Part shown: one piece after another, positions 1 through 64,000 of the stretch
How positions within the stretch are numbered: position 1 is the first letter of the stretch
How the letters are laid out: each line of letters starts with the position of its first letter
Source: Prevotella sp. UBA7594
GTDB lineage: Bacteria > Bacteroidota > Bacteroidia > Bacteroidales > Bacteroidaceae
Length of the DNA: 64,000 bases
Assembly (NCBI GenBank): GCA_002490315.1
Contig: DLKG01000037.1
Coordinates: forward strand, 6,181 to 70,180
Reading direction: 5' to 3'
Notes under the pieces: generated by a model
Seen by the model: only the letters and a program-made list of their open reading frames with translations
Database searches by the model: none
Told to the model about the DNA's origin: nothing
Made by a program: the position numbers and the translations under genes

Positions 1-592
1 ATGCCATGAGTCCCACGGTGATGAAAGTGATGCCGAGCCCCTGCAGAGGCTTTGGCACGTCGCTGTACTGCATTTTCTCACGGATAGCACCCATAGCAAC
101 GATAGCGAGTGTCCAGCCAAGACCGCTACCCACAGCATACACGACGGCATCTACAACGCTACCGATGTACTGAGTGTTCGACGGGTCGAGGTTGATGCGC
201 TGCTGCATGAAGAGCGAAGCACCCATGATGGCGCAGTTAACGGCGATGAGCGGAAGGAAGATACCCAAGGCTGCATAGAGCGACGGCGAGTACTTCTCCA
301 CTATCATCTCCACCAGCTGTACGATACCTGCGATGACGGCGATGAAAAGAATAAAGCTCAGGTAGGAAAGGTCTACGCCCTCAATAAGGCAGTCCGGACC
401 GAGCACCTTTGTCTGCAACAGATAGTCGACAGGCACGGTGACGAGCAACACGAACGTAACGGCAAGACCCAGTCCCAATGATGTCTTCACGTTCTTCGAC
501 ACGGCAAGGAACGAACACATGCCGAGGAAGAAAGCGAATATCATGTTGTCCACGAAGATGGACCGGAAGAAAAGGCTTATTAAATGTTCCAT
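1..592 (-). CDS. nqrE: Na+-translocating NADH:quinone reductase subunit E (partial, 3' end off window)
   Basis: This is an integral membrane subunit of the Na+-pumping NADH:ubiquinone oxidoreductase in the inner membrane. Translating the minus strand from the ATG at 592 gives a protein starting [16 protein letters not shown], followed by alternating hydrophobic helices such as [17 protein letters not shown] and a late [19 protein letters not shown] segment. These are typical of NqrE and its paralogue NqrD. About 197 codons are present and the frame is still open at the left edge, so only the last residues are missing. It follows nqrD, with a 95-base gap that holds an octamer repeat ending about 10 bases before this start. 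NqrF would be expected next, outside the window. The subunit name rests on gene order and sequence recall. Confidence 0.93.
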
Positions 593-602
593 TGTTTTTT
601 AA

Positions 603-642
603 GTTGACAAGTTGACGAGAAGACAAGTTGACGAGGAGAGAA
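603..642. repeat. Octamer tandem repeat upstream of nqrE
   Basis: Five consecutive 8-bp units read gttgacaa, gttgacga, gaagacaa, gttgacga and ggagagaa. On the transcribed strand they lie 11 to 50 bases upstream of the nqrE start codon at 592, within the nqrD-nqrE gap. Confidence 0.75.
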
Positions 643-687
643 GCGTTCTCCTTGTATCTTGTCTACTTGTGGCTCGTTACTGATAAT

Positions 688-1311
688 TTATTTCTCTTTG
701 TAAAAATAAGCTCTGTGAATCCATATCACGCATCCCAGCAGGATGAGAGCCATGGCAGGCATAGTCATCATACCGTTGTTGATGTAGCCAGCGTCGTAAG
801 CTCCATGCGGGATAATCTGGAAGCCAAGCAGCGAGCCACGACCGAGAAGCTCGCGGAGCGCACCCACGACCACGAGGATGTAGGCGTAGCCCAAACCATT
901 GCCCACACCGTCGAGGAACGAAGGCCAAGGCTTGTTCTGCATGGCAAACGCCTCAAGGCGTCCCATGAGGATACAGTTGGTAATGATAAGACCCACATAA
1001 ACCGAGAGTTCTACGCTCACGTCGTAGACATAAGCCTTCAAGATCTGGCTCACAATGGTCACGAGAGCTGCCACAACCACCAACTGCACGATGATGCGAA
1101 TGCGGTTAGGGATGGTGTTGCGGATGATAGAAATGATAACGTTTGAAAATGCTGTAATCACCGTCACGGCAAGACCCATCACGATGGCAGGCTTGAGCTG
1201 CGATGTCACGGCGAGAGCCGAGCATATGCCGAGCACCTGCACCAGGATAGGGTTGTCGAGATTAAGAGGATTGGTGAAAGCGGCTTTATTCTCTTTTGAA
1301 AACAAACTCAT
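688..1311 (-). CDS. nqrD: Na+-translocating NADH:quinone reductase subunit D
   Basis: A 207-residue polytopic inner-membrane subunit of Na+-NQR. The sequence begins MSLFSKENKAAFTNPLNLDNPILVQVLGICSALAV in outline and continues through about six hydrophobic helices, with a central NCILMGRLEAFA stretch characteristic of NqrD and its RnfE relatives. NqrD and NqrE form the pseudo-symmetric pair that binds the inter-subunit iron centre and lines the Na+ path in characterised complexes. It lies 17 bases downstream of nqrC on the same strand. The length matches the family (about 205-210). An overlapping plus-strand frame of 172 codons over this gene is a shadow. The long gap to nqrE (95 bases) is unusual for this otherwise tight operon. 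Confidence 0.96.
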   Translation of the reverse strand: MSLFSKENKAAFTNPLNLDNPILVQVLGICSALAVTSQLKPAIVMGLAVTVITAFSNVIISIIRNTIPNRIRIIVQLVVVAALVTIVSQILKAYVYDVSVELSVYVGLIITNCILMGRLEAFAMQNKPWPSFLDGVGNGLGYAYILVVVGALRELLGRGSLLGFQIIPHGAYDAGYINNGMMTMPAMALILLGCVIWIHRAYFYKEK

Positions 1312-1328
1312 ATTGTTGTACCTCCTCC

Positions 1329-2057
1329 TTATTTAGATGTTAAGAATTTGATGTAGTCAGAGAGACACGTATGAAGCATGTCGCTCACACCGTTTGACGT
1401 AAGAGTGGCACCGGTTACGGCATCACACTGTGTAGTAGGATCGCTCACCTCATTCTTCTTTACTACTGAGAGGGCTATGCCCTGCTTGCCTGCAGCGAAG
1501 AGGTGCTTACCCTTGAACTGGTCCTGCCACACGCGAGAGTCCTTTATCTCGGCGCCGAGTCCGGCTGTCTCGCCCACGTGATTGAAGTAGGCTCCATAGA
1601 CAGTCTGCTTGTCGGCATTTACGGCAATGTAGCCGCTGATGCCGCCCCAAAGACCCATGCCGTACACGGGGATGACATACTTTGTCTCGCCATTGATGTT
1701 GCAGACGTAAAGCGCGAGCTTGCCTTCCTTCGTTGAGGCGCTGTTGCACTTGAAGCCAGCTTCTGTGCCGCCCTGCTTGCCAGGCTCAACCTCGTTGCCG
1801 TTGCGGTCGATAATCTTGTCGGCTGTTATTACCTTATTATATGTGTCTGTAGCCTCCGCGCCGTCGATGTCGCGGATGTTGAGCGAGGCGAGAATCTGCT
1901 TTTTCTTGTCGAGAGCCACGTTCTCATCCTGCTGCGACTTGAGCGACGACGAAACGAACGCGAGCAAGAATGCCACGATAACGACGATAACTACAGAATA
2001 AATGATGGTGTAGGAATTTGAACTGGTGTTCAATCCTTTCTTCTTTTTTTCTTCCAT
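1329..2057 (-). CDS. nqrC: Na+-translocating NADH:quinone reductase subunit C (flavoprotein)
   Basis: A 242-residue subunit with one N-terminal transmembrane helix (about residues 17-37, IIYSVVIVVIVAFLLAF) and a periplasmic flavin domain. The C-terminal DAVTGATLTS motif contains the threonine that carries covalently bound FMN in characterised NqrC proteins. Upstream of it lie the conserved GMGLWGGISGYIAV and GLGAEI segments. The N-terminus (MEEKKKKGLNTSSN) is lysine rich. It sits 15 bases after nqrB and 17 bases before nqrD, which fits a single transcript. In the known complex, electrons pass from NqrF through the NqrD/E iron centre to FMN in NqrC and then to FMN in NqrB. FMN attachment normally also requires the ApbE transferase, which is not in this window. 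Confidence 0.97.
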   Translation of the reverse strand: MEEKKKKGLNTSSNSYTIIYSVVIVVIVAFLLAFVSSSLKSQQDENVALDKKKQILASLNIRDIDGAEATDTYNKVITADKIIDRNGNEVEPGKQGGTEAGFKCNSASTKEGKLALYVCNINGETKYVIPVYGMGLWGGISGYIAVNADKQTVYGAYFNHVGETAGLGAEIKDSRVWQDQFKGKHLFAAGKQGIALSVVKKNEVSDPTTQCDAVTGATLTSNGVSDMLHTCLSDYIKFLTSK

Positions 2058-2072
2058 ATTCCTTATGCTGTG

Positions 2073-3233
2073 TTATTTGTTGGTTAAACGTTTCATTCGC
2101 TTGGAGATGTTCTTCTGCACAACGCAGTAGTCGATGAGCGGAGCGAACATGTTCATGAAGAGGATGGCGAGCATCATGCCCTCCGGATAGCCGGGGTTCA
2201 TCACGCGGATGATGACTGCCATGATACCGATGATGGCGCCATACCAATACTGTCCGCAGCGTGTGCGGGCTGACGTTACGGGGTCGGTTGCCATGAACAC
2301 AGCACCGAAGCAGAAGCCGCCAAGCACGAGATGCTCATACCATGCGATAGGAGTCATGCCGAGAGCCTCAAACACGTAGGCTGCCACGGCGCCGCCAACA
2401 AACACGCTGAACATTGTGCGCCAAGAGGCAATGCCAGTCCAAAGCAAGATGACAGCGCCGATGGCAATGGCGATGACGCTCGTCTCACCTATAGAGCCGG
2501 GAATGAAGCCTGTTATCATGTCGCAAAGGCTACTGTTGACGGTTGCACCCTGAGCTATCTCGCCGAGCGGAGTGGCGCAGGTGAACGTATCGGGCAGCGT
2601 GTTGCCAAGTCCGAAGATTGTGTCGTTTGCCACCCATACTCCATCGCCCGACATCTTCGTAGGATAAGAGAAGAAGAGGAAGGCGCGTGTGATGAGAGCC
2701 ACATTGAAGATGTTCATGCCAGTGCCGCCGAAGATCTCCTTGCCGATAACCACGGCAAAGGCGACTGCGATGGCCAATGCCCAAAGCGGACAGCCAACCG
2801 GCACAATCATCGGGATGATGATGCCCGACACGAGGAAGCCCTCCTGGATTTCCTCGCCCTTCCACTGTGCCCAGGCAAACTCGATGCCGAGACCAACGAC
2901 ATAGCTGACAATGATTTTCGGGAGCACTTGCAAGGCTCCGTAGATGAACATCGAGAGGAATGAAGCGTCGGCAAGCGCGCCTGCTGCCTTATAGTTTTGG
3001 AATCCCACATTGTACATACCAAACAGCAATGCCGGGAGCAACGCTATGACGACGAAGCTCATGATGCGCTTTGAGTCGATGGCGTCGTGGATGTTCACGC
3101 CGGTCTTTGATGTCTGGTTTGGCACAAACAGGAAAGTCTCAAAGCCGTCAAACAAGCTACGGAAAGCGTGGAGCTTTCCTTCCGGCTCGAAGTTGGGCTT
3201 GATGTCATTAAGATATTTTCTTAAGAAGTTCAT
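2073..3233 (-). CDS. nqrB: Na+-translocating NADH:quinone reductase subunit B
   Basis: A 386-residue polytopic membrane subunit holding covalent FMN and riboflavin in known complexes, and forming much of the Na+ channel. The N-terminus is long and soluble (KYLNDIKPNFEPEGKLHAF), followed by many hydrophobic helices. The FMN-threonine region is visible as FMATDPVTSART near residue 310-320. The LITRAFLFFSYP segment and the C-terminal FMNMFAPLIDYCVV are also typical. The length is a little below the roughly 410 of Vibrio NqrB. It is 30 bases downstream of nqrA and 15 bases upstream of nqrC. The assignment is secure because of operon order A-B-C-D-E. Confidence 0.97.
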   Translation of the reverse strand: MNFLRKYLNDIKPNFEPEGKLHAFRSLFDGFETFLFVPNQTSKTGVNIHDAIDSKRIMSFVVIALLPALLFGMYNVGFQNYKAAGALADASFLSMFIYGALQVLPKIIVSYVVGLGIEFAWAQWKGEEIQEGFLVSGIIIPMIVPVGCPLWALAIAVAFAVVIGKEIFGGTGMNIFNVALITRAFLFFSYPTKMSGDGVWVANDTIFGLGNTLPDTFTCATPLGEIAQGATVNSSLCDMITGFIPGSIGETSVIAIAIGAVILLWTGIASWRTMFSVFVGGAVAAYVFEALGMTPIAWYEHLVLGGFCFGAVFMATDPVTSARTRCGQYWYGAIIGIMAVIIRVMNPGYPEGMMLAILFMNMFAPLIDYCVVQKNISKRMKRLTNK

Positions 3234-3263
3234 ACTTTCTATTTGTAATTAAATTTAAACGTT

Positions 3264-4616
3264 TTATGCATTCTCCTTGCGGAGCATGTCGAGACCCTGG
3301 CGTACGATGTGCTGGAGCTCAAGCTTGGAGGAGTCGACGAACTCAGCTACGGCAAAGTCCTCCGGCGCCACCTCGTAGATGCCGAGCTGTTCCATGCGGT
3401 CGATGTCGCCTGCGATGATGGCCTTGATGAGATATTCGCCGTAGATATCCATCGGCAACACCTTGTCGTACTCGCCACTCATAATCATGTGGCGTTCGCC
3501 ACCCTTGATGCGCGCGTCGAGGTCGTACTCCTTCTTCTTGCCCAAGAGCCAAGAGAAGTAGCTGCGGCTGACGGAGAAGTCGTTGGTGCGCGGAAGAATC
3601 CAGCCGAGCATTTCGTCGACATTGTCGCCCTCTGGGATAGCTGTAATCTCGGAAGTGTGTCCGCCGAGGAAGTCTTCCGTTGTACATTTACGGCCCGTAA
3701 GCGGGTTGCCGTTGATGAGTCGCACGTGCTCATTCGTGGCAAGTTTGCCTTCAACGAGGCTTGCTATGGGCTGACCTACGAGAGCCTCAGTGTAGGCGGG
3801 ACTGTTTATTTCGCTGCCTGCCACTGCCACGAGACGTCTGAGGTCTACCTTACCTGTGTTGAAAAGGCGTCCGAAGAAGATGACGGCAGTGGGGTCTACG
3901 GTCCAAACGACCTCGCCTTTGTTCACCGGAGCAACGTTGTTCACCTGCACGCCTACGTTGCCTGCCGGACACGGACCGTCGAACACCGTCAGTTCTACGT
4001 CCTTGGCGGCTGTCAAGGCGTTGCTGGTCTGCTGTGCGCAAATGCCGAGATATGTCTTGGCAATCTTTGAGAGAGCGGTCAAGCCAGTCTGGAAGTCGTT
4101 CTCATTGCCCTGAAGTTCAAACTCGAAATCGCCGGCGAGCGGCATGTCACGCAACGCGCTCACGAAGATGGCGCGTGGCTTCTGGTCGGGAGTCGTGGAG
4201 ACGGCGTAGGGCAGCTGATTGATGTAGCCGAACAAGCCTGCCTCAAGCAGAGCCTTCACTACGGCGTCGCCGTCGAGCGATGCCACCTGCTTCACGCCAA
4301 AGTCTACATACTGCTGCTCTTTGTCAGCCTCAACGACAACGCGCAACACCTTGCGGCGGTCGCCTCTGACAACTTCCGACACGACGCCACTCACGGGCGA
4401 GGCGAACTTCACGTCTGTCTGCTTCTTGTTGACAAACAGAGCGTCGCCCACCTTCACGTGGTCGCCCTCACGAACCACCACCTTCGGGGTCATGCCTACA
4501 AAGTCATCAGGTACAAGGGCATACTGGGCAGCGGCCTTCGTCGGGAACTTCTGCTTGGCAGCCTTTCCTTTGAGGTTGATGTCCAAACCCTTACGTAACT
4601 TAATTACATTTGCCAT
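3264..4616 (-). CDS. nqrA: Na+-translocating NADH:quinone reductase subunit A
   Basis: A 450-residue soluble subunit, the first gene of the operon. NqrA carries no redox cofactor in known structures and associates with NqrB on the cytoplasmic side. The sequence starts MANVIKLRKGLDINLKGKA and has the biotinyl-lipoyl-like hammerhead REGDHVKVGDALF and the VSGVVSEVVRGDRRKVL segment, both typical of the family. The length matches (about 445-450). The ATG at 4616 gives the expected conserved start. A Bacteroidota-type promoter lies about 80-115 bases upstream. The region upstream is the 1.1 kb intergenic gap shared with the divergently transcribed tamB-like gene. Confidence 0.97.
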   Translation of the reverse strand: MANVIKLRKGLDINLKGKAAKQKFPTKAAAQYALVPDDFVGMTPKVVVREGDHVKVGDALFVNKKQTDVKFASPVSGVVSEVVRGDRRKVLRVVVEADKEQQYVDFGVKQVASLDGDAVVKALLEAGLFGYINQLPYAVSTTPDQKPRAIFVSALRDMPLAGDFEFELQGNENDFQTGLTALSKIAKTYLGICAQQTSNALTAAKDVELTVFDGPCPAGNVGVQVNNVAPVNKGEVVWTVDPTAVIFFGRLFNTGKVDLRRLVAVAGSEINSPAYTEALVGQPIASLVEGKLATNEHVRLINGNPLTGRKCTTEDFLGGHTSEITAIPEGDNVDEMLGWILPRTNDFSVSRSYFSWLLGKKKEYDLDARIKGGERHMIMSGEYDKVLPMDIYGEYLIKAIIAGDIDRMEQLGIYEVAPEDFAVAEFVDSSKLELQHIVRQGLDMLRKENA

Positions 4617-4696
4617 AAATATATTAAAATGTTAAGAATATTTGCTTTTACTCAAACATTGCCGTTCCAAAACAGGCAGTGCCGCAAACTTGCCTA

Positions 4697-4730
4697 CAAA
4701 ATTAACAAAAAAATCGCGGATTATGGCAAG
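4697..4730 (-). promoter_or_regulatory. Probable nqr operon promoter
   Basis: On the minus strand TAATTTTG (4704-4697) matches the Bacteroidota -7 box TAnnTTTG. CTTG (4730-4727) lies 22 bases upstream as a weak -33 element. The spacer is slightly longer than the usual 19-21, so confidence is moderate. Confidence 0.5.
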
Positions 4731-5192
4731 AAAAGACTTTATTTATTCTCCATAAAACACTTTTTACACTCAACTTTCTGCAAACTACAACGCAAACTGC
4801 CGATAATGCAAAACCGACTTTGCAAATAGACTTTTCCAAAACATCCAAGACTTTTTCAATCATGGGAATTTGTAACAATAAGAAAATCTTCGTGTAATTT
4901 GCAAAATCAGTTGAAAAAATCCCAATTTGAGAGTTTTGACACACTCCATTAATATTTTAGCCAAAGACTGCTGCAATGTGGGGAAAAGTCCATAATCGAG
5001 GACTACTAATAGTGACAATATTTGCATAATTCAATGCTTAAGACTTGCGAAAGAATCAGCGAGCTAATGCTTGGACGATTTTTCTTCAAGGATTCATGTG
5101 CAACAGTAATATCGATGAATATCAAGCAAATAAGTCTTTCGCCTCAAATAATGTGCAACAAAATCATCTTAAAAATCCCGTCTAACCACAGA

Positions 5193-5274
5193 TAAAGTGG
5201 CACTTTAAGTGGTGTAACGCGGCACTTTTACACCGCTAACACGGCATTTTTACATTACTGAAGAGGCACTTTAA
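5193..5274. repeat. 22-bp-period repeat array, locus A (four units)
   Basis: Four 16-bp units start at 5193, 5215, 5237 and 5259, an exact 22-base period. They read TAAAGTGGCACTTTAA, TAACGCGGCACTTTTA, TAACACGGCATTTTTA and TGAAGAGGCACTTTAA. Each is near-palindromic around a central GGC. The same unit and period occur at 27635 and 51855. Confidence 0.85.
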
Positions 5275-5378
5275 TGCCGTAAAATTACAAAACCGAAAGC
5301 TATAAAGTCCTAAATTTTCATTTTTCATAGTTAAGTCTGCCGTTTTTCAAGCGCAAGAAAAGCCAGATTGAGATTTCT

Positions 5379-5398
5379 TTTTGTAATACTTTTTTACT
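5379..5398. repeat. 20-base dispersed repeat, copy 1
   Basis: The reverse complement of this stretch is agtaaaaaagtattacaaaa, identical over 20 bases to 27475-27494. In both places it lies 105-140 bases from a 22-bp repeat array and on the same relative side of it. Confidence 0.6.
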
Positions 5399-5628
5399 AT
5401 ATGCACGATATTTGCAAGAGAGTCTGAATTTCTTGTTTCCGAGATCTCATCATCAATTTCTATTTCGGATTTAAGGAAAACAGACTTCACTCTGCTTTGT
5501 CAATTACGCAAGATCCGAAACTCAAGTCGTCAAAAGAATTAGTATGGCTCCATCATGTTTGTCGGATAATTGTAGTCCACCAATTACTCCATAGTGACTC
5601 TATAGCAGCTCAAAAAACTGGCAAAAGA

Positions 5629-5660
5629 TTTGGCTATTGCGAATTTTAGCGTTAACTTTG
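5629..5660 (+). promoter_or_regulatory. Promoter of the tamB-like gene
   Basis: TTTG at 5629-5632, then 20 bases, then TAACTTTG at 5653-5660, match the Bacteroidota housekeeping promoter closely. The start codon at 5716 would leave an untranslated leader of about 50 bases. Confidence 0.75.
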
Positions 5661-5715
5661 TAGGAATTATTCAACTTACAAAAATCATCAGAGAGCAAGA
5701 GCAAACGAGTCACAC

Positions 5716-8700
5716 GTGCTAAAACGTTTTATAAAAATATTTGTATGGGCCATTGTCGGCCTGTACACAGCTATTGTCATCCTTCTGCACATTCCCTTCG
5801 TTCAAAGCAGCGTGGGGGAATGGGCAAGTCGTGCCCTATCGGAAAAGTTCGGCACGAAGGTGACAGTGGGGCGTGTAGATTTGGGCTTCATCAACCGTCT
5901 CATTATCGACGACTCCAAGATGCTCGACCAGCAGGGCAAGCAGATGCTCAACGTGGCACGTATCTCGGTGAAGATCAGCCTGAGTGCGATTGCCCACGGG
6001 CAGATAGAAATTACATCTGCCCAATTCTTCGGTCTGCACGCCAATCTCTACAAGGCTACGCCTGAGGCGAAGCCCAATTTCCAGTTTGTCATCGACTCGC
6101 TCGCCTCGAAGGACACTACAAAGCAGTCTGCCCCACTCGACTTGAAAATAAATTCGCTCATCATACGCAACAGCAGCGTCGCCTTCCGCGTACTCTCCAA
6201 GCCGAGTCTGCCCGACGTGTTCTCCACCAACGACATCAACGTGCGCGACCTCAGCGCCCATTTTATCGTCAACCGCATCACCAACGACTCACTCAACGTC
6301 AAGGTGAAGCGGCTTTCCCTAAAGGAACGCTGCGGCTTCGAACTGAAGAAGCTGGCGTTCAACGCGTGCATCAGCAGCAACGGCGCCTCGCTCGACCATC
6401 TGCAGATGGAGCTGCCTTCGTCGCAGATAGCCATCGACCACATCGGGGCAACCTACAGCATGAGCGACGGCAAGCCCAACCGCTCCACACTGCGCTTCAA
6501 CGGCAGCATCGACATAAAGCGTCTGACGCCGCGCGACATGGCTTGCTTCCTGCCCAAACTGCGCAACGCCAACTTGCCACTTGCCGCACATGCCAACTTC
6601 TCTGGCACGGGCTACAGTCTCAACACAAGCAACATCAGTATTTCCTCCTTCGACCGCTCGCTGTCATTGCGCGCCTCTGCCTCTGTAGAAAAACACCACC
6701 ACCTCGCATGGCGTGCTGACATCAAGGAACTGAAGATTGGAAAGTCGGCGGCTGCACTCGCCTATCAGACAGCCACTGGTAAGCAAGTTCCTGCCGTCTT
6801 GAGCCGTCTCAGCGACATCGTCCTCCACGCCAAGGGTCACGGCATGGGCGGCGACGCCTCACTCTCCGCTTCTCTCTCTACTGCCATCGGCAGCGTCAAA
6901 ATGGAGGCTGCGCGGCGCAACACTCTTGCCTCAGCACATATTGAGACACGCAATCTGAACATTGGTCAACTGCTTGAGGGCAAGAACGTCGGAGCGCTCT
7001 CTGCCACCATCGACGCCAAGGGAAAAGCGAAAGACGACGTCGCCGTAAAAGGCGACATCTACGACATCAACTACAATGGCTACACCTATCGCAACATAAA
7101 GCTCTCGGCAAGCTATCTGAAGAAGGTTATCGACGGCAAGCTAAGCATTGACGACCCCAACGCGAGAATCAACGTCAGTGCGCTACTCGACACCCGCGGA
7201 CGCCTGCCCCATCTCAAGATGGACGCACTCGTGAAGTCACTCTCACCTTCCGCTCTCAACCTTACCCACAAATGGAACGGCGCCTCTTTCGCAGCCGACA
7301 TCAACTGCGACATAAAAGGCAACAACATCAACAACGCTGACGGAGAACTAAGGGTCAACGGTTTTACAATGCAGGAGAAGGACAGTGTCTACTCCATTGA
7401 TAATATACACGTCGTCACGGGCTACGAGGCGGGCAACCATTTTCTCAATCTGCGCAGCGACTTTGGCTCCATTGACCTCAGCGGACACTTCAGCTACAAC
7501 ACTATAGCACGGAGTGTGCTCAACCAGATTGCAAGCAAACTCCCAACCGTGCCCGGACTGGTCCACAAGCCGCAGAGCGACTACAACGACTTCACCATCA
7601 ATGCTACCCTACACGACACGAAATGGATGGAGCGACTGCTTGGCGTGCCGCTCGAACTCCACAGCACGCTCAATCTGAGCGGTGAGATCGACGACCGCGG
7701 CAGCGACATCGACCTCTGGTGTGACGTGCCGGAATTCTCCTACAATGGAGCGCGCTACAAGGACACGTTCGTCAACATCGAGTCGCCGGGCGACACGCTG
7801 AAGGCTGACATAAGAGTGAAGAAAGTAATGGCTAAAGGCAAGGCTCTCTCGATAAAGCTCAACGCCGGCGCCCACAACAACCATCTCAACACGTCGCTGA
7901 CTTTCAACAACAATGAGCGACATCCGCTTATGGGCGTCATCAACGCCAGCACAGTCTTTGCCAAGTCTGCCAGCGGGGCGTCGACGGCTTATGTCGACGT
8001 GCTCGAGTCGAGCGCCACCATAGGCGACACCATCTGGCACGTCAGCCCATCGCGCATCGTCTACAGCAAGAACCATCTCGACGTAGACGGCTTCCGCGTG
8101 AGCCACGGAGAGCAATTCATAGCCGTCGACGGCACGGCGACAACCGACCATGCCGACTCTCTCGCCATCAGCCTCAACGACGTCAACGTTAGCTATGTGC
8201 TCAATCTCGTCAACTTCCATTCGGTCGACTTCTTCGGCAAGGCATCGGGCAAGGCTTTTGTGGCTGGGGCATTCAGCAAGCAACCGAAGATGGCTGCCAA
8301 CCTGGAAGTGAAGGACTTCATGTTCGAGACGGGCCACATGGGCACGCTCTTCGCCGACGTGGCGTACGACGACGAGCAGGGACGCATCAACATCGATGCC
8401 GTCGCCAAGGACGGTGCCGACCGCAATACCGTCATCAACGGCTATGTCTCACCACGCCACAACTTCATCGACCTCGCCATCGACGCCCAGAACACAAGGG
8501 CGGAGTTTATGGAAGGCTGCTGCGACAGCTTCATGGACAACATCGACGCCTCCATCAACGGCAACGTGAACGTCGTAGGACCGCTGAGCAACATCAATCT
8601 GGTGGGTAAGGCGAAAGTGGACGGCAGCGTCCACATGAGCGCACTGAACACTACTTACTGGCTACGCGGCGACTCCGTGACGTTCGTGCCCGACGAAATC

Positions 8701-10092
8701 AAGTTTGAACGCGACACGCTCTATGACCGCAACGGCAACATCGGCATCCTCAACGGCAGCATCTTCCACAAGCACCTGACAAACATGTCGTACGACCTCG
8801 AAGTGCAAGCCAAGAATCTTCTTTCCTACGACACGCACGACTTCGACGGCAGTTCCTTCTACGGCACTGCCTACACCACCGGAACCTGCGACATTAAGGG
8901 GCGAAGCGGCGAGGTGAACATCGACATAAAGGCGACACCCAACCGCAACAGTATCCTCGTCTACAACGTGGCTGACCGCAACTCCATTGCCTCACAAGAC
9001 TACATCCAATGGAAAACCCACGACGCCGACAGCCTCCTTGACGCCGACAACGCCGACCGCAAGCCCACCCCGATAAAGATTGGCACAAACATTCACATCA
9101 ACTTCCTCGTCAACTGCAATCCTGACGCAACACTCAAAATCCTCATGGACGAGAAGACGGGCGACTATATTCGCCTCAACGGCGACGGCGTACTGCGAGC
9201 CACTTACTTCAACAAGGGCACATTCGACCTCTACGGCAACTACACCGTGGACGAAGGACTCTATAAGCTCACCATACAAAACATAATAAAGAAGGACTTC
9301 GAGTTCCAGCGCGGTGGCACCATATCCTTCGGCGGCGACCCATATAACGCCTCTCTCGACCTCAGCGCGCTCTACGTGCTCAACAGCGTGAGCCTCGCCG
9401 ACCTCAACATCGGGCGCTCCTTCTCCAACAACAACGTGAGGGTGAATTGTCTCATGAACATCACGGGCACGCCGGAATCGCCGAAAGTGAGCTTCAGCCT
9501 CGACATGCCGACGCTCTCCAACGACGCCAAACAGATGGTCTACTCCCTGCTCAATGCCGAGGAAGAAACCAACCAGCAGGTGCTCTATCTGCTCGCTGTC
9601 GGACGCTTCTACGCCCCGAGCGACTATGCCGGAAGCAACTCAACGCAGCAGTACAGCCAGACATCGCTCGCCATGCAGAGCATACTGAGCGGCACTATTA
9701 GCCAGCAAATCAATGAACTGCTGAGCAATGTCATCAACAGCAGCAACTGGAATTTCGGGGCGAACATATCGACGGGCACAGACGGATTCTACAATGCCGA
9801 GTATGAAGGTATTCTCTCTGGCAAGTTGCTCAACAACCGACTGCTCATCAACGGACAGTTTGGCTATCGCGACAACCCGAACACCACCAACAACTTCATC
9901 GGCGACTTCGACCTGAAGTATCTGCTGTTCCCTAACGGCAATCTGGCGATAAATCTCTACAACAAGACCAACGACCGCTACTTCACGCGCAACAGCCTGA
10001 ACACGCAGGGTCTGGGCTTGATTATGAAGACCGACTTCACGCGCATCTCCGACCTCTTCTTCTGGCGAAAGAAGGAAAAGAAGGAGAAATAG
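5716..10092 (+). CDS. tamB: TamB-like translocation/assembly module protein (DUF490 family)
   Basis: A 1458-residue envelope protein with a single N-terminal membrane anchor (about residues 8-28, IFVWAIVGLYTAIVILLHIPF) followed by a very long beta-rich periplasmic body. In proteobacteria TamB bridges the inner and outer membranes, and AsmA-like proteins of this type are linked to outer-membrane protein assembly and phospholipid transport. The early segment SVGEWASRALSEKFGTKVTVGRVDLGFINRL in outline is the classical AsmA/TamB N-terminal signature. The C-terminal 350 residues (from about VNIDIKATPNRNSI through IGDFDLKYLLFP) fit the DUF490 domain, with the YTVDEGLYKLTIQN and FEFQRGGTISF strands. 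The start is GTG at 5716, which gives the expected LKRFIKIFVWA start. The next gene, an outer-membrane protein, follows after 42 bases. The family is certain; the exact role here is inferred. Confidence 0.93.
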   Translation: MLKRFIKIFVWAIVGLYTAIVILLHIPFVQSSVGEWASRALSEKFGTKVTVGRVDLGFINRLIIDDSKMLDQQGKQMLNVARISVKISLSAIAHGQIEITSAQFFGLHANLYKATPEAKPNFQFVIDSLASKDTTKQSAPLDLKINSLIIRNSSVAFRVLSKPSLPDVFSTNDINVRDLSAHFIVNRITNDSLNVKVKRLSLKERCGFELKKLAFNACISSNGASLDHLQMELPSSQIAIDHIGATYSMSDGKPNRSTLRFNGSIDIKRLTPRDMACFLPKLRNANLPLAAHANFSGTGYSLNTSNISISSFDRSLSLRASASVEKHHHLAWRADIKELKIGKSAAALAYQTATGKQVPAVLSRLSDIVLHAKGHGMGGDASLSASLSTAIGSVKMEAARRNTLASAHIETRNLNIGQLLEGKNVGALSATIDAKGKAKDDVAVKGDIYDINYNGYTYRNIKLSASYLKKVIDGKLSIDDPNARINVSALLDTRGRLPHLKMDALVKSLSPSALNLTHKWNGASFAADINCDIKGNNINNADGELRVNGFTMQEKDSVYSIDNIHVVTGYEAGNHFLNLRSDFGSIDLSGHFSYNTIARSVLNQIASKLPTVPGLVHKPQSDYNDFTINATLHDTKWMERLLGVPLELHSTLNLSGEIDDRGSDIDLWCDVPEFSYNGARYKDTFVNIESPGDTLKADIRVKKVMAKGKALSIKLNAGAHNNHLNTSLTFNNNERHPLMGVINASTVFAKSASGASTAYVDVLESSATIGDTIWHVSPSRIVYSKNHLDVDGFRVSHGEQFIAVDGTATTDHADSLAISLNDVNVSYVLNLVNFHSVDFFGKASGKAFVAGAFSKQPKMAANLEVKDFMFETGHMGTLFADVAYDDEQGRINIDAVAKDGADRNTVINGYVSPRHNFIDLAIDAQNTRAEFMEGCCDSFMDNIDASINGNVNVVGPLSNINLVGKAKVDGSVHMSALNTTYWLRGDSVTFVPDEIKFERDTLYDRNGNIGILNGSIFHKHLTNMSYDLEVQAKNLLSYDTHDFDGSSFYGTAYTTGTCDIKGRSGEVNIDIKATPNRNSILVYNVADRNSIASQDYIQWKTHDADSLLDADNADRKPTPIKIGTNIHINFLVNCNPDATLKILMDEKTGDYIRLNGDGVLRATYFNKGTFDLYGNYTVDEGLYKLTIQNIIKKDFEFQRGGTISFGGDPYNASLDLSALYVLNSVSLADLNIGRSFSNNNVRVNCLMNITGTPESPKVSFSLDMPTLSNDAKQMVYSLLNAEEETNQQVLYLLAVGRFYAPSDYAGSNSTQQYSQTSLAMQSILSGTISQQINELLSNVINSSNWNFGANISTGTDGFYNAEYEGILSGKLLNNRLLINGQFGYRDNPNTTNNFIGDFDLKYLLFPNGNLAINLYNKTNDRYFTRNSLNTQGLGLIMKTDFTRISDLFFWRKKEKKEK

Positions 10093-10134
10093 AACGCTCC
10101 CGCCATTGCCTTTGCCACTACTACCTTATATTAT

Positions 10135-12216
10135 ATGAAAACATTGAACTTCATGAAAGCAAGCCACCTATGCTTCCTTCTCGCCATCTTCCTTAGCCTG
10201 CCGTGCCAAGCGCAGCAGGCTAAGGAAGAGCAACACGTCTCCAGCCAGCCAACGGAGCGGCGTCCTTGGCAGCTTCTCTTTGACCAACTGTGCGACTATG
10301 ACGACATCGAGGACAACAATGCCGAGGACATGTACGAACAGTTGTGTGAACTTGAAGCCTCTCCCGTCGACCTCAACCACGCGACACCCGACGACCTACA
10401 ACGACTCTTCTTCCTCAACGACCACCAACGCGAACAGCTGGCGGAATACGTCGACCGCTACCGTCCGCTGCGCTCCGAAGGCGAATTGTCGCTGATTGAG
10501 TCGCTCGACCCTTTGCGCCTTCAACTGCTGCGCTGCTTCACGGTAGTTGCGGAAGGGGAAGATGCGAAGACGTTTCCTTCTCTAAAGCGCATATTGAAGT
10601 ATGGCAAGCACGAACTCGTGGCAACGGCAAAGATTCCGCTCTACGAGCGTGCAGGCGACCGCAACGGCTATTTGGGCTACAAATACAAACATTGGATAAG
10701 ATACAAGTTCCAATATTCCAACAACGTGAGCCTTGGCTTCACGGGGGCGCAGGACTCCGGGGAACCATTCTTTGCCTCATGCAACAAGACGGGTTACGAC
10801 CATTACGCCTACTGGCTGCTCGTAAGGGACATGGGCAGACTGAAGACGCTCGCGCTCGGACAGTACAAAGTGAGACTCGGACTGGGTCTGGTGGTCAACT
10901 CCGGCTTCACATTCGGCAAAACAGCCTCGGCTGTGCTCTCGCAACCCAACTATGCCCTGACAGCCAACACCTCGCGCTCTGAAGCGTCGTATCTGCAAGG
11001 CGGCGCAGCGACTCTGGCGCTCAGCCGCCACCTCGACGCCACTGTTTTCCTTTCCTACCGCAAGATTGACGCTACGCTCAACGATGACGGCTCTATAAAG
11101 ACCATCCTCCGCACAGGCTACCACCGCACTCAAAGCGAGATAGCCCGGCGCCACAACGCCTCGCAGTTCGCATCGGGCGCAAACATAAGTTGGCGCGACG
11201 GCGGTTTTCATGCCGGACTGACGGCTCTGTTCACATCGTTCAGCCGACGGCTCACGCCCGACGACTCACGCCTCTACCTGCGCTACGCTCCCAATGGGAA
11301 GTCATTCGCCAACGCAAGCCTCAACTACGGATATATCTGCCATCGGCTTACGCTCAACGGCGAGACAGCCGTCAATGACGCCAAGGCGCTCGCCACGCTC
11401 AACACCGTGTCGTGGCAGGCTTCCAACACCCTGTCGCTCACTGCCATACAACGCTACTATTCCTACAAGTACTACTCGCTCTTCAGTTCCTCATTCAGCG
11501 ATGCCGGAAAGACGCAGAACGAAAGCGGCATGTACGCCGGAGCCACATGGCAACCCCTACCGCGACTTTCCTTACTCGCCTATTGCGACTATGCCTACCA
11601 TCCGTGGGCACGCTATCGTGTGTCAACATCCTCCCACTCGCTCGACAACTCCCTACAAGCCACCTACACCTTCAGCCCTTCCCTCTCACTCTCCGCACGC
11701 TATCGTCTGCGCCTCCGTCAAGAAGACTACACGCAAGGCAAACAGCAATCGCCCTCTCTTATCGACAAAACAGAGCATCGCTCACGACTCACGCTCGCCT
11801 ACTCGGGAAAGAGGCTGACGTGCAAGACGCAGGTGGACTTCGCCTACACGACGTTTCCTGCCGGACTAAGCGGCAAGACGAACAGTCTCGGATGGATGGC
11901 TACGCAGTCTGCAGGAGCACAAATAAGCCTTTTCTCAACATATGTCGCCATAGGCTATTTCCACACCGACGACTACAACTCTCGACTCTACTCCTATGAG
12001 CGCGGCACACTGTACAATTTCTCCTCCCACATGTTCTACGGAAACGGTTTGCGCGTGGCTGCCGTCATACGCGCCGACATCGGCAAGAAATTGATGGTCG
12101 TGGCGAAAGCGGCGACCACTAAATATTTCGACCGCGACCACATCTCGTCTTCCTATCAGCAAATCAACTCCTCGGCAATGACCGACATTGATGTGCAGAT
12201 AAAATGGAAATTCTGA
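10135..12216 (+). CDS. Outer-membrane protein with N-terminal helix-hairpin-helix domain
   Basis: A 693-residue exported protein. The signal peptide is clear (LCFLLAIFLSLPCQAQQ, cut after about residue 27). Residues about 70-145 hold helix-hairpin-helix motifs of the ComEA type (VDLNHATPDDLQRLFFLND and YRPLRSEGELSLIESLD). The rest, about 500 residues, is rich in alternating polar/aromatic beta strands (YKYKHWIRYKFQYSNNVSLGF and many similar) and ends DVQIKWKF, with the terminal phenylalanine expected of an outer-membrane beta-barrel. HHH motifs normally bind DNA backbone, so a fusion with a barrel is odd; the role is not known to me. It directly follows the tamB-like gene, with which it is probably cotranscribed. 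A promoter for kdsA lies just after its stop codon. Confidence 0.82.
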   Translation: MKTLNFMKASHLCFLLAIFLSLPCQAQQAKEEQHVSSQPTERRPWQLLFDQLCDYDDIEDNNAEDMYEQLCELEASPVDLNHATPDDLQRLFFLNDHQREQLAEYVDRYRPLRSEGELSLIESLDPLRLQLLRCFTVVAEGEDAKTFPSLKRILKYGKHELVATAKIPLYERAGDRNGYLGYKYKHWIRYKFQYSNNVSLGFTGAQDSGEPFFASCNKTGYDHYAYWLLVRDMGRLKTLALGQYKVRLGLGLVVNSGFTFGKTASAVLSQPNYALTANTSRSEASYLQGGAATLALSRHLDATVFLSYRKIDATLNDDGSIKTILRTGYHRTQSEIARRHNASQFASGANISWRDGGFHAGLTALFTSFSRRLTPDDSRLYLRYAPNGKSFANASLNYGYICHRLTLNGETAVNDAKALATLNTVSWQASNTLSLTAIQRYYSYKYYSLFSSSFSDAGKTQNESGMYAGATWQPLPRLSLLAYCDYAYHPWARYRVSTSSHSLDNSLQATYTFSPSLSLSARYRLRLRQEDYTQGKQQSPSLIDKTEHRSRLTLAYSGKRLTCKTQVDFAYTTFPAGLSGKTNSLGWMATQSAGAQISLFSTYVAIGYFHTDDYNSRLYSYERGTLYNFSSHMFYGNGLRVAAVIRADIGKKLMVVAKAATTKYFDRDHISSSYQQINSSAMTDIDVQIKWKF

Positions 12217-12258
12217 CACCCTAAAAATGGTTTATATTCGAAAATTCAACATGAAAGG

Positions 12259-12290
12259 CTTGGCACGACACCAATTTTTCACTAATTTTG
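12259..12290 (+). promoter_or_regulatory. Promoter of kdsA
   Basis: CTTG (12259-12262), 20 bases, then TAATTTTG (12283-12290). The expected transcription start lies about 5-8 bases downstream, after the ATG at 12292. This argues that translation of kdsA begins at the later ATG at 12340. Confidence 0.7.
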
Positions 12291-12339
12291 CATGTTAACA
12301 TTAATAAATGTCTTTACAAAATATAAAGTTCACCAACCT

Positions 12340-13098
12340 ATGCAGCCAGTTTTCATAGCCGGTCCCTGCGTGATAGAGTCACAGGAACTTCTAAATACTG
12401 TAGCCGAAGAGCTTGTCAGAATCAATAATAAATTCGGCATAAACATCATCTTCAAAGCGTCGTTCGACAAGGCCAACCGCACGTCGATAAAGTCGTTTCG
12501 CGGTCCGGGACTTGAGAAGGGTCTTGAGATGCTCGCCAATGTGAAGAGCCGCTACGGCTTGCGCCTGCTCACAGACATCCACGAGAGCTATCAGGCGGAA
12601 GCGGCTGGAGAAGTGTGCGACGTACTGCAAATCCCGGCATTCCTCTGCCGGCAGACCGACCTCCTCATAGCTGCCGCAAAGACAGGCAAGACGGTAAACA
12701 TAAAGAAGGCGCAATTTCTCAGCGGAAAGGACATGAGGTACCCCGTCGAGAAAGCCCTCGACGCTGGAGCTAAGGAAGTTTGGCTGACGGAACGCGGCAA
12801 CATCTACGGCTACAACAATCTTGTCGTAGACTTCCGCAACATCCCCGACATGCTTGAGATTACGTCTCGCGTGATAATGGACTGCACCCACAGCGTACAA
12901 CGACCAGGCGCTGGAGGAGGCAAGACGTCGGGCGACAGACGCTTCGTACCGTCGATGGCGATGGCAGCCAAGGCGTTCGGCGCTAACGGCTACTTCTTTG
13001 AGGTACACCCCGACCCCGACAATGCCTTGAGCGACGGTCCCAACATGCTCCGACTTGAAGACCTTGAAGGACTCGTAGGCAAGCTCTGCGACCTTTAA
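12340..13098 (+). CDS. kdsA: 3-deoxy-8-phosphooctulonate synthase (KDO8P synthase), metal-dependent type
   Basis: A 252-residue cytoplasmic enzyme condensing arabinose-5-phosphate with phosphoenolpyruvate to give KDO-8-phosphate for lipopolysaccharide. The protein starts MQPVFIAGPCVIES. The cysteine in GPCVIES is the metal ligand of the metal-dependent class (as in Aquifex), where E. coli has asparagine. Other matching segments are FKASFDKANRTS, FRGPGLEKG, DIHESYQAEAA, LCRQTDLL, DCTHSVQ and EVHPDPDNALSDGP. I chose ATG 12340 because the alternative ATG at 12292 falls before the predicted transcription start, and because the Aquifex enzyme begins at the equivalent position. kdsD follows after 23 bases, and it makes the arabinose-5-phosphate substrate. 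Confidence 0.95.
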   Translation: MQPVFIAGPCVIESQELLNTVAEELVRINNKFGINIIFKASFDKANRTSIKSFRGPGLEKGLEMLANVKSRYGLRLLTDIHESYQAEAAGEVCDVLQIPAFLCRQTDLLIAAAKTGKTVNIKKAQFLSGKDMRYPVEKALDAGAKEVWLTERGNIYGYNNLVVDFRNIPDMLEITSRVIMDCTHSVQRPGAGGGKTSGDRRFVPSMAMAAKAFGANGYFFEVHPDPDNALSDGPNMLRLEDLEGLVGKLCDL

Positions 13099-13121
13099 TC
13101 AACCAACAAAACAGAAAGACA

Positions 13122-14096
13122 ATGAACAACATAGCTTCTGAAAGACTGAAACACGTGCGCCAGTACGCCACGCAATGTATAAAGGATGAAGCACAGGCTC
13201 TGCTCAACCTGATTCCTCAACTCGACGAGAACTTCGACAAAGCCGTTGAACTGATGTACAACTGCCACGGTAAGGTAATCGTTACCGGCGTGGGAAAAAG
13301 CGGACATATCGGGGCGAAGATTGCAGCCACACTGTCGAGCACGGGCACTCCGTCGTTCTTTATCAATCCGCTCGACGTCTACCACGGCGACCTCGGCGTT
13401 ATGACAAGTGCCGATGTCGTGATAGCTATCAGCAATTCCGGACAGACCGACGAACTGCTGCGCTTCATCCCGATGGTACTCCACATGAACATCCCCATCA
13501 TCGGCATGAGCGGCAACCCGAAGTCGCTGCTCGCAAAATACTCTACAGCCCACATCAATATCAAAGTGGAGAAAGAGGCGTGCCCGCTCAATTTGGCTCC
13601 CACAAGTTCCACGACGGCAACGCTCGCCATGGGCGATGCCCTCGCCGTGGCTCTGATGGAGGTGCGCGACTTCAAGCCTAAGGACTTCGCACAGTTTCAC
13701 CCCGGAGGCGAACTCGGCAAGCGGCTGCTCACGACAGCAAGCGACGTTATGCGCACTGACGAGCTACCAATCATTGACAAAGACATGAATCTCGGCGACG
13801 CCATCATTCTCGTCAGCAAAGGAAAGCTGGGCATGGGCGTGGCAACGGAGAACGGAAAGGTCATCGGACTCATCACTGACGGCGACATAAGACGTGCCAT
13901 GGAGAAATGGAAGGAATTCTTCTTCGACAAAAAAGTGAGCGACATCATGACGACAACGCCAAAGACTGTGAAGCCAACCACTAAAATCAGTGAGATTCAG
14001 ACCGTAATGAACAAATACAAGATACATTCCGTGCTTGTCGTCGACGACGACCATCATCTGCTGGGCATCGTCGACCACTACCGCTGCATGGTTTAA
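13122..14096 (+). CDS. kdsD: Arabinose-5-phosphate isomerase (KpsF/GutQ family)
   Basis: A 324-residue cytoplasmic isomerase converting ribulose-5-phosphate to arabinose-5-phosphate, the first step of KDO synthesis. The SIS domain spans about residues 30-180 and shows GVGKSGHIGAKIAATLSSTG, the phosphosugar-binding ISNSGQTDEL and the FHPGGELGKRL motif that closes the domain. Two CBS repeats follow (about 205-260 and 270-322), with VMRTDELPIID and IMTTTPKTVKPTT. The length is the family norm (about 320-328). It sits 23 bases after kdsA, so substrate maker and user are cotranscribed. Paralogues acting on other polymers exist, but the kdsA neighbour favours a role in KDO. Confidence 0.96.
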   Translation: MNNIASERLKHVRQYATQCIKDEAQALLNLIPQLDENFDKAVELMYNCHGKVIVTGVGKSGHIGAKIAATLSSTGTPSFFINPLDVYHGDLGVMTSADVVIAISNSGQTDELLRFIPMVLHMNIPIIGMSGNPKSLLAKYSTAHINIKVEKEACPLNLAPTSSTTATLAMGDALAVALMEVRDFKPKDFAQFHPGGELGKRLLTTASDVMRTDELPIIDKDMNLGDAIILVSKGKLGMGVATENGKVIGLITDGDIRRAMEKWKEFFFDKKVSDIMTTTPKTVKPTTKISEIQTVMNKYKIHSVLVVDDDHHLLGIVDHYRCMV

Positions 14097-14115
14097 GCCG
14101 ACATAAGAAAATTAA

Positions 14116-15387
14116 ATGATTCTAAGAACAATACTCATCGCTTTATTCGCCTGTCTGTCTTTTCTTACGGGCGTAAAGGCGCAGACAAGCGACTCGCTAA
14201 TAGTCGACCAACTAAGAAAGGACGGCATAAAATTCTCCACCAACAACAGCGTGACGCTGCTCATGAACGGACAGGAGAAATTCGACGATATGTTTGAGGC
14301 GATACGCCAGGCGCGCAGCAGCGTGCACCTTGAATACTTCAATTTCCGCAATGACTCCATTGCCGGATTGCTTTTCGACATCCTCGCGGAGAAGGTGAAG
14401 GAGGGCGTTGAGGTGAGAGCGTTGTTTGACGGATTCGGAAACGACTCCAACAACCGACCATTACGCAAGCGCCACATCAAGGACATAAGGGCGAAGGGTA
14501 TCGAAATCTACGAGTTCGACCCGATACGCTTCCCGTGGGTCAACCACGTTTTCTGCCGCGACCATCGCAAGATTGTCGTCATCGACGGCAAGATTGCCTA
14601 TACGGGCGGAATGAATGTCGCCGACTACTACATAAAGGGCACAGAACAAGTGGGATCGTGGCGCGATATGCACTGCCGCATTGACGGCGACGAGGTGAAC
14701 ACCTTGCAAGCCATTTTCCTGCGGATGTGGAACAAGACGGCAAAGCAGAATGTGCATGGAGCAAAGTACTACAGAGGATTGCACGGCGGCGATTACTTTA
14801 AAGGGCTAAAGCCCGACACATGCTGCACGGCAGGAAGAAAGATGGTGGGGATAATCAATCGCGAACCGCGCGTAACCAACCGCATCATACGCGACTTCTA
14901 CATCAACGCCATCAACGACGCCAAGGACAGCATAAAGCTCATCAATCCTTACCTGACGCTCAACCACAAGCTGAAGAAGGCTCTAAGGAATGCCGTGAAA
15001 CGCGGAGTGAAGGTAGAGATTATGGTGTCTGAACACAGCGACATACCGCTCACACCCGACTGCGTGTTCTACAACGTACACAAGCTCATGAAGCGCGGAG
15101 TGGACATATACATCTACCGCCCGGGCTTTCACCACACGAAAATCATCATGGTTGACGGACTTTTCTGCACCGTCGGCAGCGCCAATCTCAACGCGCGAAG
15201 CCTCCGCTTCGACTATGAGGAGAACGCTGTCATTATTGATCCGTGCACGACACGTCAACTGAGCGACATGTTCGACCGCGACAAAAACGACAGTTTCCGG
15301 CTCACTCCACAGAAGTGGGACGAGTTCCGCACGGGATGGCAGAAGTTCCGCGGATGGTTTGCCCATCTGCTTGCACCATGGCTCTAA
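14116..15387 (+). CDS. Phospholipase D superfamily protein, cardiolipin synthase-like, exported
   Basis: A 423-residue protein with two HKD motifs: HRKIVVIDGKIAYTGGMN (H150) and HTKIIMVDGLFCTVGSAN (H340). These form the two-histidine active site of the phospholipase D superfamily. Cardiolipin synthases join or exchange phosphatidyl groups and share this layout and length. The N-terminus here is a signal peptide (RTILIALFACLSFLTGVKAQ), not the two transmembrane helices of E. coli ClsA, so the catalytic part may lie in the periplasm. It follows kdsD after 19 bases and may be cotranscribed. The gene ends 8 bases before the convergent EEP gene. Cardiolipin synthase is the best guess; a secreted phospholipase is possible. 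Confidence 0.85.
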   Translation: MILRTILIALFACLSFLTGVKAQTSDSLIVDQLRKDGIKFSTNNSVTLLMNGQEKFDDMFEAIRQARSSVHLEYFNFRNDSIAGLLFDILAEKVKEGVEVRALFDGFGNDSNNRPLRKRHIKDIRAKGIEIYEFDPIRFPWVNHVFCRDHRKIVVIDGKIAYTGGMNVADYYIKGTEQVGSWRDMHCRIDGDEVNTLQAIFLRMWNKTAKQNVHGAKYYRGLHGGDYFKGLKPDTCCTAGRKMVGIINREPRVTNRIIRDFYINAINDAKDSIKLINPYLTLNHKLKKALRNAVKRGVKVEIMVSEHSDIPLTPDCVFYNVHKLMKRGVDIYIYRPGFHHTKIIMVDGLFCTVGSANLNARSLRFDYEENAVIIDPCTTRQLSDMFDRDKNDSFRLTPQKWDEFRTGWQKFRGWFAHLLAPWL

Positions 15388-15395
15388 GTTTTTTT

Positions 15396-16382
15396 TCAGA
15401 ACGCAAACTCCGCAACAAGCGGCAGATGGTCGCTGAAACCATCGAGCCACCGCGGACCAAGATAATTACGGCGAGGTTGTACCCCGCCGTATTTTTTGTC
15501 CTCAACGAGCAGGAATGTATCGTCATGCACACGACATTCCTTCACATTCTCCAACATACTGCGGCTGACAAGGACATGGTCGAGACTTCGCCATTCACCC
15601 CTATATTTGTACGTTGCCTTGGCGCCATGGCTGCCCGTGGCTTCAGCTGAGACTTCCTTAAAGCCGTTGGAGCACAGCATCATTATGCTCTCCGAAGAAG
15701 AATAGTCGTTGAAATCCCCCGCAACGACAATCTTCGCGTTAGACGACACTGCCCTGATGGAGTCGGCCAAGAGGCGTATCTCCCTTGCAACCACATTGCG
15801 AAAAGGACGCGAGCGCATCTCTCCACCGCGGCGGCTCGGCAGATGGGCAGCAATGACGTGGAGCGTGTCGGAGGAAAGCAGCAAGCCTGAGACATAGAGC
15901 AAGTCGCGCGTTGGCTGCATATTCTTCACGGGAGTGATGCGCACTGAACGCTGATTGATAAGCCTGAAGGAGAACGGCGAGTACATTATTGCCACGTCAA
16001 TGCCACGCTGGTCGGGCGAATTCGTCATGACATACTCGTAACGAGCCGTGCGAAGCAGGGAGCGTTTAGTAAGGTCGCGCATTACGCTGTCGTTCTCCAC
16101 CTCGCACAAAACAACCATGTCGGGAAGCCGCCACACACGTTCACCCGTGTCGTCACCTATATTGTCTTCCCCGGATGCATAGATGAAGTCTCTGCCACAA
16201 GACGTTATGGTTTGACCTACTCTGTTGAGCTTGCGCCAGTACCGCGTACGCGTCCAGTGATAGGAACCATCCGGAAGAAACTCCGTGTCTTGCTTCAGCG
16301 AGTCGTGAACGCAGTCGAAGAGATTCTCACAATTAAGCTCCACGAACGTGAAAATAGAAAGAAGCAACACTGATATTGTCAT
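15396..16382 (-). CDS. Endonuclease/exonuclease/phosphatase family protein
   Basis: A 328-residue metal-dependent phosphodiesterase-fold protein. The EEP signature residues are visible: FVELNCENLFD near the N-terminus, CEVENDSVMRDL (metal-binding glutamate), the AHLPSRRGG histidine segment, VVAGDFNDYSS (GDFND) and the terminal SDHLPLVAEFAF with catalytic Asp-His. A short hydrophobic N-terminus (MTISVLLLSIFTF) could be a signal peptide, which would put it outside the cytoplasm, as for many Bacteroidales members. The substrate cannot be read from sequence; nucleases, sphingomyelinases and phosphoinositide phosphatases share the fold. It is convergent with the PLD gene and 30 bases downstream of a small unknown gene on its own strand. 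Confidence 0.88.
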   Translation of the reverse strand: MTISVLLLSIFTFVELNCENLFDCVHDSLKQDTEFLPDGSYHWTRTRYWRKLNRVGQTITSCGRDFIYASGEDNIGDDTGERVWRLPDMVVLCEVENDSVMRDLTKRSLLRTARYEYVMTNSPDQRGIDVAIMYSPFSFRLINQRSVRITPVKNMQPTRDLLYVSGLLLSSDTLHVIAAHLPSRRGGEMRSRPFRNVVAREIRLLADSIRAVSSNAKIVVAGDFNDYSSSESIMMLCSNGFKEVSAEATGSHGAKATYKYRGEWRSLDHVLVSRSMLENVKECRVHDDTFLLVEDKKYGGVQPRRNYLGPRWLDGFSDHLPLVAEFAF

Positions 16383-16412
16383 AAGGCCTGTCTAAAAATT
16401 TTACTTCATCAC

Positions 16413-16688
16413 CTAAAATTTGATTTCAATGACGATTTCACCCGTCAGGAGTTTGCGACGATAAGGGTCAAGCTTCGCCCTGACAGTCTCCTCTTCAAGC
16501 AAAGACGCAGCTTCATAATGCACTCGCTCAAGCCTGCGCCTCACACGAAAGAAAAAATCATCGATGGCAACATCTGAGAAGTGCATGAAGTCGGAATCCT
16601 TAAATCTCGGACCCATCTCGCAGAACAGCCGCTTCACTGCGAGCTTTGCTCCCCTGCGGAGGTAAAGACGTAGCAAATAGTTTAACAT
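16413..16688 (-). CDS. Small basic protein of unknown function
   Basis: A 91-residue frame starting MLNYLLRLYLRRGAKLAVKR and ending GEIVIEIKF. It is arginine/lysine rich and helix-like with no family I recognise. The coding signal is fair: the frame is closed by the next gene on the same strand, and TAACTTTG (16700-16693) sits directly upstream as a promoter -7 box. The predicted transcription start would be at or within a base or two of the ATG at 16688, so the message would be nearly leaderless unless translation starts later. The only following methionine within the N-terminal third is at residue 25. It probably precedes the EEP gene on one transcript. Confidence 0.55.
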   Translation of the reverse strand: MLNYLLRLYLRRGAKLAVKRLFCEMGPRFKDSDFMHFSDVAIDDFFFRVRRRLERVHYEAASLLEEETVRAKLDPYRRKLLTGEIVIEIKF

Positions 16689-16817
16689 TTTGCAAAGTTA
16701 AACAATTTAGCCAACTAACAATCAGAGCATTGTTCATTTTTTCCTATTGTTCGTTTTTCAATTCATTATTTTTTTGTACATTTGCAGAAACTCCCCTTTT
16801 TTAACGTAACAAACATC

Positions 16818-17885
16818 ATGACAGAAAATAAGAAAGCGCTGCTTGGCATGTCGCTCTATGAGCTAAAGGAAGTGGCAAAATCTCTTGGAATGCCCGCCTT
16901 CACTGGTGGACAGATGGCAAAATGGCTCTACACGCAGCACGTGAAATCCATCGACGAGATGACCAATATCTCCAAAGCCAACCGCGAACGGCTATCGTCA
17001 GAATACACAATTGGCTGCATGGAGCCAACCGATCAGCAGGTTTCAAAGGACGGCACAATAAAATACCTCTTCCCGACAACATCCGGAAAACACGTTGAAA
17101 CAGTGTTCATTCCCGACCGCGACCGTGCCACGTTGTGCGTGTCGTCGCAGGTGGGATGCAAGATGAACTGCCTCTTTTGCCAAACGGGCAAGCAAGGCTT
17201 TGAGCAGAGTCTCACGGCTGCCGACATACTCAATCAGATATATTCTCTCCCGGAACGCGACCGACTCACCAATATTGTCTTCATGGGACAAGGCGAACCG
17301 ATGGACAATCTCGACAATGTGCTGAAGGTGACGGAGGTACTGACTGCCGACTACGGCTACGCATGGAGCCCTAAGCGCATCACGGTGAGCAGCGTCGGAT
17401 TGCGGAAAAAACTTCAACGTTTCCTCGACGAAAGCGAGTGCCACCTGGCAATAAGCATGCACTCTCCCATTCCTGAGCAGCGCGCGCAGCTTATGCCTGC
17501 CGAAAGAGGAATGTCAATAGCCGAGGTTGTAGACCTCCTGCGCAACTACGACTTCTCCCACCAGAGACGCCTGTCGTTTGAATACATCATGTTCAAGGGC
17601 GTCAACGACACCACGACTCACGCAAGGGAAATCGTGAAACTCGTGCAAGGACTCGACTGCCGCTTCAACTTGATACGCTTCCACCCCATACCCAACGTCG
17701 ACCTGCAAGGCACAGACGACCATCACATCGAGAATTTCCGCGATTACCTAACTAATCATGGCGTGTTCACCACAATCCGTGCAAGCCGCGGACAAGACAT
17801 TTTCGCCGCTTGCGGACTGCTTAGCACGGCAAAGAAGATAGAGGAAGAGCGCCACCGCCGCGAAAAGGAGCAGCGACTGCTTTAG
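16818..17885 (+). CDS. rlmN: 23S rRNA (adenine2503-C2)/tRNA methyltransferase RlmN
   Basis: A 355-residue radical SAM enzyme that methylates A2503 of 23S rRNA and A37 of some tRNAs. The radical SAM cluster motif is VGCKMNCLFCQTG, with C114, C118 and C121 in CxxxCxxC spacing. Family segments VETVFIPD, MGQGEPMDNLDNV, ISMHSPIPEQR and the C-terminal FAACGLL (the cysteine that resolves the methyl intermediate) are present. The ATG at 16818 (MTENKKALLGMS) is chosen because the longer frame begins with TTG inside a predicted -7 box (TACATTTG, 16777-16784). The gene is 129 bases from the divergent small gene at 16688. The DUF4837 lipoprotein follows after 11 bases. Confidence 0.95.
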   Translation: MTENKKALLGMSLYELKEVAKSLGMPAFTGGQMAKWLYTQHVKSIDEMTNISKANRERLSSEYTIGCMEPTDQQVSKDGTIKYLFPTTSGKHVETVFIPDRDRATLCVSSQVGCKMNCLFCQTGKQGFEQSLTAADILNQIYSLPERDRLTNIVFMGQGEPMDNLDNVLKVTEVLTADYGYAWSPKRITVSSVGLRKKLQRFLDESECHLAISMHSPIPEQRAQLMPAERGMSIAEVVDLLRNYDFSHQRRLSFEYIMFKGVNDTTTHAREIVKLVQGLDCRFNLIRFHPIPNVDLQGTDDHHIENFRDYLTNHGVFTTIRASRGQDIFAACGLLSTAKKIEEERHRREKEQRLL

Positions 17886-17896
17886 AAACCAAGCGT

Positions 17897-18829
17897 ATGA
17901 GGCATAGAAGACAAGCCTTTTTGCTGCTCTTGGCCTTGACCTTGCTCTCGGCATGTCGAGGAGGAAAGAGGACGATGTTGCCAGACAGCGGCGGACGGCC
18001 TTATGAAGTGGTAGTCATTGGCGACGCCGACAGCATGGTATACAATGCCTTGTCAGCAAGCACCGACGCACTGCCACAACACGAACCTATGTTCGACGTC
18101 GAATGTAGAAAACAGATGACAAGTCCGATGCAGCTTGCCCGCAACATTGTCGTTGTAAGCATTGACCGCAAACGCTACAGAAAGACGGAGGTAAGATACA
18201 AACGCAATGTCTACGCTGAGCCTCAAACCATCGTCTACCTCTGTTCACCAACAGCACAGCAACTGCGTAAAGATATGGCTACACACTCTGCTTCAAAGGC
18301 TGTCATCTCCGTGTTGAACAGCAGCGAAATGGCATTAGCCAAAGAACGGCTCGCCGAGAAACACAATCCGAAAATGGAAGAAGAGGTGAGGAGAATGTTC
18401 GGAATAGACATCAGGATTCCTTCTGACATGACCTCAAGCAAGCACGGCAAGAACTTCATCTGGATTTCCAACGACTCGCCGACAGCAATGACCAACATCT
18501 GTATCTACACCTCAACCAACCGTGACAGCGTAATGAAGGCGAACATAAAGGGCGAGACCGACAATATGTACATGACGACCTCCCCCGGCAGCATGACCAC
18601 CCGCATTGAGCGCATCGGTGGCACAAAAGTAACCATCAGCCGCGGACTATGGGAAATGCAAGGCGACGACATGGGCGGTCCATTTGTGTCACACACCATA
18701 AAAGGAGTCGGCAAGCATACGCAGACAGTTGTGGAGGCGTTCATCTACGCTCCCGGAATGAAGAAGCGCAACCTCATGCTGCAAACAGAAGCGGCATTAT
18801 ACACAGCAAGAAAACCATCCGACAAATAA
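17897..18829 (+). CDS. DUF4837 family lipoprotein
   Basis: A 310-residue predicted lipoprotein. The signal region FLLLLALTLLSAC ends in a lipobox cysteine at residue 20, followed by RGGKRTML. The body contains GRPYEVVVIGDADSM, a central long helix with EKHNPKMEEEVRRMFGIDIRIP, and KNFIWISNDSPTAMTN, all familiar from the Bacteroidota DUF4837 family. No enzymatic function is known to me. It starts 11 bases after rlmN and ends 12 bases before the PdxA-like gene, so these genes look like one operon. As a lipoprotein it would sit in the envelope. Confidence 0.85.
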   Translation: MRHRRQAFLLLLALTLLSACRGGKRTMLPDSGGRPYEVVVIGDADSMVYNALSASTDALPQHEPMFDVECRKQMTSPMQLARNIVVVSIDRKRYRKTEVRYKRNVYAEPQTIVYLCSPTAQQLRKDMATHSASKAVISVLNSSEMALAKERLAEKHNPKMEEEVRRMFGIDIRIPSDMTSSKHGKNFIWISNDSPTAMTNICIYTSTNRDSVMKANIKGETDNMYMTTSPGSMTTRIERIGGTKVTISRGLWEMQGDDMGGPFVSHTIKGVGKHTQTVVEAFIYAPGMKKRNLMLQTEAALYTARKPSDK

Positions 18830-18841
18830 ACTTACAATATA

Positions 18842-20071
18842 ATGGAAGACAGAAAAATACGCGTTGCCATAACGCATGGCGATACCAACGGTATCGGATA
18901 CGAACTCATTTTTAAAACCTTTGCCGAGCCGGAAATGCTTGAAATATGCACTCCTATCATCTACGGCTCTCCAAAAATCGCCGCCTATCACCGCAAGGCT
19001 ATCGACACCCAAGCCAACTTCAGCATCATCAACAACGCTGCCGACGCACAGGACGGCCGCGTCAATCTGCTGGCATGTTTCGACGACGAAGTGAAAGTGG
19101 AACTTGGCACTCCTACAAAGGAGTCGGGCGAGGCTGCCCTTAAGGCTCTCGACAGGGCTATGACTGACTTCCGTAGCCAACTCTTCGATGTCCTCGTAAC
19201 TTGCCCCGTTTGCCCTACGAACATGACGGACAACAATGGAGGCTACACCTACAACAACTTGAAGGAATATGCAGAGACTTGCATCGGCGACGGCGCCAAG
19301 GGACTGAAGATAATGGAGAACGAGGCGCTTCGCATTGCCCTCGCCACAAACGGACTGGCAATCAAGAATGTATCTGCAAACATCACGGAAGAGAATATTT
19401 TGGAGAAAATCGAACAACTCCAAAAGTGCTTGAAGCGCGACTACCGCCTCTCCAATCCGCGCATCGGCGTGCTGGCTCTAAACCCCAACGCTGACGGAAC
19501 GGAGGAGAAGGAAACCATCATTCCTGCCATAAAGAAAGCGGAGGAGGAAGGCATCTGTGCATACGGACCATACGCTGCCGAGGACTATTTCGGACGCAAC
19601 ATGTCGGACGCTTTCGACTGCACACTCGCAATGTACGACGACCAGGCTCTCATTCCGTTCTCCACAACGATGCAGAGCAACGGCATCTACTACATCGCGT
19701 CCCTACCACTTGTCTGCACGGCTCCTGCCCTCACGCCCGACTTCGAGAACGCCGGCCGCGGCTTAGCTGATGAAAACGCCCTGCGCCACGCCATCTATAC
19801 AGCCATCGACGTTCTGCGCAACCGCGACGAGTACGACACACCTCTCAGCAATCCGCTGCCGAAACTTTATCACGAGAAACGCGACGAAAGTGAAAAGGTA
19901 CGCTTCTCCATCCCCAAGAAGCGCGAAAGCTTCCGCGGCGACCGCAGACAACAACACGCGCCATCAACTACGTCTGACAACAACAACGCTCCTGCCACTC
20001 CCAACAAAGAGAGCAATGTAGTAGCTCCTGCTGAAAAGGAAAGCAACGCCTCACCGGCAGACAATAAATAG
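18842..20071 (+). CDS. PdxA-like protein with altered active site
   Basis: A 409-residue protein whose overall pattern is PdxA (4-hydroxythreonine-4-phosphate dehydrogenase, vitamin B6 synthesis): THGDTNGIGYELIFKTF at the N-terminus, VLALNP, GTEEKETIIPAI, GPYAAEDYFG and AIYTAIDVLRNR. The positions that bind metal and substrate in known PdxA are changed. The GHTEY segment reads NNLKEY (138-143), the TxHxP segment reads ATNGLA (168-173), LNPHAG reads LNPNAD (213-218) and YHDQG reads YDDQA (265-269). All three ligand histidines are therefore absent. A low-complexity tail of about 60 residues (RRQQHAPSTTSDNNNAPATP and on) follows the fold. The fold assignment is firm; the enzymatic assignment is doubtful. 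It lies between a DUF4837 lipoprotein and a membrane flippase-like gene, not with other B6 genes. Confidence 0.85.
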   Translation: MEDRKIRVAITHGDTNGIGYELIFKTFAEPEMLEICTPIIYGSPKIAAYHRKAIDTQANFSIINNAADAQDGRVNLLACFDDEVKVELGTPTKESGEAALKALDRAMTDFRSQLFDVLVTCPVCPTNMTDNNGGYTYNNLKEYAETCIGDGAKGLKIMENEALRIALATNGLAIKNVSANITEENILEKIEQLQKCLKRDYRLSNPRIGVLALNPNADGTEEKETIIPAIKKAEEEGICAYGPYAAEDYFGRNMSDAFDCTLAMYDDQALIPFSTTMQSNGIYYIASLPLVCTAPALTPDFENAGRGLADENALRHAIYTAIDVLRNRDEYDTPLSNPLPKLYHEKRDESEKVRFSIPKKRESFRGDRRQQHAPSTTSDNNNAPATPNKESNVVAPAEKESNASPADNK

Positions 20072-20074
20072 CCG

Positions 20075-21067
20075 ATGAAGGAAAAATACCAAAACGGATT
20101 CTTCCTCTTCGGTATGGCTGTGCTGGCATTAATGCTGGCACAGCTCGACTATGCCGAAGTGTGGCGCGGACTGTGCCACGCCGGCTACTGGTCGGCAGCC
20201 GTCGTAGTACTGTGGGCTGCACTCTACGTCTTCAACACCGCCTCATGGTACATCATAATCAACTCGGGCGGAAAGACAAGAGTAAAGTTTTGGTGGCTCT
20301 ACAAGATAACCGTTTCCGGATTTGCCCTCAACTACGCCACGCCTGGCGGACTCATGGGAGGCGAACCCTACCGCATAATGTCGCTCTCGCCGCTTATCGG
20401 CAAGGAGCGCGCCTCATCGTCGGTGATACTGTTCGCCATGACGCACATCTTCAGCCACTTCTGGTTCTGGCTACTATCGGTGGGATTGTTCATTCTCACC
20501 CACTCACTCAGCCTACCCATGGCTATTCTGCTTGCTGCCGTCACGACATTCTGCGCCATCGGACTGTGGTTTTTCATCGTAGGCTACCGCAAGGGACTCG
20601 CCATAAGAGCCCTAAACCTACTTTGCCACATTCCCTTCGCACGCCGCTGGGCAACGAAATTCATATCACACCATAAAGCCGAACTCGACAACATCGACAG
20701 CCAAATAGCCGCTCTCCACAAACAGAGCCGCAAGACATTTGTAGCCGCCGTTGCCCTCGAACTCTCGTGCCGCATCTGCTCGGCAGCGGAGATTTATTTC
20801 GTACTGCGCGTGCTGATGCCTGAAGCCTGCTACACCGACTGCATTCTGACGCTTGCCTTCACGTCACTCTTTGCCAACCTGCTGTTTTTCATTCCCCTTC
20901 AGATTGGCGGACGCGAGGGAGGTTTTCTCATGTCGGCAGCCGGACTCGGACTAAGGGCAAGCGACGGAGCTTTCGTGGCTCTCATCGTAAGACTCCGCGA
21001 ACTACTCTGGACCGGCATAGGACTACTACTCATTAAAATCGGCAAGAACCAAACTGCAAAGTTTTAA
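20075..21067 (+). CDS. Flippase-like integral membrane protein (LPG synthase TM / UPF0104 type)
   Basis: A 330-residue polytopic membrane protein with about eight hydrophobic segments, including FFLFGMAVLALMLAQLDYAEV, AAVVVLWAALYVFNTASWYII and FWLLSVGLFILTHSL. The motif NYATPGGLMGGEPYR and the later PLQIGGREGGFLM are those of the lysylphosphatidylglycerol synthase transmembrane/AglD-like family (COG0392). The synthase C-terminal domain is absent. Members of this family are thought to flip or handle lipids; the substrate here is unknown. The start is three bases after the PdxA-like stop codon, so the two are almost certainly coupled. The next gene is a sigma-54 activator 63 bases downstream. 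Confidence 0.85.
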   Translation: MKEKYQNGFFLFGMAVLALMLAQLDYAEVWRGLCHAGYWSAAVVVLWAALYVFNTASWYIIINSGGKTRVKFWWLYKITVSGFALNYATPGGLMGGEPYRIMSLSPLIGKERASSSVILFAMTHIFSHFWFWLLSVGLFILTHSLSLPMAILLAAVTTFCAIGLWFFIVGYRKGLAIRALNLLCHIPFARRWATKFISHHKAELDNIDSQIAALHKQSRKTFVAAVALELSCRICSAAEIYFVLRVLMPEACYTDCILTLAFTSLFANLLFFIPLQIGGREGGFLMSAAGLGLRASDGAFVALIVRLRELLWTGIGLLLIKIGKNQTAKF

Positions 21068-21130
21068 AATCGCTAAAATTTTGCGGCTAAATGCATATAT
21101 TTCAATATAAATATGTAATTTTGTCCCCAA

Positions 21131-22417
21131 ATGGATACATCTGAACTGCAAAGAATAAAACAACGCTACAACATCGTGGGCAACTGCGATGCGCTGAATC
21201 ATGCGCTTGACGTAGCCCTTCAGGTTGCGCCAACGGATCTCAGTGTGCTCATTGTCGGCGAAAGCGGTGTGGGCAAGGAAATCATTCCTCGACTCATACA
21301 CGACAATTCACCACGCAAACGCGAGAAATACTTCGCCATCAATTGCGGCTCAATACCAGAAGGAACTATCGACAGCGAACTCTTCGGTCACGAGAAAGGG
21401 TCGTTTACGGGTGCCATTGGCGAAAGTGAAGGCTATTTCGGCACGGCCAACAAGGGAACGATTTTCCTTGACGAGGTAGGCGAGTTGCCTATGGCAACGC
21501 AGGCAAGACTCCTCAGAGTGCTCGAGACTGGGGAATACATCCGCGTCGGAGGCCAAAAGATAATGAAGACCGACGTGCGCATCGTAGCCGCCACCAATGT
21601 CAATATGCACAAGGCGATAAGTGAGGGACGCTTCCGCGAAGACCTCTACTACCGCCTCAACACCATACCCATACAAATGCCCCCTCTGCGCGACCGTGGA
21701 GAAGACATTCTGCTGCTCTTCCGCCTGTTCACAATGCAGATGGCGGAGAAGTACCGCTTGCCACGCATCACGCTCAACGACGAGGCGAAGGCCATTATGC
21801 TGAAATACAAGTGGCCCGGAAACGTGCGACAGCTGAAGAACATTACGGAACAGATGTCCGTGCTCAGCGAGAAGCGCGAAATCGACGCTGAGACACTGCG
21901 GAAGTTCATACCTCAAGACCAGGAGAGCACCGAGTTGACAACGACCTCCGTTTCCGGCTCCCACTCATACGAGAATGAGCGCGAGATTCTCTACAAAATT
22001 CTCTATGAGCTACGTGGCAACGTGAGCGAACTCCGCCACGAAATGTCCAACATCCGCAAGCAAATTGATGACAGCCGCACACTTGACGGCTTTGCCGCAT
22101 CAAGGCAAATGCCAGCCATAGGCGCACCTGGCAGCACACAATACGTGCAGACTCCTGCCGCGCTCTCAAGCCACACTCTTGATGACGCCAAACGCTACAG
22201 CCCCTATCAGGACGTGGAGGCAGAGGAAATCAACGACGCTGCGCCTGCCGCGAACGACGAAAGCGAAAGCCTCAACCTAAGCGACATAGGACGGCACGTT
22301 GTGGAGAAAGCGCTCGAACGCAACGGAGGCAACCGCAAAAAGGCAGCTCAAGAACTCGGCATATCCGACAGAACGCTCTACAGACGCATAAAGCAATATG
22401 GGCTCGACAAACAATAG
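21131..22417 (+). CDS. Sigma-54-dependent transcriptional activator lacking a receiver domain
   Basis: A 428-residue AAA+ enhancer-binding protein. The Walker A motif is GESGVGKE (43-50), the sigma-54 loop is GSFTGA (90-95), Walker B is IFLDE (111-115) and sensor residues lie in GRFREDLYYRLN (166-177). The C-terminus (about 391-428, ERNGGNRKKAAQELGISDRTLYRRIKQYG in outline) is a Fis-type helix-turn-helix. There is no receiver, GAF or PAS domain before the AAA+ core, so no obvious signal input is built in; a glutamine/alanine-rich linker of about 110 residues separates core and DNA-binding domain. A TAATTTTG box (21116-21123) lies just before the start, without a good -33 element. LptE follows and overlaps by the position of its own annotated frame. 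Targets cannot be read from the window. Confidence 0.93.
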   Translation: MDTSELQRIKQRYNIVGNCDALNHALDVALQVAPTDLSVLIVGESGVGKEIIPRLIHDNSPRKREKYFAINCGSIPEGTIDSELFGHEKGSFTGAIGESEGYFGTANKGTIFLDEVGELPMATQARLLRVLETGEYIRVGGQKIMKTDVRIVAATNVNMHKAISEGRFREDLYYRLNTIPIQMPPLRDRGEDILLLFRLFTMQMAEKYRLPRITLNDEAKAIMLKYKWPGNVRQLKNITEQMSVLSEKREIDAETLRKFIPQDQESTELTTTSVSGSHSYENEREILYKILYELRGNVSELRHEMSNIRKQIDDSRTLDGFAASRQMPAIGAPGSTQYVQTPAALSSHTLDDAKRYSPYQDVEAEEINDAAPAANDESESLNLSDIGRHVVEKALERNGGNRKKAAQELGISDRTLYRRIKQYGLDKQ

Positions 22418-22421
22418 CTAC

Positions 22422-22946
22422 ATGAAAAGAACTTCCCTACATTATATATATATGTCAATGGCTCTACTTGCAGTACTGGTCTTTGCAGGCTGCAAGATAA
22501 GCTACAAGTTCAACGGTGCAAGCATCGACTACACGAAAACGAAGACAATTCAGATTGCCGATTTCCCGATACGCTCGAGTTATGTGTGGGGACCAATGGG
22601 ACCGATGTTCAACAATCAGCTGAAAGATGAGTTCGCCAACCACACCAAACTCATACAAGTGAAGCGCAACGGCGACCTAAAGATTGAGGGCGAGATAACG
22701 CAATACTCACAGCGCAACAAGTCGGTGTCTGCCAGTGGTCAGTCAGCACAGACAGAATTGTCCATAACGGTCAACGTCAGATTCACCAACAACGTGAACC
22801 ATAGCGAAGACTTCGAACGACAGTTCACGGCTTCCAAGTCGTACGAAACGACACAAAGCCTCGCCTCTGTTCAGGAAGAACTCGTCACACAGATGGTGGA
22901 AGATCTTACCGAACAGATATTCAACGCCACCGTTGCCAACTGGTAA
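22422..22946 (+). CDS. lptE: LptE-like LPS assembly lipoprotein
   Basis: A 174-residue outer-membrane lipoprotein expected to pair with LptD in inserting lipopolysaccharide. The ATG at 22422 gives MKRTSLHYIYMSMALLAVLVFAGC, with the lipobox FAGC placing the lipidated cysteine at residue 24. An in-frame ATG at 22398 lies inside the sigma-54 gene and would add eight residues before the signal, so I reject it. The body has the family features KISYKFNGASIDYTKTKTIQIADFP in outline, FNNQLKDEF and a repeated IxGEIxxYS pattern. It starts 4 bases after the sigma-54 activator stop codon. Bacteroidota LptE proteins are weakly similar to the E. coli one, so the symbol rests on the family pattern. Confidence 0.82.
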   Translation: MKRTSLHYIYMSMALLAVLVFAGCKISYKFNGASIDYTKTKTIQIADFPIRSSYVWGPMGPMFNNQLKDEFANHTKLIQVKRNGDLKIEGEITQYSQRNKSVSASGQSAQTELSITVNVRFTNNVNHSEDFERQFTASKSYETTQSLASVQEELVTQMVEDLTEQIFNATVANW

Positions 22947-22981
22947 ACAAACATAAAAAATAAAATAAAAAAACTAAAGAA

Positions 22982-23746
22982 GTGGACTTAGTGCGCCTCA
23001 TAAACCATCCGGAACTGATGAACAAGGAGACTCTGTACGAGCTCCGCAACATCGTTGCGCTCTATCCCTACTACCAGGCGGCGCGAATGTTGATGCTCCG
23101 CAACATGTATCTGCTCCACGACACGGCGTTTGACGATGAGCTGCGACGCTCCGCCTTCTACATCAGCGAGCGCAAGATGCTGTTCGACATGGTGGAGAGC
23201 GCCCATTACAAGACAACTGCCACTGCAGACAACGACGCAAGCCAAGCCTCCAAGGAGGGCTCTGCCGACAAGAACCGCACACTGAGCATCATCGACAACT
23301 ACCTCGACTCGGCACAAGACGAAGACAGCCTCGAGGAGAAGTCTGGCAAAAGCCGCCCCACCCCAGCCGACGCCGCTGTCGACTACGTGGCTTACCTGCT
23401 CAAGACGGAGAGCGAGGAGGAGCGAAAGGAAGGTAGTCAAGGGCCGCAAATGAAGGGACAAAACCTCATAGACGACTTCATAAACAACGACGGAGGAAAA
23501 ATTCAGCTTCAGGAAAAGCCTACCTACAAGCCTGTCCTCGACAACGGCAAAAACGACAAAGACGAAGCCGACGAAGGATATTTCACAGAGACTTTGGCCA
23601 AAATTTACATAAAACAAGGAAGATATTCAAAGGCTCTTGAAATTATTCAGCGTTTAAATTTGAATTATCCAAAAAAAAATGCTTACTTTGCAGACCAAAT
23701 CAGATTTTTAAAGAAACTAATAATAAATAACAAAAATAACAAATAA
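22982..23746 (+). CDS. Conserved Bacteroidales protein with C-terminal TPR-like helices
   Basis: A 254-residue soluble protein beginning VDLVRLINHPELMNKETLYEL from a GTG codon. The N-terminal 70 residues are helical with LYPYYQAARMLMLRNMYLL. The middle (80-170) is acidic and low in complexity. The C-terminus YFTETLAKIYIKQGRYSKAL and IQRLNLNYPKKNAYFADQIRF is one TPR-like helix pair. The composition and spot next to lptE and secG fit a conserved Bacteroidales gene order that I recall, but no function is established. The alternative start at the ATG codon for residue 13 (MNKETL) cannot be excluded. secG follows after 5 bases, so it is part of the same transcript. Confidence 0.72.
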   Translation: MDLVRLINHPELMNKETLYELRNIVALYPYYQAARMLMLRNMYLLHDTAFDDELRRSAFYISERKMLFDMVESAHYKTTATADNDASQASKEGSADKNRTLSIIDNYLDSAQDEDSLEEKSGKSRPTPADAAVDYVAYLLKTESEEERKEGSQGPQMKGQNLIDDFINNDGGKIQLQEKPTYKPVLDNGKNDKDEADEGYFTETLAKIYIKQGRYSKALEIIQRLNLNYPKKNAYFADQIRFLKKLIINNKNNK

Positions 23747-23751
23747 CAAAA

Positions 23752-24147
23752 ATGATTTACTTCTTATTCGTAATCTTCATCGTGATAGCATCTCTGCTCA
23801 TGATCGGCATCGTGCTTATCCAGGAGTCAAAGGGAGGCGGACTTGCATCCAACTTCTCTTCGTCGAACGCTATCATGGGCGTGCGCAAGACCACAGATTT
23901 CGTAGAAAAAGCGACATGGGGTTTGGCGATAGCTATGGTTGTACTCAGCATCATCTGCGCCTACGTGGCTCCCGTTTCCACCGCTGACACAAGCGTAATG
24001 GAAAAGGCTGCAACAGAGACACAGACAACCAACCCGAACACCACACCGGGCTTCGGCGCAAGCCAGCAGCAGGCTCCAGCAAACGGCGCACAGCAGCAGG
24101 CTCCAGCAAATGGTGCACAGCAGGCTCCAGCACAGCCGGCAAAATAA
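23752..24147 (+). CDS. secG: Preprotein translocase subunit SecG
   Basis: A 131-residue inner-membrane subunit of the Sec translocon. Two hydrophobic helices are visible: MIYFLFVIFIVIASLLMIGIV (1-21) and GLAIAMVVLSIICAYVAP (about 57-74). Between them is the family motif QESKGGGLASNFSSSN and a TTDFVEKATW stretch. The C-terminus carries a repeated AP-rich tail with APANGAQQ units (about 104-130), longer than the tail of E. coli SecG. It is the last gene of the lptE operon. A strong terminator follows at 24186-24223. Confidence 0.94.
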   Translation: MIYFLFVIFIVIASLLMIGIVLIQESKGGGLASNFSSSNAIMGVRKTTDFVEKATWGLAIAMVVLSIICAYVAPVSTADTSVMEKAATETQTTNPNTTPGFGASQQQAPANGAQQQAPANGAQQAPAQPAK

Positions 24148-24185
24148 GCAATAAAGCTAAAGAACGGCGTCTAAACACGCCGATA

Positions 24186-24223
24186 AAAAGGAGGTATAGT
24201 CTTAAGGCTATATCTCCTTTTTT
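24186..24223 (+). terminator. Terminator after secG
   Basis: AAAAGGAGgTATAG pairs with CTATAtCTCCTTTT and is followed by further Ts. A smaller CGGCGT/ACGCCG hairpin (24165-24182) lies just before it. Confidence 0.85.
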
Positions 24224-24300
24224 GCATAAAGAAACGGGCACACTTACCCATAAAAGAGGGTGAAGAGAGAGAAAAAATGAGATAAATCGAAAATATTTTG

Positions 24301-24357
24301 AAAAAAGTTGGCAAAACATTTGGAGGTTTGAAAATAAACCACTACCTTTGCACTCGC
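24301..24357 (+). promoter_or_regulatory. tRNA-type promoter for tRNA-His
   Basis: TTTG (24319-24322), 20 bases, TACCTTTG (24343-24350), followed by CACTCGC. The upstream AAAAAAGTTGG block and the downstream CACTCGC are shared with the tRNA-Cys and tRNA-Ser promoters. Confidence 0.85.
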
Positions 24358-24403
24358 TTTAAAGAACTAAGCACAACGCTAAGTTGAAGCAAATATAAAA
24401 CAT

Positions 24404-24478
24404 GGTGGCCGTAGTTCAGTTGGTTAGAGCGTCAGATTGTGGTTCTGAATGTCGTGGGTTCGAGTCCCACCTGCCACC
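24404..24478 (+). tRNA. tRNA-His (anticodon GTG)
   Basis: Cloverleaf with anticodon loop TTGTGGT (anticodon GTG). The extra G at position -1 (24404) is encoded and pairs with C73, as expected for tRNA-His. The acceptor stem has one C6-T67 mismatch. The T-arm is GTGGG TTCGAGT CCCAC. CCA is not encoded. A terminator follows. Confidence 0.95.
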
Positions 24479-24483
24479 CAACG

Positions 24484-24523
24484 AAAGAGTGAAACATTAC
24501 AAAGATGTTTCACTCTTTTTTTT
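24484..24523 (+). terminator. Terminator after tRNA-His
   Basis: AAAGAGTGAAACAT (24484-24497) pairs perfectly with ATGTTTCACTCTTT (24505-24518), then a T run. Confidence 0.9.
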
Positions 24524-24561
24524 GTTTATATCATAATAAAACACAAAAAAGAGCCTTTAGT

Positions 24562-24592
24562 TTTGCCATGTCTTCAAATTGCCGTAACTTTG
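24562..24592 (+). promoter_or_regulatory. Promoter of the M24 peptidase gene
   Basis: TTTG (24562-24565), 19 bases, TAACTTTG (24585-24592). It lies 57 bases before the start codon at 24649. Confidence 0.75.
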
Positions 24593-24648
24593 CAAAAAAT
24601 GCAAGGTAACGAAATATTTTATCAGAAAACAAAAAAAACACTTACAAT

Positions 24649-26049
24649 ATGTTCGACAAGGCAACCTACGTCAGCCGCCGCGCCAAGCTCAAGGAACTTG
24701 TAAAAGACGGTATCATTATATTGTTCGGCAACAACGAGTCGCCATGTAACTTCCCTGCCAACGGCTACTATCCGTTCCGTCAGGATTCCTCATTCCTCTA
24801 TTACTTCGGACTCAACCGCGACGGACTTGTCGGTGTTATCGACATCGACAACGACAAGGAAACGCTCGTCGGCAACGACATCGACATCGAGGACATCGTA
24901 TGGTACGGCAGTGTCGACAGCGTAAGCGACATGGCAGCCAAAGTGGGCGTTGCCAACACGGCTCCAATGAAATCGCTGAAGCTTATCTGCAACGAGGCAA
25001 TGCGCCAGAAGCGCCACATTCATTTCCTCCCGCCATACCGCCACGACATCATGATACAGATTTTCGACCTGCTCGGCATACATCCCGTACAGCAAAAGGA
25101 GTCGGCAAGCATGGAGTTGATAAAGGCAGTGGTGAAGATGCGCTCCACTAAGGAACAGCAGGAAATCGAGGAACTTGAGCGTGCCGCTGTCATCGGCTAC
25201 AAGATGCACACCACAGCCATGCGCCTTACAAAGCCCGGCGTCACCGAGAAATTCATTGGCGGACAAGTTGACGGCACAGCCAACTCCTACGGAGCTATGG
25301 TTAGCTTCCCCACCATCTTCAGCCAGCACGGCGAAATAATGCACGGCAACCCGTCAATGGCGGAGCTGGAGAGCGGACGCCTCGTGCTCTGCGATGCTGG
25401 AGCCGAGACCATCAACAATTATTGCTCCGACAACACACGCACTTACCCTGTAAACGGAAAGTTCACGGAGCGCCAGCTTGAGATATACTCTATCGTGGAG
25501 GCTTGCCACGACTACGTGCTCGAAGTGGCAAAGCCTGGCGTGAAATACATGGACGTACACTTTGCCGTATGCCGACTGATGACAGAACGCCTGAAGGAGC
25601 TCGGACTAATGAAAGGCGACACTGACGAAGCTGTGGCTGCCGGTGCTCATGCCATGTTCCTCCCCCACGGACTGGGCCACATGATGGGTATGGACGTGCA
25701 CGACATGGAGTCGCTCGACCAAATCAACGTTGGCTTCGACGAGGAGACACGCCCTCGCCTCGACCAGTTTGGCACCAACTGCCTGCGCATGGGACGCCGC
25801 CTTGAGGAAGGCTTCGTCGTCACCGATGAGCCGGGCATCTACTTCATCCCGGCACTCATCGACGACTGGCGTGCATCGGGCCACTGCGCAGAGTTCCTCA
25901 ACTTCGACAAGCTTGAGACTTACAAAGACTTCGGCGGCATACGCATCGAGGACGACGTACTCATCACGAAGGACGGCTGCCGCTTCATCGGCAAAGACCG
26001 CATACCCTACCACCCGAAAGACGTAGAAGCTTTCATGGCTAACAATTAA
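24649..26049 (+). CDS. pepP: Xaa-Pro aminopeptidase (M24 family)
   Basis: A 466-residue dinuclear-metal aminopeptidase that removes N-terminal residues before proline. The N-terminal domain (about 1-165) has the RQDSSFLYYFGLNRDG segment typical of aminopeptidase P. The catalytic pita-bread domain has the metal ligands in order: DAGAE (243-247 region, Asp), DNTRTYPVNG (Asp), HGLGHMMGMDVHD (His), VTDEPGIYF (Glu) and GGIRIEDDVLI (Glu). The length is the family norm (about 440-470). No signal peptide is visible, so it is cytoplasmic. It has its own promoter and is followed by a C1-family peptidase 48 bases downstream. Confidence 0.93.
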   Translation: MFDKATYVSRRAKLKELVKDGIIILFGNNESPCNFPANGYYPFRQDSSFLYYFGLNRDGLVGVIDIDNDKETLVGNDIDIEDIVWYGSVDSVSDMAAKVGVANTAPMKSLKLICNEAMRQKRHIHFLPPYRHDIMIQIFDLLGIHPVQQKESASMELIKAVVKMRSTKEQQEIEELERAAVIGYKMHTTAMRLTKPGVTEKFIGGQVDGTANSYGAMVSFPTIFSQHGEIMHGNPSMAELESGRLVLCDAGAETINNYCSDNTRTYPVNGKFTERQLEIYSIVEACHDYVLEVAKPGVKYMDVHFAVCRLMTERLKELGLMKGDTDEAVAAGAHAMFLPHGLGHMMGMDVHDMESLDQINVGFDEETRPRLDQFGTNCLRMGRRLEEGFVVTDEPGIYFIPALIDDWRASGHCAEFLNFDKLETYKDFGGIRIEDDVLITKDGCRFIGKDRIPYHPKDVEAFMANN

Positions 26050-26097
26050 CAAATAGCCCCAAAAAGAATCAAAACAACAAAACAATAAGAGAAAAAA

Positions 26098-27327
26098 ATG
26101 AAGAAAATCTTTACACTCGCGCTCCTCGCCATTTTCGCGACCGGCGCTTACGCAGCCAAGCCCAAGAAGGCTGCCAAGAGCAACAAGCCCGTCTTCACTA
26201 TTGTGAAGGAGAACCCCATCACAAGCATCAAGGACCAGAACCGCAGCGGCACCTGCTGGGACTACTCCACACTCTCCTATTTCGAGAGCGAGATTCTCAA
26301 GAAGACCGGCAAGACTTATGACCTCTGCGAGGCTTTCGTTGCCAACAAGAACTATATGGACCGCGCCGTACAGGTAGTGCGTCTCCACGGCGACTGCCAG
26401 TTCTCTCAGGGTGGCTCAGCCTACGATGTGCTCTACGTGCTGAAAAACTACGGCATCTGCCCCGAGGACGCCATGCCTTTCCCCGGCTCACTCTACGGCG
26501 ACTCGCTCAACAACTTCAACGAGTTCTTCGGACAGCTTGAGCCTTACGTGGCAGGCATCTCCAAGAGCACAGCAAGCAAGATTTCAAATCAGTGGAAGGT
26601 CGGTATGCAGGGCATCCTCGACGCCTACCTCGGCAAGTGCCCGGAGAAGTTCACGTACGAGGGTAAGGAGTACACTCCGAAGACCTTCGCCGCAAGCCTA
26701 GGACTCGACTTCAACGACTATGTTTCAATAACAAGCTATTCTCATCATCCTTACTACACACAGTATGCTGTTGAAGTGCAGGACAACTGGCGCAACCCGC
26801 TGTCATGGAACCTTCCTATGGACGACATGGCACGCATCATCGACAACGCTGTAATGAACGGCTACACCGTAGCATGGGGCGGCGATGTCAGCGAGCCGGG
26901 CTTCACGCGTAAGGGTCTCGCCTACTTCGTAGACACAAAGAAAGCAGAGAGCCTTTCCGGTAGCGACATGGCACGTTGGCTTAAACTCTCGCAGCAGAAG
27001 CGCACAAGCATCATCGACTCCCTCGGCTGCAAGGTGCCCGAACTTACACCTACTCCCGAGCAGCGCCAGGAGCGTTTCGACAACTGGGAGCTCACCGACG
27101 ACCACGGCATGCTCATCTACGGCATTGCCAAGGATCAGAACGGCAAGGAGTACTACATGGTGAAAAACTCTTGGGGCGAGACTGGCGACTACAAGGGCAT
27201 CTGGTACATGACGAAGAACTTCATCATCGCCAACACCATGGACTACATGGTCAACAAGAATGCCATCCCGGCTGACATCCTCAAGAAGATGGAGGACGCC
27301 AAGAAGGCTCAGGGCATTGGCGACTAA
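26098..27327 (+). CDS. C1-family cysteine aminopeptidase (bleomycin hydrolase/PepC-like), exported
   Basis: A 409-residue peptidase. The signal peptide MKKIFTLALLAIFATGAYA precedes the mature enzyme. The papain-type triad is visible: Cys in NRSGTCWDYS (about residue 53), His in TDDHGMLIYG and Asn in VKNSWGE. The family is bleomycin hydrolase/aminopeptidase C (C1B), and the protein is a little shorter than the roughly 450 of cytoplasmic PepC. Export differs from the cytosolic PepC of Lactobacillus; exported forms are common in Bacteroidota. It follows the Xaa-Pro peptidase, which suggests a shared role in peptide use, though they act in different compartments. A strong terminator follows. Confidence 0.92.
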   Translation: MKKIFTLALLAIFATGAYAAKPKKAAKSNKPVFTIVKENPITSIKDQNRSGTCWDYSTLSYFESEILKKTGKTYDLCEAFVANKNYMDRAVQVVRLHGDCQFSQGGSAYDVLYVLKNYGICPEDAMPFPGSLYGDSLNNFNEFFGQLEPYVAGISKSTASKISNQWKVGMQGILDAYLGKCPEKFTYEGKEYTPKTFAASLGLDFNDYVSITSYSHHPYYTQYAVEVQDNWRNPLSWNLPMDDMARIIDNAVMNGYTVAWGGDVSEPGFTRKGLAYFVDTKKAESLSGSDMARWLKLSQQKRTSIIDSLGCKVPELTPTPEQRQERFDNWELTDDHGMLIYGIAKDQNGKEYYMVKNSWGETGDYKGIWYMTKNFIIANTMDYMVNKNAIPADILKKMEDAKKAQGIGD

Positions 27328-27348
27328 GTAAGACATAATCAGTAAAAT

Positions 27349-27389
27349 AAAGCGCTGGAAGAGAGAGCTATACTCTTCCAGCGCTTTTT
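27349..27389 (+). terminator. Terminator after the C1 peptidase gene
   Basis: AAAGCGCTGGAAGAG pairs perfectly over 15 bases with CTCTTCCAGCGCTTT, followed by Ts. Confidence 0.92.
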
Positions 27390-27474
27390 CGTATTTAAGA
27401 ATTATCCTGAATATGGAATAAAAAAGAGATTCATCCGAAAATTCGAGGAAAGATGAACCAAATATTGTACATGG

Positions 27475-27494
27475 AGTAAAAAAGTATTACAAAA
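27475..27494. repeat. 20-base dispersed repeat, copy 2
   Basis: Agtaaaaaagtattacaaaa is identical to the reverse complement of 5379-5398. Confidence 0.6.
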
Positions 27495-27634
27495 GTTTTT
27501 CGCGTTTTAGAGTGCCGAAGAGCAAGAGTGACGGCGCCGACTGCTCTTTGCGACATTGTTTTCATGATTGAACCAGGCAAAACCAGCCCTTTTTCCGCGT
27601 TTTTCTCCTTCCAAAACGCTGCTTCCCGCCGCCT

Positions 27635-27694
27635 AAAATGGCGCTTCTTCGTTGCTAAAGTGGCGCTTTAGCCAATATAAAGCGCCGTTTTAGC
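27635..27694. repeat. 22-bp-period repeat array, locus B (three units)
   Basis: Units start at 27635, 27657 and 27679: TAAAATGGCGCTTCTT, TAAAGTGGCGCTTTAG and, inverted, TAAAGCGCCGTTTTAG. The period is exactly 22 bases, as at 5193 and 51855. Confidence 0.85.
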
Positions 27695-28048
27695 AAAGTT
27701 CCACATTGCACACTAAAGCCTCAACTCCGTCAAACATTTGGCGCACAGCGTATTGCGCCTGCACACTCAAAACTGCGAAAAATACGCCAAGGTGCTATAC
27801 AATCTGTTCAAAAGGGAGTTTCAGGCAACAAGAGACACAAATATCCGACAAGAATCCGTCACTCCATCAATCGAAATTCCGGATGAGTATCAGATCAGTA
27901 CTCACACAAACAATAAAAATCTAAAATCAAGTCAAAGCATTATTGGTATTCCATTTTTATTTCGTAACTTTACAGGCGATTATCCTAAACCGCCACACCC
28001 CTAACCGACACCCTGCACCACGAGGAAAAATAAAATACTATATATATA

Positions 28049-29782
28049 ATGTTATTCAAATGGAATTACAAGCCACCTACGAAAGAGGAGAAACAGGCGG
28101 CTGACGAACTGGGGGCGAAGCTGAACATCAGCCCGATACTCGCCTGGCTGCTCATCAGACGCGGCATAACAACAGAGTCAGCTGCCAAGCGATTCTTCCA
28201 TCCGCAGTTGGCAGACCTCATCAATCCGTTCCTCATGAAGGACATGGACCTTGCCGTCGACCGCCTCAACGACGCCATGGGCCGCAAGGAGCGCATACTC
28301 GTCTACGGCGACTACGACGTGGACGGATGTACGGCTGTTGCACTGGTGTACAAGTTCATACAGCAGTTCTACTCCAACATCGAATACTACATCCCCGACC
28401 GCTACGACGAGGGCTACGGCGTCAGCAAGAAGGGCATCGACTACGCCAAGGAGGCAGGCGTGAAGCTCATCATCATCCTCGACTGCGGCATCAAAGCCAT
28501 AGACGAGATAGCCTATGCGAAATCACTCGGCATCGACTTCATCATCTGCGACCACCACATGCCTGACGAGAAGCTACCGCCCGCCGTCGCCATCCTCAAC
28601 CCCAAACGCGCCGACGACACCTACCCCTTCAAGCATCTCTGCGGATGCGGCGTGGGCTTCAAGCTAATGCAGGCGTTTGCCAAGAACAACGGCATTCCCT
28701 TCGCGCGGCTCATTCCTCTGCTCGACCTTTGCGCCGTCAGCATAGCTGCCGACATCGTGCCCGTCACGGAAGAGAACCGCATCCTCGCCTACCACGGACT
28801 GAAGACGCTCAACCAAAACCCGAGCATCGGCCTGAAAGCCATCATCGACATTTGCGGACTCGGAGGAAGGGACATTTCCATGAGCGACATCGTATTCAAA
28901 ATAGGGCCGCGCATCAATGCCTCCGGACGCATGGAGAACGGCAGGGAGAGCGTAGACTTGCTCGTGGAGAAAGATCTCTCTGCGGCTCTCAAGAAAGCGA
29001 AGCATATTGACTGCTACAACGAGCAGCGCAAGGACATCGACAAGCAGATGACGGAGGAGGCCAACCATATCGTCTCACGCCTCGAAAGCCAACGCCACCA
29101 GTCGTCAATCGTGCTCTACGACGAAAACTGGAAGAAGGGCGTCATTGGCATCGTGGCATCCCGCCTCACGGAAATATATTTCCGCCCAACCGTTGTGCTT
29201 ACACGTGACGGCGACTTCGCCACTGGCTCCGCGCGAAGCGTGACGGGCTTCGATGTCTACTCCGCCATAAAGAGCTGCCGCGACCTTCTCATCAACTTCG
29301 GCGGACACACCTACGCTGCCGGACTGACGCTGCGCTGGAGCGACGTGCACAAGTTCCGCAACAGATTTCAGAAATACGTCGACGAGCACATTGAGCCGGA
29401 ACAGACAGAGGCCATGCTCAACATCGACGCCGAGATTGACTTCCGCGACATAACGAAGAAACTCCACAACGACCTCAAGCGCTTCGCCCCGTTCGGCCCA
29501 GGCAACACGAAGCCGCTCTTCTGCACCACAGACGTCTACGACTACGGCACGAGCAAGGTGGTAGGCAGGGAGCAGGAGCACATCAAGCTGGAGCTCGTCG
29601 ATTCAAAGTCGAGCAACATCGTCAACGGTATTGCTTTCGGACAAAGCGCTTCGGCACGCTACATCAAGTCGAAGCGCAGTTTCGACATAGCATACACCAT
29701 CGAGGACAATGTATTCAAGCGCAACATGGTGCAGCTGCAAATCGAAGACATAAGGCCGACCGAGGAGGAAGACGATGCCTGA
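28049..29782 (+). CDS. recJ: Single-stranded-DNA-specific exonuclease RecJ
   Basis: A 577-residue 5'-3' exonuclease of the DHH family, acting in recombination and mismatch repair. The metal motifs are DYDVDG (88-93), LDCGIKA (145 region) and CDHHMP (DHH at 168-170). Downstream are the DHHA1-type GGHTYAAGLTL and the RMENGRESVDLL segment with ASGRME. The length is typical (about 570-580). Translation overlaps recQ: the recQ start codon lies 8 bases before the recJ stop, so the two are coupled. The overlap and shared repair role support cotranscription. Confidence 0.96.
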   Translation: MLFKWNYKPPTKEEKQAADELGAKLNISPILAWLLIRRGITTESAAKRFFHPQLADLINPFLMKDMDLAVDRLNDAMGRKERILVYGDYDVDGCTAVALVYKFIQQFYSNIEYYIPDRYDEGYGVSKKGIDYAKEAGVKLIIILDCGIKAIDEIAYAKSLGIDFIICDHHMPDEKLPPAVAILNPKRADDTYPFKHLCGCGVGFKLMQAFAKNNGIPFARLIPLLDLCAVSIAADIVPVTEENRILAYHGLKTLNQNPSIGLKAIIDICGLGGRDISMSDIVFKIGPRINASGRMENGRESVDLLVEKDLSAALKKAKHIDCYNEQRKDIDKQMTEEANHIVSRLESQRHQSSIVLYDENWKKGVIGIVASRLTEIYFRPTVVLTRDGDFATGSARSVTGFDVYSAIKSCRDLLINFGGHTYAAGLTLRWSDVHKFRNRFQKYVDEHIEPEQTEAMLNIDAEIDFRDITKKLHNDLKRFAPFGPGNTKPLFCTTDVYDYGTSKVVGREQEHIKLELVDSKSSNIVNGIAFGQSASARYIKSKRSFDIAYTIEDNVFKRNMVQLQIEDIRPTEEEDDA

Positions 29783-31760
29783 CATTGACACCTCCTCTAA
29801 GCCAACAACCACTCCCGCTCTAAATCGGGAAGAAATTGTTGGCAAGAGTACCATTGACGAGAGCAAGCTGCTCGGCATACTCCGCTCCGTGTGGGGCTAC
29901 GAAAGTTTCCGTGGCATACAGCGCGACATCATCCTCAGCATAGTGCAAGGCAACGACACACTCGGACTAATGCCGACGGGCGGTGGCAAGTCGATAACGT
30001 TCCAAGTGCCGGCGCTTGCCATGGAGGGCGTGTGCATTGTCGTAACGCCACTAATAGCCCTCATGAAAGACCAGGTGGAAAATCTCCGCCGACACGACGT
30101 GCTCGCCGCAGCCATCTACTCAGGCATGTCGCGCAAGGAAATCGTGCAGACACTCGAGAACTGCATCCACGGGCACACGAAAATCCTCTACGTGTCGCCC
30201 GAGCGCATCGGGTCGGAACTGTTCCTTACCAAGCTCGCCCACATCAACGTGAGCTTCATCACGGTCGACGAGGCTCATTGCATCTCGCAATGGGGTTACG
30301 ACTTCCGTCCCTCCTATCTGCACATCGCCGACATACGCTCCGTAAAGCCGGGCATCGCCGTGCTCGCACTGACAGCCACTGCCACGCCACCCGTCGTCGA
30401 CGACATTCAGGAGCAGCTCCACTTCACGAAGAAGAACGTTTTCAAGATGAGCTTTGAGCGACGCAATTTGGCCTATGTCGTGCGCACTACCGACAACAAG
30501 TCATACGAACTGCTCCATGTGCTCAACGCCGTACAAGGCAGCGCCATCGTCTATGTGCGCAGTAGGATACACGCCAAGGACATCAGCAAATTTCTCCAGG
30601 AAAACAACATCAGTTCCACATTCTACCACGCCGGACTCGAACCTTCCGTCAAGGACGAGCGGCAGAAGGAATGGCGCGACGACAAAGTGCGCGTAATGGT
30701 AGCCACCAACGCCTTCGGCATGGGCATCGACAAGCCCGACGTGCGCATCGTTGTACACAAGGACTGTCCCGATTCCCTCGAGGCTTACTTTCAGGAAGCG
30801 GGACGCGCGGGACGCGACGGCAAAAAGGCGTATGCCGTGCTGCTATACAACGGCAACGACAAGTACAAGCTGGAGAAACGCATCATGCAGGAATTTCCTA
30901 CCAAGGAGGAGATTTGCAAGATATACGAGCACGTGGCTTATTTCTTCCAGATTGCCGCCGGGAGCGGCTACGGCAAGACATTTGCCTTCGACATAGAGAA
31001 GTTCGGACTCATCTTCCGCCACTATCCGCCCATTGTCAACTCGGCGCTGAAGATTCTCGCCCGTGCCGGATACATCCACTACGAAATGGAACCCGACTCA
31101 CGCACCCGCCTGAAGTTTATCCTCGAACGCGACCAGCTCTATCAGCTCCACGACACCTCTCCTCTTGAGGATGCCGTCCTCACAGCCACACTGAGGGAAT
31201 ACAGCGGACTATTCAACGACTACCGCTACATAGAACTTGCCTTCATTGCAGCCGCGGCAGGAGTAACAAAGGAGCAGGTATATCTCGTGCTGAAGAGCCT
31301 CAACCAGCGCCATATCGTACACTTTATCCCGGAACGCGCCGTGCCACTCATCACCTACACTCGCGACCGTGTGCTGCCAGAGGACATTGTAATCCCCGAC
31401 GACGCCTACGAGAAGCGCAAAGAGAAGTTTGCTGAGCGCATCAGCCACATGGTGAACTACGCGCAAAACGACAATGTCTGCCGCAGCAGGCAGCTGCTGA
31501 GATACTTCGGCGAGACAACATCGTACGACTGCGGACAATGCGACGTGTGCGTCGGCAGCAGGAAGAAGCAAAAGAGCCACCAGGAATACTACAAAAGCGC
31601 CATCGAGGAGATAAAAACACTGCTCGCCGACCACAAGCCCCACCGCATAGAGGAAATCAACACCATAAAGCTCGACAAGGAAGCCATCAACGAAGCTCTC
31701 TCCTATCTCGAAGCAGAAGAAATAGTAGTGACGGAGAAAGGAACTATAAGGCTTGCATGA
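29775..31760 (+). CDS. recQ: ATP-dependent DNA helicase RecQ
   Basis: A 661-residue 3'-5' superfamily 2 helicase. Walker A is MPTGGGKS (66-73), the DEAH box is VDEAHCISQWG (D165-H168) and motif VI lies in QEAGRAGRDG. The RecQ-C zinc region shows cysteines in CRSRQLLRYF and DCGQCDVC. After the winged helix there is a short C-terminus (PHRIEEINTIKLDKEAI) that looks like a second small helical domain; I see no HRDC domain. The start at 29775 overlaps the recJ stop by 8 bases; the first 25 residues are Thr/Ser/Pro rich and could be trimmed if translation begins later. The next gene, ffh, is 160 bases away. Confidence 0.94.
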   Translation: MPDIDTSSKPTTTPALNREEIVGKSTIDESKLLGILRSVWGYESFRGIQRDIILSIVQGNDTLGLMPTGGGKSITFQVPALAMEGVCIVVTPLIALMKDQVENLRRHDVLAAAIYSGMSRKEIVQTLENCIHGHTKILYVSPERIGSELFLTKLAHINVSFITVDEAHCISQWGYDFRPSYLHIADIRSVKPGIAVLALTATATPPVVDDIQEQLHFTKKNVFKMSFERRNLAYVVRTTDNKSYELLHVLNAVQGSAIVYVRSRIHAKDISKFLQENNISSTFYHAGLEPSVKDERQKEWRDDKVRVMVATNAFGMGIDKPDVRIVVHKDCPDSLEAYFQEAGRAGRDGKKAYAVLLYNGNDKYKLEKRIMQEFPTKEEICKIYEHVAYFFQIAAGSGYGKTFAFDIEKFGLIFRHYPPIVNSALKILARAGYIHYEMEPDSRTRLKFILERDQLYQLHDTSPLEDAVLTATLREYSGLFNDYRYIELAFIAAAAGVTKEQVYLVLKSLNQRHIVHFIPERAVPLITYTRDRVLPEDIVIPDDAYEKRKEKFAERISHMVNYAQNDNVCRSRQLLRYFGETTSYDCGQCDVCVGSRKKQKSHQEYYKSAIEEIKTLLADHKPHRIEEINTIKLDKEAINEALSYLEAEEIVVTEKGTIRLA

Positions 31761-31920
31761 GGCAAGAAAGGAATGCACAAAAGCCGGAATAATGAGCATT
31801 TTTGGAAAAAACTATTATAAAATACATTAAATAGACACCTTTTCATTCCGTATCTCATTAATTTTTGCTTACTTTGCAATAATAAGCAAACACCAAACTT
31901 TAAAATAATAAAAACAAAAT

Positions 31921-33282
31921 ATGTTCGAAAATCTTAGCGACAGACTTGAACGCAGTTTCAAAATCCTTAAAGGAGAAGGCAAAATCACAGAAATCAACGT
32001 TGCCGAAACCCTCAAAGACGTAAGACGCGCTCTGCTCGATGCCGACGTCAACTACAAAGTGGCGAAATCCTTCACCGACACGGTGAAGAAGAAGGCTCTT
32101 GGCATGAACGTGCTCACAGCCGTAAAGCCAAGCCAACTCATGGTGAAGATTGTGCATGACGAGCTCGCAGAGCTCATGGGCGGAGAGGCTGCCGAGCTTC
32201 ATCTCACGGGCAAACCCGCCATCATACTCATGAGCGGTCTGCAGGGTTCGGGAAAGACCACTTTCTCCGGCAAGTTAGCCAACATGCTCAAGACGAAGCA
32301 GCACAAGAATCCATTACTCGTGGCTTGCGATGTCTATCGTCCTGCCGCTATCGAACAGTTGAAGGTCGTGGGCGAGCAGATAGGCGTGCCCGTCTACTCT
32401 GAACCCGACAACAAGGACGTCATCACCATCGCCAACAATGCCATACGAGAAGCAAAGGCAAAGGGCTACGACGTGGTCATCGTCGACACGGCTGGCCGTC
32501 TTGCTGTAGATGAGGAGATGATGAACGAGATTTCCAATCTCAAGAATGCCATTCATCCAGACGAGACGCTCTTCGTAGTAGACTCCATGACTGGTCAGGA
32601 CGCTGTCAACACAGCAAAGGAATTCAACGACCGTCTCGACTTCGACGGCGTCGTGCTGACGAAGCTCGACGGCGACACACGCGGCGGTGCGGCTCTTTCC
32701 ATCCGCACGGTAGTGACAAAGCCCATCAAGTTCGTCGGAACAGGCGAGAAGATGGAAGCCATCGACGTGTTCCATCCTGCTCGTATGGCCGACCGTATCC
32801 TCGGCATGGGCGACATCGTAAGCCTCGTGGAGCGCGCCCAGGAGCAGTTTGACGAGGAGGAGGCACGCCGCCTTCAGAAAAAGATACAGAAGAACAAGTT
32901 CGACTTCAACGACTTCCTCGGACAGATTGAACAGATAAAGAAAATGGGCAATCTGAAGGATCTCGCAGCTATGATACCAGGCGTCGGCAAGGCAATCAAG
33001 GACGTCGACATCGACGACAACGCCTTCAAGGGCATCGAGGCCATCATCAAGAGCATGACGCCGAAGGAACGCTCCAACCCGGAGATTCTCAATCAAAGCC
33101 GCCGCGTGCGCATTGCCAAGGGTAGCGGCACCAACATCCAGGACGTCAACCGCCTTATAAAGCAGTTCGACCAGACGCGCAAGATGATGAAAATGGTCAC
33201 TGGTACAAACATGGCGAAGATGGCAGGAATGATGAGTAAGATGAAAGGCATGAAGGGAATGCCCGGAATGCCAAAATTCTAA
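31921..33282 (+). CDS. ffh: Signal recognition particle protein Ffh
   Basis: A 453-residue GTPase that delivers membrane proteins to SecYEG together with FtsY and 4.5S RNA. The N-domain (1-95) has [21 protein letters not shown] in outline. The G-domain shows GLQGSGKTT (G1), the insertion [17 protein letters not shown] and [10 protein letters not shown]. The methionine-rich M-domain occupies the last 150 residues, ending [14 protein letters not shown]. The length matches the family. TTACTTTG (31869-31876) lies about 45 bases before the start as a possible -7 box. folD begins 12 bases after the stop. Confidence 0.97.
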
Positions 33283-33294
33283 ACATTATTATAT

Positions 33295-34167
33295 ATGCAA
33301 TTGATAGACGGAAAAGCAACAGCCGAGGCCATCAAGGCGGAAATAGCCGAGGAGGTGGAGGCCATCGTAAGCGCCGGAGGCAAGCGGCCACATCTGGCTG
33401 CCGTGCTCGTGGGGCACGACGGAGGCTCCGAAACCTATGTCAAGAACAAGGTGATAGCCTGCGAGACATGTGGCTTCAAGTCGTCGCTTATACGCTTTGA
33501 CGAGGACGTGACGGAAGAGCAACTGCTCTCCTGCATCGACCAGCTCAACAATGACGACGACGTGGACGGCTTCATCGTGCAGCTCCCTCTGCCACGCCAC
33601 ATTGACGAGCAAAAGGTGATAGAGGCCATCGACTATCGCAAGGATGTCGACGGATTCCATCCCGTCAACGTCGGAAGAATGGCCATCGGACTGCCGTGCT
33701 TCATCTCCGCCACCCCACTTGGCATCATCACACTGCTCAAACGCTACAACATTGTGACGTCAGGCAAGAAATGCGTAGTGCTCGGCAGAAGCAACATCGT
33801 CGGCAAGCCTATGGCACAGCTGATGATGCAGAAGCAGTATGGCGACGCTACGGTCACCGTCTGCCACTCACACACGAAGGACATAAAGAAGGAATGTCTT
33901 GACGCCGACATCATCATCGCCGCCATCGGTAAACCCAACTTTCTGACGGCCGACATGGTGAAGGAGGGGGCTGTAGTGATAGACGTTGGCACAACGCGCG
34001 TGCCGGATGCCACACGAAAGAGCGGCTTCCGACTCAACGGCGACGTGAAATTTGACGAGGTGGCACCGAAATGCTCCTTCATCACGCCCGTTCCGGGCGG
34101 TGTCGGTCCGATGACCATCTGCTCGCTTATGAAGAACACGCTGCTTGCAGCTAAGAACAAAGGCTGA
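33295..34167 (+). CDS. folD: Bifunctional methylenetetrahydrofolate dehydrogenase/cyclohydrolase
   Basis: A 290-residue cytosolic enzyme that interconverts 5,10-methylene-THF and 10-formyl-THF with NADP+. The signatures are [19 protein letters not shown] (with the catalytic lysine), [35 protein letters not shown] and the terminal [11 protein letters not shown]. The length matches the family (about 283-295). It starts 12 bases after ffh, and its stop codon overlaps the start of the next gene by one base (TGATG). One-carbon units link this to glyA at 56980. Confidence 0.97.
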
Positions 34168-34346
34168 TGAACGCAGAGGAATACTACAAGCTCGGCAACG
34201 AGTACAGACGAAAAGGCGACTGGAAACACGCCATCGACAACTATCTCGAAGCGATAGCGCTCGACCCGGACTCGCCTGCTGTGGAGGCAAAGAAGATGCT
34301 CGACGACATGTTTGCCTTCTACTGCAAAGACATGTATAACCCCTAA
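34167..34346 (+). CDS. Single-TPR small protein (59 residues)
   Basis: A 59-residue frame starting [19 protein letters not shown]. It has one clear tetratricopeptide repeat (AEEYYKLGNEYRRKGDWKHAI, then DNYLEAIALDPDSPAVEAKK, in outline), followed by a helix LDDMFAFYCKDMYNP. It overlaps folD by one base through TGATG and is followed by the oxidoreductase ferredoxin gene after 19 bases. That placement, with good codon bias, supports a real gene too short for many gene finders. A single TPR is normally too small to fold alone, so it may pair with a partner. Confidence 0.72.
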   Translation: MNAEEYYKLGNEYRRKGDWKHAIDNYLEAIALDPDSPAVEAKKMLDDMFAFYCKDMYNP

Positions 34347-34365
34347 CATTAAATATCATAACATT

Positions 34366-34599
34366 ATGGGAAAAATCAAAGGTGCCATTGTGGTTGACAC
34401 CGACCGGTGCAAAGGATGCTCGCTTTGCGTTGTGGCATGCCCGAAGGATGTCATTGCCCTCGCGGCAAAGGCAGTGAACGTACACGGCTACCCATACGCC
34501 GAGGCTGCAAAACCGGACGAATGTATCGGTTGCGCATCATGCGGCATTGTGTGTCCTGACGGATGCATTACTGTTTACAGAAAGAAAATGGAGGATTAG
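34366..34599 (+). CDS. 2-oxoacid:ferredoxin oxidoreductase, ferredoxin-like subunit (delta)
   Basis: A 77-residue iron-sulfur protein. Two 4Fe-4S motifs are visible: CKGCSLCVVACPKD and CIGCASCGIVCPDG, each CxxCxxCxxxCP. It is the electron-carrier subunit of the 2-oxoacid oxidoreductase encoded by the next three genes (order ferredoxin, alpha, beta, gamma). The ATG at 34366 (MGKIKGAIVV) is preferred because the longer frame begins inside the TPR gene and adds 18 residues with no family support. The product is cytosolic. Confidence 0.93.
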   Translation: MGKIKGAIVVDTDRCKGCSLCVVACPKDVIALAAKAVNVHGYPYAEAAKPDECIGCASCGIVCPDGCITVYRKKMED

Positions 34600-34604
34600 G
34601 CACT

Positions 34605-35687
34605 ATGGCAGAACAGGAAGTAAAACTAATGAAAGGCAACGAGGCTCTTGCCCACGCTGCCATCCGCTGTGGTGTAGACGGATATTTCGGCTACCCTATC
34701 ACCCCACAGACAGAAGTAATCGAGACGCTCGCCGAACTGAAACCTTGGGAAACGACAGGCATGGTCGTCGTGCAGGCTGAGAGTGAGGTTGCGTCAATAA
34801 ATATGCTCTATGGCGGCGGAGGCACCGGCAAGCGCGTGATGACGTCGTCATCGAGTCCAGGCGTGGCGCTCATGCAGGAGGGTATCTCCTACATGGCTGG
34901 TGCTGAAATCCCCGGACTCATCGTCAACGTGCAGCGTGGCGGCCCCGGACTTGGCACCATCCAGCCATCACAGAGCGACTATTTCCAAGCCACGCGAGGC
35001 GGCGGCAACGGTGACTACTACATCATTGTGCTCGCGCCTAACTCCGTGCAGGAGATGGCTGACTTTGTTGATCTCTCGTTCAATCTTGCATTCAAGTACC
35101 GTATTCCAACTATGATTCTCAGCGACGGCGTCATCGGACAGATGATGGAGAAGGTTGTGCTGCCTCCGTTCAAGAAGCGCCGCACAGAAGAGGAAATCAT
35201 AAAGGAGTGTCCTTGGGCTTCCACGGGAAGAATCGGCATGAGAAAGCCAGTCGTCGTGACTTCACTGGAACTGAAGCCTGAGATTATGGAGCAGCGCAAT
35301 CTCCACTTGCAGGAGAAATACCGCAAAATACGCGAGAACGAGGTGCGCTACGAGACGATGTTCATGGACGACGCCGAATACATGATTGTGGCGTTCGGAA
35401 GCGCCGCGCGCATTGCCGAAAAGGCAATAGAGATAGCACGCAAGCAAGGCATTAAGGTTGGACTCTTCCGCCCCATCACCCTTTGGCCGTTCCCAGAGAA
35501 GGAAATCTACGCGCTAACAAAGCAGCTCAAGGGTATCCTCGTGGCTGAAATCAATGCCGGACAGATGATAGAAGACGTGCGACTGGCAGTCAACGGAACC
35601 GTTCGCTGCGAACATTACGGACGCCTCGGTGGCATCGTTCCCGAGCCAGAGGAAATGGTTAAAGTTTTAAAGGAGAAATTTCTATGA
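34605..35687 (+). CDS. vorB: 2-oxoacid:ferredoxin oxidoreductase alpha subunit (VorB/KorA-like)
   Basis: A 360-residue subunit of the thiamine-dependent 2-oxoacid oxidoreductase, which oxidises branched-chain 2-oxoacids or 2-oxoglutarate to acyl-CoA and reduces ferredoxin. The start segment MAEQEVKLMKGNEALAHAAI is followed by GYFGYPITPQTEVIE, QAESEVASINMLYGG and TSSSSPGVALMQEGISYM, all typical of VorB/PorA. The ATG at 34605 is 5 bases after the ferredoxin stop; a longer frame starting within the ferredoxin gene is rejected. The beta gene overlaps its stop by 4 bases. The substrate (2-oxoisovalerate or 2-oxoglutarate) cannot be decided from sequence alone. Confidence 0.92.
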   Translation: MAEQEVKLMKGNEALAHAAIRCGVDGYFGYPITPQTEVIETLAELKPWETTGMVVVQAESEVASINMLYGGGGTGKRVMTSSSSPGVALMQEGISYMAGAEIPGLIVNVQRGGPGLGTIQPSQSDYFQATRGGGNGDYYIIVLAPNSVQEMADFVDLSFNLAFKYRIPTMILSDGVIGQMMEKVVLPPFKKRRTEEEIIKECPWASTGRIGMRKPVVVTSLELKPEIMEQRNLHLQEKYRKIRENEVRYETMFMDDAEYMIVAFGSAARIAEKAIEIARKQGIKVGLFRPITLWPFPEKEIYALTKQLKGILVAEINAGQMIEDVRLAVNGTVRCEHYGRLGGIVPEPEEMVKVLKEKFL

Positions 35688-36448
35688 ACGATATAATATC
35701 ACCGGAGAACCTGGTATATAAAAAGCCAGAACTCCTCAACGACACCCACATGCACTATTGCGCGGGCTGCTCGCACGGCGTAGTACACAAGCTTGTGGCT
35801 GAAGTGATTGAAGAAATGGGCATGGCAGAGAAAGCTATCGGCGTCAGTCCGGTGGGTTGTGCCGTGTTTGCCTACAAATATATCGACATCGACTGGCAGG
35901 AAGCCGCTCATGGACGTGCACCAGCCCTTGCCACTGCCATCAAACGCCTGTGGCCCGACCGCCTCGTCTTCACTTATCAAGGCGACGGCGACATGGCGTG
36001 CATCGGCACTGCTGAGAGCATTCACGCACTCAACCGCGGCGAGAACATCACGCTTATCTTCATCAACAACGCCATCTACGGCATGACGGGCGGACAAATG
36101 GCGCCTACGACGCTTATCGGACAGAAGACTGCCACGTGCCCTTACGGACGCGACCCGAAGTTGCACGGATGGCCACTCAACCTCTCGGAAATGGCTGTGA
36201 CGCTGCCGGGCACGTGCTACGTGTCGCGACAGAGCGTAGAAAACGTTGCCTCTATACGAAAGGCTAAGAACGCCATAAAGAAAGCCTTCACTGCCTCCAT
36301 GGAGGGAAAGGGCTCTTCGCTTATCGAGATTGTTGCAACGTGCAACAGCGGATGGAAGATGCCACCGGTGAAAGCTAACAAATGGATGGAAGAGAACATG
36401 TTCAAACAATACCCGAAGGGTGACTTAAAAGACACGACAAACCTATGA
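35684..36448 (+). CDS. 2-oxoacid:ferredoxin oxidoreductase beta subunit (TPP-binding)
   Basis: A 254-residue thiamine pyrophosphate-binding subunit. The conserved cysteine segment is YCAGCSHGVVHKL, and the TPP/Mg2+ motif is GDGDMACIGTAES followed by NNAIYGMTGGQ. This is the beta partner (VorA/KorB) of the alpha subunit. The start overlaps the alpha stop by 4 bases (ATGA) and its end overlaps the gamma start by 4, so the three are translationally coupled. The length is typical (about 250-290). Confidence 0.93.
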   Translation: MNDIISPENLVYKKPELLNDTHMHYCAGCSHGVVHKLVAEVIEEMGMAEKAIGVSPVGCAVFAYKYIDIDWQEAAHGRAPALATAIKRLWPDRLVFTYQGDGDMACIGTAESIHALNRGENITLIFINNAIYGMTGGQMAPTTLIGQKTATCPYGRDPKLHGWPLNLSEMAVTLPGTCYVSRQSVENVASIRKAKNAIKKAFTASMEGKGSSLIEIVATCNSGWKMPPVKANKWMEENMFKQYPKGDLKDTTNL

Positions 36449-36999
36449 AAGCAGAAATAATTATAGCAGGTTTCGGAGGACAGGGCGTGCTCTCTATGGG
36501 AAAGATTCTCGCCTATTCCGGACTGATGGAAGACAAGGAAGTAACGTGGATGCCGGCTTATGGTCCTGAGCAGCGCGGCGGAACAGCCAACGTTACAGTC
36601 ATCGTCAGCGATGACCGCATCTCATCGCCGGTGCTCAGCCATTACGACGTGGCGATTGTGCTCAACCAGCCGTCGCTCGACAAGTTTGAACCGAAAGTGA
36701 AACCGGGTGGTATTCTCATATACGACGGCTTCGGCATTATCAACAAGCCTACACGTAAGGACATCAATGTCTACCAGATTGACGCCATGGACAAGGCTGC
36801 CGAACTCAAGAACTCTAAGGTGTTCAACATGATTGTACTGGGAGGCTTACTCAAGGTGTGCCCGATCGTCAGCACTGATGGACTCAACAAAGCGTTGTTC
36901 AAGACGCTGCCCGAACGCCACCACAACCTCATTCCACTCAATATGCAGGCAGTGGACGAGGGCATGAAGATAATTGAGCAGCTGCAAACTGCTGAATAA
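36445..36999 (+). CDS. 2-oxoacid:ferredoxin oxidoreductase gamma subunit
   Basis: A 184-residue subunit (VorC/KorC). The family start IIIAGFGGQGVLSMGKIL is clear, followed by WMPAYGPEQRGG and SSPVLSHYD. It completes the delta-alpha-beta-gamma set. The gamma subunit normally sits with alpha and beta and contributes to the CoA-binding site. A terminator follows at 37073-37109. Confidence 0.92.
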   Translation: MKAEIIIAGFGGQGVLSMGKILAYSGLMEDKEVTWMPAYGPEQRGGTANVTVIVSDDRISSPVLSHYDVAIVLNQPSLDKFEPKVKPGGILIYDGFGIINKPTRKDINVYQIDAMDKAAELKNSKVFNMIVLGGLLKVCPIVSTDGLNKALFKTLPERHHNLIPLNMQAVDEGMKIIEQLQTAE

Positions 37000-37072
37000 A
37001 TCTGAAAGCAAAAACGAAACGTGGATAAAAAGAAAAGTATTGAACTTAATTTTTTATAACTCTCTAATTATT

Positions 37073-37109
37073 GGGGCGGGCTGCAGTGATGCACCCCGTC
37101 CTTTTTTTT
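37073..37109 (+). terminator. Terminator after the vor/kor operon
   Basis: An imperfect hairpin GGGGCGGGCTGCA / TGCACCCCGTCC is followed by a run of eight Ts. Confidence 0.7.
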
Positions 37110-37149
37110 ACGTTACAGTTAGCAACTGTAAATATATAATGCCATAAGT

Positions 37150-37180
37150 TTTGCCAACCCGCTAAAAAAGCGTAACTTTG
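37150..37180 (+). promoter_or_regulatory. Promoter of the GH92 gene
   Basis: TTTG (37150-37153), 19 bases, TAACTTTG (37173-37180). The start codon at 37246 leaves a leader of about 60 bases. Confidence 0.75.
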
Positions 37181-37245
37181 TAACAATCAATCATTCAAAT
37201 AAAATAAAAAGAAACATTAATCTATTAATAACAAATCTCACTCAA

Positions 37246-39471
37246 ATGAACAATTATCGTCAAAATGTCTGCAAATGGGCATTTGCCGCAATAGGACTTT
37301 TCAGCATTGCTGCCACACCGTCACTTGCCGACAACAAGGACTACACGAAATACGTTGACCCCTTCGTGGGTAATGCCGACAACGGGCACACATTTCCTGG
37401 CGCCTGCCGTCCGTTCGGCATGATACAGACAAGTCCTGTCACGGGCGGTGTGGGCTGGCGCTACTGCGCCGAGTACGTCTACAGCGACTCCATTATATGG
37501 GGCTTCACGCAAGACCACCTGAACGGAACGGGCTGCATGGACCTCGGCGACATTCTCGTAATGCCGTCTACGGGCAAGCGCACGCGCAGCTGGGACGCCT
37601 ACCGCTCCCACTTCCCCAAGACGCAGGAGTTCGCCACGCCGGGCTACTACTCCGTCTATCTTTCCGATCCAAAGGTGAAGGCTGAGCTGACAGCGTCTCC
37701 TCATGTGGCATTCCATCGCTACACCTACGACTCTTCCGACTCCACGTCTGTGCTCATCGACCTCCAACACGGACCGGCGTGGAGAAACGAGCAGTATCAC
37801 TCTCAGGTAAGCCTCTGCGAGACACTATGGGAAGACGCACAGACGCTCACTGGCCATGTGCGCAACAAGGTGTGGGTAGACCAGGACTATTTCTTCGTCA
37901 TCAAATTCAACCGACCCGTAGCAAGTCACGTACTTCTCGCCAAGGCTGCCGCAACGGAGAAGGGACAACGCATTGTCGCCACCTTCGACGGCATTGAGCG
38001 TGGCGAGCAGCTGCTCATGAAAATTGCCCTCTCTACGACAAGCGTAGATGGTGCAAAGCGCAATATGGAAGCAGAGGTGCCGGGATGGGACTTCGCCGCC
38101 GTGAGGAAAGCAGCCCACGACGAGTGGAACGAATATCTGAAGCGCATAGACGTGGAAGGCAGCGACAACGACAAGAAGAATTACTACACGTCGTTCTATC
38201 ACGCCCTCATACAGCCCAACCAGATTGCCGATGTCGACGGACAGTACCGCAACGCTGCCAACAAGGTGGTGAAGGCGCAAACGGGCAAGTTCTACTCCAC
38301 GTTCTCATGTTGGGACACCTACCGCGCCGCCCACCCCTTCTACACCATCGTCATGCCCGACCGTGTTGACGGTCTTGTCAGTTCCCTCGTCGAGCAGGCT
38401 GAGGTGCAGGGATTCCTGCCTATTTGGGGACTCTGGGGCAAGGAAAACTTCTGCATGATTGGAAACCACGCCGTGTCTATCGTTGCTGAAGCCTACCATA
38501 AGGGTTTCCGCGGTTTTGACGCCAAACGTGCCTTCGAGGCAATAAAGAAGACGCAAACCATCGACCATGGCGAGAAATACGATTGGAAGACATACATGAA
38601 GTATGGCTACTGGCCTGCCGATCTGATGAAGTCGGAGTCAGTATCTAACACTCTCGAATGTGTCTACGACGACTATTGTGCCGCCGATATGGCACGCCTC
38701 ATGGGAAATAAGCAGGACGAGCAGTACTTCGCTAAACGCTCACAATTCTACAAAAACCTCTTCGACAAGCAAACCGACTTTATGCGTCCGCGACTTTCCG
38801 ACGGCTCTTGGAAGTCGCCGTTCAATCCGAGCGATGTCGCCCATGCCGAAACTGTCGGTGGCGACTACACGGAGGGCAACGCATGGCAGTACACTTGGGC
38901 CGTGCAGCATGACATACCGGGACTCATACGTCTCTTCGGCGGCGAGAAACCATTCCTAAAGAAGCTCGACGAGTTCTTCTCTCTGAAGCTCGTCACTACT
39001 CAGAACGACGTGACAGGACTTATAGGACAATATGCCCATGGCAACGAACCAAGTCACCACGTTGCATATCTCTACGCCCTTGCAGGACGCCCGTCGCGCA
39101 CGCAAGAACTTATACGCGAGATATTCGACACGCAATATCACCCCACTGTTGACGGACTCTGCGGCAACGACGACTGCGGACAGATGTCAGCATGGTACAT
39201 GCTCTCCGCCATGGGGTTCTATCCAATCAACCCAGTGAGCGGCGAATACGTGTTTGGCGCTCCACAAATGCCGAAGATAACCTTACATCTCCAAAACGGC
39301 AAGACTTTCAACGTAATAGCCGACGGACTCTCCGTAAAGAACAAGTACGTCGACTACATCACGCTCAATGGAAAACGCTATAACAAGACGTCTATTTCTC
39401 ACTCAGACATAATGCGTGGCGGCACACTCGTCTTCAAGATGACAGATCGTAAGAAACATGATAAATATTGA
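37246..39471 (+). CDS. Glycoside hydrolase family 92 (exported alpha-mannosidase)
   Basis: A 741-residue enzyme of the Ca2+-dependent alpha-mannosidase family that trims mannose from glycans. The signal peptide is AFAAIGLFSIAATPSLADN. The N-terminal domain starts YTKYVDPFVGNADNGHTFPGA in outline, the usual GH92 opening. Later motifs include GTGCMDLGDILVMP, FSCWDTYRAAHPFYT, GNEPSHHVAYLYA and LCGNDDCGQMSAWYMLSAMGFYP in outline, with the acidic cluster expected of the active site. The linkage specificity (alpha-1,2, -1,3, -1,4 or -1,6) cannot be read. No SusCD pair or other glycan genes adjoin it, so it is a lone enzyme rather than part of a polysaccharide locus. Confidence 0.93.
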   Translation: MNNYRQNVCKWAFAAIGLFSIAATPSLADNKDYTKYVDPFVGNADNGHTFPGACRPFGMIQTSPVTGGVGWRYCAEYVYSDSIIWGFTQDHLNGTGCMDLGDILVMPSTGKRTRSWDAYRSHFPKTQEFATPGYYSVYLSDPKVKAELTASPHVAFHRYTYDSSDSTSVLIDLQHGPAWRNEQYHSQVSLCETLWEDAQTLTGHVRNKVWVDQDYFFVIKFNRPVASHVLLAKAAATEKGQRIVATFDGIERGEQLLMKIALSTTSVDGAKRNMEAEVPGWDFAAVRKAAHDEWNEYLKRIDVEGSDNDKKNYYTSFYHALIQPNQIADVDGQYRNAANKVVKAQTGKFYSTFSCWDTYRAAHPFYTIVMPDRVDGLVSSLVEQAEVQGFLPIWGLWGKENFCMIGNHAVSIVAEAYHKGFRGFDAKRAFEAIKKTQTIDHGEKYDWKTYMKYGYWPADLMKSESVSNTLECVYDDYCAADMARLMGNKQDEQYFAKRSQFYKNLFDKQTDFMRPRLSDGSWKSPFNPSDVAHAETVGGDYTEGNAWQYTWAVQHDIPGLIRLFGGEKPFLKKLDEFFSLKLVTTQNDVTGLIGQYAHGNEPSHHVAYLYALAGRPSRTQELIREIFDTQYHPTVDGLCGNDDCGQMSAWYMLSAMGFYPINPVSGEYVFGAPQMPKITLHLQNGKTFNVIADGLSVKNKYVDYITLNGKRYNKTSISHSDIMRGGTLVFKMTDRKKHDKY

Positions 39472-39574
39472 TAAAAAAGAGTGCAGAAATCAATAGAATG
39501 GAGACATAGAAAAGTAAAAATTGTTCCATTATAGGCAATAAATCGCACATTTTTCCGTATTCACTGTTCTAAAG

Positions 39575-39604
39575 GCCAAATAATCAATAAATTATTTGGC
39601 TTTT
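39575..39604 (+). terminator. Terminator after the GH92 gene
   Basis: GCCAAATAAT (39575-39584) pairs perfectly with ATTATTTGGC (39591-39600), followed by TTTTA. The right arm contains the -33 element of the next promoter. Confidence 0.75.
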
Positions 39605-39626
39605 ACATTTATTTTTATTTATTTTG
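39595..39626 (+). promoter_or_regulatory. Promoter of the OmpA-family gene
   Basis: TTTG (39595-39598), 20 bases, TTATTTTG (39619-39626; second base differs from the consensus). The leader is about 50 bases. Confidence 0.7.
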
Positions 39627-39680
39627 CAATCCAATAGTAAATGAAGTAACAATTAACTATTATTTTAATAAAAGCACATT

Positions 39681-40844
39681 ATGAAAAAGATTACAACTCT
39701 TTTCGCTGCTGCCGTGATGGCAGCGTCTGCTTCTGCACAGACAGTAAAGGAAAGCAACACATTCGACAACATGTACATCGGCGTTAACACTGGTTTGGCA
39801 ACAGCTACCAAGGGTCACGCTTGGCTGAAGGACTTCCGTCCTAACTTGGGTGTACGCATCGGTCGCAACTTCACTCCGGTGTTCGGTCTCGCTGCTGAGA
39901 GCAACATCTACTTCAAGGAAGTTGGAAGCAAGAAGGGCGCTTTCCACAAGAACGGAACCATCGTTAACGGTATCAACACATCGTTGCTCGGAACTGTAAA
40001 CCTCACCAACTGGGTAGGTGGTTACAAAGGTGAGCCGCGTCTGTTCGAGGTTTCTGCTGTCTATGGTCTCGGTTGGGGTCACACATTCGGCAACACAGAG
40101 GACTACGAAACACTCAACGCCCTCACATCAAAGGCAGGTCTTGACTTCACTTTCAACCTTGGCAAGACAAAGGCTTGGCAGCTCTATATCGAGCCTTCCA
40201 TGAACTGGGCTCTCAACGGCAACGGCTATCAGGGCGTAGAGTACAACATCAACCGCTCTGGCTTCCAGTTCAACGTTGGTTTCAACTATAAGTTCAAGAA
40301 CTCTAACGGCACACACAACTTCGTACTTGAGAATGGTCGCGACCAGGCAGAGATCGACGCTCTCAACGCACAGATCAACGACCTGCGCAACGAGTACGCA
40401 AACAAGGAGGCTCAGTGCAAGGAGACTCTCGCCAACAAGGACAACGAGATCAACAACCTCAAGAAGGCTCTCGAGGAGTGCCAGAACCGTCCTGCTCCTA
40501 AGGCAGAGACAGCTACCAACCTCCAGCCGACTGTAATCTTCCGTCAGGGCAAGACAACTGTTGATCCTGCACAGGTTGCTTCTATCGAGCTCATCGCCAA
40601 CTACATGAAGAACCACAAGGATTCTAAGGTTGAGATTAAGGGCTACGCTTCTCCAGAGGGTTCTAAGGAAATCAACGAGAAGATCTCTCAGCAGCGTGCA
40701 GATGCTGTTAAGAACATCCTCGTTAAGAAGTACAAGATTTCTGCTGACCGTCTGAAGGCTACTGGTATGGGCGCAACTGACAAGCTCTTCGAGCAGGTTG
40801 AGTTCAACCGCGTTGCTACATTCAACGATATGACTAAGGACTAA
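39681..40844 (+). CDS. OmpA-family outer-membrane protein
   Basis: A 387-residue protein with signal peptide MKKITTLFAAAVMAASASAQ. Residues about 22-215 are an eight-strand-like beta-barrel (VRIGRNFTPVFGLAAESNIYF in outline, then other alternating strands). Residues about 220-265 are a coiled-coil linker (EIDALNAQINDLRNEYANKE). The C-terminal peptidoglycan-binding OmpA/MotB domain (about 275-380) has FRQGKTTVDPAQVASIEL, VEIKGYASPEGSKEINEKIS and RLKATGMGATD. Codon use (GGT, GTT and GCT rich) differs from the neighbours and resembles highly expressed genes; pfp shows the same. It has its own promoter and a strong terminator. Confidence 0.93.
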   Translation: MKKITTLFAAAVMAASASAQTVKESNTFDNMYIGVNTGLATATKGHAWLKDFRPNLGVRIGRNFTPVFGLAAESNIYFKEVGSKKGAFHKNGTIVNGINTSLLGTVNLTNWVGGYKGEPRLFEVSAVYGLGWGHTFGNTEDYETLNALTSKAGLDFTFNLGKTKAWQLYIEPSMNWALNGNGYQGVEYNINRSGFQFNVGFNYKFKNSNGTHNFVLENGRDQAEIDALNAQINDLRNEYANKEAQCKETLANKDNEINNLKKALEECQNRPAPKAETATNLQPTVIFRQGKTTVDPAQVASIELIANYMKNHKDSKVEIKGYASPEGSKEINEKISQQRADAVKNILVKKYKISADRLKATGMGATDKLFEQVEFNRVATFNDMTKD

Positions 40845-40890
40845 TAATTTTCCACCAAGGATTAAGGTCCATTAGACAATAAGAAACTTA

Positions 40891-40932
40891 AATCCCGGTG
40901 TATGCCAAACGTGCATACACCGGGATTTTTTA
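40891..40932 (+). terminator. Terminator after the OmpA-family gene
   Basis: AATCCCGGTGTATGC (40891-40905) pairs perfectly with GCATACACCGGGATT (40913-40927), followed by Ts. Confidence 0.93.
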
Positions 40933-41260
40933 ATGGAGTAAAGACGCAATCAAAAGACAGGAAAGAAGAAATGTGGAATAAAAGTGCATACAAACATCCA
41001 TGCAAAAGAAGCTTTTCCATCAGACATAAAGTTCACGTCTGCTGCAACAAATAAAACTTGAATACGTCAATATGAAATACGCCATGTAAAGACAAAAGCA
41101 CTAACAGACATAAGCTTTTGCCAATACAAGGCGTTGTCTCACATATTTTTCTGAAGCCAAGGCGCAACTTTGGATTTGGGTATTTACCGTGTTTCTTGCT
41201 TATAGAAGCAGCAAAGGTGTACACAGCGCATGGCAATTTTCGGGCTAAAGCCGTTATTTG
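40933..41260. other. Convergent intergenic gap between OmpA-family gene and manC
   Basis: This 328-base gap between convergent genes holds no gene, tRNA or clear repeat that I can see beyond the terminator at its left side. Confidence 0.6.
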
Positions 41261-42325
41261 CTATTCCTCCACAAACTGCCTGATTCGTTGTTCTTCCGAC
41301 AATTTGCATACGAGAAGCGAGTCGTCGTTTTCAGCGACAATGTAGCCGTCGAGTCCCTGCACGATGACCTTTTTCTCCTGTTTCGTGTGTATGATGCAGT
41401 TATGTGTGTCGTAGACATTGATGTCGCTGCCAATCATCGTGTTACCGTAGAGGTCGTGGTGGGTCTGCAATAGCAGTGAGGTCCACGTGCCAAGGTCGGT
41501 CCACCCGAAGTTGGCAGGACACACAAACACCTCTTCCGCCTTCTCCATCACGGCGTAATCGACAGATATATTCTCACATTCAGGATAGCGCATGTCAATG
41601 TATTCCTGCTCCTTCGGAGTGTCATAAATGTCGAGCATACTCTCGAAAATCTTGCTTATTGCAGGATTGTATACGCGAAAAGCGTTGACAATAGTAGACA
41701 CGCTCCAAATGAAGATGCCGGCGTTCCAGAAATAGTTCTTGTGCTGTATGAACTCCTGAGCAGTCTGCATGTCGGGTTTCTCTCGGAAAGAGTCTATGCG
41801 GTAGATTTCCTTATTGCGTGGAGATGCTGTAGAGAGGTCGGCTTGGATGTAGCCATAGCCAGTCTCCGGACGCGTCGGTTTCATGCCGAGAGTAACGATG
41901 GCATCGGTTTCGGCAGTGAATTTCATGCACGACTTTATGATTCGCCTGAACTCCTCCACGTCTGTTATGAAATGGTCGCTCGGCGAAACGACGACATTTG
42001 CTTTTGCGTCTCTTGCCTTGATATGCCAGCTGACATAGGCAATACATGGCGCAGTGTTGCGGCGGCAAGGCTCAAGCAGAATGTTTCCTGAAGGTATTTC
42101 TGGGAGCTGCTTCTTTACGATGTCTGCATACTTTCGGTTGGTGACAATCCAAATGTTATCATTAGGGAAAATGCCTTTGAAGCGGTCGTATGTGAGTTGC
42201 AGCAGGGTTCTTCCCACTCCGAGAATGTCAATAAACTGCTTCGGACTATCCTCCGTGCTCATAGGCCAGAAGCGACTGCCTACGCCTCCTGCCATTATTA
42301 CCAAATGATTTCTTTCGTGCGCCAT
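41261..42325 (-). CDS. manC: Mannose-1-phosphate guanylyltransferase (GDP-mannose pyrophosphorylase)
   Basis: A 354-residue nucleotidyltransferase making GDP-mannose from mannose-1-phosphate and GTP. The nucleotide motif is IMAGGVGSRFWPMS, followed by SPKQFIDILG, VTNRKY, LLEPCRRNTAPCIAY and the FREKPDMQTAQEF segment, all diagnostic. The second isomerase domain of the bifunctional form (about 480 residues) is absent. The CDS may be transcribed alone: TAACTTTG lies at 42356-42349 without a good -33 element. GDP-mannose would feed O-antigen, capsule or GDP-fucose synthesis. Confidence 0.93.
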   Translation of the reverse strand: MAHERNHLVIMAGGVGSRFWPMSTEDSPKQFIDILGVGRTLLQLTYDRFKGIFPNDNIWIVTNRKYADIVKKQLPEIPSGNILLEPCRRNTAPCIAYVSWHIKARDAKANVVVSPSDHFITDVEEFRRIIKSCMKFTAETDAIVTLGMKPTRPETGYGYIQADLSTASPRNKEIYRIDSFREKPDMQTAQEFIQHKNYFWNAGIFIWSVSTIVNAFRVYNPAISKIFESMLDIYDTPKEQEYIDMRYPECENISVDYAVMEKAEEVFVCPANFGWTDLGTWTSLLLQTHHDLYGNTMIGSDINVYDTHNCIIHTKQEKKVIVQGLDGYIVAENDDSLLVCKLSEEQRIRQFVEE

Positions 42326-42422
42326 AGTTCTGAAGTTTTGATTATATGCAAAGTTAAGTAAATTTTATCACTTTAAGGTTATTTTTCACGACAAATAATG
42401 CAATGTGCCACATGATAAAGCC

Positions 42423-42764
42423 CTAAAAGTCCAACAAAAGTTGTTGGGTCTGTTCTCCAGTGCTTTCGTTGCCATCTTGAGTGTTGCATGTTGGAGAATC
42501 GAAATCAAAGGGCAGCTGCAGGAATTTCGCAGAATTAATGTCAAGGCGATAGGCACCACGGCGGTCGCAATGGCACACTGGAGAATTCGGGTTGGCAGAA
42601 TTCTTCAACAGCCATTTCTGCACATCACGATGAATGTCAGCAAACGTTTGTGTACAGAAAAGCGTATTGCATGAGTTATGCACATGCACGGCAATCTTCT
42701 GCACGGTAAGCCCCATGTCGCCAGCTTCATAAAGCACGCGCAAGATTTCCTTCTCGTAGTCCAT
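42423..42764 (-). CDS. Small conserved-looking protein, possible winged helix
   Basis: A 113-residue soluble protein starting MDYEKEILRVLYEAGDMGLTV. The first 55 residues (EILRVLYEAGDMGLTVQKIAV in part) look like a winged-helix pattern, with a TFADIHRDVQKWLL helix and a basic CHCDRRGAYRLDI stretch that could be the wing. Cysteines at about residues 32, 37, 64 and 66 could bind metal, but the spacing is not a known motif. I recall similar Bacteroidales hypothetical proteins; no function is established. Two small hairpins (42786-42805 and 42805-42820) lie in its 5' leader. Confidence 0.6.
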   Translation of the reverse strand: MDYEKEILRVLYEAGDMGLTVQKIAVHVHNSCNTLFCTQTFADIHRDVQKWLLKNSANPNSPVCHCDRRGAYRLDINSAKFLQLPFDFDSPTCNTQDGNESTGEQTQQLLLDF

Positions 42765-42828
42765 CCGATGATTGTAAAAGCAGCCGGGAACGTTTTTGCG
42801 TTCCCTAACTCATTTGTTAGGATTAAAA

Positions 42829-42870
42829 AAAGGAGCTGTAACACATAAAGATATGTTTGCAGCTCCCTTT
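42829..42870 (-). terminator. Terminator after the winged-helix protein gene
   Basis: On the minus strand AAAGGGAGCTGC...ATA pairs with TAT...CAGCTCCTTT, followed by a T run. It separates the winged-helix gene (42891-43187) from the gene at 42764. Confidence 0.75.
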
Positions 42871-42890
42871 ATTATTCAGTTGTGTATTGA

Positions 42891-43187
42891 TTATGCCAAG
42901 GCGATGAGGTTGTTCTCGTTCTTCACCTTACCCTCCTTGAAGAGCCAGCCAATTCCGAGATAAACTTCCTCTTTGCTGATATTCGCAGCCTTTGCGATTT
43001 CAGCGATGCTCAACGGCTTCTCTGCAGCTGCCAGTGCCTGATAGACATCACCAGCACGGAAGCCTACACTTTCAGCGTTAACAGTAACAACTGCCTCAAC
43101 CTTCTTTGTAGCAGTTCTTTTGGTAGCAGTTGTCTTTGCTACTCTCTTGGTAGCAGTTTTCTTTTCAGTTGCTTTCTTTTCTGTCAT
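42891..43187 (-). CDS. Small winged-helix protein with Lys/Thr/Ala-rich N-terminus
   Basis: A 98-residue protein. The first 35 residues are a basic low-complexity segment of repeating KKxATKR units, resembling histone-like tails. The rest (about 36-98, GFRAGDVYQALAAAEKPLSI and AEIAKAANISKEEVYLGIGW) is a winged-helix domain of the DUF2582 type, ending KEGKVKNENNLIALA. A basic tail fused to a winged helix suggests DNA binding; the target is unknown. TAATTTTG (43256-43249) could be its -7 box. A bidirectional terminator lies between it and aspS. Confidence 0.78.
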   Translation of the reverse strand: MTEKKATEKKTATKRVAKTTATKRTATKKVEAVVTVNAESVGFRAGDVYQALAAAEKPLSIAEIAKAANISKEEVYLGIGWLFKEGKVKNENNLIALA

Positions 43188-43291
43188 AATTCAGTATAAA
43201 ATCATTAATAAGACTCCAACGTTCAACACGCTGGGCATTACTTGTATGCAAAATTAGTTAAATATTTCGCAACTTGATACTTTTCATACAA

Positions 43292-43319
43292 AAAAAGCCC
43301 GGAAATCCGGGCTTTTTAT
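43292..43319. terminator. Terminator downstream of aspS
   Basis: AAAAAGCCCGGA / TCCGGGCTTTTT forms a perfect hairpin with A and T runs on both sides, so it could act for either strand; it lies just after aspS on the minus strand. Confidence 0.85.
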
Positions 43320-43365
43320 CTAAGTTTCTTATTTTTATTGACTTACATCAATTCATTTTACTTCT

Positions 43366-45126
43366 TTAGTCCTTCAAATCCACCTTCAACTGCAGCTCAT
43401 CAAGCTGCTTCGGATCAAGGGCGGAAGGAGCGTCGAGCATGACGTCGCGTCCACTGTTGTTCTTCGGGAATGCGATGCAATCGCGTATGGAGTCGAGACC
43501 TGCCATGATCGACACGAAACGGTCGAGACCGAAGGCAAGACCAGCGTGAGGCGGTGCTCCGTACTTGAAGGCGTTAATAAGGAAGCCAAACTGTGCCATG
43601 GCTCTCTCTTCCGTAAATCCGAGTATGCCGAACATCTTCTCCTGAAGTTTGCTGTCGTGTATACGCAGACTGCCGCCGCCGACCTCGATGCCGTTGCACA
43701 CGAAGTCGTAGGCCTTTGCACGCACCTGCTCCGGATGCTCGTCGAGCAATGGGATGTCGTCGGGGTTAGGCATAGTGAACGGGTGGTGGGTAGCCATGAG
43801 GCGCTGTTCCTCGTCGCTCCACTCAAAGAGCGGGAAGTCGATAATCCACAGACACTCGAACTTGTTCTTGTCGCGCAGTCCGAGGCGGTCGCCCATCTCA
43901 AGACGCAGCGAGCAGAGCTGCACACGTGTCTTGTTGGCATTGTCACCGGAGAGGATGAGCACGAGGTCGCCATCCTTGGCGCCAGTCTGCTCCTTCACCT
44001 TGGCGAGCACCTCAGGAGAGTAGAACTTGTCGATTGACGACTTCACGCTGCCGTCGGCGTTGAACTTGATGTAGACGAGTCCCTTGGCACCCACCTGCGG
44101 ACGCTTCACGAAGTCGGTAAGCTGGTCGAGTTGCTTGCGCGTGTAGGAAGCGCAGCCAGGCACGCAGATGCCACCGATGTATTCAGCCTCGTTGAAGACG
44201 GAGAAGGAGCCTGTGCCTTTAAGTACATCCATCAGCTCCACAAACTCCATTCCGAAGCGCAAGTCGGGCTTGTCGCTACCGAAGCGACGCATAGCCTCAT
44301 GCCAAGTCATCTGCTGGAGCTTTGCAGGCAATTCAACGCCGCGCACTTCCTTGAACAGATGGCGTGCCATGTCCTCGAAGAGATTGATGACGTCATCCTG
44401 ATCAACGAATGACATCTCACAGTCGATCTGCGTAAACTCAGGCTGACGGTCGGCTCGAAGATCCTCGTCGCGGAAACACTTCGCAATCTGGAAGTAGCGG
44501 TCGAAGCCGCTGATCATGAGCAGCTGCTTTAAGGTCTGCGGACTCTGCGGCAGTGCGTAGAACTGTCCGGGGTTCATACGTGAAGGCACGACGAAGTCGC
44601 GTGCGCCCTCAGGCGTAGATCCGATGAGGATAGGCGTCTCCACCTCGATGAAGTTCTGTGCGTCGAGGAAGTTGCGGATAAGAATTGTCATGCGGTGGCG
44701 CAGCTCGAGATTCTTGCGCACTGACGGGCGTCGAAGGTCGAGATAGCGGTATTTCATGCGAATGTCGTCGCCTCCGTCGGTGTTGTCCTCGATGGTGAAT
44801 GGAGGCGTTGCGCTCTCCGAAAGGATGTTGAGTTCCTTGGCGATAATCTCGATGTCGCCAGTGGGGAGGTTGGCGTTTTTGCTTTCACGCTCGTTGACCA
44901 CGCCCTTCACCTGAATACAGTACTCACGTCCGAGTTTGCCAGCGCGTGCGCACAGGTCGCTGTCGTCAGAGTCGTTGAAAACAAGCTGTGTGATACCATA
45001 GCGGTCGCGGAGGTCGACAAATGTCATGCCGCCCATCTTTCGCGTGCGCTGTACCCATCCGGCGAGAGTCACTGTCTTGCCGTTGTCCGAGAGTCTTAGC
45101 TCTCCGCATGTGTTCGTTCTATACAT
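43366..45126 (-). CDS. aspS: Aspartyl-tRNA synthetase
   Basis: A 586-residue class IIb synthetase. The N-terminal OB fold shows [19 protein letters not shown], then [22 protein letters not shown]. Motif 2 is [20 protein letters not shown] and motif 3 is [10 protein letters not shown]. The bacterial GAD insertion lies in the middle. The ATG at 45126 is preferred: longer frames extend into the upstream amidase gene and cross the promoter at 45196-45227. The protein gives the usual bacterial length (about 585-590). It has its own promoter immediately after the amidase stop codon. Confidence 0.96.
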
Positions 45127-45195
45127 TATAATATGTTTAAGTTTTATTCTTTTTTCTTCCGCGTCAGCCGCAATAGGCAGTCGCAGACTCCACTG

Positions 45196-45227
45196 CAAAG
45201 TTATAGTGTTTGCTCCAAATAGCCAAA
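45196..45227 (-). promoter_or_regulatory. Promoter of aspS
   Basis: On the minus strand TTTG (45227-45224), 20 bases, TAACTTTG (45203-45196). The -33 element abuts the stop codon of the preceding gene. Confidence 0.75.
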
Positions 45228-48128
45228 TTACTTGGCAAGAAATGTCATTACGGCCTTCATTACCTGCTGGCGTGAGCGCACATTGTTGATACATTCAAAG
45301 GGAAATCCCATCACAAACGTCTTGTAGCGATTGCCATCGTAGGCGACGGCGGCACTCGTGCCGTCGGCATAGCGCATGGCGCAGAAGGCATCGCCGTCGG
45401 CGTTGAGCACGTCGACGGACGTGGCTGCATAATGGCGGTCGTTGGGCTGGCGGATGATGTCGAAATTAATGCCGAGTCCGTCGATGATATTGTCGTTGCG
45501 GTTGGTGTTGGAGCCACTGCAGCGTAGCTTCAGAAGTGAGTCCATAAACTGCCTCTCGGCATCGAGCCGCATGTCGCTGCCAACGTATGCTCCACTGACG
45601 AGCAGTCGTCCGCCACGTGCCACGTGGTCCTGCAGCCGCTGCCGCAATAGCGAGGAGAACGTCTTGTAGCGCATGAGCGAGTAGCCGTCGTCCTTCTGCA
45701 ATCCGAAGACGAGGTCGATGATGCGATAGCGTGATGCATCGAAGAGCTTGTTCTCGTAGGACTCAAGCGAGCAGCCCACAACGTTGTAGTTGCCAGCCTT
45801 GGCGATGTCCTCCACGTGAGCAACCGTCTCGTCCTGCTGCAATCCCATGACGAAAGAGCCAGCAAGCTCATTGCCGCAATAGCCCATGGCTCCGGGCCCC
45901 TCACTGCCCGCCTTACTGCGGTCGAAGCATGTCTGCTCCCCACTCCATCCGGCAGTAAGCCCGAGCGAGACGCCCATGTCGGCATTGAGGTCGAAGCCCT
46001 GCTGCGTACCGTTGTTGACGACAGCCGGCCCTGCAAGACGCTTAAAGCCGTTGACGACAAGCACGTCGGTAGCATTTGCCGACGCCGACATGCAAGCTGC
46101 GAGAGTTTCCGACGGGAAGCTCTCTCCGCCACGGTTGACGGCTGTGACGCGAAATCTGTAGACCACTCCCGGACGCGCGTCGAACGTGAAGGAGGGCGAG
46201 TTGACGAGTCTTCCGTTGTCGAATCCGCCCTTACCTTCCGCCACATAGACGTTGTACGCCGTAGGCACGGCAGTAGGCTCCAGCTTGTCCTTCACGGGCA
46301 GCCAAGAGAGTTGCAGACGTCCGTCGGCAGTGTGCACGATGCGGAAGTTGTCGACGGGCAGCGGCTGAACGACGCTCTGCCGTTGATGATTGCCGTTGAC
46401 AAAGCGCAGTATGGTCTTGTAGAGGGAGCGTGCAAGGGCGAAACGGAAGTTAGGGTCGAGTCCTCGCCGCATATCGGAAAAGTTCTGATGCGACAGCGTT
46501 TCGATGATTGCCGACGGCACTTCCGGCTTGCGCGTCTCGCTATAGTTACGGTCGTAGATGTCGCGACGTGTCCACTTGCCGAACTGCGCCGAGAGGTCGC
46601 GTCTGAGTCCTGTGAGCAATGCGTCGGCGAAATCGCGCGACACTTGTCTTGAGATGCCGCTGTTGAGTCGTCCGTCGTTGAAGCCAGTGGTGCAGATTGA
46701 CAGTGAGCCGACAATGGAGTCGTTCTCCGGACGATAGCCAGCGTCGCTATGGACAGCCAAGCTCAGCTCGAACGGCACGCCCTTTCCCTCAATGGAGGGC
46801 ACGTAAGGAGAGCCGCCCGCGAGCCAGTTCACCATGTTTGAGCGCACGTTGATGTCATCCGAGTAGTCGTCGTTGCCGCCCTTGCCTCCGTAGACATCGT
46901 AGGGCGCGCCAGCCCACTGGGCACTGTAGCGTGCTCCCTCCAGGCAACGTGGCAGACCACTTGTCGCCCCGCCACGCTCTATGTTGCCCATGCCTCCGCC
47001 GAAGCGCACGGCGTCGGTAGTGACGACGCCACGCTCCGCAGAAGAGTTGGTTACGATGACGCGGTTGTCGGCAGAGTTGCCGTTGCCGAAATCGAACGTG
47101 CCGAGATACACCCACGTGCCGCCGCCCATCTGCTGATTGACGCGGAAGAGCGTGCGCTCGCCCTTGTGCACAACGATATACTGTGCGTCGGCGACGCTGT
47201 TGTCGAGCGTTTGGTAGCTGACGTACACGGCGTAGCGTCCTGCCTGCTCCAGCGTAGGCTGATAGGAAGCCCACGACTCAGCGCCTTTTTTCGTTGTGCG
47301 CACCATGCGTGCCGTGCCTTGTTCGAAGGGATTCTCCCCGTCGCGGTAGTTACCTCTATGGAAAGCGAAGCCTTTCAGCGGAGTTGTGCCCCATTTTTCA
47401 CGCCCGTCGTCTTCGACGTATCCGCGCGAGTTGTCGTTGTCGACTATTGCCTCATGCTTCTGCCAGTCGCGCTCGCGCGGCGTGAACACCACGGCGCCGG
47501 CATTTTCAAGCATCGGTATAAGATAGGGCACGACGATGGTCTGCGTGAAGAGGTCTTCCGTTGTGCAGAAGAGATTGGGGCGCTGCCACTTCCAGCAGTT
47601 CTTCGAGGAATCGTAGTAGCGGCCATGCGACTGCCAGAGAGCCACGTGACGGTCGAACAGTCCGTGCGACACGAAGAACGGTCTCGACTCGTTCTCCACC
47701 CACGGTGCTCCGTCGTAGTCGATGCGTCCCCAGGCCCCTGGCAGATCCTCGCAGGAAGCCCCTGCCACGAGCTGCTCTATCGGCAGTCCGCAGCACTCAA
47801 TAGTAAGCTTGTAGCGGTTGTAGGGTTTCGGGAGCGACTTGGCAAGACGCTTGTAATAGAAGCGGACGCTTTCCTTCGTGAAATTCTGCGTGGCGAACGA
47901 CTGGCTTGCGACAAGCTTCAGCTGCCTGCCGGCGTCGTCGATGCTGTAGGTCTCCACGAAAGGTTGCATCGTGTAGACAACGTTTTTCGCCTTGTTTTGA
48001 AGAAGGAAAATCTTTATTTGCGTCTCCGCCTTCGCCCTTGCATTATGACTCTTGCTGCCCGCCAAGGCTGTCGTCGAGGAAAGCGCAAGCGTGCAGAGAG
48101 CAACGGACAAAAATAAATTTCTCATCAA
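45228..48128 (-). CDS. Exported N-acetylmuramoyl-L-alanine amidase-like protein with golvesin-like insert and FnIII domain
   Basis: A 966-residue exported protein (signal peptide [19 protein letters not shown]). Amidase_3-type residues are spread over the chain: H168 in [11 protein letters not shown]191 in TTEDLFTQ, H460 in AVHSDAG and E543 in [13 protein letters not shown]. Between E191 and H460 lies a domain of about 110-130 residues ([20 protein letters not shown] onward) like the golvesin C-terminal domain of proteins annotated as xanthan lyase. Residues about 590-690 form an FnIII-like domain, and the C-terminal 270 residues look like an alpha/beta, GATase-like fold. The zinc ligands and glutamate fit peptidoglycan amidase activity, but related proteins have other names. 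The gene follows an acyltransferase. Confidence 0.8.
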
Positions 48129-48132
48129 TTTT

Positions 48133-48693
48133 TTAGATTTCTCCGACGGAGAACAATTCCGGGCGTTTGCCCTTAAAGTCCTTGTAATAAGTTTTTATAG
48201 TTTTCATGTCGGTCTCCACGTCGCCCGACGGCACGAGCGTTTTCCGGCAGACGATGCGGCGATGCTCATAGTCGAGGGCATAAAGGAGAATCGGCAGCTG
48301 TGCCTTGAGGGCAATGAAATAAAAGCCCTTTTTCCATTCCGTGTTGAGCGAGCGCGTGCCTTCCGGCGTCACGCAGAGGCGGAAATGCAGTTCCTTGCGT
48401 GCTGCCGACGCCATGGCGTCGGTCATGCTGGTGTGTTTGGAGCGGTTGACGGGTATGCCTCCGATGTGGCGAAACCATACGCCGAGTGGCCAAAAGAACC
48501 ATTCTTTCTTCATGAGGAAGTTGATGCGCATACCCTCGGCGCGCGAATAAAGAAGTCCGATGATGAAGTCCCAGTTGCTGGTGTGTGGGGCAAGACACAG
48601 TATATACTTATCGGGGTGGTCCACATCAATGTCCGTGGTCCACCCCATATTTTTGTACAGAATTGTCTTGCAAAGCTTTTGCAAAAAAGTCAT
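48133..48693 (-). CDS. 1-acylglycerol-3-phosphate acyltransferase-like protein
   Basis: A 186-residue acyltransferase of the PlsC type. The HX4D catalytic motif is HTSNWD, followed by a later VTPEGTRSL that matches the phosphate-binding EGTR motif. It would transfer an acyl group in phospholipid synthesis at the inner membrane. The length is short for the family (about 240), which is seen in Bacteroidales. It begins with MTFLQKLCKTILYKNMGW and is followed by the amidase-like gene after only 4 bases, so the two are coupled. Confidence 0.85.
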   Translation of the reverse strand: MTFLQKLCKTILYKNMGWTTDIDVDHPDKYILCLAPHTSNWDFIIGLLYSRAEGMRINFLMKKEWFFWPLGVWFRHIGGIPVNRSKHTSMTDAMASAARKELHFRLCVTPEGTRSLNTEWKKGFYFIALKAQLPILLYALDYEHRRIVCRKTLVPSGDVETDMKTIKTYYKDFKGKRPELFSVGEI

Positions 48694-48739
48694 GTTGTGT
48701 ATTTCTTTCCTTAAGATGTGTACGGATGGTCTTCAGCGA

Positions 48740-49012
48740 CTATCCGATGCTGGCTATCTGGTCAATGATTTCAGACGCCTGTTTGTTGAAGTTGACGGCA
48801 AGATCCTTGAAGAAGCGTTTCGGTGCGAGTCCGGGTTCTATGTGTGACACACGGCGCACGTAGTCGCTATGGATGACAAGGATGGAAGCAAGCAGAGCCT
48901 TGACGTTCTCATCGTTTTCTTTCGAACTGTAGACAGAAGCGGCGACAACCTCAGAGAGGAGCTCGCTGCACACGTAGTTGATATTGCGCTTTAAATCACG
49001 TTTGTTAGCCAT
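48740..49012 (-). CDS. Small helical protein of unknown function
   Basis: A 90-residue soluble protein starting MANKRDLKRNINYVCSELLSEV. It is all-helical in pattern (VKALLASILVIHSDYVRRVSH, then FFKDLAVNFNKQASEIIDQI). The ATG at 49012 is chosen because the upstream extension of 9 residues is not conserved-looking. Its promoter (49055-49086) and the following acyltransferase suggest an operon with the acyltransferase and amidase-like genes. I recognise the pattern as common in Bacteroidales but know no function. Confidence 0.65.
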   Translation of the reverse strand: MANKRDLKRNINYVCSELLSEVVAASVYSSKENDENVKALLASILVIHSDYVRRVSHIEPGLAPKRFFKDLAVNFNKQASEIIDQIASIG

Positions 49013-49054
49013 AATGGATAAATATTTCTTGATTAACAATTGTTTTTGTCATGC

Positions 49055-49086
49055 CAAAGATATGAAAAAAAAATATACGAGGCAAG
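49055..49086 (-). promoter_or_regulatory. Promoter of the small-protein/acyltransferase/amidase operon
   Basis: On the minus strand CTTG (49086-49083), 20 bases, TATCTTTG (49062-49055). Confidence 0.7.
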
Positions 49087-49243
49087 CATTAGCCATAAAA
49101 AATGTGCTTGCGGCACGATTTCTTTTCATTTTTTTCAGTATGTCGTGGAAAAAGAGTATTTTTGCAGTGCATAAACATAGGGCTTTATCAGCCAAAGGAA
49201 AGACTTTATTTACATAACATACATTTTTAATATTTAGAATCAC

Positions 49244-50893
49244 ATGGAAATTAGTGCATTGCAGATTGCAAGAGCTGCTTATCAGCCCAAATTGCCTAAA
49301 GCTCTCCAGGGTCCGGTGAAGGCCGTTGAGGGCGAGGCTACCCAGTCAGTAGGTAACCAGGAAGAGATCAAGGCTTTGTTCCCCAACACATACGGAATGC
49401 CTGTCATCACTTTCGAGGCTGGCGAGAAAAAGGAGCTTCCTTCATTCAACGTAGGTGTAATCCTCTCTGGCGGTCAGGCTCCTGGCGGCCACAACGTTAT
49501 CTCTGGTCTTTTCGACGGCGTTAAGTCGTTGAACCCCAACAACAAGCTCTATGGCTTCATCCTCGGCCCTGGTGGCTTGGTTGACCACAAGTACATCGAG
49601 ATTACTCCGGAGCTCATGGACCAGTACCGCAACACCGGTGGTTTCGACATCATCGGTTCTGGCCGTACAAAGCTTGAGAAGGAAGACCAGTTTGAGAAGG
49701 GCATCGAGATTCTCCGCGAGCTTGGCATCAAGGCTCTCGTAATCATCGGCGGCGACGACTCCAACACCAACGCTTGCGTGCTCGCCGAGTACTACGCAGC
49801 AAAGAAGTATGGCGTTCAGGTTATCGGCTGCCCGAAGACCATCGACGGCGACCTCAAGAACGAGCAGATCGAGACTTCATTCGGTTTCGACACAGCCACG
49901 AAGACCTACTCTGAGCTTATCGGCAACATCGAGCGCGACTGCAACTCAGCACGCAAGTACTGGCACTTCATCAAGCTCATGGGCCGTTCAGCATCTCACA
50001 TCGCCCTTGAGTGCGCTCTCCAGACTCAGCCAAACATCTGCCTCGTGTCAGAGGAGATTGAGGCTAAGGAGCAGTCGCTCGACGACGTTGTGACATACAT
50101 CGCCAACGTTGTGGCTTCTCGCGCTGCCGAGGGCAACAACTTCGGTACAGTCCTCATCCCTGAGGGTCTCATCGAGTTCATCCCTGCCATCAAGAAGCTC
50201 ATCGCCGAGCTCAACGAGGTTCTGACCGACCCGAAGACTGGCGAGTCTCGCGAGTTCGCAAACGCCGAGGAGCAGATTGCATTCGTGAAGGGTGCCATCG
50301 CCAAGGAGAACCTTGCCATCCTCGAGTCGCTTCCTGAGGACGTTGCACGCCAGCTCTGCCTCGACCGCGACCCGCACGGAAACGTTCAGGTTTCGCTCAT
50401 CGAGACTGAGAAGCTTCTCTCCCGCATGGTTGCAAAGAAGCTCGCCGCTTGGAAGGCAGAGGGCAAGTACAACGGCAAGTTCGCCGCTCAGCACCACTTC
50501 TTCGGCTACGAGGGCCGCTGCGCAGCTCCGTCCAACTACGACGCTGACTACTGCTACTCTCTCGGCTACAACGCTTCTCGCCTCATCGCCAACGGCAAGA
50601 CTGGCTACATGTCTATCATCAAGAACACTACAGCTCCTGCCGCAGAGTGGATCGCAGGTGGTGTGCCTATCACAATGATGATGAACATCGAGCGCCGTAA
50701 CGGTGCCAACAAGCCGGTTATCCGCAAGGCTCTCGTAGAGCTCGACGGTGCTCCGTTCAAGTTCTTCGCTGCTCACCGCGAGGAATGGGCAAAGAACACT
50801 TGCTACGTTTATCCTGGTCCTATCCAGTACTGGGGTCCGAGCGAGGTTTGCGACCAGACCACAAAGACTCTGAAGCTCGAGCAGAGCAAATAA
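49244..50893 (+). CDS. pfp: Pyrophosphate--fructose-6-phosphate 1-phosphotransferase
   Basis: A 549-residue PPi-dependent phosphofructokinase, interconverting fructose-6-phosphate and fructose-1,6-bisphosphate in the cytosol. Motifs include GVILSGGQAPGGHNVISGL, GGDDSNTNA and PKTIDGDLKN with the TIDGD catalytic segment. The long form (about 550 residues) is typical of Bacteroidales. Codon use is strongly biased to GCT, CTC and GGT, unlike neighbouring genes, which suggests high expression. A -7 box TATTTTTG lies at 49157-49164 with no clear -33 element. A terminator hairpin follows at 50922-50987. Confidence 0.96.
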   Translation: MEISALQIARAAYQPKLPKALQGPVKAVEGEATQSVGNQEEIKALFPNTYGMPVITFEAGEKKELPSFNVGVILSGGQAPGGHNVISGLFDGVKSLNPNNKLYGFILGPGGLVDHKYIEITPELMDQYRNTGGFDIIGSGRTKLEKEDQFEKGIEILRELGIKALVIIGGDDSNTNACVLAEYYAAKKYGVQVIGCPKTIDGDLKNEQIETSFGFDTATKTYSELIGNIERDCNSARKYWHFIKLMGRSASHIALECALQTQPNICLVSEEIEAKEQSLDDVVTYIANVVASRAAEGNNFGTVLIPEGLIEFIPAIKKLIAELNEVLTDPKTGESREFANAEEQIAFVKGAIAKENLAILESLPEDVARQLCLDRDPHGNVQVSLIETEKLLSRMVAKKLAAWKAEGKYNGKFAAQHHFFGYEGRCAAPSNYDADYCYSLGYNASRLIANGKTGYMSIIKNTTAPAAEWIAGGVPITMMMNIERRNGANKPVIRKALVELDGAPFKFFAAHREEWAKNTCYVYPGPIQYWGPSEVCDQTTKTLKLEQSK

Positions 50894-50921
50894 TGGCATA
50901 ACGTCTAAATGACGCTTCACG

Positions 50922-50987
50922 GAAGAGGATGTGTCAAAATGGAGTTTCCTTTTTAACTTCCTTTTGACACACCCTCTTCTTTTTTTT
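50922..50987 (+). terminator. Terminator after pfp, containing the GAGGATGTGTCAAAA hairpin
   Basis: GAAGAGGATGTGTCAAAA (50922-50939) pairs with TTTTGACACACCCTCTTC (50962-50979) with a single A-C mismatch, followed by eight Ts. The same arms, with the same mismatch, recur at 60552-60614 without the T run. Confidence 0.85.
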
Positions 50988-50999
50988 AACGCACAACAC

Positions 51000-51842
51000 A
51001 TGACAACCCGCAAAACAACCCGCAAACGCCGCACATCAAGCAAGAAAAACCGACAGTCGGCCTTCGTAGCTTTCTGCTCGCGCAATCCGCGTGCAGTATG
51101 GTGGACGAGTGCCGCCGTGGCTGTGTGCCTGTACGTATGGCTTTTCTACACGTTCTTCGTCAGCCCTACGGGATTCAGATGGCGCGCGCTCTTCGGCGAC
51201 GCCAACTACCCTGCCGGCTACGAGATTCATGGCATCGACATCTCCCACTATCAGGGCGACATCGACTGGGACAAGTTGCGCGACAGCGAGATTGAGGGCT
51301 ATCCCCTACGCTTTGTCATGATAAAGTCGACGGAAGGCTCGTCGCGAATGGACGACAAGTTCCGCGACAATTTCCATCAGGCTCGCGAGCACGGACTGCT
51401 GCGCGGTGCCTACCATTTCTGGAGCAACAAGTCGTCGGCACGCGACCAAGCCTACTACTTCCTCAAGCAGGTGCATCTTGAGGACGGCGACCTCCCGCCG
51501 GTGCTCGACGTGGAGCACAAGCCGAAGGATCGCTCCGTGGAGGACTTCCAGCGCGACGTGCTGACATGGCTTCACATCGTGGAAGACAAGTACCACGTGA
51601 AGCCTATCATCTACACTTATTACAAATTCAAGGAAAAATATCTGAACGCTCCCGTCTTCGACGACTATCCCTACTGGATAGCCCACTACTACGTGGAGAA
51701 AGTGGAATACAAGGGGGCATGGATGTTCTGGCAGCACACCGACGTCGGACAACTGCCCGGCATACACGGCTACGTCGACTTCAACGTCTTCAACGGCTCC
51801 TTCTACGCCATGAAGAAAATGACGATTGGCAATCAGGAATAA
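51000..51842 (+). CDS. Glycoside hydrolase family 25 lysozyme-like protein, membrane-anchored
   Basis: A 280-residue protein. A basic N-terminus (MTTRKTTRKRRTSSKKNRQS) precedes one transmembrane helix (about 33-54, VWWTSAAVAVCLYVWLFYTFF). The GH25 catalytic domain starts IHGIDISHYQGDIDW (catalytic Asp at 80) and has VLDVEHKP and YWIAHYY. GH25 enzymes cut the muramic acid linkage of peptidoglycan. The ATG at 51000 is chosen because the earlier GTG-initiated frame would run through the pfp terminator hairpin. The gene is followed by the locus C repeat array. Confidence 0.92.
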   Translation: MTTRKTTRKRRTSSKKNRQSAFVAFCSRNPRAVWWTSAAVAVCLYVWLFYTFFVSPTGFRWRALFGDANYPAGYEIHGIDISHYQGDIDWDKLRDSEIEGYPLRFVMIKSTEGSSRMDDKFRDNFHQAREHGLLRGAYHFWSNKSSARDQAYYFLKQVHLEDGDLPPVLDVEHKPKDRSVEDFQRDVLTWLHIVEDKYHVKPIIYTYYKFKEKYLNAPVFDDYPYWIAHYYVEKVEYKGAWMFWQHTDVGQLPGIHGYVDFNVFNGSFYAMKKMTIGNQE

Positions 51843-51854
51843 GGGGGCTTCTCG

Positions 51855-51936
51855 TAAAGCGGCACTTTAGACATGCTAAAGCGGCACTTCAGACACACAA
51901 AAGCGGCACTTTAGCATGACTAAAGTGCCGCTTTAT
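51855..51936. repeat. 22-bp-period repeat array, locus C (four units)
   Basis: Units start at 51855, 51877, 51899 and 51921, an exact 22-base period: TAAAGCGGCACTTTAG, TAAAGCGGCACTTCAG, AAAAGCGGCACTTTAG and the inverted TAAAGTGCCGCTTTAT. The last two can form a 15-bp perfect hairpin (51900-51914 with 51920-51934) followed by a T-rich tail, so this copy may also terminate transcription between the convergent GH25 and prmA genes. Confidence 0.9.
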
Positions 51937-51981
51937 CTTTTCTCTATTCGGCTTTTACCTTTCTAATTGATTTTCAAGCAA

Positions 51982-52848
51982 TTACCCAAGCGCCACTGAC
52001 GCCCATTCCTCGTCCGTCACGACGTCAACGACATGCAAGCCATACTGCGACGCGGCTTGCTCTATCACGGGCACATCGCTCTCGTAGAATCCGCTGAGGA
52101 TGAGGCGCGCGCCAGGCGCCATGTGGCTTGCGAAGGCTCCCATGTCGGCGACGAGGATGTTGCGGTTGATATTGGCTATCACGACATCAAACCTGTCGCC
52201 TACGGAAGAGAGTACTGTGGCGTCACCGAGCAGCACGCTCATGTTGCCGACGCCGTTGAGCGTGGCGTTGTGGCGGGCGTTGTCGGCGCTCCATTCGTCG
52301 ATGTCGTAGCCGAGCACTTGCTCCGCGCCGAACAGCGAGGCGGCGATGCCGAGGATGCCAGTGCCGCAACCGCAGTCGAGCACCTTCTTGCCATGAAGAT
52401 TCATGGCGAGAAGGCGGCGGAGTATCATGCGCGTTGTCTGATGGGTGCCCGTGCCGAAAGCGTTGCGTGCCTCGATGAAGATGCGCGTCACGCCGTCGTC
52501 GCCAGCAAAGGCAGAGCGGTCGGTGTGCTTGGCGTCGTAGACGACAAGCCGGTCGCCGACGCCTATCGGCTCAAAGCCTTCCTCTTCCCAGCCTTGATTC
52601 CAGTCCTGGTCGGGCACTTCCTCCACGTCGTACTCCACGCTCACGCCATCGGGCAAATAGTCGGCGATGGCGGCGTCGAGCGCTGGCTTGTCGAAGAGCG
52701 GGCGCTGCACGTAGCCAAGCAGTCCGTCGTCGGTGTCCTCAAACGCCTCAAAGCCAGCCTCGCAGGCGGCTGCGGAAAGAAGCTCGCGCGAGGTCTGAAG
52801 GAGGTCGGCTTCACACGCGAGCTTGAATTTTGCAACAAAGTATTTCAT
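51982..52848 (-). CDS. prmA: Ribosomal protein L11 methyltransferase
   Basis: A 288-residue S-adenosylmethionine-dependent enzyme that trimethylates ribosomal protein L11. The N-terminal substrate-recognition part (1-115) ends near VYDAKHTDRSAFAGDDGVTRI in outline. The SAM domain has FGTGTHQTTRMILRRL, then LDCGCGTGILGIAASLFGAE in part, and ANINRNILVADM (the NPPY-like position reads NINR). The length is the family norm. It is 37 bases downstream of the PBP1A gene on the same strand. A 331-codon frame on the opposite strand over this gene is a shadow. Confidence 0.93.
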   Translation of the reverse strand: MKYFVAKFKLACEADLLQTSRELLSAAACEAGFEAFEDTDDGLLGYVQRPLFDKPALDAAIADYLPDGVSVEYDVEEVPDQDWNQGWEEEGFEPIGVGDRLVVYDAKHTDRSAFAGDDGVTRIFIEARNAFGTGTHQTTRMILRRLLAMNLHGKKVLDCGCGTGILGIAASLFGAEQVLGYDIDEWSADNARHNATLNGVGNMSVLLGDATVLSSVGDRFDVVIANINRNILVADMGAFASHMAPGARLILSGFYESDVPVIEQAASQYGLHVVDVVTDEEWASVALG

Positions 52849-52885
52849 TCTTTTTATTCTATTGTCTGTTTGTTCCTAATCAGCA

Positions 52886-55204
52886 TTATTCGTACACCTC
52901 GTCGATGCTTAACCCGTCGTCGCCGCCGTCGCCGCTTTCTCCTGCACACGGATTGTAGCCCTCCGGCAGGTCAAACTTCGCGTTGGGGTCGTAGGGAAGG
53001 CTGCGGTCGCGATAGACCTTCTTCATGAAGTAGGCCCAGATGGGGAGAGCCATGGTTGCACCCTGACCCATGCGCATCGTGTCGAAGTGGATGTCGCGGT
53101 CCTCGCCGCCCACCCAGCATCCGCTGACGAGCTGTGGCGTGAAGCCCATGAACCATGCGTCGCTGTTGCGGTTGGTAGTACCGGTCTTGGCGCCAATCTC
53201 GCCCGTAAAGTTGTATTTGTAGCGCAGGCGTCCAGCCGTGCCGCCGTCAACGACGCCCATGAGTTCCACGAGCATCTTGTAGGCGCTCTCCGAACTTATC
53301 ACCTCGTTCATTCGCGGCTGGAAAGTGGCGATGACGTTGCCTTCATTGTCCTCTATGCGACTGACGAAAAGCGGCGCTGTGCGTATGCCGTGGTTGGCAA
53401 ACGTCGTGTAGGCGCTGACCATCTCTGCCACCGACACCTCACACGGACCCAGACAGAGTGCCATGGAGGCATGTATGTCGGGGTTGTTGATGCCGTAGTC
53501 GTGGAGCAGCTGCACGAACTGCTGCGGGTTGAGCTTGCTCATAAGATAAGCCGACACCCAGTTGCTCGACTGCGCCAGTCCCCACTTCAGCGTCACCATC
53601 TGTCCGGCACGGCTATGATTGGCATTGCGCGGCGTCCATGGCTGTCCTGCCACCATGTACGTACGCTGCACATTGGGCGCCATGTCGCACGGCGAGAATC
53701 CGTTCTCCATGGCGAGGGAGTAGAGGAAGGGCTTTATCGTGGAGCCGACCTGGCGGCGTCCACCCGTCACCATGTCGTACATGAAGTGTGAGTAGTCGAG
53801 TCCTCCGACGTATGCCTTGACGGCACCGGTCTTCGGGTCCATGCTCATGAATCCGGCACGCAGGAACGACTTGACGTAGCGTATGCTGTCGAGCGGTGTC
53901 ATCGTCGTGTCGAGGTCGCCGTGGTAGGTGAAGAGCGTCATGTCGGTGGGCGTGTGGAAGGAGCGGTGTATCTCCTCGTCGGAGGCGCCGGATGCCTTCA
54001 GAACGCGATAGCGCTCGCTCTGCATTACGGCGCGGCTCATAATCTGGTCTACCTGCTTCTTCGTGAGGTCGGAGGTGAAGGGGGCGTTGGGCTTGCCCTT
54101 CTTCTCCTTGAAGAACTCAGGCTGCAGATAGCGTGCCACGTGGCCGTAGACGGCTTCCTCGGCGTAGCGCTGCATACGAGAGTCGATTGTCGTGTACACC
54201 TTCAGTCCGTCGGCGTTGAGGTTGTAGGGCGAGCCGTCCTTCTTGAAGTTCTTGTTGCACCATCCGTAGAGCGGATCGCTCACCCATGCTATGGAGTCGA
54301 GCACGTATTGACGATGGTTCCATGACGGATATTTCGACTCTTCCGGACGCTCCGCCGACATATACATACGGAGGAACTCGCGCAGGTAGGGCGCCGTGCC
54401 GTCCTTGTGGTCGGTGCGATGGAAATTGAGCGTCAGGGGTGAGCTGGCGTGGCTGGCGTATTCAGAGTCAGTGATGTAGCCCGCCTTGCGCATCTGATCG
54501 AGCACTACGTTGCGGCGTTCGCGGCAGCGGTCGGGATAGCGCACCGGATTGAAGAGTGAGGGATTTTTACAGAGTCCGACAAGAGTCGCCGCCTCCTCAA
54601 TGGTGAGGTCGCGCGGCTCCTTGTTGAAATAGGTGTTGGAGGCGGTCTTTATGCCTACTGCATTGTGGAGGAAGTCGAAGTAGTTGAGATAGAGGGCTAT
54701 TATCTCCTCCTTGGTGTAGTTGCGCTCAAGCTTTACGGCAATCACCCATTCTATCGGCTTCTGAAGCAAGCGCTGCACGGTGCTCTTTGCCGTCTCCGAA
54801 TAGAGCTGCTTGGCGAGCTGCTGCGTGATGGTGGAGCCGCCGCCTGCCGATGCCTGTCCGAGCAGTCCTCGCTTTATGATGGCACGCCCGAGGGCAATGA
54901 AGTCCACGCCGGAATGGTCGTAGAAGCGGGCGTCCTCCGTGGCGACAAGCGCCTGCACGAGATAGGGCGACATGTTGCTGTAAGGCACGCAGATGCGATT
55001 CTCACGGTTGAAGTTCCACGTGCCGATGACCTTTCCGTCGGCACTGTAAATCTGTGTGGCGAAGCGGTTGATGGGATTTTGTAGGTCTTCCACGGGGGGC
55101 ATATAGCCAATCCATCCGTTCCAAATGGCAGTGAACGCCACGACCGACAACAGCAACACGCCGACAAGTGCTGTCCACAAGAAATGTATGAATGTTCTTC
55201 TCAT
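52886..55204 (-). CDS. Class A penicillin-binding protein (PBP1A-like)
   Basis: A 772-residue bifunctional peptidoglycan synthase in the inner membrane. The anchor is residues about 9-28 (LWTALVGVLLLSVVAFTAIW). The glycosyltransferase 51 domain shows ATEDARFYDH (E90), then GGGSTITQQLAKQLY and RNYTKEEIIALYLN. The transpeptidase motifs are GSTIKP (S488, K491), SSNW (S546-N548) and AKTGTTN (K673-G675). The length matches PBP1A-type enzymes. prmA follows after 37 bases and may be cotranscribed. Its start is 236 bases from the divergent pyrB gene. Confidence 0.95.
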   Translation of the reverse strand: MRRTFIHFLWTALVGVLLLSVVAFTAIWNGWIGYMPPVEDLQNPINRFATQIYSADGKVIGTWNFNRENRICVPYSNMSPYLVQALVATEDARFYDHSGVDFIALGRAIIKRGLLGQASAGGGSTITQQLAKQLYSETAKSTVQRLLQKPIEWVIAVKLERNYTKEEIIALYLNYFDFLHNAVGIKTASNTYFNKEPRDLTIEEAATLVGLCKNPSLFNPVRYPDRCRERRNVVLDQMRKAGYITDSEYASHASSPLTLNFHRTDHKDGTAPYLREFLRMYMSAERPEESKYPSWNHRQYVLDSIAWVSDPLYGWCNKNFKKDGSPYNLNADGLKVYTTIDSRMQRYAEEAVYGHVARYLQPEFFKEKKGKPNAPFTSDLTKKQVDQIMSRAVMQSERYRVLKASGASDEEIHRSFHTPTDMTLFTYHGDLDTTMTPLDSIRYVKSFLRAGFMSMDPKTGAVKAYVGGLDYSHFMYDMVTGGRRQVGSTIKPFLYSLAMENGFSPCDMAPNVQRTYMVAGQPWTPRNANHSRAGQMVTLKWGLAQSSNWVSAYLMSKLNPQQFVQLLHDYGINNPDIHASMALCLGPCEVSVAEMVSAYTTFANHGIRTAPLFVSRIEDNEGNVIATFQPRMNEVISSESAYKMLVELMGVVDGGTAGRLRYKYNFTGEIGAKTGTTNRNSDAWFMGFTPQLVSGCWVGGEDRDIHFDTMRMGQGATMALPIWAYFMKKVYRDRSLPYDPNAKFDLPEGYNPCAGESGDGGDDGLSIDEVYE

Positions 55205-55440
55205 TGACTTGAGTACTTTGCTTTGCTTATTTTACACCTATTTATATAATATATACATAAGTTGCCGCAAGGAAATAGTGGTTCCAATTGGCAAACAGCT
55301 ACAAAGGTAAAGCAAAAAATTGAAATTGAAGAAAAAGACGCAACAAAAGCCTAAAATTTCCACTCCAAACGAATGTCTATATCAAAAAATATGCTTACCT
55401 TAGCGACGAATAAGGAATAACCATAAATTCTAAAAAACAA

Positions 55441-56385
55441 ATGAGACACGATTTTGTAACAATCGCCGACCTTTCGAAGGAGAAAATAATGTATCTCCTC
55501 GAAATGGCGAAGGAAATGGAAAAGCACCCTAACAGGGAACTCCTGAAAGGCAAAGTGGTAGCAACACTCTTTTTCGAGCCGTCCACACGCACACGCCTGA
55601 GCTTCGAGACAGCAGCCAACCGTCTCGGCGCACGCGTCATCGGATTCTCGGACGCCAAGGCAACGAGTGTTTCTAAGGGCGAAACACTAAAGGACACGGT
55701 GCTCATGGTGAGCAACTACGCCGATGTCATCGTCATGCGCCACTACGTGGAGGGTGCAGCCCAATATGCCAGCGAGGTGGCCCCGGTGCCTATCGTCAAC
55801 GCTGGCGACGGTGCACACATGCACCCTTCCCAGTGTCTCCTCGACCTCTACTCCATCTACAAGACCCAGGGCACGCTCGACAATCTCAACATCTATCTTG
55901 TCGGCGACCTCAAATATGGTCGCACCGTACATTCGCTCATCACAGCAATGCGCCACTTCAACCCCACCTTCCACTTCATCGCGCCGAAGGAGCTCGCCAT
56001 GCCGGAAGAGTACAAACTCTATTGCCGCAACCACGGCATAAAGTTTGAGGAGCACACGGAGTTCAACGAGGACGTCATAGCCAACGCCGACATCCTCTAC
56101 ATGACGCGAGTGCAGAAGGAACGCTTCTCCGACCTCATGGAATACGAGCGCGTGAAGAACGTCTACATTCTCAAACGCTCCATGCTCTCCAAGGCTAAGC
56201 CCAACATGAAAATCATGCACCCGCTGCCACGCGTCAACGAAATCGCCTACGACGTGGACGAAAGCTCACACGCCTACTACATACAGCAGGCCGGCAACGG
56301 ACTCTTCGCACGCGAGGCCATCTTCTGCGACGTGCTCGGCATAACGCTCGATGACGTGCGCGCCGACAAGACTATCATAGAATGA
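55441..56385 (+). CDS. pyrB: Aspartate carbamoyltransferase catalytic subunit
   Basis: A 314-residue enzyme making carbamoylaspartate from carbamoyl phosphate and aspartate, the committed step of pyrimidine synthesis. The carbamoyl phosphate site shows [13 protein letters not shown], and [22 protein letters not shown] and [10 protein letters not shown] are also present. The length matches E. coli PyrB (311). The regulatory chain pyrI follows after 79 bases, with a hairpin in the gap at 56394-56429. No clear promoter pair was found upstream; TACCTTAG (55397-55404) is the nearest box. Confidence 0.96.
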
Positions 56386-56393
56386 CGACAATT

Positions 56394-56429
56394 GTTAAGG
56401 CTGAACGTGGCTACACGCCACGTCTTAAC
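56394..56429 (+). other. Hairpin in the pyrB-pyrI gap
   Basis: GTTAAG-gctga-ACGTGGC pairs with GCCACGT-CTTAAC, leaving a 5-base bulge on the 5' side, with loop tacac. It is a stable RNA-type hairpin without a T run, between two subunits of one enzyme. Confidence 0.6.
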
Positions 56430-56464
56430 ATTTCACACTTCACACTAAACATCCAAACAAAACA

Positions 56465-56926
56465 ATGAACAACAATAAGACAGAACGTCAGGTGGCTGCC
56501 ATTAAGAACGGTACTGTCATCGACCATATACCGGCTGAGAAGACCTACCAGGTCGTTAGCCTGCTCCAACTCCAAAACCTCAACACACCAGTAACAATCG
56601 GCTACAACTACCCGTCGAAGAAGATCGGACGCAAGGGCATCATCAAGGTGTCGGACAAGTTCTTCACCGATGAGGAAATCTCACGCCTCTCCGTCGTTGC
56701 GCCCAACGTCGTGCTAAACGTCATTCACGACTACGAGGTTGTGGAGAAGAAACCCGTCGTTACGCCCGACGAACTGCGCGGCATCGTGAAATGCAACAAC
56801 CCGAAGTGCATCACCAACAACGAACCGATGCAGACCGTCTTCAACGTTGTCGACAAGGTGCACGGCATCCTCAAATGCCACTACTGCGACAAGGAGCAGA
56901 ACATCAACAACGTGGAGCTGGTTTGA
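56465..56926 (+). CDS. pyrI: Aspartate carbamoyltransferase regulatory subunit
   Basis: A 153-residue chain that binds nucleotide effectors and zinc and assembles with PyrB. The N-terminal nucleotide domain has [20 protein letters not shown]. The zinc site is formed by CNNPKC and CHYC in the C-terminal third (four cysteines). The length matches E. coli PyrI (153). glyA begins 53 bases after the stop. Confidence 0.96.
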
Positions 56927-56979
56927 AAAAATTTCAGCGCAAGAACAAAAAAAAGAACAATCTCTAACCAGATAAGCTT

Positions 56980-58260
56980 ATGAAAAGAGACCAAGCCATT
57001 TTCGATCTCATTGAGAAAGAACACCAAAGACAGTTGAAAGGCATTGAGCTGATTGCCTCGGAGAACTTCGTCAGCGACGAGGTGATGGAGGCTATGGGCT
57101 CCTACCTTACCAACAAGTATGCCGAGGGCTACCCCGGCAAACGCTACTACGGCGGTTGCCAGGTGGTGGACGAAGTGGAGACACTCGCCATCGAGAGAGC
57201 AAAGAAACTCTTCGGCGCTGAATACGCAAACGTACAGCCCCACTCGGGAGCGCAGGCCAATGCCGCCGTGCTGCTTGCCGTGCTGAAACCAGGCGACACG
57301 TTCCTCGGACTCAACCTCGCCCATGGCGGCCATCTCTCACACGGATCTGCCGTCAACACGTCGGGCATTCTCTACCATGCCATCGGCTATGACCTCGACA
57401 AGGAGACGGGACGCGTCAACTACGACCAAATGGAGCAGCTCGCCATTGAGAACAAGCCAAAGCTAATCATCGGCGGCGGCTCTGCCTATAGCCGCGAATG
57501 GGACTACAAACGCATGCGCGAGATTGCCGACAAGGTGGGCGCATTGCTTATGATTGACATGGCACATCCTGCCGGACTTATCGCTGCCGGACTGCTCGAC
57601 AACCCCGTGAAATATGCACACATCGTAACCTCTACAACTCACAAGACTCTGCGCGGACCGAGAGGCGGACTTATTCTCATGGGCAAGGACTTCGAGAATC
57701 CTTGGGGACTGAAAACACCGAAGGGCGTCACGAAGATGATGAGCCAACTGCTCAACTCCGCTGTCTTCCCCGGACAGCAGGGCGGACCGTTGGAACACGT
57801 CATTGCTGCCAAGGCCGTGGCATTCGGAGAGGCGTTGCAGCCTGAGTTCAAGGAATGGGCAAAGCAGGTGCAGAAGAATGCACGCGTACTTGCCGACGAA
57901 CTTATGAAGCGTGGCTTCACCATCGTAAGCGGTGGCACCGACAACCACTCCATGCTCGTCGACCTGCGCTCAAAATACCCTGACCTCACGGGAAAGGTGG
58001 CAGAGAACGCACTTGTTGCCGCCGACATCACGGTAAACAAGAATATGGTGCCCTACGACACACGCAGCGCATTCCAAACCTCCGGAATCCGACTCGGCAC
58101 TCCTGCCATCACGACGCGCGGAGCTAAGGAAGACCTCATGGTGCTCATAGCGCAACTCATTGAGGAAGTGCTCGACAATCCGGAAAACGAAGAAACCATC
58201 GCACACGTACGCGCCAAGGTCAACGACACAATGAAAGACTATCCCCTTTTCGCTTATTAA
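56980..58260 (+). CDS. glyA: Serine hydroxymethyltransferase
   Basis: A 426-residue PLP enzyme that converts serine and tetrahydrofolate to glycine and 5,10-methylene-THF. Signatures: [46 protein letters not shown] and [12 protein letters not shown] with the PLP-binding lysine. The length matches the family. It links with folD (33295-34167) in one-carbon metabolism. The GCATGGCGTGGC hairpin (58301-58328) follows the stop codon. Confidence 0.97.
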
Positions 58261-58300
58261 ACACAAGCGACGGAAGACAACAGCCTATAAAAAAGCAACA

Positions 58301-58328
58301 GCATGGCGTGGCGAGAGCCACGCCATGC
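58301..58328. other. Perfect 12-bp hairpin after glyA
   Basis: GCATGGCGTGGC (58301-58312), loop gaga, then GCCACGCCATGC (58317-58328). It is a very stable GNRA-like tetraloop hairpin without a T run. Confidence 0.7.
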
Positions 58329-58347
58329 CTAACACACTACAAAGCCT

Positions 58348-58560
58348 ATGATACAGATTATATTAGTGGCACTGATACTATTGTTGTCGGTTGGCTACGC
58401 TATATTACGCATACGCAACGCAGTCAACGATGCACAAAGCGGATGTTACGGCTGCAAGGGTTGCGCCTTGAAGGAGCAAATACAAAAAAATAGGTTACGA
58501 AAGAAAATTTCAACACAAGAAGAAAACATCCACAATTGCAGCAATTATCAAAAAGAATAG
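58348..58560 (+). CDS. FeoB-associated Cys-rich membrane protein
   Basis: A 70-residue protein with one N-terminal transmembrane helix (MIQIILVALILLLSVGYAIL) and a short cysteine cluster GCYGCKGCALKEQI just after it, then a basic tail. This pattern is the FeoB-associated Cys-rich membrane protein family, often found near ferrous iron transport genes. No feoA or feoB is in this window. It lies 20 bases after the glyA hairpin. Confidence 0.78.
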   Translation: MIQIILVALILLLSVGYAILRIRNAVNDAQSGCYGCKGCALKEQIQKNRLRKKISTQEENIHNCSNYQKE

Positions 58561-58580
58561 GATAAATAGAATAAAAACTA

Positions 58581-58637
58581 AAAAAAGTTGGAAAAACATT
58601 TGGTACTTTCGCAGATTATGTCTACCTTTGCACTCGC
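58581..58637 (+). promoter_or_regulatory. tRNA-type promoter for tRNA-Cys
   Basis: TTTG (58599-58602), 20 bases, TACCTTTG (58623-58630), CACTCGC. It shares the extended upstream and downstream motifs with the tRNA-His and tRNA-Ser promoters. Confidence 0.85.
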
Positions 58638-58657
58638 AAATAAGCAAACAACGAGTT

Positions 58658-58728
58658 GGTACCTTGGCCGATCGGTTAGGTAACGGTCTGCAAAACCGTG
58701 TAGAGCAGTTCGACTCTGCTAGGTACCT
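58658..58728 (+). tRNA. tRNA-Cys (anticodon GCA)
   Basis: A 71-base cloverleaf with acceptor GGTACCT/AGGTACC, anticodon loop CTGCAAA (anticodon GCA) and discriminator T73, as expected for cysteine. CCA is not encoded. A terminator follows five bases later. Confidence 0.95.
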
Positions 58729-58732
58729 CAAG

Positions 58733-58766
58733 AAAGTGAAACATTCATCCGAGTGTTTCACTTTTT
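58733..58766 (+). terminator. Terminator after tRNA-Cys
   Basis: AAAGTGAAACA pairs perfectly with TGTTTCACTTT, then a T run. Confidence 0.88.
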
Positions 58767-58869
58767 TCGTTTATGCTCATTCCATATACACATTCTATAT
58801 TCACGGCAATATATATACCATATATATAAACGTGCCGCATATACACACAACAAGAACAACAGCAAGAAA

Positions 58870-60015
58870 ATGAAGCTACACAAACTTTTCCTTTCTGCCG
58901 CCATCGCAGCCTCTTCCCTACTCTGCGCTTGCACGGGAGCCACGCCACGCCATGACAGTGACTCCGCCGGCGACACAATAAAATTTAAATATGCCGAACA
59001 TATCAACATCGTGAAGCACGACGGCTACACCACCGTCACACTCGACAACCCATGGAAACCGGGCACAACGCTCCACACTTACATTCTCGTCGCACGCGCC
59101 GACTCTGCGTCACAACATAACCTTCCTGAAGGTACGATAGTCTACACACCAGTAAACAGAACCGTCGTAGCTACGTCGCCCCATTGCCGCTTACTGCTTA
59201 CGCTCGGCGCAGGAGCAAGCGTAAAGGGCATGTGTGACATGCAGTACATCACGTCGCCACAGCTCAAACAGCTGGCAAAAAACAATGCTGTTGCCGACTG
59301 CGGTAGCAGCATGAATCTGTCGATAGAGAAAATCGCCGCCTGCCAACCACAGGCCATTCTTGTATCGCCGTTTGAAGGCAGCAGCTACAGCCAGCTTGAG
59401 AATATGGGCACGCCTGTTATTGAGTGTGCCGACTATATGGAGACGTCAGCCCTCGGACGCGCCGAATGGATGCGCTTCTACGGAATGCTTGTCGGCAAGG
59501 AAGCTGCAGCCGACTCCATTTTTGCCATGGTGGACAGCGCTTACTGCTCCATCGCCTCAACGGCAAAACGCTTGAAGCCTCAACCGAAAGTGATGACGGA
59601 ACGCGTCACGAGTGGCGTCTGGTACTGCCCCGGAGGCAAAAGCTCCATGGCTCGCCTCATAGCCGACGCAGGAGGCAGATACGCCTTTGACGACGACAAA
59701 CATAGCGGCTCGCTCAATCTGTCGCCGGAAAAAGCTATAGAACGTGCAGCTGCGGCCGACTTTTGGCTGTTCGTCTACTATGGCGCCACGCCGCTCACAC
59801 GCGATCAACTGCTGACGGAATACAAAGGCTATGGACTTATGAAGGCGTTCAAGGACGGCAACATATATGAATGTAACGGCAAATTGACGCCTTACTTTGA
59901 AGAAATATCCTTCCGCCCCGACCTACTCCTCGCTGAACTTGCCGCTATCTTCCATCCCGACATCTTCAATGCACATAAAAGACTCTACTACTTCAAAGAA
60001 AACGAACAAAAATAA
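58870..60015 (+). CDS. Periplasmic substrate-binding lipoprotein of the iron-siderophore/cobalamin ABC family
   Basis: A 381-residue lipoprotein. The signal ends in the lipobox LLCAC (about residues 16-20), then TGATPRHDSDSAG. The binding domain shows VVATSPHCRLLLTLGAGASV, ISPQLKQL-like segments, SIEKIAACQPQAILVSPFEG and EISFRPDLLLAELAAIFHP, the BtuF/FepB-like fold. ABC permease and ATPase genes would be expected downstream, but tRNA genes follow instead. I saw no cobalamin riboswitch in the leader, which has only an AT-rich palindrome (58809-58828). The ATG at 58870 is chosen because it starts the signal peptide; an upstream frame adds 39 residues through the tRNA-Cys terminator. Confidence 0.85.
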   Translation: MKLHKLFLSAAIAASSLLCACTGATPRHDSDSAGDTIKFKYAEHINIVKHDGYTTVTLDNPWKPGTTLHTYILVARADSASQHNLPEGTIVYTPVNRTVVATSPHCRLLLTLGAGASVKGMCDMQYITSPQLKQLAKNNAVADCGSSMNLSIEKIAACQPQAILVSPFEGSSYSQLENMGTPVIECADYMETSALGRAEWMRFYGMLVGKEAAADSIFAMVDSAYCSIASTAKRLKPQPKVMTERVTSGVWYCPGGKSSMARLIADAGGRYAFDDDKHSGSLNLSPEKAIERAAAADFWLFVYYGATPLTRDQLLTEYKGYGLMKAFKDGNIYECNGKLTPYFEEISFRPDLLLAELAAIFHPDIFNAHKRLYYFKENEQK

Positions 60016-60036
60016 AACATTTGAAAGTTTTTCAAG

Positions 60037-60092
60037 AAAAAAGTCGGAAAAGATTTGGCAGTATGGAAAATTATGGCTACCTTTGCACTCGC
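60037..60092 (+). promoter_or_regulatory. tRNA-type promoter for tRNA-Ser-Glu-Glu
   Basis: TTTG (60054-60057), 20 bases, TACCTTTG (60078-60085), CACTCGC. It is the third copy of the tRNA promoter layout. Confidence 0.85.
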
Positions 60093-60130
60093 AATTAAGA
60101 AACAGTGCTCCGGTTAAACTTTAATCGTAT

Positions 60131-60217
60131 GGAAGTTTGGGTGAGTGGCTGAAACCAGTAGTTTGCTAAACTGCCGTACGGGTAACCGTACCGGGGGTTC
60201 GAATCCCCCAGCTTCCG
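60131..60217 (+). tRNA. tRNA-Ser (anticodon GCT)
   Basis: An 87-base cloverleaf with a long variable arm (CCGTACGGGTAACCGTACCG), T-arm GGGGG TTCGAAT CCCCC, anticodon GCT and discriminator G73. CCA is not encoded. Confidence 0.95.
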
Positions 60218-60244
60218 CTGTTTTCTTGAAAGCATCAATTTGAT

Positions 60245-60316
60245 GGTGGATTCATCTAATGGTTAGGATACAAGATTCTCAATCTTGGCATAGGGGTTCG
60301 ATTCCCCTATCCACTA
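60245..60316 (+). tRNA. tRNA-Glu (anticodon CTC), copy 1
   Basis: A 72-base cloverleaf. The anticodon stem CAAGA/TCTTG encloses loop TTCTCAA, giving anticodon CTC, which reads GAG. The acceptor stem has a G1-T72 wobble. The sequence is identical to the copy at 60386-60457. Confidence 0.92.
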
Positions 60317-60327
60317 CGTAAAAACGA

Positions 60328-60355
60328 CAAGCCTTTAGCAAAGCTTGCCTTTTTT
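60328..60355 (+). terminator. Hairpin after first tRNA-Glu
   Basis: CAAGCCTTT pairs with AAAGCTTG with one bulge, followed by a T run. It may act as a partial terminator or processing site. Confidence 0.6.
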
Positions 60356-60385
60356 ATGGAAAACAAGTTGAGACAATTTAATGAT

Positions 60386-60457
60386 GGTGGATTCATCTAA
60401 TGGTTAGGATACAAGATTCTCAATCTTGGCATAGGGGTTCGATTCCCCTATCCACTA
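60386..60457 (+). tRNA. tRNA-Glu (anticodon CTC), copy 2
   Basis: Identical to copy 1 over all 72 bases, 141 bases downstream. Confidence 0.92.
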
Positions 60458-60460
60458 CAT

Positions 60461-60493
60461 AAAAGCAAGTCATTCTTTTGACTTGCTTTTTTT
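60461..60493 (+). terminator. Terminator after second tRNA-Glu
   Basis: AAAAGCAAGTCA (60461-60472) pairs perfectly with TGACTTGCTTTT (60479-60490), then Ts. Confidence 0.9.
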
Positions 60494-60551
60494 GTTTTTC
60501 CAACACCCGAAAGACATTCCCAAAAAACTGTAGTATGAATCAAACAACAGC

Positions 60552-60614
60552 ATGAGGATGTGTCAAAATGCAAGATCGCAACTTCATCCGTAGCGAGTTT
60601 TGACACACCCTCAT
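60552..60614. repeat. GAGGATGTGTCAAAA hairpin, copy 2
   Basis: ATGAGGATGTGTCAAAA (60552-60568) pairs with TTTTGACACACCCTCAT (60598-60614) except for one A-C mismatch at the same place as in the pfp terminator (50922-50979). No T run follows. Confidence 0.8.
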
Positions 60615-60624
60615 TGCCGATTGT

Positions 60625-61416
60625 TTATATGTTCTCTATGTCCTGCTTCACGTTACTGCGTATTTTTGCCAGATAAGCCTTCATGCCAGCCGCGTCTTTC
60701 TTTTCTATAATGTTGAGAAGAGCACCGAGCTCGTCGCGTATCTGCTCAACCTGTGCCGTCGTGTATGGATTGAAAAGTATTTCCTGAAGCAGATAGTCGT
60801 CCTCGTTAAGCACTCCCTTTGCTATGCGCAGATGACGCTTGAAGGTCGTGCCCGGTGCGTCCTGATGCTTCATGACGGCAGAGAAGACAAACGTGCTGAC
60901 GAATGGCGTACTCAGTGAGTAGGCAACAGTCTTGTCATGTTCCTCAAACGTATATTCATAAATATTAAGTCCAAGTCGCTGATAGAGGTCCTTGAAGAAT
61001 ATGCGTCCCATATAGTCGCCCTCACTGATGATGATGGCATTCTCCTCTGATAGCTGTCCGAGATTGGCAAACGTCGGACCAAACATCGGGTGGGTGGACA
61101 CGTAAGGATGTCCACTCTGCTCATAGAATGCTTTCAGATTTGTCTTCACGGATGAGATGTCGCTTATGATACAGTCGTCTGGCAACACTGGCAACACTTC
61201 CTTAAAGGCTGAGACGGTGTACTTCAGCGTGACGGCATTGATGACGAGCTGTGGCTGAAAGTCGCGTATCTCGTCAAGCGTAGTGAACCGTTGACAATTG
61301 TACGTGAAGCGCATCCTGCGTGGGTCTTTCTCGTATACGGCTGTCTCATGGTCGAAACTGAGCACGTCAAGAAAGAAACTTCCCATCTTACCTGCGCCAA
61401 GAACTAATATTTTCAT
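60625..61416 (-). CDS. tyrA: Prephenate dehydrogenase
   Basis: A 263-residue NAD(P)-dependent enzyme in tyrosine synthesis. The Rossmann motif is VLGAGKMGSFF at the N-terminus, and the ISDISSVKTNLKAF, STHPMFGPTFAN and EEHDKTVAYSLSTPF segments are typical. No chorismate mutase domain is fused here. The start codon at 61416 lies 3 bases from the heptamer repeat array. It follows the DAHP synthase/chorismate mutase gene on the same strand. Confidence 0.92.
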   Translation of the reverse strand: MKILVLGAGKMGSFFLDVLSFDHETAVYEKDPRRMRFTYNCQRFTTLDEIRDFQPQLVINAVTLKYTVSAFKEVLPVLPDDCIISDISSVKTNLKAFYEQSGHPYVSTHPMFGPTFANLGQLSEENAIIISEGDYMGRIFFKDLYQRLGLNIYEYTFEEHDKTVAYSLSTPFVSTFVFSAVMKHQDAPGTTFKRHLRIAKGVLNEDDYLLQEILFNPYTTAQVEQIRDELGALLNIIEKKDAAGMKAYLAKIRSNVKQDIENI

Positions 61417-61418
61417 AA

Positions 61419-61495
61419 GAATTACGAATTAAGAATTACGAATTACGAGTTTGGAGTTACGAATTTGGAATTACGAGTTTGGAGTTAGGAATTCT
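61419..61495. repeat. Heptamer tandem repeat upstream of tyrA
   Basis: Eleven consecutive 7-bp units of the form GARTTNN (gaattac, gaattaa, gaattac, gaattac, gagtttg, gagttac, gaatttg, gaattac, gagtttg, gagttag, gaattct). They fill the gap between the upstream gene's stop (61510) and the tyrA start codon, covering the place of the ribosome binding site. Confidence 0.85.
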
Positions 61496-61509
61496 CAAAA
61501 CTCAAGAAC

Positions 61510-62577
61510 TCACTTTTGGTTGATAATCTCCATTTGCTGACGTACCGACTCCTCATGTATATGCTCGAATATCTCCTTCACGAAGTCGGAGTCCATGCCG
61601 CAAAGCGAACCTTGCGCTCCGCGCTTGTCAAGGATTTCGTTGTAGCGTCCTGTCTGCAAGACAGTCATGTTGTGCTCCTTCTTATAGTTGCCAATCTCGC
61701 GGCAAACGCGCATACGGTTGGCGAGCACTTCCATCAACTGGTTGTCGAGGTCGTCAATCTGCTTGCGCAAGGCGTGGATGCCCTCCGTTGAGAGTTTCTC
61801 GTCGCGAATGACGAGAAGACTGAGAATGTAGTCGAGCACGTCGGGAGTCACCTGCTGCTTGGCGTCGCTCCATGCCTCGTCGGGAGCGCAATGACTCTCG
61901 ACAATGAGTCCGTCGAAGCCCAAATCCATTGCCTGCTGACACAAGGGAGCAACAAGTTCACGGCGTCCACCGATGTGGCTTGGGTCGCAGATTATCGGCA
62001 GTTCAGGGATGCGGCGGCGCAGCTCGATAGGAATCTGCCACATCGGCGAGTTGCGGTAGATTTTCTTGTCGTAGCTTGAGAAGCCACGGTGTATGGCAGC
62101 AAGGCGTTTCACGCCTGCCTGGTTGATACGCTCCATAGCGCCAATCCACAGTTCGAGGTCGGGATTGACAGGGTTCTTGACAAACACCGGCACGTCGACG
62201 CCCTTGAGACTGTCGGCAATGGCCTGCATGGCAAACGGATTGGCAGACGTGCGCGCACCAATCCACAGAATGTCGATGCCATACTTCAACGCCAACTCCA
62301 CGTGCTCCGGAGTTGCCACTTCTGTAGCCACGAGCATTCCTGTCTCCTCCTTCACACGCTTCATCCACGGCAGCGCCGTCTCGCCGTTGCCCTCGAAACC
62401 ACCCGGTTTGGTACGCGGTTTCCAAACACCGGCACGGAACATGTGGCAACCGCGTGAAGCAAGTTGCAAAGCGGTGGTCATCACCTGTTCTTCAGTTTCA
62501 GCCGAACACGGTCCGGCTATCACAAACGGGCGGTTGTCCTCACCCGGAATATTCAATGATTGCAATTCTAAGCTCAT
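61510..62577 (-). CDS. aroF: Bifunctional DAHP synthase/chorismate mutase
   Basis: A 355-residue enzyme. The N-terminal 260 residues are the DAHP synthase of the KDO8PS-like (AroA-beta) type, with FVIAGPCSAETEEQV, GVWKPRTKPGGFEG, IGARTSANPFAM, KNPVNPDLELWIGA, AIHRGFSSYD and CDPSHIGGRRELV. The C-terminal 90 residues are a chorismate mutase (STEGIHALRKQIDDLDNQLM, then EVLANRMRVCREI). The two activities bracket the shikimate pathway: entry, and the branch to prephenate. The mutase product feeds the prephenate dehydrogenase of the next gene. The symbol is generic. Confidence 0.93.
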   Translation of the reverse strand: MSLELQSLNIPGEDNRPFVIAGPCSAETEEQVMTTALQLASRGCHMFRAGVWKPRTKPGGFEGNGETALPWMKRVKEETGMLVATEVATPEHVELALKYGIDILWIGARTSANPFAMQAIADSLKGVDVPVFVKNPVNPDLELWIGAMERINQAGVKRLAAIHRGFSSYDKKIYRNSPMWQIPIELRRRIPELPIICDPSHIGGRRELVAPLCQQAMDLGFDGLIVESHCAPDEAWSDAKQQVTPDVLDYILSLLVIRDEKLSTEGIHALRKQIDDLDNQLMEVLANRMRVCREIGNYKKEHNMTVLQTGRYNEILDKRGAQGSLCGMDSDFVKEIFEHIHEESVRQQMEIINQK

Positions 62578-62646
62578 ATCAATATATTTTTTTATTCTTT
62601 ATTCTGTCATAAATCTATTTTTCGCCAATGCAGTCGAAGTCGAACC

Positions 62647-63837
62647 TTACCATTCGAGAGCCTCTATTCTCTTCTGCGCCTCCCGAATTTTGTCGTCCTT
62701 TGCGCAAAGGCTTATGCGGATGTAGCGTTGCCCGTTCGAGCCGAAGATGAAGCCAGGCGTGATGAACACACGTGCCTCATGCAGCACACGCTCCGTCAGT
62801 TGCTCACAGTCGCTGTATTTGTCGGGGATGCGTCCCCATAGGAACATTCCAACCTGCTGCGGATCGTAGGTGCAACCAAGTGTCTTCATTATATTCTCCG
62901 CAATGTCGCGGCGTCGGCGGTAGGTCGTGACGTTGGCCTCATGATGCCACTCAGGGGAGTTGGTCGTAAGTGCCTCAGCAGCGGCAAGCTGTATGCCACG
63001 GAATGTGCCGGAGTCGATGTTGCTCTTTATCTTCAGTATCCATGAGATAAAGGTAGGATTACTGATACACATTCCAACGCGCCATCCCGGCATGTTATGG
63101 CTCTTCGACATGGAGTTGAACTCTATGCAGCAATCCTTCGCTCCTGGCACTTGGAGCAGCGACATCGGATTGTCGTTGAGGATGAATGAGTAGGGATTGT
63201 CATTGACTACTACTATGTTGTGCTTCTTGGCGAAGGCAACAAGACGTTCATAAGTCTCGCGCCGCGCGTTGCCACCAGTCGGCATGTTGGGATAGTTCGT
63301 CCACATCAGCCGCACACGGGAGAGATCCATGCTCTCCAGCTCATCAAAGTCGGGCTGCCATCCGCTTTCCTCCCTAAGGTTGTAGTTGACAACTTCCGCA
63401 CCGAGGATTTTGCTCAGCGACGTATAGGTTGGATAGCCAGGGTTGGGCACAAGCACCTGGTCGCCAGGATTGACGAACGCCAGCGTGACATGAAGGATGC
63501 CCTCCTTCGAGCCAATGAGCGGAAGCACCTCTTTGGCGGCGTCAACATCCACTCCATACCAACGCTTGTAAAACTCCGCCATAGCCTGGCGGAGTTCCGG
63601 CGTGCCCATTGTTGGCTGATAACCATGCGCCTCAGAGCTTGCCGCCACGTCGCAAAGGCGATCAATGGTTTGCTTTGACGGTGGCATATCCGGTGAGCCA
63701 ATAGCGAGAGAGATGATGTCCTTTCCCTCGGCATTAAGTTGCGCAACCTCCTTAAGCTTCCGTGAGAAATAGTATTCCTGCACAAGAGAGAGGCGCGAAG
63801 CGGGGCGTATTGTTGTACTCGATGTAGACAAATCCAT
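62647..63837 (-). CDS. PLP-dependent class I/II aminotransferase
   Basis: A 396-residue fold-type I aminotransferase. The PLP region shows FNSMSKSHNMPGWRVG with the Schiff-base lysine at about residue 245. SLAIGSPDMPPSKQTI, PNPGYPTYTS and NYPNMPTGGNA are typical of the aspartate/LL-diaminopimelate aminotransferase group. Its place upstream of aroF and tyrA suggests an aromatic aminotransferase working on phenylpyruvate or hydroxyphenylpyruvate; LL-DAP aminotransferase is an alternative. It starts at 63837 just after a heptamer-containing spacer. Confidence 0.9.
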   Translation of the reverse strand: MDLSTSSTTIRPASRLSLVQEYYFSRKLKEVAQLNAEGKDIISLAIGSPDMPPSKQTIDRLCDVAASSEAHGYQPTMGTPELRQAMAEFYKRWYGVDVDAAKEVLPLIGSKEGILHVTLAFVNPGDQVLVPNPGYPTYTSLSKILGAEVVNYNLREESGWQPDFDELESMDLSRVRLMWTNYPNMPTGGNARRETYERLVAFAKKHNIVVVNDNPYSFILNDNPMSLLQVPGAKDCCIEFNSMSKSHNMPGWRVGMCISNPTFISWILKIKSNIDSGTFRGIQLAAAEALTTNSPEWHHEANVTTYRRRRDIAENIMKTLGCTYDPQQVGMFLWGRIPDKYSDCEQLTERVLHEARVFITPGFIFGSNGQRYIRISLCAKDDKIREAQKRIEALEW

Positions 63838-63850
63838 ATTTAAAATATTT

Positions 63851-64000
63851 AAATTCCTAATTCATAATTCCCAATCACGGGGCGCTACCCCGAATAATTC
63901 CAAATTCAAAATTCCTAATCGCAGGGCGCTGCCAAGAATAATTCAAAATTCCAAATTCTTAATCGCAGGGCGCTGCCAAGAATAATTCAAAATTCCAAAT
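63851..64000. repeat. 44-bp compound tandem repeat upstream of the aminotransferase gene (open at the right edge)
   Basis: Three units start at 63873, 63917 and 63961, a 44-base period. Each has a 23-base GC-rich block (AATCGCAGGGCGCTGCCAAG then AAT in units 2 and 3; the first differs) followed by three AATTCNN heptamers. Leading AATTCNN heptamers also occur from 63851. The last unit runs to the window edge. Confidence 0.85.

Follow-up and report, generated by a model that had tools for sequence, protein, structure and literature searches.

A PdxA-fold protein that lacks the PdxA active site is retained in Prevotella and other Bacteroidales

Why would a bacterium keep a gene for a vitamin B6 enzyme whose active site is gone? 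The question is raised by a protein of 409 amino acids with an ATG start, encoded at 18842..20071 (+) of the window, by which we mean the whole 64,000-nucleotide stretch of Prevotella sp. UBA7594 DNA analysed here. Its open reading frame, profile searches, alignment and structure superposition describe a PdxA-fold protein without the PdxA active site. A preliminary description of this DNA had considered the PdxA framework clear, and this view is borne out: the protein covers 286/286 positions of the PF04166 model (E 2.2e-75) and scores above the gathering threshold of that family, and its structure model, whose inspection had been proposed, superposes on PdxA crystal structures over ~319 residues at ~2 Å. 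All the motifs quoted at that stage (YNNLKEY, LATNGLA, LNPNAD, MYDDQA, TAPALTP and CPVC) are present in the translation. The nearest named relative is Leyella stercorea (85%). The protein misses the equivalog cut-offs of both TIGR00557, the pdxA model (202.9 against 290.35 bits), and NF002891, the model for D-threonate 4-phosphate dehydrogenase of the PdxA2 type (75.9 against 583 bits).

The loss of metal and substrate residues that had been read from the motifs was found again on alignment with E. coli PdxA. H166, H211 and H266 of the E. coli enzyme, which we take to be the metal ligands, correspond to G171, N216 and D266 in the window protein, while H136, T137 and R292 correspond to L140, K141 and C292. 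D267 is the sole retained position among the seven catalytic positions checked, and the protein carries none of the three metal-ligand histidines that characterise a TIGR00557-type PdxA enzyme. An alignment slip is an unlikely source of these differences because the model superposes on PdxA structures and because close relatives carry equivalent losses (L001, LKGSDDC; L002 and L003, LKGNDDC). All six lost positions lie within a relaxed catalytic stretch, residues 121-300 (19202..19741, +). Judged from these residues, and as anticipated in the preliminary description, it is very unlikely that the window protein catalyses the PdxA reaction: the fold is retained, the catalytic residues are lost, and PdxJ is absent from 60/61 genomes that encode such proteins, where the reaction would stand without its pathway.

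The decay is not confined to the window. Among 80 Prevotellaceae loci, some encode a fully canonical site and others have lost it in many different ways, and our trees gather the decayed copies of this family into a single group that emerges from within the intact ones (SH-aLRT 97 for 32 rows). This group includes Segatella copri (L039, L048 and L075). More decayed groups are found elsewhere in the Bacteroidales, one of them being Odoribacter splanchnicus, a partial protein of which is 100% identical to L140 over 71% of L140. The best tree of 120 genomes requires at least 10 changes, 5 of them imposed by branches with good support, a count made uncertain by long branches. The positions lost vary between the decayed lineages: among 61 decayed proteins, at least one metal histidine is lost in 55, all three are lost in 28 and all three are retained in 6. 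These six comprise the Odoribacter splanchnicus group (L140, L142, L143 and L149) together with L150 and L160, and for them a predicted loss of activity is less certain because the three histidines are kept while other catalytic positions are lost.

A PdxA homologue was found in 293/296 Bacteroidales genomes at E ≤ 0.001, and in 292 of them the match exceeded the cut-off; the genomes without a match were G246, G266 and G274. Among 296 genomes drawn from the phylum, PdxS was present only in G001, G507 and G551, and the last two have neither PdxA nor PdxJ. PdxA was found in 0/8 genomes of their order (G507 and G551 included, the other six without a PdxS test), so PdxA can be lost along with PdxJ. 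Such joint loss is possible and rare in Bacteroidales, with G266, in which PdxS is present and no PdxA was found, as one candidate.

What accompanies the decay is a change in the B6 pathway. The count covers 123 genomes in which PdxA is full-length and both PdxJ and PdxS were looked for, a chosen and not a random sample. The starting set comprised 50 genomes from the 80 Prevotellaceae loci and 80 of the 296 Bacteroidales genomes. The latter 80 consisted of the 29 weakest matches, 29 of the strongest, 19 of the next weakest and the 3 genomes that gave no match, with the weak G001 counted among the 50; outside the 123 fell the three genomes without PdxA and four with fragments or broken frames (G050, G185, G291 and G303). 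Where all seven positions are intact (57 genomes), PdxJ was found in 56 and PdxS in none. With two or more positions changed (61 genomes, 32 from Prevotellaceae and 29 others), PdxJ was found in 1 and PdxS in 45, and with one position changed (5 genomes) the counts were 2 and 0. No genome of the tested set has a full PdxJ together with PdxS. PdxS makes PLP directly. Neither PdxJ nor PdxS was matched in 18/123 genomes (15 with decayed PdxA and 3 with one change), and these may depend on B6 uptake. The nearest relatives of the window, G001-G003, gave no PdxJ match. Five phylogenetically independent pairs on starred branches are too few for significance (p 0.25), with PdxJ differing in the same direction in about three and showing no difference in about two; none of the independent pairs goes against the link between catalytic state and PdxJ.

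Two genomes do not fit. G039, a metagenome assembly, has an intact PdxA and no PdxJ that we could find, and G267 (L157, L241) is the only one of the 61 to combine a strongly decayed PdxA (HTAVRDC) with a full PdxJ. No PdxJ match was obtained in the related genomes G217 and G344, and G267 reflects either a wrongly binned contig or a genuine exception. In G320, whose PdxA is decayed, a PdxJ-like fragment (contig C175, L244, ~12125-12526, -; E 2.3e-13, 25% identity to full PdxJ) lies ~8 kb from an intact pdxS and resembles a remnant of the former pathway. The PdxS proteins of G001 (Leyella) and G320 are 85% identical and their PdxA proteins 41% (L243, L244), and the PdxS of G266 (L240) is 82-87% identical to both PdxS proteins; PdxS may have moved between lineages or may simply evolve slowly. 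A second PF04166 protein, scoring 351-364 bits, was found in four Prevotellaceae genomes with intact PdxA (G020, G036, G037 and G047) and is possibly a PdxA2-type paralogue.

Is the decayed protein still under selection? In Prevotellaceae, 45 decayed genes were compared with 35 intact ones, L036 having been dropped for unknown residues. Codon models gave an omega of 0.05 for residues 1-60, 0.15 for 121-300, 0.03 for 338-358 and 0.13 overall in the decayed set, against 0.05, 0.08, 0.05 and 0.08 in the intact set, in both cases over large synonymous distances. Pairwise values for the same three regions were in agreement, at 0.090, 0.321 and 0.050 in seven close decayed pairs and 0.079, 0.141 and 0.069 in six close intact pairs. 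Synonymous differences were alike across regions in the close pairs, so the constraint acts on the protein. Site rates, scaled within each set, were higher in the decayed set for 8/9 20-residue blocks of 121-300 (the exception being 221-240) and lower for all three blocks of 1-60 and for 341-360. The shift of 1-60 relative to 121-300 (Mann-Whitney p 9e-10) and that of the tail (p 3e-4) take sites as independent. The same pattern extends beyond the family: identity over 121-300 falls below that over 1-60 in 8/9 decayed groups (ratio 0.55-0.90, with one at 1.04), against ratios of 0.96-1.11 in 7 intact groups, and outside Prevotellaceae the ratio is below 1 in 7/8 decayed groups (0.65-0.90; L144-147, which lack an N-terminal bias, 1.04) and in 0/6 intact ones (1.03-1.11). 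These groups were hand-picked from the tree, three of the decayed ones being single pairs, and L141, L159, L167, L210 and L213 were left ungrouped. Catalytic residues are thus lost while purifying selection holds the rest, the combination that marks a pseudoenzyme.

The best-retained part in decayed members of several lineages is an N-terminal segment, residues 7-51 (18860..18994, +), with the pattern G13-D14-x-N16-G17-x-x-Y20-E21, G42-S43-x-K45 and Y49-x-R51. Positions were called retained when at least 80% of 28 decayed proteins from outside Prevotellaceae and 90% of 45 from Prevotellaceae shared the residue; in the N-terminal part these include G13, D14, N16, G17, Y20, E21, K25, G42, S43, K45, Y49, R51 and N75, joined by N214, D259, Y265 and Q268 in the second half. 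With L167 omitted, N16, G42 and K45 are found in 28/28 and 45/45 of these proteins. L167 itself (G123, a 1.2 Mb genome) keeps N16, Y49, R51 and N75 and has lost the other nine N-terminal positions, including K45. E. coli PdxA differs at N16, Y20, K25, S43, K45, Y49 and N75. By secondary structure, the retained N-terminal residues sit in the loop after the first strand, the second strand and the following helix, and they may form one binding surface. In Prevotellaceae, residues 338-358 (PLPKLYHEKRDESEKVRFSIP; 19853..19915, +) likewise rank with the best-conserved residues of the protein, in intact and decayed copies alike. This C-terminal motif is a local feature, since other families carry different tails or none, and it is absent or different in several decayed lineages. 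The low-complexity tail of about 60 residues noted earlier therefore holds for the variable part after about residue 360 (residues 361-409; 19922..20068, +) and not for the conserved residues 338-358.

Gene neighbourhood points to no partner in the 80 Prevotellaceae and 40 further loci. Around the Prevotellaceae loci, searched by tblastn with the window proteins within the available flanks, rlmN was found in 78, the flippase-like gene in 67, the DUF4837 gene in 53 and the sigma-54 activator plus lptE in 50. Outside Prevotellaceae, these neighbours recur in only 1/20 of the decayed loci fetched (L170, with rlmN and DUF4837), which leaves the envelope-linked or regulatory role that had been suggested from them unsupported. 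Among 20 intact loci fetched (L189-L208), the sigma-54 activator plus lptE occurred in 3/20; rlmN lies near pdxA in 13/20 of these intact loci and in 1/20 of the decayed non-Prevotellaceae ones. The other neighbours are presumably varied housekeeping genes (leucyl aminopeptidase, PNPase, LysS, murF and others). Decayed lineages share the protein, not the neighbourhood. The sigma-54 activator of the window (21131-22417, +) starts its AAA domain at residue 15, and Pfam shows neither a sensor nor a receiver domain in it, a layout like that of PspF-type activators controlled by a separate protein.

Taken together, we consider that the window protein is probably a pseudoenzyme that makes no B6 precursor and is kept for a second, non-catalytic job of Bacteroidales PdxA. 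A second function that predates the catalytic loss is the simplest account because the fold is kept, the chemistry is lost, its product is unused and purifying selection is focused outside the old active site. The ancestral protein would have performed both B6 catalysis and the second function; once a lineage gained PdxS or shifted to salvage, PdxJ would be lost, and the catalytic stretch of PdxA would then be free to drift while the other part stayed. The decayed protein would persist as a putative binding or regulatory subunit for a partner independent of B6 synthesis. We could speculate further that all Bacteroidales PdxA proteins are bifunctional, adding to B6 synthesis an old and important non-catalytic function in the N-terminal segment, and that repeated swaps of the B6 pathway exposed it through decay of the enzyme part in several lineages, among them Segatella copri and Odoribacter splanchnicus; we regard this wider idea as evenly balanced. 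Against a second function stand the conservation of N214, Y265, Q268 and D259 in the second half, the unbiased L144-147, and the exceptions G267, G266 and L167.

The second-half positions, together with the whole fold, would also suit an enzyme of another kind that draws on a different region of the cleft, much as PdxA gave rise to PdxA2 and the terephthalate dihydrodiol dehydrogenases, and the names of family matches indicate that relatives with other substrates exist. We think this unlikely. In the 45 decayed Prevotellaceae proteins, 16/18 pocket columns hold 5 to 15 different residues, and the other two, 266 and 267, hold 5 and 4, mostly the old one (29/45 and 40/45). Across the whole protein, just positions 22 and 95 have settled on a residue other than that of intact PdxA (80% level, Prevotellaceae only), and different lineages have lost different positions. 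A binding or regulatory role is favoured over a new enzyme because the constraint is strongest N-terminally and the pocket has not been re-fixed in Prevotellaceae. It is also tempting to cast the protein as a regulator or stabiliser of PdxS/PdxT or of B6 salvage, given that PdxS accompanies it in 45/61 decayed genomes and that a plant pseudoenzyme within B6 synthesis, PDX1.2, boosts PDX1. We hold this to be rather improbable, as 16/61 decayed genomes gave no PdxS match and species with an intact protein and no PdxS conserve the N-terminal segment too, so that its constraint is probably older than the pathway swap.

There is little to recommend the idea of a gene that is being lost, its constraint relaxed once PdxJ had gone and its deletion still to come, even though the catalytic stretch is clearly relaxed, G291 and G123 (1.0-1.2 Mb genomes) carry almost unrecognisable copies and G266 has none. 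Omega values of 0.13 overall and of 0.05 and 0.03 for the retained parts speak against it, as do retention across several lineages and the lack of internal stops among the listed matches in 50 Prevotellaceae genomes, although the G050 match is in two pieces. Least credible of all is a rebuilt site that still performs the PdxA reaction. The PdxA fold would allow for it, and three metal histidines are present in 6/61 decayed proteins, but all six belong to other lineages, the window protein lacks these histidines as well as H136, T137 and R292, and PdxJ is missing from all but one of the 61 genomes.

To our knowledge, no pseudoenzyme has been described in the PdxA family, and the literature matches listed included none that describes PdxA as decayed or moonlighting. 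A passage of PMC3547785 calls pdxA of Porphyromonas gingivalis essential on rich media; this fits a second function without proving it, and the gene may be essential for B6 synthesis instead. It also appears in expression tables of PMC10470040. In PMC9997740, pdxJ and pdxST serve as pathway signatures and the stem Bacteroid is absent, and the terms pdxA, pdxJ, pyridox and vitamin are all missing from the text of PMC4072883 (B. fragilis). In PMC6071262 and PMC6522883 the word pseudoenzyme appears in the reference lists only, for PDX1.2. If our preferred reading of a retained second function is true, a textbook vitamin B6 enzyme would hide a second role in one of the chief bacterial orders inhabiting the human gut and mouth, and separation-of-function mutants would already have been supplied by evolution. 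Public records name such proteins 4-hydroxythreonine-4-phosphate dehydrogenase, as for P0062, whose sequence has the changed motifs, and for Odoribacter entries; a PdxA annotation does not equal B6 synthesis by the PdxA/PdxJ route.

Compared with known systems, the window protein differs from E. coli PdxA and the PdxA enzyme in the lost metal triad and substrate residues, in its score below the cut-off, in the absence of PdxJ from its nearest relatives and in a conserved C-terminal motif that E. coli PdxA does not have. It shares its fold family with PdxA2, the D-threonate 4-phosphate dehydrogenase, and with terephthalate dihydrodiol dehydrogenase, although it scores far below the PdxA2 equivalog cut-off and shows no re-fixed pocket in Prevotellaceae. 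A further parallel is PDX1.2, a plant pseudoenzyme of the PdxS-type fold, which like the decayed PdxA is a dead but retained member of a B6-synthesis enzyme family. PDX1.2, however, has active paralogues in the same plant, whereas the decayed PdxA is the sole PF04166 protein found in 33/33 low-scoring genomes of the Prevotellaceae set.
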